In this document: positions 1 to 27,011 of the stretch, one piece after another
How positions within the stretch are numbered: the stretch's first letter is position 1
Layout: each line of letters begins with the position of its first letter
NCBI GenBank assembly: GCA_021014945.1
Contig: MU266647.1
Span: forward strand, 1 to 27,011
Length of the DNA: 27,011 nt
Source: Leucogyrophana mollusca
Taxonomy: Eukaryota; Basidiomycota; Agaricomycetes; Boletales
Direction: 5' to 3'
Made by a program: the position numbers and the translations under genes
The notes under the pieces: generated by a model
Databases searched by the model: none
Told to the model about the DNA's origin: nothing
What the model saw: the letters and a program-made list of their open reading frames with translations, nothing else

Positions 1-449
1 CTATATAGATAGACTATGCAATTGATCGACAGTTCTATCATATCTCATCTCTTGATAAGCACATGTGCACGGAGATCATGTCCAATCTGAGAGATAACGG
101 CGATGCATGAGTTCTCGAACCGCCCGGACGTTTTAAAATCAGTACAAATGGTACAAGGAGGTTCTCAATGGTACGGTACGGTACGTCGGCAAGAATTTGC
201 TACTACACAGTCCCCTCGGCTGTCGTTTTCCTGATGAAGTGCAGCAAGAAGCAAGAAGCCGTGAGCAATAACCTATCTTTAACTCGCTTTCGAAATTCAA
301 TCGGCTCTGATAGGCTGTATGCCGGGACCCTACGTCTCGGGTCCTCGCCTACAACCTTCTTCGACATCTACTCAGACAAATCCCCACACACATCGCATAC
401 GGCTCTGTCAGCGATTATCTGTGGGTGCGACTAACACGCTAGTATCAAC

Positions 450-780
450 ATTGAGCTAACTGGGCAGCCAGACCAGCAGAATGTCAGGATGATGTGCTTC
501 ACAATGCGTCCGGCGGTATCGAGAATTTTGCTAGTGTTGTTCGAGTAGAGGGTGCGGGACATCTGGTGAGTATTCCTTTCATACGGTGGCGGTGGAAACA
601 CCTGTCGCGCTGCCGTGTGCATATGATCACTACCTGTTCTTATCCGTATACTTTTCCCAATAGGTCACACATACACACCCAAGTGCTGTTGCTGGGATCA
701 TTTGGGACACTTTGGTGCGGGAGGCGCAATCCGACCGTATCTACGCGAACAGCAGGAAGCTCACGAGAGCCAAACTTTGA
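450..780 (+). pseudogene. C-terminal relic of an alpha/beta hydrolase
   Basis: Two stretches joined by a GT-AG intron (567-663) give the end of an alpha/beta hydrolase. The first contains VRVEGAGHL, the usual strand and catalytic-histidine motif. The second (664-780) continues VTHTHPSAVAGIIWDTLV and ends at a TGA. In family members this follows a segment like DQQNVRD-L. Here that segment (PDQQNVR, 450-490) is in a different frame from the HNASGGIENFASVV part that follows, so a one-base frameshift is likely near 485-490. No nucleophile elbow (GxSxG) or other N-terminal hydrolase part is recognisable in 1-450. I read it as a decayed or 5'-truncated gene. It could instead be the last exons of a gene starting outside the window with introns I cannot place. 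The family call for the tail is fairly good; the pseudogene call is tentative. Confidence 0.45.
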
Positions 781-2043
781 GATTTCTACCTTGTGTCATT
801 TCAACACTTCTTGTTGAGCGTTACATCACTGGCAGTACTTGGTCCATTGGACTACGAGTTCATTTCGTGGAACAGGTCATCAATTTGATATCGATCCCAT
901 GCGCTGGAACTCCTTTTATGAACTACACGTCACTTCTGTGTGCACGGGGTCTAAATCTGACTCTATCCCTGGAAGGCCACCTAGCCCCAGAGCTTGCACA
1001 GTGCATCAGTAAATCGGCCACCAGATGGTTCCATCCCATGCGGGATGCGGCCAGCTTGAAACACAGTTGAAGCACAAGTCATTCCTCAAACACAGCTGAC
1101 AGATATTTGTGGAGCTCACACAATCCCAAGGCCATGTGCGGATCGCAATGAACACGAACAAGCCTGAACAAGCTCGGTGGTCAGAGCACTTAAGATTAAC
1201 TTTCGATTTATTGTTCACAGGCCTGTTCCTGCTGCGCCCAGGAACACCTATAGGGTGACAACGCCTGTAAGCTCCGGTATGGCTCAATAAGGTGTGCCGG
1301 GGGAAGGCGAAGTGGTGACCTGTGGTGACCTCCCGCGGGAGGCGATTTCGGACGAAAGAGCCCCACCACAGCTAATTACCACGCCCGATGACCGATATCG
1401 TATAACGACATACCAGTGACACCACCAAGACACCAGTCAAACAAACATGGCAGCCCAACTCTTACGAAAACACGAATCTCCAGGCCTATACTGCCATTTC
1501 GAAGCAAGTGGAGCCCTCCCGATCAGAGTCACATATCAGAGGAGAACCTACCTGTATCCTGCGTGGCAGGCTACCCACGAGCGGCATTTCCCCCACTTCT
1601 GACGTCTCATGTACGATCCCCCTGGCAAACTGCATCCCCGAAACCCCGAGGGCTGGAGCAGTGACAGGCAGTGACGGGTCTGCGTCACATGTAATCCATG
1701 CAAGTATTGCACTATAGTATTGCTGTGTACAGCCGACCGGATTTGGGAGTTGGAGGGAGGTCTGCCGTCCGGGTGGATGCTAGTCGGCGCGGATGCGGGC
1801 CAAGAGTCGATGATTAAGGTTTTGCAACACTCACAGCACCCATGCGTTGACAGTTGTCCATACGGTTCGAGTGCTTCATATGATCGTTCCAGGATGCTGG
1901 TGAGTATAAGAACTGTAGAGGTCGCAGCCTGAGCCTCAGCAGTTGTTTATCCCGTTCCGTGCGCAAGTCATATTTTCCCCCTTAGTACTCAACTGATCCT
2001 GCCATGTAGGACAGCGCCCTTGCGTTGTTGCAGATCGAGAACC
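781..2043. other. Gene-poor stretch
   Basis: I see no convincing gene. Open frames of up to about 120 codons occur on both strands but have no recognisable motif, no consistent splice structure and no family resemblance. A small direct repeat, GTGGTGACCT followed by TGTGGTGACCT, lies near 1312-1332. The right end is presumably the promoter of the secreted-protein gene starting at 2044. Confidence 0.4.
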
Positions 2044-2530
2044 ATGCGCATCAGTACTGGCGTTCTCATCCTTGTCGCTTTCGGGGTTACTACAGAGGTG
2101 GCTTCCCTACCAGATGCATCCTACACCCTGGCCCTCTATCCGGTCGCTGATCGAAAGGGCAAAAAAGTCGACTCTTATTCTGTGGCTCTCACCTCATACA
2201 CAGCGCCCTGGGACATACAATGTGGTCCTTGTCGAAATTCCCATGAGAGTTATCATTCCTTGCACTCCCTTTCGTTTACCTCGTCCGGTGCCCCTCTCAA
2301 AGTTCGATTCTACAAGTATTGGAACTGCAAGACTATATTGAGTGAGTCGAACTCGAGCTGGTCCGACTGGGAACTTCTGGGGCAGTTGCTAATTTATACC
2401 TCCTTCAGATGGAACATATACCACCTCGAAGGACAAATACGGATTTCTAGATAAATTTGTCGACAATGTGCCGAAGGGACTGGTCAGCACTGGGTCTCAC
2501 GAGGTTTGTAGGTTGGAGTCAGTTTGGTGA
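2044..2530 (+). CDS. Small secreted protein, unknown function
   Basis: The reading frame starts MRISTGVLILVAFGVTTEVAS, a good signal peptide (basic start, hydrophobic core, small residues before a likely cleavage near residues 21-22). The rest is a polar protein with three cysteines, including a QCGPC stretch, which is not a convincing thioredoxin site. A 67-nt intron with GTGAGT donor (2342-2408) lets the frame continue to a TGA at 2528-2530, giving 139 aa. The splice creates an NGT glycosylation sequon at the junction. A second possible intron (2504-2540) would give an alternative end at 2591 (147 aa), but at 37 nt it is shorter than any other intron here. No family is recognised. In fungi such proteins are often apoplastic or cell-surface, but that is only inference. 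Start chosen as the Met that gives the signal peptide. Confidence 0.5.
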
Positions 2531-2927
2531 TAATGTATAGCTTGATTTCCTTTCCGACACGAGATTATTGCTGAACGCCTTTCGACGCTGATTTTCGTTA
2601 ACACGATAATCATGTGGCAGCAGGGCTGGTATCATCAATTGCCCTCGCCAACATACCCCCCATCAGGACACCATCACTACCATTGAGCTGGGGTCGACCA
2701 TCATGTTTCCTTCACCTGGCCTATTACGCATATACCACTTGACTCTACGCAGCTGGCTGCGGCAACTGGAATGTCATTGTCAGACCTCGAGTGACAAACT
2801 CGACCAACCGTCCTCATTAGGCATGTGTGTACAGCCCACTTCGATCCTGGGTGACTTGTTGACCGACTCGATTTGACGCTAACAGTGCAACAGTTTATTA
2901 GACTTTAGTAGACAAACACGCGCGTAC
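2531..2927. other. Intergenic, between convergent genes
   Basis: Lies between the 3' ends of the secreted-protein gene (+) and the dehydrogenase gene (-). It holds a possible alternative last exon of the former (2541-2591). I see nothing else of note. Confidence 0.4.
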
Positions 2928-3946
2928 TCAATTTCTGAGATAAATATCTTCTGACCAAGAAACGAACTCCTCAGCCAATGCCGAGAATGCTGCTCCTTTT
3001 GCCTTCATCGCTGCAACTGTCTTCTCATGTAACGGCAGCCTGAATGGGGGGTTTTCCAGGGATGAAACCTTGAAGACAGCTGCTGCGAACTTATTTGGAT
3101 CGCCGTTGAAAAACTGGCCGACGTTTGGGAACATGCTGCGCCATTGTACCGTAGGAAGAGATGGGTTGGTATAGGCTGGATGTAATGGTTCGTGAACTGC
3201 GTTTTCGACTGGAGCCTTGGTACGGAACGGCCCCGGTTCTAATATCGTGATCTATGAAAGAGGTCAGCGCAGAACGTGACCAGATGCATGCACTAATTGA
3301 TACTTTGATGTTCCAACTAGGATCCATTTCATAGGCAAGGCATTCGGTCAAACCCTCCAAGGCTACGATTGCAAAAGTTTTCTCAGTAAATGCCCGTCGG
3401 ATGAGTCAGTGCACACACCAAATTTACTGCGGGAAATGATCAGAGGTTTTACAGGAATATGGGGTGTAGATAATCGTACCTGGCGTTATAGTATCCTGTA
3501 CCAGGGGTTGAGTTGACAGCACCCATCGACGAGACTTGCATAAGTCGTCCCCCCATAGGGTTGTTCTCCTCTCGAAAGAACTTGAAAGCGGCTCTTGTGA
3601 CATTAGCAGCTCCCCAGAAATTGACATCGAAGACGGCGCGCGCTGCCGATTCACTAGTGCCCTCGACCTCGGCGACGATGCCATACCCCGCGTTGTTCAA
3701 CACGATGTCCACTCTCCCAAAGGTTTCCTTGGCTTTTGCAAAAGCGCCGTTGATATCTGCCTGCTTCGTCACGTCGAGTTCTACCACGAGGAGCCTCTCC
3801 GCAGGATATTTTCTGCTAAGGTCCGACAAGACCTCAGGTTTCCTCAGAGTCGCTACCACGATTTCTCCCTTTTCCAGAAGAAATTCGGTGGCTGCCCTTC
3901 CAAGACCCGAAGAAGTACCAGTGACTGACCAAGGGTAAAAGGCCAT
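2928..3946 (-). CDS. Short-chain dehydrogenase/reductase (classical SDR)
   Basis: NAD(P)-dependent oxidoreductase of the classical SDR family, 285 aa; substrate unknown, probably cytosolic. Visible motifs: TGTSSGLG (residues 9-16, dinucleotide-binding glycine motif), the acidic LDVT patch (57-60), NNAG (84-87), a serine pair in VSSMG (138-142, one being the catalytic Ser), and YNASK (Tyr153, Lys157), followed by ALEGLTECLAYE and the LEPGPFRT motif after the active site. Exons on the minus strand: 3946-3480, 3426-3419, 3362-3304, 3251-2928 (858 nt, in frame). The second exon is only 8 nt and supplies the last base of Ser156, all of Lys157 and Phe158, and the first base of Ala159. All introns are GT-AG, 52-56 nt. 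The start gives the usual FYPWSVTG beginning. A possible 43-nt 5' UTR intron (4001-3959) lies just upstream. Confidence in the family is high; the reaction cannot be deduced. Confidence 0.93.
3419..3426 (-). other. 8-nt microexon of the SDR gene
   Basis: Reads TAAATTTG on the minus strand, preceded by CCCGCAG and followed by GTGTGT. It joins GCCAG and CC so that the protein reads YNASKFALEG, the SDR active-site consensus. Without it the catalytic lysine codon is missing and the frame is lost. Flanking introns are 53 nt (3479-3427) and 56 nt (3418-3363). Confidence 0.85.
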
Positions 3947-4912
3947 CGGGTCGGGACCCTGGTTGAATGGATATCATGGCAAATTTGAACTGAAGACTTA
4001 CCCAACCAGACCCTAGGATTTAACTCGGGCATCTTCATGGCCAACCTTGTGGTAGACTCGATGATCACCACCACGAACCACGCCTGGTCCTGGCAAAAAT
4101 ATACACATCTATAACTATTGCTGCCACAGGACGCCAGGTATCTCTTTGCCAGGCGAAGAGGATGCCGCGGGCATCACCACTGAGTCATTGACCGAATGTC
4201 ATGGACGAATGGACGACCGATCCCTGTCAAAGTCAAATTCATAAGCATCAAAACGCCTCAAAACGCCTATCGACTGACATCAGAGCACAAGGTGGGTATC
4301 GTCGGAGCAAGTTGCCACCGTGATATCTTAGATGACCCTGACCCAAGCTCCACACCCAAGTACCTGCCAATATCGCAGTACCGAATTCCGTGCAGGAGGT
4401 TTGTGAAGTTTAGGCACCCTTGATATCATTGATGTGTCGTACGAAGAAGTAAAAAAGGTTGGGAGATGCGAAAATAAGACTCTAAATGTGGTTATCACTC
4501 TGGTCCAGGAACGAGTAATATGGCAGATTGAAGGCCCCAGAGGTCAACGTTGAAAACCGGACCATCACGATGGATTAAGATAGCGATTACAACAACTTTG
4601 CAGAAACTGTGAACACTGTAGTCAGCCATCTCTACAAGGGCACGGATGAATTGATGCACTCACGCGTACATGACAGGTTGGCTTGAGATGTCATTGAGTG
4701 TCACGTCAAACTGGCATCTCGAAAAACAGTTGCAGATAGGAATACGACATGGCACATGGCATGGGAAACCCGAGGATGACGGGTGAACAATCAAATGCGA
4801 CCGAGGCGTCGACAGCGTGAAGCAGGCATATCAACAAGAGCCAGGAGGAAATCTAAAGCGGGAGTCGAACTGGCTTGATTCGGCGTATGTGGATGCGGGC
4901 TGAAATTGAAAC
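3947..4912. other. Intergenic region upstream of the SDR gene
   Basis: Contains the SDR upstream region, with an AT-rich TATATTTTT on the minus strand near 4095-4103 and a candidate 5' UTR intron at 3959-4001. A short direct repeat of AAAACGCCT occurs near 4248-4266. No convincing gene is seen in 4120-4830. The segment 4831-4912 may be 3' coding or UTR of the unrecognised gene to the right. Confidence 0.35.
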
Positions 4913-6076
4913 TTAGTACTCGCATCTCTTTTGTTGGAGATGTCCTCCAGAGGAATGCAAGCCTTTGGCGGTGGCCGGGATCGTTCGGGAATTAAAGATG
5001 CTTGTTGTGGAATGATGGGACGAAGGCAAACGCTCAAATATCCCGCGGCTGCTCGCTTGATGCTTTGGTTTGATGCTGATAATGGTCTGAGGTTTGCATC
5101 TTGTGCCCGAAGACCCGGCAGTGAAGGGCTCCCGAGAGCTACGAGTTGCGTGAAGAGTTAACTTGGCACCAGATGCGCCGCCATTCCCGAGGTCGAAGCG
5201 AGTAGCTCGGTCTAGTCTAGGTCTAGGGCTTGAGATGGTGGCCCTCGTTGGCTGTGTGTTGGAAACGGGCGCAGATGTACCACGACGGAAAGGAACGGGA
5301 CCACGATGGGTTCGAGACACAGAAGACGTTCTCAGTTGAACAGGAGGGATGTTTTCGTCGACGGAAGCAGTTTGCGGACCCCGTATCCTTTGAGCGAACG
5401 ACGGCAGCCCGTATGGGGATGCAGAGACCGGACTAAAACCTCGGGGGTGCTTAAGAACTTTAGGGTCCGTGCCTATAGTGGAACAGGTGTGAACGCGCGG
5501 AAGACGACAAGCGCAACATCCACTGCGATACACGAGACCGTTGGCTGTGGAAGCTCCAGGGTGTTCGCATGTTTGCTCGAGGGGCGGCAGTTCGTCCTGG
5601 TGGGGAACAGCCGGACGATGCTCGATATCTGAAGGAGCCGGGCGAAACCTGGCGATAGATTGGACGTCGTGCTCAAATTCAGCTCTAATCCACCGAACTC
5701 GCAGCCTTCGGGAAGCCTCGGGGATCCCATGTGTGATTTCGGGGGAGCCTGTGTTGGTGATACCAGCAAGGTCAAGTGCCAGTGCTTGTAAAACTTCCGG
5801 CTGGCCTTTACGTTCCGCTGGCAGTAACCTCCACCTTCGAAACCTGCTCAAAACCGAGGGTAAAAGCGCTGCAAAAGGGGTTCCGTGGTGTCCATCGGCC
5901 TGAAGGACATTACAGATATCGAACAGAAATGTTGAAGTGATGAGACAGGAATCCTCGGCAATACAACCAGGCAACAGTGCGGTCAAATTCTCGAACGATC
6001 GTTCACTTGGAAATGAAGGCAAGCTGCCATCGCAAGGAGAGATGCACTTAAGGAAGATGGAATCTGGGTCAGACAT
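4913..6076 (-). CDS. Unrecognised Ser/Pro/Arg-rich protein
   Basis: A long open frame on the minus strand. It stays open from 6349, but the part above 6244 overlaps the MSH5 3' coding end, so I place the start at MSDPDSIFLK (6076), 167 nt downstream of the MSH5 stop. As one exon it gives 387 aa, rich in Ser, Pro and Arg, with no domain I recognise. Much of it after about residue 130 looks disordered. Exon structure is uncertain: a second frame on the same strand is open from about 5130 to a TGA at 4831 and contains PPPKACIPLEDISNKRDA, which looks more protein-like than the terminal part of the main frame. A small intron near 5100-5200 could switch between them. The length of open frame argues for a real gene; function cannot be assigned. 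Confidence 0.45.
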   Translation of the reverse strand: MSDPDSIFLKCISPCDGSLPSFPSERSFENLTALLPGCIAEDSCLITSTFLFDICNVLQADGHHGTPFAALLPSVLSRFRRWRLLPAERKGQPEVLQALALDLAGITNTGSPEITHGIPEASRRLRVRWIRAEFEHDVQSIARFRPAPSDIEHRPAVPHQDELPPLEQTCEHPGASTANGLVYRSGCCACRLPRVHTCSTIGTDPKVLKHPRGFSPVSASPYGLPSFAQRIRGPQTASVDENIPPVQLRTSSVSRTHRGPVPFRRGTSAPVSNTQPTRATISSPRPRLDRATRFDLGNGGASGAKLTLHATRSSREPFTAGSSGTRCKPQTIISIKPKHQASSRGIFERLPSSHHSTTSIFNSRTIPATAKGLHSSGGHLQQKRCEY

Positions 6077-6243
6077 CGTCGAACTTAGTAAATGTTCCAA
6101 CCTCTTCGACGTTAAGACAGGAAAGGAAAAGGGCGGATCTATAAAGCAGTGGCGGCACAATCGAATTCTGTTCGAACAGGATGGTATAGGTAATGCATTC
6201 CATAATGTATCATCGGCATGGCGCAAGACATTGCGCAGCACCA

Positions 6244-9200
6244 TTACTCTGTGGCGGTTCGTCCCAAGACTCTTGCAAGAATGCCCTTCACGTCGGTCTG
6301 TTGAGTCGCTTCCTCGCTTTGAAGGTCCCAGGGCAAGAATCGTCGGCAAACGGCTTCAGCTTCCTCAAGGTCATGTTCCTCGTCTGCGGTCATGTCCTCT
6401 TCGAGGAGCTCCCCAAGCTCGTGGGCGGCGAGGAGTTGGCTTCAGTGGGTCACCCGGTCAGTGATGGATGAGCAAATCCATTAAGCTCGCGGCGGGAGGG
6501 CGTAGAAGCTACGACCAATTTTGATAGGGGAACTCACCTGACATATTGTGCTCTTTGTACTACACGCTGAGGCACCCCGAACATCGCTGCACACTGAGCC
6601 GCATGTGAATTGAGGGACAGTCCTTGCGATACACTTGCGAGAGCGAGAGAGGTATGTATAAGAAATCGAGCTGTTATAAGAAATCTAAAGAACTCGCCGA
6701 TAAAGATATGTAATCTTCTCTCCGGGCGCGATCTTGTGACCAGCTTCCTCGTTTTCGGTGCTTGGGTCGTCGCGGTCGTGGTCGATATTGGAGGCGCGAC
6801 TTGATGTCGCGGTGGTTGCAGACCGGCTGTTCCCGAGAACCTCCCCACTATCAGAGGTAAACATGACTTGCATGTGCAAAAAGGTGACAGGAAGCGTGCG
6901 AGGATCAAAGAGATCCTTTCGAAACACTTCGTGGAAGTGTGTAGCGGCGAGAACCTTGGGACAGTCCGCACCACGATTGAGCAGGTGTTTGAGAACGCCA
7001 CAGAAGAGGCCAGCACCATCTGGGTGGACGAAGCCAGAGTCAAATGTGACAGACAAGAAACCTTTTAGATCCACGTCGTCAAAAGAACCTAGAAGGTGGG
7101 ATCGACGAGCCTGTAGAAATCGTCCCTTTCCCGAATTCATCCAGGAGCACCAAAGAACGAGCAGTGCAGTTCCGAAGGGCCAGAGAAACCTGATTGAGGT
7201 CGATCATGAATGCGGATTGGACCTGTAGGGGAGGTTAGGACGATGCTCCCATGAGCAAGAGCCAAGGCGTCACTTTAGACACTGATTCTCTGGTCTGTAT
7301 CCGAGTAAAGACTGAGTAAGTATACCTGTCAGCCAAGTCCGTGCCTGCAAGAGAAGTGGGGAGGAACTTTTGTCCACGATCCCGAGTGTCGCCGCCTCAG
7401 CGGGAACGAAACTTGCAGGCCGTTAGGTGACACTCATAAAGCCAATAACTAACGCACCATCCAATCTATTGAAGTTTGATAGGATGGGTGTCCGTCATCT
7501 TATTCAATTATATGCTTACCTGAGCCATGTACTGAATGAGAGCAACCTGGGAAAATATTCAGCAGAGACAGCTTGCGATAAGATCGAGGGATACTTACCT
7601 GTTTCAAGTATACACTCTGAAGAGGTCGTATTAGCTTCTGTTGTCCGTAAAAGATGCACCTTACCTTCCCGCATGCGTTCGCCCCAGTACAAAGAACCAC
7701 GCTGTTCCAGAGCCCCATCTGACTGGACTCATACTCCTCGTCTCGTTCAAAATACGTCCCTATACCAACACCGCCGACAAGGCGACTGTCGTTAGAAACA
7801 AATGTGTCTGCTACCTGCTCCTGGAGCGGATGTCTGGCGCTATGTTTTGAGCACGTGTACATATCAAACAAGAGGCCATCGTCTCACCTTCCCTGAATGA
7901 TCTCGATGACAGGATCCTCCACCATTCGCGGCCTTCGGTAATTGAACCCCCTGGAAACATCGGCGAGGGAGAGTAAGCAGTCAAGTTCGGCGCACACATC
8001 GCACGCATTTGACATGGATTGGTCATGAAACAGGATCTTATCCAGCAGCTCCTGCACAATTTCGATTTCTCGGTCTGGAAACGTTAACGGTGCGACAGCC
8101 TTGATTATCATAGCACGTACCGACTATTGCCGGGTGGAGATCTCCGATGTGTGTATCCATATCTGTACAAGGTACGTCAGTACGAGACAGACACACGACA
8201 TGGTGTAACACGCACCATACATCTCCTGCGATTTGAAGTACACGTGAGATCTGGCGAGAGGGAGGGAGGTCAGGGCGTGCGGAGCGGGGTACAACGAAGT
8301 AATTGCTCACTCAGAAGAAAACTGGCGCCAATATGTTAGACGTTCACTGACACTATCCATAAGCATGACCCACCTGGAAAGTCCAGCCATCTAACACTGT
8401 AATTCCATCTTCCGTCTTCCACTCTTCCAGCATTGGCACGCAGATTAAGAACCCTGCATAGTGTTTAATACTAAGACTCGTCGACTGGCGAGTGGCATCA
8501 GGCACTAACCTAGCTGAGGAAAATAAACAACGTTGAGAGATGGAGCGTAATCGGCAGGGATGGTCTGGGAAATCTGCTCCGCAACTTTGGACTACAATCG
8601 GCCAATGAATTGATGCCACAGCATTAGATTGTGAAACGCTCACCAAAACCGCGTCAATTCCATGATAGACGTGTTTCCGGTTATCAAGTTCTTCGTCGAT
8701 ATGCGGACGTACACAGACCCGGCCAGCAGCTGCAGATTCCTCCCAGTCGATCTACCAAAATCATTCGGTTATGGTACGACTAACTGAGTCTTTTGTGACG
8801 CACCGTCTCATTGACCGCGTTTCCAACTTGTTTGAAACTAGCGATGTCCATGGTAGCGACAAGCTGAAGAACGTTATTAGCCGTGGTCCTCATATGGAAT
8901 GATGCCCACCTTTGTTACGACTTCCACATTGTCAGCTTGATAGAGCTCTGCCAAAGCGTCGCGAAGCATGGCAGAGTGATAAGTGAACTACCGGGGATAA
9001 TCAACCCAGTGTCCTACAAAATGCGTAATCGTAGGACACACCTTCACAATCCCTTGCCACTCGGTCACACCAGCCTTACCCGAGCGTAACTGACTCAAGG
9101 TCCTGGGGACGTTCTTGATGCCCTTGAGATGGGTGTACAATGCATTGGTAGGAGCGATGTTTTCTGGGTGGATAAAACACTCTATCGCATCATGACGAGC

Positions 9201-10639
9201 GTTGATCACCCGAAGAGACAACGACGGGCGTAAAAGCCAGGTGCGCAGGAGGGAGCGGCCGAGTGACGTTTGGGTATTGTCTAGGGTACCTGCGCTGACA
9301 TCAGCGAGCATGCACCGCCGACAGGTGGATAAACAGACCAAATAATGAAAGTCCTTCTTTAGTCTTATCCGAATGTATTGACGCGTGATTCTCGTTTTCA
9401 AAAATTTGTAGTGAACTGGTGATATATCAAGCCTGAACACCTTATAAAATGTGGAACGCACAATAATGCATCGGCATTGATGTGCATCACTTGGTCTCTG
9501 AAGAATAGTGAGGTTCGTAAACAGGTAAGCCGGTGTCAAAACTCACAAGGTCAAGGCCTCTATACCGCGAACATCTAAGCCCTCTATACCTGTGTCATCA
9601 AATTCTCCTGCAGCTCGTTCTCTGGTAAGGTAATCGAGAAGCGCCCCAACACTCGAAATCTACGTGCTGAAACGGTGAGGACTGGCTCGGGATAGCGTGA
9701 TATTTACACTGACACAAAGTGGAGACGACTCGAGGGCGGCGAAATTCGCCAGTCTAATGGCCGCATTCCAGCGTTTCATGGTCGGGTCACCGCCAGCCTC
9801 TTTTCGTCTCTGCATAAACTCGTACGCATTCCGAGGCGCCAAGCTTGAGTCAGCATCAGATGATGCATGCCCGTTCGCATCTTCTTGAACCAATTCTGAG
9901 AGAAGATGTAAAGATAGAAGTCGGTCCCGGCCTTTGTGGGGAACAAATTCTTTGTGAGGTCTGATCTGGAAGATACTGCCGGAAGTTTCCACTAAGGTAG
10001 TAGCTGAGTATATGCGCGTGAAAGACAGAAGTACCGAGATGCACGACACGCACTGTGATTTTGGAGAATGGTAATGAAGCTGTCGTCCGCTCTGGAGCTG
10101 GTTAGTACAATGTCGGGACTGCATTGATCCAGGACTAATAAACGTTGAATGAGTGGCCCATACACATGCAGGGAGTCGCGCATATACTCAACGCAATTTG
10201 GATACATCGAAATGACCGCTTTCTTGGGTGTCTTCGAGGACATATATCAAGCACTTAACAGGGTCATAGTAGGCACATCCGATGCGTCCGCTCCACAGGA
10301 CTTCAGTACAGTACAGTATCTTCATGAAGTCTGGAGCCTACTGTTGGCACGATGCGGTCAAGCACACCTTCAATAAATACAATCAGTGGCATCAGATGTC
10401 GCCGCTATATCGCGCTGCATTAACATACATACCTTCAGAGAATCGGTTGATCCGTCTCCTTCATCAATTGATCCGTCATCGCTACGAGATTTTGAGCTTC
10501 CTTGCCACCTCACTCTCTTCGGGGCGACGTCACTTTCCTCCGGGTCCGATTTTGTCTCGTTGCCATCGAGCTCGAGCTCCTTGTCTGGCTGTCGGCGGGA
10601 AGTTGATCGAGTCCGTTTGAGTCCCGGTTTACGCGTCAT
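6244..10639 (-). CDS. MSH5: Meiotic MutS homologue MSH5
   Basis: MSH5 pairs with MSH4 (MutS-gamma) to stabilise recombination intermediates and promote meiotic crossovers; it acts in the nucleus and is not a mismatch-repair enzyme. Assembled protein: 954 aa, against 834 in human and about 900 in yeast. Seen in order: a basic, acidic disordered N-terminus (1-70); [13 protein letters not shown]; connector and lever parts ([23 protein letters not shown]); clamp; Walker A GANACGKS (662-669); IGCFVPAE; ESVSK; FMIDLNQ; Walker [12 protein letters not shown] (737-747); ATHFHE; then [21 protein letters not shown] and a C-terminal helical tail. Exons: 10639-10429, 10300-10193, 10134-10054, 9991-9714, 9659-9547, 9497-9462, 9415-9339, 9289-9042, 8987-8910, 8863-8804, 8751-8644, 8591-8510, 8453-8374, 8321-8311, 8250-8216, 8162-8121, 8074-7888, 7833-7665, 7616-7599, 7546-7520, 7465-7458, 7411-7368, 7311-7274, 7222-7111, 7019-6698, 6633-6538, 6439-6244. 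Two introns start with GC. The first junction (donor at 10428) is the least certain. It shares a 212-bp upstream region with BUD22. Confidence 0.93.
6634..6697 (-). other. GC-AG intron in MSH5
   Basis: Donor GCGAGT (6697) and acceptor CGCAAG (6634), 64 nt. Joining TATCG to TGTATCGCAA gives [14 protein letters not shown], the conserved MutS sequence. The only nearby GT (GTTCTT, 4 nt further in) leaves the wrong phase for the required downstream frame. Confidence 0.75.
7020..7110 (-). other. GC-AG intron in MSH5 just after Walker B
   Basis: Donor GCTCGT (7110), acceptor CACCCAG (7020), 91 nt. It joins GKGTIST to DGAGLF with an Asp codon split G|AT. Reading through runs into a TGA within a dozen codons, and GT sites inside give the wrong phase. 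Confidence 0.7.
7458..7465 (-). other. 8-nt microexon of MSH5
   Basis: Reads ATTGGATG on the minus strand, after CAATAG and before GTGCGT. It supplies Ile, Gly and two bases of Cys so that VALIQYMAQ continues as [16 protein letters not shown], the conserved MutS segment after the P-loop. Flanking introns are 54 nt (7519-7466) and 46 nt (7457-7412, with CTAAC 12 nt before its AG). Confidence 0.82.
7520..7616 (-). other. Two successive mini-exons (18 and 27 nt) in the MSH5 P-loop region
   Basis: Exon 7616-7599 (18 nt) encodes SVYLKQ and begins exactly at the Walker A serine; the preceding exon ends on the P-loop lysine. Exon 7546-7520 (27 nt) encodes VALIQYMAQ. They are separated by a 52-nt GTAAGT...CCCAG intron. 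Both are multiples of three and phase 0, so skipping either would keep the frame but remove P-loop or adjacent helix residues. Confidence 0.85.
8311..8321 (-). other. 11-nt microexon of MSH5
   Basis: Reads TTTTCTTCTGA on the minus strand, between GGCGCCAG and GTGAGC. It encodes Phe-Ser-Ser and two bases of Glu, joining GWTFQ to [12 protein letters not shown] and ending in the family motif GDLH a little later. Flanking introns are 52 and 60 nt. Without it the frame downstream is lost. Confidence 0.8.
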
Positions 10640-10851
10640 CTACGCGTCTTTATCAACACCTTCCTCGATTTATCTGCTCGCCGCGGATAATAAGTGCTGC
10701 GATGCGGCCTGGACAGTGGAATGGGATAGAAACGGTATATAGGATCTGTTGTCAGTGTCGGTTTGGCCAATTATGGTCGAATGCCGATTCAAGCTCCGCC
10801 TACATACCTTCCTCGCTGCTCTCTGGTAGGCACTTTGGCGTCACCCTGTAA
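10640..10851. promoter_or_regulatory. Shared upstream region between MSH5 and BUD22
   Basis: 212 bp separate the two divergent start codons, so both 5' UTRs and core promoters must fit here or overlap the first exons. Short AT-rich stretches are present but I see no certain TATA box or known meiotic element. Divergent arrangement is direct from the sequence; co-regulation is only a possibility. Confidence 0.5.
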
Positions 10852-12540
10852 ATGCCTCCACCAGATAAGACTCGCGGCACGAAGAGGAAGCGCCGTGCGG
10901 TGGATAATAAAGCAGTGAGTCGATATATGAGAGATGTTGACATTTCCACTGACGCGCTATCTACCAGGAGGACATAGGCACTAAAGTTGCTCAAAAACTG
11001 GCATGTCACCTTTAGCATGTCGGCTACGACATGTAAACTCAATGCAATATGATTTATCAAGCATCATGATGTGAGAGAAGTGAGGAAGGCCGCAAAGAAA
11101 GCGAAGCTGTTTGAGACGCAGAAGGTGCTCAAGAAACTCAAAGACCTCAGGTAACGCATATGGCGGCTGACCATGGTCCACCCTAAACTTAACGATGTTA
11201 CGCTGCAGACCCAAAGATGCCACGGCTAAAGATATCCCAGACATCGAGGCCCAGCTTGAGATCCTAAAGGCGAGTTGTCCGCGGCTGGTCGAGAACGTCG
11301 TAATGATCCCTATACCAGCATATTGACTACGAGTCGATGGCGAATACCGCTCTGAAAACCAAAATCAAAAAAGACCGCGTTTTATCAGATGACCCACACG
11401 TGCAGACTGCTGTGGCGGTCGAACTGGCCTCTGATGTAGTCGTCCCGGCGACAGTGGGGACAGCCTTGGGGAAGGTCCAGAGCCGAATTCTCAGTTCAAA
11501 GGTTCTGGCCTCAGAAATTTCCTCCGTGATTGAAGGCCTGAAAAGGCTCCTTCATCCCCCACCTAAAGATGCTGACGTTTTGGGGGATGGCGAGGGCGAT
11601 CTTATATCTCCACCGTCGAAGAAAACCAAACGTGCAGAAGCGAAACCCACCACCAGGGAGAAGGTGACTCTTGAAGACGACGAGGGATCCAACCTAGGCG
11701 ACGATGACCCCGATGACCATTCGAATGCCGATGAAGGTGATGGCGGCGGCTGGGAGTCTGGTACCGTCAGCGATGGTGAAAATATAGCCGAAGGAGACTG
11801 GGAGTCCCATTCAGCCAATGGCGACTCCGACGACGAAGATGGCACAAACGACACCGAGTCTGGTAGCCAAAGTGATGATGAATCGGGTGACGTATCAGTG
11901 ACCCGGAAACGCCCTGCGCCACCTGACACGGCGCAGATGAAGAAAGGCAAGGCCAACGCACAGTCGGCATTCCTTCCTTCTTTGTCTGTCGGATTCACCC
12001 GAGGAGACTCCGATAGCGAGTGGAGTGATAGCGAGGAGAAAGTTGCCGACGAAATCAAGAAGAACCGACGCGGTCAACGTGCACGACGGGCGTAAGTTGT
12101 TGTTTGTTATGATCATGCTTCGAGCTCATAGTTACTCCGTTTGCTATGTATACAGAATATGGGAGAAGAAGTTCGGAAGGAACGCCAACCATGTGAAGAA
12201 GCAGAAAGAGACCGCTGAACCCTTCAAGCGTCCTCGCTCCGGCGTCGTTCCTACGGACCAGCGACGGGAGCGAAACAATAGATTTGCCCAACGTCAGTCT
12301 CACCCGGACCATCCTTCTCATCGTAGTGTCCCACAGAAGCATCAACCGCAATTCAGCCAGGCCTCGGATTCTGGATGGAACTCTCGTAGTGCGAAGGGCT
12401 CTGTGGGATCACGACCAAGTCTGGGTGGGCCTTCACAGAACCGTCGGGATGAACGGCCGTTACACCCGTCCTGGGAGGCCAAGAAGAAGCAGAAGAGTGC
12501 CAGTATTGTGCCTGCGCAAGGGACAAAGATTGTATTCTAG
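10852..12540 (+). CDS. BUD22: BUD22 / SRFBP1-family ribosome biogenesis factor
   Basis: Yeast Bud22 is a nucleolar protein needed for 18S rRNA maturation and 40S assembly; animal SRFBP1 shares the domain. Assembled protein: 467 aa. The N-terminal helical part has REVRKAAKKAKLFETQKVLKKL (residues about 36-57), then ANTALKTKIKKDR, and KVQSRILSSKVLASEISSVIEGL. A long acidic Asp/Glu/Ser-rich middle follows, then the C-terminal family signature: SDSEWSDSEE, RRGQRARRAIWEKKFG, NHVKKQ, and HPSWEAKKKQK near the end, with GTKIVF as the last residues. Exons: 10852-10914, 10968-11000, 11062-11150, 11209-11269, 11319-12091, 12156-12540 (1404 nt). Introns 2 and 4 start with GC. The start gives MPPPDKTRGTKRKRR, a basic nucleolar-type start. 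Downstream it is convergent with the zinc-finger gene, 342 nt away. Confidence 0.9.
11001..11061 (+). other. GC-AG intron in BUD22
   Basis: Donor GCATGT (11001), acceptor ATCAAG (11061), 61 nt. It joins EDIGTKVAQKL to HHDVREVRKAAKK in phase 0. The neighbouring GTCACC donor gives a frame that stops at once. Confidence 0.72.
11270..11318 (+). other. GC-AG intron in BUD22
   Basis: Donor AAG|GCGAGT, acceptor TACCAG (11318), 49 nt. It joins IEAQLEILK to HIDYESMANTALKTK, as expected in the family. Reading through ends at a TGA at 11325-11327 and loses this segment. Confidence 0.75.
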
Positions 12541-12882
12541 TCACATTGGAATCGTTATCGCGGAGTAGCGAAGGTCCTATCTCTGAGCACTCCGCGCCGA
12601 TCGATATCAGCGCGACAAACTTTTGGAAACATGGTATCCGCTGTATCCACGTTATCGCAATCGGAGGACATGGGTGTGATTTCCGAAGAAAGATAAAAGA
12701 CACCGTGGTATTGGTACATTACATAATAGTAATGACCACTATGAGCAACAGGAACTTTTGAATGTACATAGGCGGATGAGGATATCGCAAGAGCAACGAC
12801 TATGGATACAGGGTGGACCAAAATAACGCAACGAAAGCAAGGGACCGTATCAACGATAACGACTTCTTTTCAACCCAAAGGA
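12541..12882. other. Intergenic, between convergent BUD22 and zinc-finger genes
   Basis: Contains the two 3' UTRs. I see no gene and no clear repeat here. Confidence 0.4.
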
Positions 12883-13569
12883 TCAGACCCTCTTGCGACT
12901 AGGTTTGCAAACGTGCCTTTTCCCGCCATCCAGCCTACACGCTCGCGAACACCACATATCGCTGCACCGCGGACAGCGAGGAAAGTCCTTGCCCGCCTTG
13001 AGGCACGTTGCGCAGACGGCCTGACTCGAGAGCTTGGATGCGCTCTCCACGGCCTCAAGAATGGGATGCAGCTTCGCAAAACTGAGTTCTTCAATGAAAG
13101 GTGGAGGGAGAGGAGCCGGTGGGATTAGGGTGCTCGCGGAAGTGTCCTCCAGGTAAGAATCCTCAGACGACGTCCGGCTTATTGACGGGCTTCGCAGAGG
13201 GGTCGAAGGGGACAGCGGAGATTCTGGTGAACCTGGGGCGATGAAGTCGAAATCCGACGACCATCCAATATCACGCTGCTTCCCGCGACGTTTTGAGGTA
13301 TCTGGGATGTTCAGATACGTGTGTAGCCAGTAGCTGGCAGACGGAGTGGTAGTGAACGAGCCATAGGCACTGTGGTGACCTATTGTGGCTGCTGGTGAGG
13401 ACGGCTCTGAAAGCCTTTGAAAATACGAGGATGCGGAAGATTGGGATGACACGGAGGAGAGTGACAGGCTCTGCCTCCGATGTCGTGCCGGGGTCAAGTC
13501 CCAGCTGTGCCGCTGAGTTAGGGTGGTGAGCACGTCATAAGGCAGTAGCAAAGCGAAACGGAAGGTCAT
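12883..13569 (-). CDS. Protein with C-terminal MYND/HIT-like zinc finger
   Basis: Single open frame of 228 aa. Residues 30-160 are Ser/Pro/Thr-rich and probably disordered. The C-terminus carries a compact cysteine cluster: Cys186, Cys189, Cys199, Cys202, Cys207, Cys211, His219, Cys221, in the context CATC...RCPRC...WCSRAC...HVC. The C6HC order resembles MYND and HIT zinc fingers, which bind partner proteins rather than DNA, but the final H-x-C spacing is shorter than the usual MYND H-x3-C. No catalytic domain accompanies it. The N-terminus (FALLLPYDVLTTL) is hydrophobic. A further 5' exon cannot be excluded; TATATATTT lies on the minus strand near 13810. Function unknown; a role in protein-protein contacts is inference. 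Confidence 0.6.
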   Translation of the reverse strand: MTFRFALLLPYDVLTTLTQRHSWDLTPARHRRQSLSLSSVSSQSSASSYFQRLSEPSSPAATIGHHSAYGSFTTTPSASYWLHTYLNIPDTSKRRGKQRDIGWSSDFDFIAPGSPESPLSPSTPLRSPSISRTSSEDSYLEDTSASTLIPPAPLPPPFIEELSFAKLHPILEAVESASKLSSQAVCATCLKAGKDFPRCPRCSDMWCSRACRLDGGKRHVCKPSRKRV

Positions 13570-15571
13570 ACCTCATGAGGGGCGAGTGAAGTATGGCACA
13601 CCTGGCTCATGAGATTTTTGGGAGGGAGTGATGCGAAACGAAAGTCTCCAACTCAAGGTGCCTTTAAGGACTCGCGTCTCCAAGAGCACCAATAAATGCG
13701 ACAAGAGCCGATCGGACCCAGGAAGATCGTCCTGGAGTAAGGTTTTTCGGATGTTAGCGAAGGTCAAACTCGGAGTCTCCAAGCTTCGGTTTTGGCAGAA
13801 GCAAATATATAGTGGAAGCAATAGTGCGCACCTTTATGGCTAGGCCTCTCACCTGATATGATGGAGAGCAGAAGAGCGGCGAGACGTGACAGACGATGGG
13901 GTGAATGCTCGGTTTAATGATAACATGTACCGCGCGCTTTATACTGTGACGGAGGAGGGCTAAACTGATTTAGGCCGGCGCTGGCAATGGAGATATGGTG
14001 GCCAAGTTTTTTCATTCAGATTCAGATTCCATGTCCAGGCCCCAGGCCCGGAGGAACTCCCTTCGTGGGTCAGTCGTGCGTGAACCAATGATGGGCCGCC
14101 GGACTGGACTGTACATGACCCGACAAACTGGGAGACTGACCTTCACGGAGGAAAAACGATTTCGATCTTATCCAGTTTCACCTCCGAGAAAGGCAACTAT
14201 TTATGCACATCTTGTGCCGAAAAACGGCGTGTCCGTTCCAAGTGGGAAAAGCGGTGTGGACAGACAGTCTGATGGCTCACAAGTATCCTTGTCAGTCATA
14301 AAGAACAAGTCACCGGGGTGATATGAACAGTAACCCATTCGGGTCCAGCCCGTCGAAAGGAATCAGGCTCTCATAAAAACTACGTCAAGCAAATACTCCC
14401 ATGGTCAAGTGCTCGGTCAACTTACCAAAGATTTCAGCATTAAGTCGTAATGAAGGGCGAGAATAAGGTGCTTGATCGTGCTTGCCTCTACTACTGGAGG
14501 TATTCGTTCCACGGCTCTGATCAGAAACATGGTTCATTAGTTCTTAGTGATCATCCACCTCTTTTCCAACTACCTCGGCATCTTTGACTGTAAACAGTTG
14601 TCCCAATAGTCAAATGGATGATGTGGATAGAAGTGAAATTTGGTTGTGGGATCTCATCCTTCCAGGGAATGCTTGGTACGGCACCCTTCCCGGTGCGTCG
14701 TCAGCTGGCTTGCAGTCCTGCCCCACCGAACCAGCCAACTGACATCCCGCGGACCATGGGTGTTTTGTGTGGGATTCGGAACTCCGCCCTCTCCAACTTC
14801 TTGAATCGGCATGGGGCGGCACAAAGTTTCGAACGATCAAACGCTGTTGGTAGTGACCTTTGAGAAAACCATGTGTCCTGGGGTCGACGTAAAAGCCCGC
14901 GGTGACTTTGTAGAGGGTTGAATGAAAGAAGAGAAGTTCCCCGCTCGATCGCCACGAGGATAGCATCCAGAACAACCCTTGGCAAATGATATTCCATAAG
15001 TCGTTCCGGATCCAAAATGTGCACGCGACCTCTGTAAGATCAGCCTGAAAGTCCTGAGCTGGCCGACGGTGGGCCGGGAATTTCCCAGTGTATCGAGAGG
15101 GTTTGCGCAATGTAGAATATATGGAGCCACCACGTTCGCGAAACTGTTATCGGTCTGTATCGCGGTATCAGTCGCACCAGAAAGCTTGCACTGCCATGAT
15201 ACCTGCGTCAGGTTCTGCCGAATTGCTTGCACAGGACACGAACCCCAAACCCATAACCCACAGACTCAGAGGCGGTATCCACAGACTGGCAGGATCCTGG
15301 CAGGCGCGGCCACAGCTCCAGCCCTTGGTAGGACGAAAAGACAAACAAGACAAAATAGGAATGACTTGCGTGCTGTGCGAGAGGCAGAGTTGCAAAGGGC
15401 ACCGGCATACGACCACATCCGCTGCACTCTGAAATTTTCTTACAGCTCCTGCCTTTATCTTTTACGTCCAGCGAGAGTCATAAATTGTACTCACAGAAAA
15501 TCACACTTTGAGGCGCGCTTAAACCAGCTTTCTGCTGTCTTTTTACGTCTTTTCCGCATCAATAATCAGGC
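13570..15571. other. Long stretch without a supported gene
   Basis: About 2 kb between divergent genes. An open frame of 108 codons at 13995-14321 (+) and three overlapping minus-strand open frames at 14610-15230 are present, but none shows a recognisable motif or coherent splicing. One minus frame (15024-14701) has a helical-looking piece, ERLMEYHLPRVVLDAILVAI, that might be a decayed or unrecognised gene. The last few hundred bases before 15572 are likely 5' UTR and promoter of the phosphatase gene. Confidence 0.35.
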
Positions 15572-17804
15572 ATGGTAAGTTGGAACATATCTTCGGGTCA
15601 TCTACCTAGTTTCTAACATCGGATGGTCATGTTATAGGGTCAGACTCTTTCGGCACCCGGTCAGTCATGTTTCCATGTCGCTGGCATCCGTCTTTGTCTC
15701 GATGAACGCAGCGGTTACTTATCTCCATTGCCACAGCCACGGACAAGAAATCAGAGTTGGGGGAAGATGATCGATATCTGTTTGCTGTTTCTGAGATGCA
15801 GGGATGGAGAATCAGTGCGTTTCTCTCAGTGTCCCTTCTATGATCTCTCTGACTTGTTTTGAAACATCAACACCTATATTCGCCGTCGCTCCACACTTAT
15901 GAATTCTCTCTACTCATATAGCTATGGAGGATGCGCACGCAGCTGTATTGTCTCTAGATGAAGCAACGAATGACAAGAATACATTCTTCGCTGTTTACGA
16001 CGGTCATGGCGGTAGGTACCTCTCGCCTGATCCATGCTGCGAGTTCTAACACGGCGCAGGCGGAACGGTCGCGAAATTTGCTGGTAAAAATGTCCACAAG
16101 CGTCTTGTTGCCGAAGAAGCCTACCGTGAGAAGCGATATGACGAGGCTTTGAAAAGGGCGTTTTTGGGAACTGATGAGGATCTGCTTGCTGGTGCGCAAT
16201 CATCTTCTCTCATCCGCTGAAACACTCGTGTGGTCTCAACGGGTACGTGATATAGATCCCGCTCATACCCGCGATCCCTCTGGATGTACTGCGGTCGCTG
16301 CACTGGTCACGGATAACGGGAAAATATACGTGGTACGGCATATGTGAAGGCTTCTGTTCGGGCGCTTTCTCATCAACTGAAACCCACAGGCCAATGCGGG
16401 CGACTCGCGATCTGTGCTAAGTGTAAAGGGTGAAGTGAAACCCCTCAGTTTTGACCACAAGCCATCAAGTGAAAGTCAGTCTCACATTCCACGTTACACC
16501 CTCATTCTTTCCCCTGATCCGCGTGGAATGTAGCCGAGAGAGCCCGTATCGTCGGTGCTGGCGGATATATAGAGTATGGCCGTGTTAACGGTCAGTACCG
16601 AATTGGTTTCTACCTCACTTTGCTCAACGACGAGAATTCTAGGGAACTTGGCCCTGTCAAGAGCACTTGGGGATTTCGAGTTCAAGAAAAATTATTCCCT
16701 TATTCCCCAAAAACAAGTAATCACCGCTGACCCTGACGTCACCGTGCACGATGTTACAGATGAGGACGAGTTCCTCGTACTAGCATGTGACGGTCAGCAC
16801 CCGGTTCCTCCACTTCGGGATAGTATTCTCACTAGTTGACGTATTTGACAGGGATCTGGGATTGTCTATCATCACAGCAGGTCGTTGATTATATTCGGCT
16901 CAAGGTCTCAGAGGGTATGGAACTATCCGAAATTGGCGAGGCGATGTGCGAACTCTGTCTTGCTCCGGACACTTCTTCCGGAGCGGGCATTGGATGCGAC
17001 AATATGACCGTCCTCATCGTCGCACTCTTACAGGGCCGCACGAAACAAGAATGGTATCAATGGATCACCGACCGCGTTAAGACGCGCTATGGCTATGACA
17101 CTCCCGATACCGTCCCACAGATATACTCGCAAACCAGGCTGATGGCATTCAAGGCACGCAGAGAGGCGCAGGAGGAGCGGGAGCGCTTGCGGAAGGAGCG
17201 AGGAGACGAAGGTTCGGGCTTCCTCGGAGGGTCGAGCGCGTTCTCCGGGTTCGCACGTGTGCTGGGAAGCACAGGTGGCATATCGTTTCACCCCGGGTCC
17301 GCGATAATGAGCGATAATGGCCCGCTCATGTTCGGTACCAACGACGATAGCGAAGATGACGACAGCGGGGACGAGATGGAGACGGACGGCGTCGGATCGG
17401 GTCGGTCATTCTTCAGCGATACTTTTGGACTCGGGCGGTCGCGGTCGTCAGATGCCACGCAGACGCTGAGGGATCGGCTGGCCGCGTTTGAGCGGGACAT
17501 ACGGGAGGACTTCGATGATGCTGAGTTGGGCATAGATGGAGATGCGAGGATGGTAGAGATCGAGGACGATGTCGAGGAAGACGGGCCCTTTGACGGCGTC
17601 AACGGCAAGATCCCAAAGTCACCAAGTCCAACCCCAAGTCCGAATGGCGTGCAAGGGGAGGCGCCCCCACCGCCGAAACCAACAGTCAATGGCGACGTCA
17701 CACCCGTCCCGCAGTTTAAATCGCAGCCCTTAGGGGATGCTCCAGAGCCTTCAGTAAAAGCGGACGGGCTCATGGACGCTAGCGAAGACCCTCTAAAGAC
17801 GTAG
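15572..17804 (+). CDS. PP2C-type Ser/Thr phosphatase (PTC2/PTC3-like)
   Basis: Metal-dependent protein phosphatase (PPM family), 548 aa; yeast relatives Ptc2 and Ptc3 switch off stress MAP-kinase and DNA-damage checkpoint signalling. Motifs: MGQTLSAP start (a candidate N-myristoylation glycine), WRITMEDAH (residues 32-40), [11 protein letters not shown] (56-66, metal-binding Asp61), ANAGDSRSV (135-143), [37 protein letters not shown] (Asp231), and [10 protein letters not shown]. The last roughly 200 residues are an acidic, Ser/Pro-rich tail. Exons: 15572-15574, 15638-15659, 15737-15814, 15922-16011, 16060-16191, 16256-16332, 16390-16474, 16534-16590, 16643-16792, 16852-17804 (1647 nt). The coding part of the first exon is only the ATG, followed at once by a GTAAGT donor, and the second exon is 22 nt. 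All introns are GT-AG. Confidence 0.94.
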
Positions 17805-18262
17805 TACTCGCAGGTGGACGTCTTTGCACACAACTACCGATTTTCTTTTTCCCCCTCCTTTTTCCGCGTAATTTTCCATCCGATTCTTGCCGCCTCTTCT
17901 TCTTTTCTCTACCTGGACCGCGCCAGGTTTGTCATTTGGGCTATCTCGTGCTCCTCTATATCTATCTGGTCTGTACTGTTGTTGTCACCATCACAAAGCT
18001 TCAAGCTTCCAGTTGTAGCATCTGTCGAGATTGACGGTTCACGATTCCCATCCCCGAACCTCAGTATCATACACCGCGACCTTATATACTCTTTACAACA
18101 GCCTCTCATTCCTATTCCACAAACAAATGTAAATAACGCGCTCCCCATCACCATCTGCATCAGTGACTTAGTATTTGGTTCGGGTCAGTGTAAGTAGATG
18201 AACGACTTGGGCTGCGTAGTATTAGTATCATCAACTTACATCGTGAGGTCCACAGGTTTGCA
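17805..18262. promoter_or_regulatory. Intergenic and 5' region of the deacetylase gene
   Basis: Pyrimidine-rich stretch at 17845-17910, typical of fungal promoters and UTRs. A good candidate 5' UTR intron runs from GTAAGT at 18190 to CCACAG at 18255 (66 nt), ending 7 nt before the ATG. No other gene is seen. Confidence 0.45.
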
Positions 18263-20565
18263 ATGGACCCTATCCATTTGGATTCTGGTAGCTCAGAGAC
18301 ACTTCCCCGCGGTGTCCCTGTTGCAGTAGCAAAGCTCGAGAGCCACCCGGACACATCTCTTGCCCTGGACCAACCCAAGAAGATAACAATATATCTTCAG
18401 GACGACTGTTTAAAACACCAGTACATTCGCTCACGAGACAACTCCGGGATCGTCGAGCGCCCTGAGCGACTACGTGCGGTAAAAGTAGGCATAGCTGCAG
18501 CCATCGCACGGATCGAGGATGCAGTGGCCGGTGCACCTAAGGCATCCGCAGAACCTGCAGAGGACGACTTGGCTGCTGCCCTTGAGCGCTTGGCCCTCGC
18601 ACCCGATGCCGCCATCACCGAAATCCGCGTCCCCACCATTGCTGTCACCCAAAGTACCGCATCCGTCGATCTTCTGAAGCACGAGGCTGTAAAGTACATC
18701 CACGGGGACGTCGACGGAGATGTTTACCTTGAGAACCTCTCCGCGTGGTGCAGGGATAGTCAAATTAACATATCGAAGAATGGAACTGAGATACCAGATG
18801 GGCTCCCCCCACTCGACTTGTATTGTGAGTGCCTCCTTAGCTAGGCAGATCAAACGGGTTTGACCTGTTTTACGTGTGACGAACAGTATGCCCTGGTTCC
18901 ATCGATGCCATTCAGGGTGCTGTTGGTGCGGTATGCGAAGCCGTGGACGCCGTAATCGCGGGTACAAGACAGCCCGCACTGAAACAAGATACCCACTCAG
19001 AGCGCGCATTTGTTGCTGTGAGGCCTCCCGGTCACCACTGTGGCGAGGACACGCCATCTGGCTTCTGTTTCGTAAACAATGTGGCCATCGGTGCTGCCCA
19101 TGGTAAGGGTGTAACTTGCATCTCGAAGTACGCATCTGATACATTGCATTATCCTCCCCTCAGCTCATTTGAAGCATGGTATACGGCGTATCGTAATCCT
19201 TGATATCGATCTTCACCATGGTAAAGCCGCCCTTTCCTATTGATAAACAAATTAACCATAGAAACACCGTCAGGGAATGGAACGCAGTCTATTATATGGC
19301 AAATCAACGAGGAAACTTACCGACAGACCCTTGAGACAGAGCAAACGCCGGGAGAACCAGTCAAGCAAAGGGGGCCTGAAATCTATTATGGATCGATTCA
19401 TGACATACTCTCATATCCATGCGAGGTCAGTCACTGCCTGACACCTGCTCCTCAACTCTATCAACTGCCTTTTACAGGATGGAAAGCCGGCGTTCGTACA
19501 AGCCGCGTCAACGTCGATACATGGGTCACACGGACAGCATATTGAGAATATACACCTGCAGACCTATGACTCTGATGATCATTTCTGGGACGTGCTGTAC
19601 AAGGACCGGTATTCCAAGTTGTTATCCAAAGCTAAGGACTTCCTCGACGGCACTGGTGGCCCCGGTGACGACGTAATGATTTTTATAAGGTAAGCTCCAG
19701 TTTCGTGTTATCTTATGTGCTAACATACCAATCATATACTCGACGGATAAAGTTGCGGTTTCGATGCATGTGAGCACGAATACCCGTCGATGTCGAGACA
19801 CAATCGCAAAGTACCCACGTCGTTCTACCGCCGGTTCACCCAGGACACCTGTGCACTTGCGGACCGTTATGCGCTCGGGAGGTTAGTCAGCATCCTAGAA
19901 GGCGGGTACAGTGACCGTGCTCTGACGAGCGGTACTATGGCACACCTGTGTGGGTTGGTGGACGTGCATAAGCTAGGCGCCGAGGTTGACGAGACGTGGT
20001 GGGACGTTGAGAACCTCACCAAGGTAGGGCCTCTGCCCTAGCCCTCGTCCCAAGCTCGTACTTGTCACTGACTCTCCACCCCAAGCTTGAAAAAGCAACA
20101 AAGTCACGCAAAGGAGGCCGACAGTCTCTTTCTAGCCCCAACGAACCATGGCTCATGCGTGCCTCTGCACTTTTCACGTCCCTCGATACCAGTTCCGCTC
20201 GGGGTGCTGCTCCTCCCTTTCCCAGGAACTGCTGGGTCCCTCTGACCACGATGACGCTCCGTGAGCGAAAAAAGCCGTCCAGCCAGACAAGCACCGCGAA
20301 CACTACCCCCTCGGTGTCGCCAGAGGTAAAGCGGAAAACCAAGGGTGCTCCGAAAGGTAGCACGCCTCCGTCGCAGCAGCAAGTAGACGTTATACCCGAT
20401 AGTCCATCGGAAAGTGATGCCACGAGCTCGAGCCTGACCGAGAGCTATAGCGAGGACAAGGAGGTAGGAGTTACTGCGAGCGTTAGCCAGGAATCGGACG
20501 GGAAAGCAAAGAAGTTACCGCGCGTCATCTTGCACGTTAGACCTCCGCCGTCTGGTCTTTCCTAG
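18263..20565 (+). CDS. HOS3: HOS3-type histone deacetylase
   Basis: Zinc-dependent lysine deacetylase of the arginase-like HDAC fold, 649 aa, resembling fungal Hos3 more than RPD3/HDA1. Seen: DNSGIVERPERLRAVK near the N-terminus; VRPPGHHCGEDTPSGFCFVNN (232-252, His237 and His238 charge relay); ILDIDLHHGNGTQ (271-283, zinc ligands Asp275 and His277); SCGFDACEHE (400-409, zinc ligand Asp404); and LEGGYS with Tyr452. The last 160 residues are a Ser/Thr/Pro-rich tail ending RVILHVRPPPSGLS. Exons: 18263-18824, 18887-19102, 19164-19220, 19274-19425, 19478-19689, 19753-20023, 20086-20565 (1950 nt). All catalytic residues are intact, so it is probably active; targets may be histones or septin/bud-neck proteins as in yeast, which is inference. 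The last intron skips an in-frame TAG at 20039-20041. The 3' end is convergent with NUDCD1, 190 nt away. Confidence 0.93.
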
Positions 20566-20755
20566 GTTCTGTTTGTCCCTTTCAGTAAATTTCCGCATTA
20601 CGTTTTATATACCCGGGAATCTCCTCGACTTGGACACCATTGTCCCTTCGGGGTGACATAGATAAAATTGGAACGATACAGAGAAGTCTTTTGGCCACTC
20701 CGACAATGGATTTTGGTTAGGCAGGTTGAAACTTTTATATGCGCTCCAGTTCAAC
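20566..20755. other. Short convergent intergenic region
   Basis: 190 nt between the deacetylase stop and the NUDCD1 stop. It must hold both 3' UTR ends and poly(A) sites, so overlapping transcripts are likely. Confidence 0.4.
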
Positions 20756-22755
20756 TCAAACGATATCGTACATCACGACCAGTTCGTTTTCACACAGGCA
20801 CACGAGTGTATGCTTCCCCTGTGGATTTTTGACTGCCCCAACACCCAACAATGACCCAGCAGCCCCATCCCCTACTTTCAGCACACTTTGCTTTGCCCAC
20901 AGCTGATTGGCACGAGTACCGCGATATAGGTACACGTTTCCTCCGCGATCCTGAGCGCCATTCTCAAAAGCGAGAACAGCGTTTGATGAAACGTGGTAAG
21001 TGAATCGTGTGTCACGTTTGGAGGCCAGCACAAAGGCCAGCGCTGAATACGTGGCGGAATGCGTCCAAGTTGCGGGGCTGTCTTTGATGGTTGCCGCCCC
21101 CAGCGAGAATAGAGTCCCGTCGATCCCATTCTTCACCACTAGAGACGTGTCGAAGCCGGAACCCGGAAGATCCACGGAGAGTAAGTTGAAGGGCGAATCA
21201 GGATGACTGGCCCACGCTGGCGTTCCCCCCTCTTCACCTACCCATGTGAAGAAAGCTGCTCTCCCAATGGACGAATCGACTTCTTCGTCCATCTCGCCCT
21301 GTGCAAGCGCGGGTACGCCGCGACCTAAGCCAAGGCCGCTTGCATCTTCACCATCTCGTAGAGCTGCGGTGTATTTCTCCAGGGACTCCCGTATAGCGTA
21401 GAGCTCGGAGGGGTCGAGCGTCTCTGGGACTTCTACATCGTCTCCGGATGCAGACGTGGTGAACACCTGCATCCACCTCGTGTTTTCATTCTGCTTGTCC
21501 AAATGCAGAGTGAGCAAACCAAAAGAATGTCCACCCTCACGGTCCCACGTCCAGAAACTGCTCGAAGGCTGGATGCCGTCCCATAGTTGCTTGAGCGAAT
21601 AGTGGGGTAGGTTGGCGGAATCTGCGGAGGGTGTGCCCTGGACGTGGACTGTCAGCGTTCTCTGCGAAAATGAGACTTTGATGTGAGATTTGGGAGTTGT
21701 CGCTGGGAGGGGGAATGCGACCGTGACCGAGTCTGAAGTTTGCGTCCAGGAATAGGGAGGTGGTTTCAGGGGCAGAGCAGCGCCCACATTCAGGTTCTCG
21801 TCGAGACGCGGAATTGGGGCGACTTCGTCGGGAGATGGCTCGTAGGAGGGGGCAACTGGGGCGCTAACACTGCGATACGTAGAACTACCGATGAGAAGAT
21901 AACAGTTTCTCGAGTCGTCGTAGGTGGCGAAGATAGGGACGTCTTCTCCGCGTCTTCGCCAGATAATATCCAGCCCTCCAACGTCATTTTGTGTCTTCGT
22001 GAATGGCAAGGTGAGCTGCGCAGCCCACACATCGAACTCTGAAAGGGTCTTTCCTGCAACTCTGCGCGAGCTCGTAGCTGATGAGTCCGCTCCCGCGTCG
22101 TGATAGTGTCGTGATGATAAGAGGACAGCTGCATACGATTGAGATGTCTTGGCGGAATTGTGAATGCGGAAGGGGATGGATGTACTCGGTGAGGTGCTAG
22201 AAGGGTCCGTCAATTCGTAGCACCCGAGGAGGTTGGCGAGGCCATTTTCGGGTATGCCGAGAACGTATAAGGCTCCTTGCCCGTCGGCAACGAAAGCGAC
22301 GTTTGGATCCAGAAATGAGGCAGAAGGATACTCATGATGGACGGAATCCACATCGGGACTGTTTATCACTCTCGGAAGCTCATACACGACTCTGAAGGAA
22401 GGTTCTTGCCTGTCCTACTTGGGCCATGCATGAGCGGAGATTCAGCGCATCCCGAGTCGATCTAAAGCTAAAAGGAACTCACCTCTGCAAGATCAAGCAC
22501 AATGACTTTGTGCTCTGCATCGATATAGAGGCCTCGTCTTCCCTCACCAGCAATTACAAGGTGATTGTGCGTAATGCGGCTCTGAACCTCTTGGAAGGAC
22601 AGTGGAGACCTTCCAGAAGCAGTCGATTGAGTTGGTTTGTGTTCGAGGTTGAAGCGTACCACTGCATCCTCTTGCGCGATCAAATCCAGCTTGTAGCCCT
22701 CAAACTTGGGGTTCAGCAAAGAACGGTCTGGCTTGAAAGTCGACATCCCAGCCAT
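20756..22755 (-). CDS. NUDCD1-like protein with CS (NudC/p23) domain
   Basis: 643 aa in two exons, 22755-22483 and 22414-20756, joined by a 68-nt intron (GTGAGT...AAGTAG) that links VLDLAE to DRQEPSFRVVYELPRV. Residues about 311-400 form a CS domain: PYSWTQTSDSVTVAFPLP, then HIKVSFSQRTLTVHVQG, ending in FWTWDREGG, which corresponds to the W-T-W/I core of p23 and NudC proteins. The N-terminal half has beta-propeller-like repeats (FVADGQGALYVLGI) and the C-terminal part another beta-rich region, matching the NUDCD1 (CML66) layout; human NUDCD1 is 583 aa. CS proteins act as Hsp90 co-chaperones, and NUDCD1 assists folding of selected beta-propeller or DEAH-helicase clients, so a chaperone role is likely. 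A second Met three codons in (22746) is an alternative start. The start is divergent from the CFA-synthase gene, 358 nt away. Confidence 0.85.
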
Positions 22756-23047
22756 ATAACGTTGCTCAGATTAGAGACAAGGACTCAGAATAGAGAGAGA
22801 ATGCCGGCATAGAAAGCTAAGCGCTGGCGGAGCCTGTGGGCAGAGCTAATTTAGCAACCATACATCCTCCCAATATCACAATCGCGTCCTTACGAACCTT
22901 CAACTTCCACGCTGCAAGAAATCGTACTCAAGAGCGGCAGATCCAGAATTCGCAAATGCTCGATACGCGGTTGAGATTGAGGATATTGTGGCTCATAATA
23001 ATATTACCTGGCATGTCACTTATATTTCGCAAGTCACCCGGCCAAAG

Positions 23048-23054
23048 TATAAAG
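23048..23054 (+). promoter_or_regulatory. Candidate TATA box of the CFA-synthase gene
   Basis: TATAAAG lies 60-66 nt upstream of the chosen ATG (23114), a plausible place for a core promoter with a short 5' UTR. It also argues against the earlier in-frame Met at 22988. Position only; no transcript evidence. Confidence 0.4.
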
Positions 23055-23113
23055 TGGGTCAGAAAGCCTTGGCCCCATCCCCATCCCCGCTCCCTTCCAG
23101 TCGTCCCGCGGCA

Positions 23114-25158
23114 ATGTCTAAACAGCTCCTGGACACTCCATCCAAGCATTCGTCTTCGCTAGTTGCTCTAGCCGACAGCGCGTGGAACAATATCCGCGAC
23201 AGAGCGTTCGGTGCAGCATGGTCCCCGCTGACTAGGTTGGCAGAAAAGGCTGCATTGACGTCCGTATAATTATTTTCATCTTTGCCCGCGGAACTAAATT
23301 ATGCTGTTTTTGACCAGCCTGATGCAGAGGATAGATGTTGGTCACCTCCGGGTACTGACCTACTCGAATATATACGAGTTCCCATTGCCAGGTTCTGAGG
23401 TTTCAAACGCAAGAGATGATCTTCGCGCAGAATTACGCGTAGTAAACGACGTGTTCTGGGTGAGGTTATGCGCTATGGGTGACCTCGGCTTTTCCGAGGC
23501 GTATATGTACGGCGACGTGGAATGCGACGACCTCGTCGCACTATTTGAGGTTCGTACGCATATTATCACATGGCATATATCCCGACCGACCGCCAAATAC
23601 TGAACAGATATTCCTTCTCAACCGCAAAAACTTGTCAAATATGGATTCTATGACTTCCTATCTGTTTACTCTACCCCAAAAGCTCACTTCGTACCGATTC
23701 CTCAACAACATTGGCAACTCGCAGTCAAACATTTCGGCGCATTACGATATCTCAAATGAAATGTTTGCAGGTATGATCATTGCGTGATCCCTCTCCGTCG
23801 CTGAAGCCATCTCCACAAGGGTTTCTCTCCGAAGACATGACATATTCATGCGCCATCTTTGATACCCTTGACGGTGACCTCAGGGGCTTGCACGGGAACC
23901 AACACGCCTGGAGCGGTGGTCAGCGTCTTTTGCGCCTTCGTTCACCTTCATCGCGAAGCCTGGACTCAGCCATTCACTGGTACCCCCCTCCCCCACCCAC
24001 CCAGACACCTAAAGACGAGCTCCATGATGCCCAAATGCGTAAATTGCGACACATCGTCGCTAAAGCGCGCCTGTCCTCCAATCAACGCGTCCTTGAAATT
24101 GGATCCGGATGGGGCTCCATGGCGATCCTCATTGCGCAGAGCTTTGCGGGAACAACCGTCGACACCCTCACGCTCTCCGTGCGTCAACAATCCATGGCCC
24201 AGTCCCGTATAAAGGCGGCCGGGCTTGAAGAGAGAATTACTGTGCACTTGATGGACTATCGTGCGATGCCTGATGTTTGGAAAGGGCGTTTCGACCGAGT
24301 CATTAGCATTGAGATGATCGAAGCTGTTGGGGCCGAGTTCCTAGAGGAATATTGGGGTGTAGTTGATTGGGCTTTGAAGCCGGACGTTGGTGTGGGTGTG
24401 GTGCAAGTTATCACCATTCCAGAGCCACGTAAGTGTCACCTGTCGATCTACGGACTTGAAACTCATACGATATAATAGGTTACGATCGGTACCGTCAAGA
24501 AATAGACTTTATCAGGAAATGGGTAAGCCCCGTCTATCATGTGTGATCGCTGGTTCTCATCGTACCCCTCTAGAGTACGCACATGTACGCGTCGTTCGGT
24601 CCCTCGTACTGACACTTCATCACCCAGTATTCCCGGGTGGCTTTTTGCCCACTGTCACGCACCTCTTGCAAGCGATGGAAAAGGGGTCATCTGGCCGGCT
24701 CATTGTGGATTCTATATCGAATATCGGCCCTCATTACGCACGCACTCTCCGTGAATGGCGTCGACGTTTCCTAGACCGTTTCGACAGCGTTATAATACCC
24801 GCCCTCAGGGCCGAATATCCATCTGTCATGTCTGGCCCGAGGGGAATGCACGAAATCGAGGTCTTCAAGCGGAAGTGGCTTTGTAAGTAGACCAGGTTTC
24901 GTGTCCCTGTGTAATATGCTGATCGGCACCGCGCACGAATAGATTACTAGTGAGTATTGTGTCGACTTCGACGTCATGCGCCCCTGATGAGGTGAATTAG
25001 CTGCTACTGCGAGGTGGGATTCACGACCAGGACGTTGGGAGGTAAGGCTTGTTTCGTTGTGTTGAGGCTGCGCTCTGAATGTTGACTTGGTAACAGACCA
25101 TATCATCACCTTCACGCGGGAGGGTTGTGTACAGTACGGGTGCGATGTGTATGAGTAG
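23114..25158 (+). CDS. Cyclopropane-fatty-acyl-phospholipid synthase-type methyltransferase
   Basis: S-adenosylmethionine-dependent enzyme of the CFA synthase family, 519 aa, which in bacteria adds a methylene bridge to unsaturated acyl chains of membrane lipids; the fungal product is not certain. Motifs: IDVGHLRVLTYSNIYEFP, NISAHYDISNEMFAGFLSEDMTYSCAIF, SAM motif VLEIGSGWGSMAI (271-283), VHLMDYR, FDRVISIEMIEAVG, VGVVQVITIPEPRYDRYRQE, DFIRKWIFPGGFLPT, ISNIGPHYARTLREWRRRF, and the ending YYYCYCEVGFTTRTLGDHI, TFTREG. Exons: 23114-23259, 23318-23549, 23608-23770, 23820-24428, 24479-24522, 24574 (one base), 24628-24882, 24943-24949 (7 nt), 25001-25041, 25097-25158 (1560 nt). Residues about 201-243 are a Pro/Arg-rich insertion before DELHDAQMRKLRHIV that has no obvious counterpart; it may contain a missed intron. 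The first donor (GTCCGT at 23260) was chosen by protein continuity. Confidence 0.9.
24574..24574 (+). other. Candidate single-nucleotide microexon (A) in the CFA-synthase gene
   Basis: The exon ending ...ATC AGG AAA TGG (24522) is followed by GTAAGC, and the next good exon starts TA TTC CCG GGT GGC at 24628. The phases do not match: one extra base is needed. Within the 105-nt gap lies TCTAG|A|GTACGC, which splits it into introns of 51 nt (24523-24573) and 53 nt (24575-24627, with CTGAC before CACCCAG). The inserted A makes ATA, giving KWIFPGGF, the family consensus residue. No single GT-AG intron gives that protein. Confidence 0.72.
24943..24949 (+). other. 7-nt microexon of the CFA-synthase gene
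   Basis: ATTACTA lies between CGAATAG and GTGAGT. With the flanking bases it encodes Tyr-Tyr-Tyr, so the protein reads KWLYYYCYCEVGFTTRTLGDH, as in the family. Flanking introns are 60 nt (24883-24942) and 51 nt (24950-25000). Without it the frame downstream is lost. Confidence 0.85.
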
Positions 25159-27011
25159 GATATTCTATAAGGTGTGTTGTTGGGGAGCCTGATTCCGATC
25201 GAAATGACAGAAGGCCAGTAATCAGTTCATGTACATCATATGGGCATACCTCATTGCAGATGTGACGCGGAAATTCCAGGGAACGCAATCTAGCACATCG
25301 GACTTCAAGTAATCATGATCACTCGTCGTAGGACGTGCTCTGCGCTCAGTAAACCGAGATTCTGTGGAAATCATCATGATCGTGGAGCGCACCCCACTGT
25401 GGCCTCCACCTTCAATTTGGTCATTAGTTATAGTTGAGAAGGAATGACTACCTTCATTCGAAACCCTGGTCCGCCTACAGTGGAACACTAGCAGGTCCAC
25501 GCGCGTCTCCCGAATGCCTCTCGCCAGCCAACAGTGGTCAGTATGCCGTGAACCGATTTGTACATTGTGAACCGACGGAATGCGCAGAATATCGTTAAGA
25601 TAGGCCGCCGCCCGGTGACTACAGTCTATTTCAAACACTGCAGGTGCCTTCAGCGCACATGGCGAGCATGCTGGACTGAAGCACCGTGTAGATCCCTAGC
25701 TCACCACCCATGTGCAAACGGCGTAACTCTAGTGACTGAAGATTGTTGAAACGTAAGAATGGTTCTGAGGTGCTCTCCATCCAGAGAACCTCGCGAGACG
25801 GATGAGTGAACGGTTTCGTGGCTAACCTGGGTGCCTCCCCGTGTGGAAAGAGGAAAAACGAGGAAGATATGACGAAACTTCGATCACGTCTGCGGCATCC
25901 AGACCTTGGTCCAGACGAAGATGCTGCGGTTGAGGACTACCGGCTGACTATGCGAGTTCGCGCACAAGCAAACCGTGCCGTCGGATTTCCGGTGGTAGGC
26001 ATCACTCAGTTCCTCTCGAGTAGCGTGAGTGTCATGAACGTCCGTTTTCGGTATCTGTAAGTTAGTGGGCTCTGGAGTTCTCGGCGCGACACTGCGTTCT
26101 GAGGGCAACATGTAGCGACAGAATGTTCAAAAAGCAAGCACCTTTAAATGAGATCCTCAGACGACTGCAAACCGGACTGTGACCCCACAAACCTGACCCC
26201 AGCCCCGCAGATTGAGCGATGCTCTCGAACCGCCGTCAAAGTGATCATGAGGCATTCACCTTCAAACACTACTTCTGCCACTTAATTTTGCGAGGTGAGG
26301 GAGGGCAGCATTGTTGTCATATCCAAGATTTCTTGTGCGAGAGTGACTGACCGACTCAAAGAGGAAATCACGCTCCCTACCAAATCGTCTACAGCAACTC
26401 CCAGCGCCTGCCATTCACGCTGTGACAGTGTGCGACAAAGTTTTGCAAACTTGCTGCTGCAGCTTTACCACAGAGCTCAACACTCTAAAAAATATAAATA
26501 GTACATACTTATGCAGCCAGAATCTTGGTGCACTTGCACATTCAATGCCAGGGTTAAGATAATCTCATGGGTGTTTAATTCAAGATCTCACTGAATTTTT
26601 GATCCAATGGTAGTATTTGCTAAGTATTAATGCAAATTAATAACGGCATCATTTTCGTTTGTTAAGCCCCATGCATGATCTAGGGACCATGAAGTAGCGA
26701 CACAACAAAGAGAGATGAACCCATAAAAAAAAATCCCCCGACGACACAAGCCGATAGTGCAATGGCAAGGTCATCGCGTCCTCCAAGTTGCAAGCAGAGC
26801 TCGAAGGAACAAGGGCGGCAAAAATTTAATAACCAAAGAATAGAGGCAGTGCCTCCATTATAGTGGTTAAACTATAAAATAGAGGATAGCTTCAACGATG
26901 AAGAAAAGAGGTGGCGCGAGATTTCACCAACAGAGCCCTGGCAGTGGACGCCGAGATCGAGAGTTCAGCGCCTGGTCTGGGGGCCAAATTCCCAAAAAGG
27001 AAACATGCCTG
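25159..27011. other. Right-end stretch without a supported gene
   Basis: Open frames at 25222-25638 (-) and 25806-26060 (+) have no motif I recognise. The latter contains a charged piece, EDMTKLRSRLRHPDLGPDED, that may be a small exon or relic. From about 26460 the DNA is AT-rich, with an A-run at 26725-26733 and no clear tRNA or repeat structure. I see no terminal inverted repeats or reverse-transcriptase-like sequence. Confidence 0.35.

What the first reader, a model, noticed from the sequence alone, without database searches (positions are those of the whole stretch)
24523..24627. A single-nucleotide exon in a cyclopropane-fatty-acid synthase gene
Seen: exon ...AAATGG then GTAAGC; exon TATTCCCGGG after CACCCAG; the two are out of phase by one base, and TAG|A|GTACGC sits in the 105-nt gap. 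Splitting there gives introns of 51 and 53 nt, right in the size range of this genome, and yields the conserved KWIFPGGF. Known: a 1-nt exon has been described in the Arabidopsis APC11 gene, so it is mechanically possible, but such exons are extremely rare. Inference: either the two introns are removed stepwise (the A completing a recursive splice site) or the exon is defined across introns. The downstream protein stays perfectly conserved, so the gene does not look decayed.
Basis: partly seen in the sequence, partly recalled or inferred. Interest (0 to 1): 0.92.

Follow-up and report, generated by a model that had tools for sequence, protein, structure and literature searches.

The report
One-nucleotide exon in mushroom CFS1 gene
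A fungal gene for a lipid-modifying enzyme only makes sense if one of its protein-coding pieces is a single DNA letter between two introns, and database proteins of other mushrooms suggest that they share this piece and that it is usually mis-annotated.

Summary
In a CFS1-like cyclopropane-fatty-acid synthase gene of Leucogyrophana mollusca (Boletales), exons ending at 24522 and starting at 24628 are one base out of phase. The 105 nt between them split into introns of 51 and 53 nt around a single A at 24574. The ten-exon, 519-aa model equals the deposited protein of this contig in 518 residues; the exception is I399, deposited as V, which no GT/GC-AG solution tested gives.

Relatives suggest inheritance. 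All 13 unnamed proteins from short contigs (taken for transcripts) read KW-I-FPG. Of 147 deposited models only 16 do: 29 read V, 57 have two residues there (50 fit a donor shifted by 4 nt), 23 have more, 22 are skipped or garbled. The junction is gapped in 101 of 147 models, against 4-13 at introns 2-4.

A shared 1-nt exon explains this best, but no fungal ortholog DNA or RNA reads could be fetched, so it is shown at DNA level in this window only, and its splicing is inferred. Nuclear 1-nt exons are already published (plant APC11 and VPS55, Fusarium CYP621A), so this is a new member of a known kind, notable if class-wide.

The parts
23114..23259 (+). CFS1 exon 1 (ATG start)
   Evidence: model, equal to P0001
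23260..23317 (+). intron 1, 58 nt (GTCCGT...GACCAG)
23318..23549 (+). exon 2
23608..23770 (+). exon 3
23820..24428 (+). exon 4 (carries LEIGSGWGS)
24479..24522 (+). exon 5, 44 nt, ends ...AAATGG in phase 0
24523..24573 (+). upstream intron, 51 nt, GTAAGC...CTCTAG; YTNAY-type branch candidate CTCAT (A 14 nt before the intron end)
24574..24574 (+). single-nucleotide exon A, first base of the ATA (Ile399) codon
   Evidence: relatives
24575..24627 (+). downstream intron, 53 nt, GTACGC...CACCCAG; branch candidate CTGAC (A 15 nt before the intron end)
24628..24882 (+). exon 7, begins TA TTC CCG GGT (rest of the Ile codon, then FPG)
24943..24949 (+). exon 8, 7-nt micro-exon ATTACTA (within KWLYYYCYCE)
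25001..25041 (+). exon 9, 41 nt
25097..25158 (+). exon 10 with stop

Best explanation
The A at 24574 is a constitutive single-nucleotide coding exon of a CFS1-like cyclopropane-fatty-acid synthase gene. Two ordinary short introns (51 and 53 nt), each recognised by intron definition, flank it. They are removed one after the other, because U1 on the downstream donor (24572-24580) would cover the AG of the upstream intron (24572-24573). The A then forms the ATA codon of Ile399 in KW-I-FPGG. The same arrangement was most likely inherited across Agaricomycetes. Deposited models fail there because predictors cannot place a 1-nt exon: they borrow a neighbouring G (V), shift the donor by 4 nt (VI/VL/AI), read into the intron, or skip the exon. 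Shown: the sequence, the frame requirement, and the failure pattern in deposited models. Inferred: actual splicing in this species, stepwise removal, the cause of the failures, and the 1-nt exon in other species' DNA.
For: Only in-frame solution among those tested that gives KWIFPGG. Chance of a YAG.GTRNG split 0.42%. The 519-aa model is identical to deposited P0001 at 518 of 519 residues, sole difference I399/V. V from this DNA needs a 104-nt intron with ends GT..CA, TA..AG, AA..GT or AG..TA (four equivalent placements). All 13 unnamed 'lgn'/'jgi' proteins read KWIFPG; of 147 deposited models I 16, V 29, two residues 57, three or more 23, skipped or garbled 22 (one row moved by eye). Of the 57 two-residue forms 50 are [V/A][I/L/V], the signature of GT or GC directly after TGG plus N+TA. 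Junction gapped in 101 of 147 models versus 12, 4 and 13 at introns 2, 3 and 4; the 13 unnamed proteins clean there. On the tree an unnamed protein beside two Ganoderma models reads I while they read LI and LNFAV; three near-identical Agaricus bisporus models read AI, VI and a 51-residue insert. The four solved bacterial relatives whose alignments were shown all have I there.
Against: No cDNA or read of this species was seen. Fungal DNA of relatives could not be fetched. The deposited model has V, and one of two readable bacterial relatives has V, so I is not obligatory. The 16 models that read I (two of them rusts) may hold a simple intron. Three Trametes models read I while other Trametes read VL. 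That the 13 unnamed proteins are transcript ORFs is assumed from their clean junctions and, for two, from contig length. Rows are related cluster representatives from capped lists, so counts are not independent. The downstream donor is weak (4 of 9 to the U1 consensus).
Confidence: 0.92

Rival explanations
1. One non-canonical 104-nt intron (24523-24626 GT..CA, 24524-24627 TA..AG, or two equivalent placements) gives KWVFPGG, as in the deposited protein P0001.
For: P0001 reads V at residue 399; V also in 28 other models and in one bacterial relative.
Against: None of the four placements has GT-AG, GC-AG or AT-AC ends; none of the 13 transcript-like proteins reads V; V is what would result if the lone A were laid on an adjoining G (inference).
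Confidence: 0.04
2. A single 101-nt GC-AG intron (24527-24627) leaves GTAA in the mRNA and gives KWVIFPGG.
For: In frame and free of stops; 17 of 147 models read VI and 24 read VL.
Against: Donor TAA|GCCCCG is a poor GC donor (judged from recalled consensus); none of the 13 transcript-like proteins carries the extra residue; near-identical Agaricus models disagree among themselves.
Confidence: 0.02
3. A single 53-nt intron 24523-24575 ends at TAGAG and the remaining 52 nt are coding, replacing I by the 18 residues YAHVRVVRSLVLTLHHPV.
For: GT-AG, right size, in frame, no stop; 23 models have three or more residues there.
Against: Absent from all 13 transcript-like proteins and from P0001; it would split a motif shared with the four solved bacterial relatives shown.
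Confidence: 0.01
4. A one-base assembly error or a decaying gene copy.
For: One missing base beside 24522 or 24628 would restore a simple intron phase.
Against: The rest of the model is intact and equal to the deposited protein; 101 of 147 models are gapped at this junction, and Hygrophoropsis at 85% identity has an extra residue there; a DNA search of the assembly found no second copy.
Confidence: 0.01

Closest known systems
Single-nucleotide exon of Arabidopsis APC11 (PMC4674806, part 1 of 3 read)
   Same: A lone A between AG and GT, constitutive, required for the frame, wrong in the annotation; shown there by cDNA and mutant constructs.
   Different: Plant gene with a 422-nt intervening region; here 105 nt with both introns about 50 nt, and no cDNA.
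1-nt exon of Fusarium CYP621A P450 genes (PMC12940212, parts 1 and 2 of 3 read)
   Same: Fungal nuclear gene, 1-nt exon inside a conserved motif, an over-long apparent intron (139 nt) as the hint, deposited gene models wrong at the junction, shared by orthologs.
   Different: Ascomycete genus, exon G (AGGGT), ortholog DNA and SRA reads shown; here Basidiomycota, exon A (AGAGT), neither available to me.
1-nt micro-exon of plant VPS55 (PMC8831610, passages read)
   Same: Conserved over a large clade and missing from reference annotations.
   Different: Some lineages there also make a form without it by intron retention; I saw no evidence on alternative forms here.
Stwintrons, [D1,2] type (titles and abstract starts)
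   Same: Two short fungal introns that go in sequence.
   Different: There one intron splits a splice signal of the other; here both introns have whole sites and one base stays in the mRNA. The [D1,2] reading of this stretch loses the frame.

Membership tests
single-nucleotide exon (nuclear, spliceosomal) | one base flanked by canonical AG and GT, each intron complete | tested here: met
single-nucleotide exon (nuclear, spliceosomal) | the base is needed for the reading frame of a conserved protein | tested here: met
single-nucleotide exon (nuclear, spliceosomal) | cDNA or reads of the species contain the base | not testable with these tools
   no RNA data on hand; only transcript-like proteins of relatives
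single-nucleotide exon (nuclear, spliceosomal) | conserved in orthologs (supporting feature) | tested here: inconclusive
   protein-level pattern strong; fungal ortholog DNA not obtained
CMAS / CFS1-like cyclopropane-fatty-acyl-phospholipid synthase | PF02353 above gathering score | tested here: met
   190.9 bits against cut-off 27
CMAS / CFS1-like cyclopropane-fatty-acyl-phospholipid synthase | NCBIfam bacterial CFA synthase equivalog cut-off | tested here: not met
   214.5 bits against 600 and 184.7 against 400; so not filed as a bacterial equivalog; relatives are named CFS1-like
CMAS / CFS1-like cyclopropane-fatty-acyl-phospholipid synthase | enzyme activity | not testable with these tools
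   none
stwintron | internal intron interrupts a splice signal of an external intron and the mature frame is kept | tested here: not met
   [D1,2] reading gives ...FIRKCIPGWLF; other stwintron types not enumerated
zero-length recursive splice site | AG directly abutting GT | tested here: not met
   AG-A-GT, one base between

The most novel reading that the evidence does not exclude
A single-nucleotide coding exon has been kept in CFS1 since the common ancestor of Agaricomycetes (Boletales, Agaricales, Polyporales, Russulales, Auriculariales, Cantharellales). Constitutive splicing of a 1-nt exon would then be evolutionarily stable across a whole class, and most deposited CFS1 models would be wrong at this codon.
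Probability: 0.78. Interest if true: 0.72.

Novelty: new member of a known kind. Interest (0 to 1): 0.63.

Why it matters
My searches (listings only, capped at 20 of 131 and 20 of 39) showed no 1-nt exon in Basidiomycota. The gene belongs to the family of Coprinopsis cfs1, reported to restore fruiting-body initiation in a mutant (introduction passage of PMC8805025). If class-wide, it offers a natural series of species for asking how two introns one base apart are ordered and why neither is lost. It also suggests a cheap detector for such exons: a junction where deposited models of relatives disagree in GT/GC-shaped ways while transcript-like proteins agree.

Tried and rejected
DNA of relatives: the search for related loci with P0001 and with alignment A1 in genome contigs and viral contigs gave no fungal locus (one search gave three bacterial loci, the others none). 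RNA folding around the exon: no more stable than shuffles (z = +1.24). Paralogues in the same genome: the C89 copy reads RRYMWPNS without an intron there; tblastn with the model at E<=1 found nothing in the C148 copies, so they say nothing on the junction. The first intron 1 boundaries (23264-23327) were replaced by 23260-23317, which match P0001. A [D1,2] stwintron reading was rejected for frame. The [D1,2] paper PMC12403724 was searched for four terms and none occurs. Class counts (138 models) are superseded (147). The classes come from a regular expression that put 24 rows under three or more residues and 21 under other; one of the 24 (P0019) skips the exon and I count it with the skipped, making 23 and 22. 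Splice solutions with AT-AC ends were not enumerated. U1 consensus and branch-site patterns are recalled. Fungal orders are recalled, except for Leucogyrophana, and so is the reading of 'lgn' as assembled sequencing-archive contigs. I did not search the whole genome for other 1-nt exons.

Full report
What is there. The window is contig C321 of a 32.3-Mb assembly. A deposited protein on a 27,011-bp contig, P0001, named cyclopropane-fatty-acyl-phospholipid synthase of Leucogyrophana mollusca, matches the gene; the species is in Boletales.

Frame. Joining the two large exons directly breaks the frame after KW; adding the A gives KWIFPGGF. I listed in-frame, stop-free solutions with GT or GC donors and AG acceptors for single introns (30-160 nt), and GT-AG for intron pairs (40-100 nt each). 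Five single introns and two pairs pass, and only the pair around A24574 starting at 24523 gives KWIFPGG. AG.GT occurs once in the 105 nt. In 20,000 shuffles of the inner 93 nt a split with both halves >=40 nt arises in 6.1%, with YAG and GTRNG in 0.42%, and with A as the base in 0.035%. The gene's other seven introns are 49-60 nt, so two introns of 51 and 53 nt fit and one of 105 nt does not.

The deposited model. My ten-exon model gives 519 aa and agrees with P0001 at 518 residues; the one difference is residue 399, I here and V there. From this DNA the same flanks with V arise from a 104-nt intron in four equivalent placements, with ends GT..CA, TA..AG, AA..GT or AG..TA. A parallel is printed for Fusarium CYP621A, where one transcript record is right at the junction but its gene model lacks the exon (PMC12940212, parts 1-2 of 3 read).

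Relatives. Three protein searches listed the best 120 each of 3,847, 6,405 and 3,731 matches, in all 160 distinct cluster representatives. Thirteen come from 'lgn' (11) or 'jgi' (2), carry no source name, and have longest contigs of 1.8-6.1 kb. How they were predicted is not stated. I take them for transcript ORFs: they are clean at all nine intron positions, and for two (P0062, 542 aa on 1,825 bp; P0105, 560 aa on 1,863 bp) the contig is too short to hold nine introns of 50 nt besides the coding sequence. All 13 read KWIFPG. Of the 147 other rows (deposited models, P0001 among them) 16 read I, 29 V, 57 two residues, 23 three or more, and 22 are skipped or garbled. Two of the 16 are rusts. Fisher tests: I against not-I, 13/0 versus 16/131, p = 1.5e-11; among one-residue rows, 13 I/0 V versus 16 I/29 V, p = 4e-5. 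The rows are related, so these p-values overstate independence.

Shape of the errors. If every gene had TGG|GT... upstream and |TA TTC downstream, one base out of phase, a predictor could mend the frame by moving the donor 4 nt inward. That yields V (GTN) or A (GCN), then I, L or V (N+TA). Of the 57 two-residue forms 50 fit: VL 24, VI 17, AI 7, VV 2. Seven do not: VF 3, QV, SL, PI and LI 1 each. One-residue models are only V (G+TA) or I.

Control junctions. In pairwise alignments to the model, the 8 residues around the junction are gapped in 101 of 147 models. The figures are 12, 4 and 13 of 147 at introns 2, 3 and 4; 5 of 147 at intron 1 (47 not assessable); 8 of 147 at intron 9 (8 not assessable); and 47 and 46 of 147 at the two sides of the 7-nt exon (4 and 5 not assessable). 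The 13 unnamed proteins are clean at all nine junctions. Of eight mid-exon control positions seven are gapped in 0-12 models and 0-2 of the 13; one in a variable stretch (residue 470) is gapped in 28 models and 4 of the 13. So the trouble concentrates at the two tiny exons.

Tree. With junction residues cut out, the unnamed proteins fall among conflicting models (FastTree, 51 of 157 branches open, some long branches flagged, P0138 with the rusts among them). P0139 is next to Ganoderma models reading LI and LNFAV; P0015 is with Neolentinus (21-residue insert) and Heliocybe (V); P0116 is with Exidia models (exon skipped; CVCVV). Not all neighbours conflict: P0104 pairs with Stereum and P0098 with Serendipita, both reading I. 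Three Agaricus bisporus models on near-zero branches read AI, VI and a 51-residue insert, which points to annotation, not protein change. Conflicting models occur in Boletales, Agaricales, Polyporales, Russulales, Auriculariales and Cantharellales (orders recalled). The two rust rows read I.

Depth of the residue. The four solved bacterial relatives whose alignments were shown (of 24 matched) read YIFPNG, YIFPGG, YIFPGG and EIFPGG. Of three bacterial loci two have a readable site, one RKWIFPGG and one RKWVFPGG. So I is common and V is tolerated.

Mechanism. Each flanking intron is complete: donor, YTNAY-type branch candidate (CTCAT; CTGAC) and YAG. U1 pairing with the downstream donor would span 24572-24580 and cover the upstream AG, so the two introns can hardly be recognised together across one base; stepwise removal by intron definition is the likely route (inference). 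The downstream intron has the better branch candidate and the upstream one the better donor (6 against 4 of 9), so I do not claim an order. In plants, introns flanking micro-exons are reported to be removed consecutively, the upstream one more often late (PMC8831610, passages). No RNA structure stands out.

Status against print. Nuclear 1-nt exons are printed for APC11, VPS55 and CYP621A; a mitochondrial one is listed for placozoan cox1 (title and abstract start). My searches for micro- and single-nucleotide exons, alone or with fungi, basidiomycetes, Agaricomycetes or mushrooms, listed none in a basidiomycete nuclear gene (titles and abstract starts only, capped). The library holds open-licence papers only, and the original paper on Coprinopsis cfs1 (recalled as Genetics 2006) was not among the hits. 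Hence: a new member of a known kind, notable for its apparent class-wide keeping.

Noticed in passing
24943-24949: A 7-nt micro-exon (ATTACTA) in the same gene, between introns of 60 and 51 nt, encodes part of KWLYYYCYCE. All 13 transcript-like proteins match the corresponding pattern, while 61 of 147 models do not.
   Followed up: partly
20756-22414 (- strand): Neighbouring ORF of 552 aa on the other strand with a CS domain (PF04969, 46.9 bits), apparently head to head with CFS1.
   Followed up: no
upstream donor in relatives (protein level): Seven models read KW-A-I-FPG, which under the +4 donor reading implies a GC donor for the upstream intron in five Mycena species, Favolaschia and one Agaricus bisporus strain.
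   Followed up: no
P0133, P0141, P0146 against P0143, P0148, P0150, P0151: Close Polyporales models split between KW-I-FPG (three Trametes) and KW-VL-FPG: a different pipeline, or loss of one of the two introns.
   Followed up: no
G000 C148:39719-42541: Two CMAS-domain genes lie close together in opposite orientation; tblastn with the CFS1 model did not hit them, so they are probably other subfamilies.
   Followed up: no
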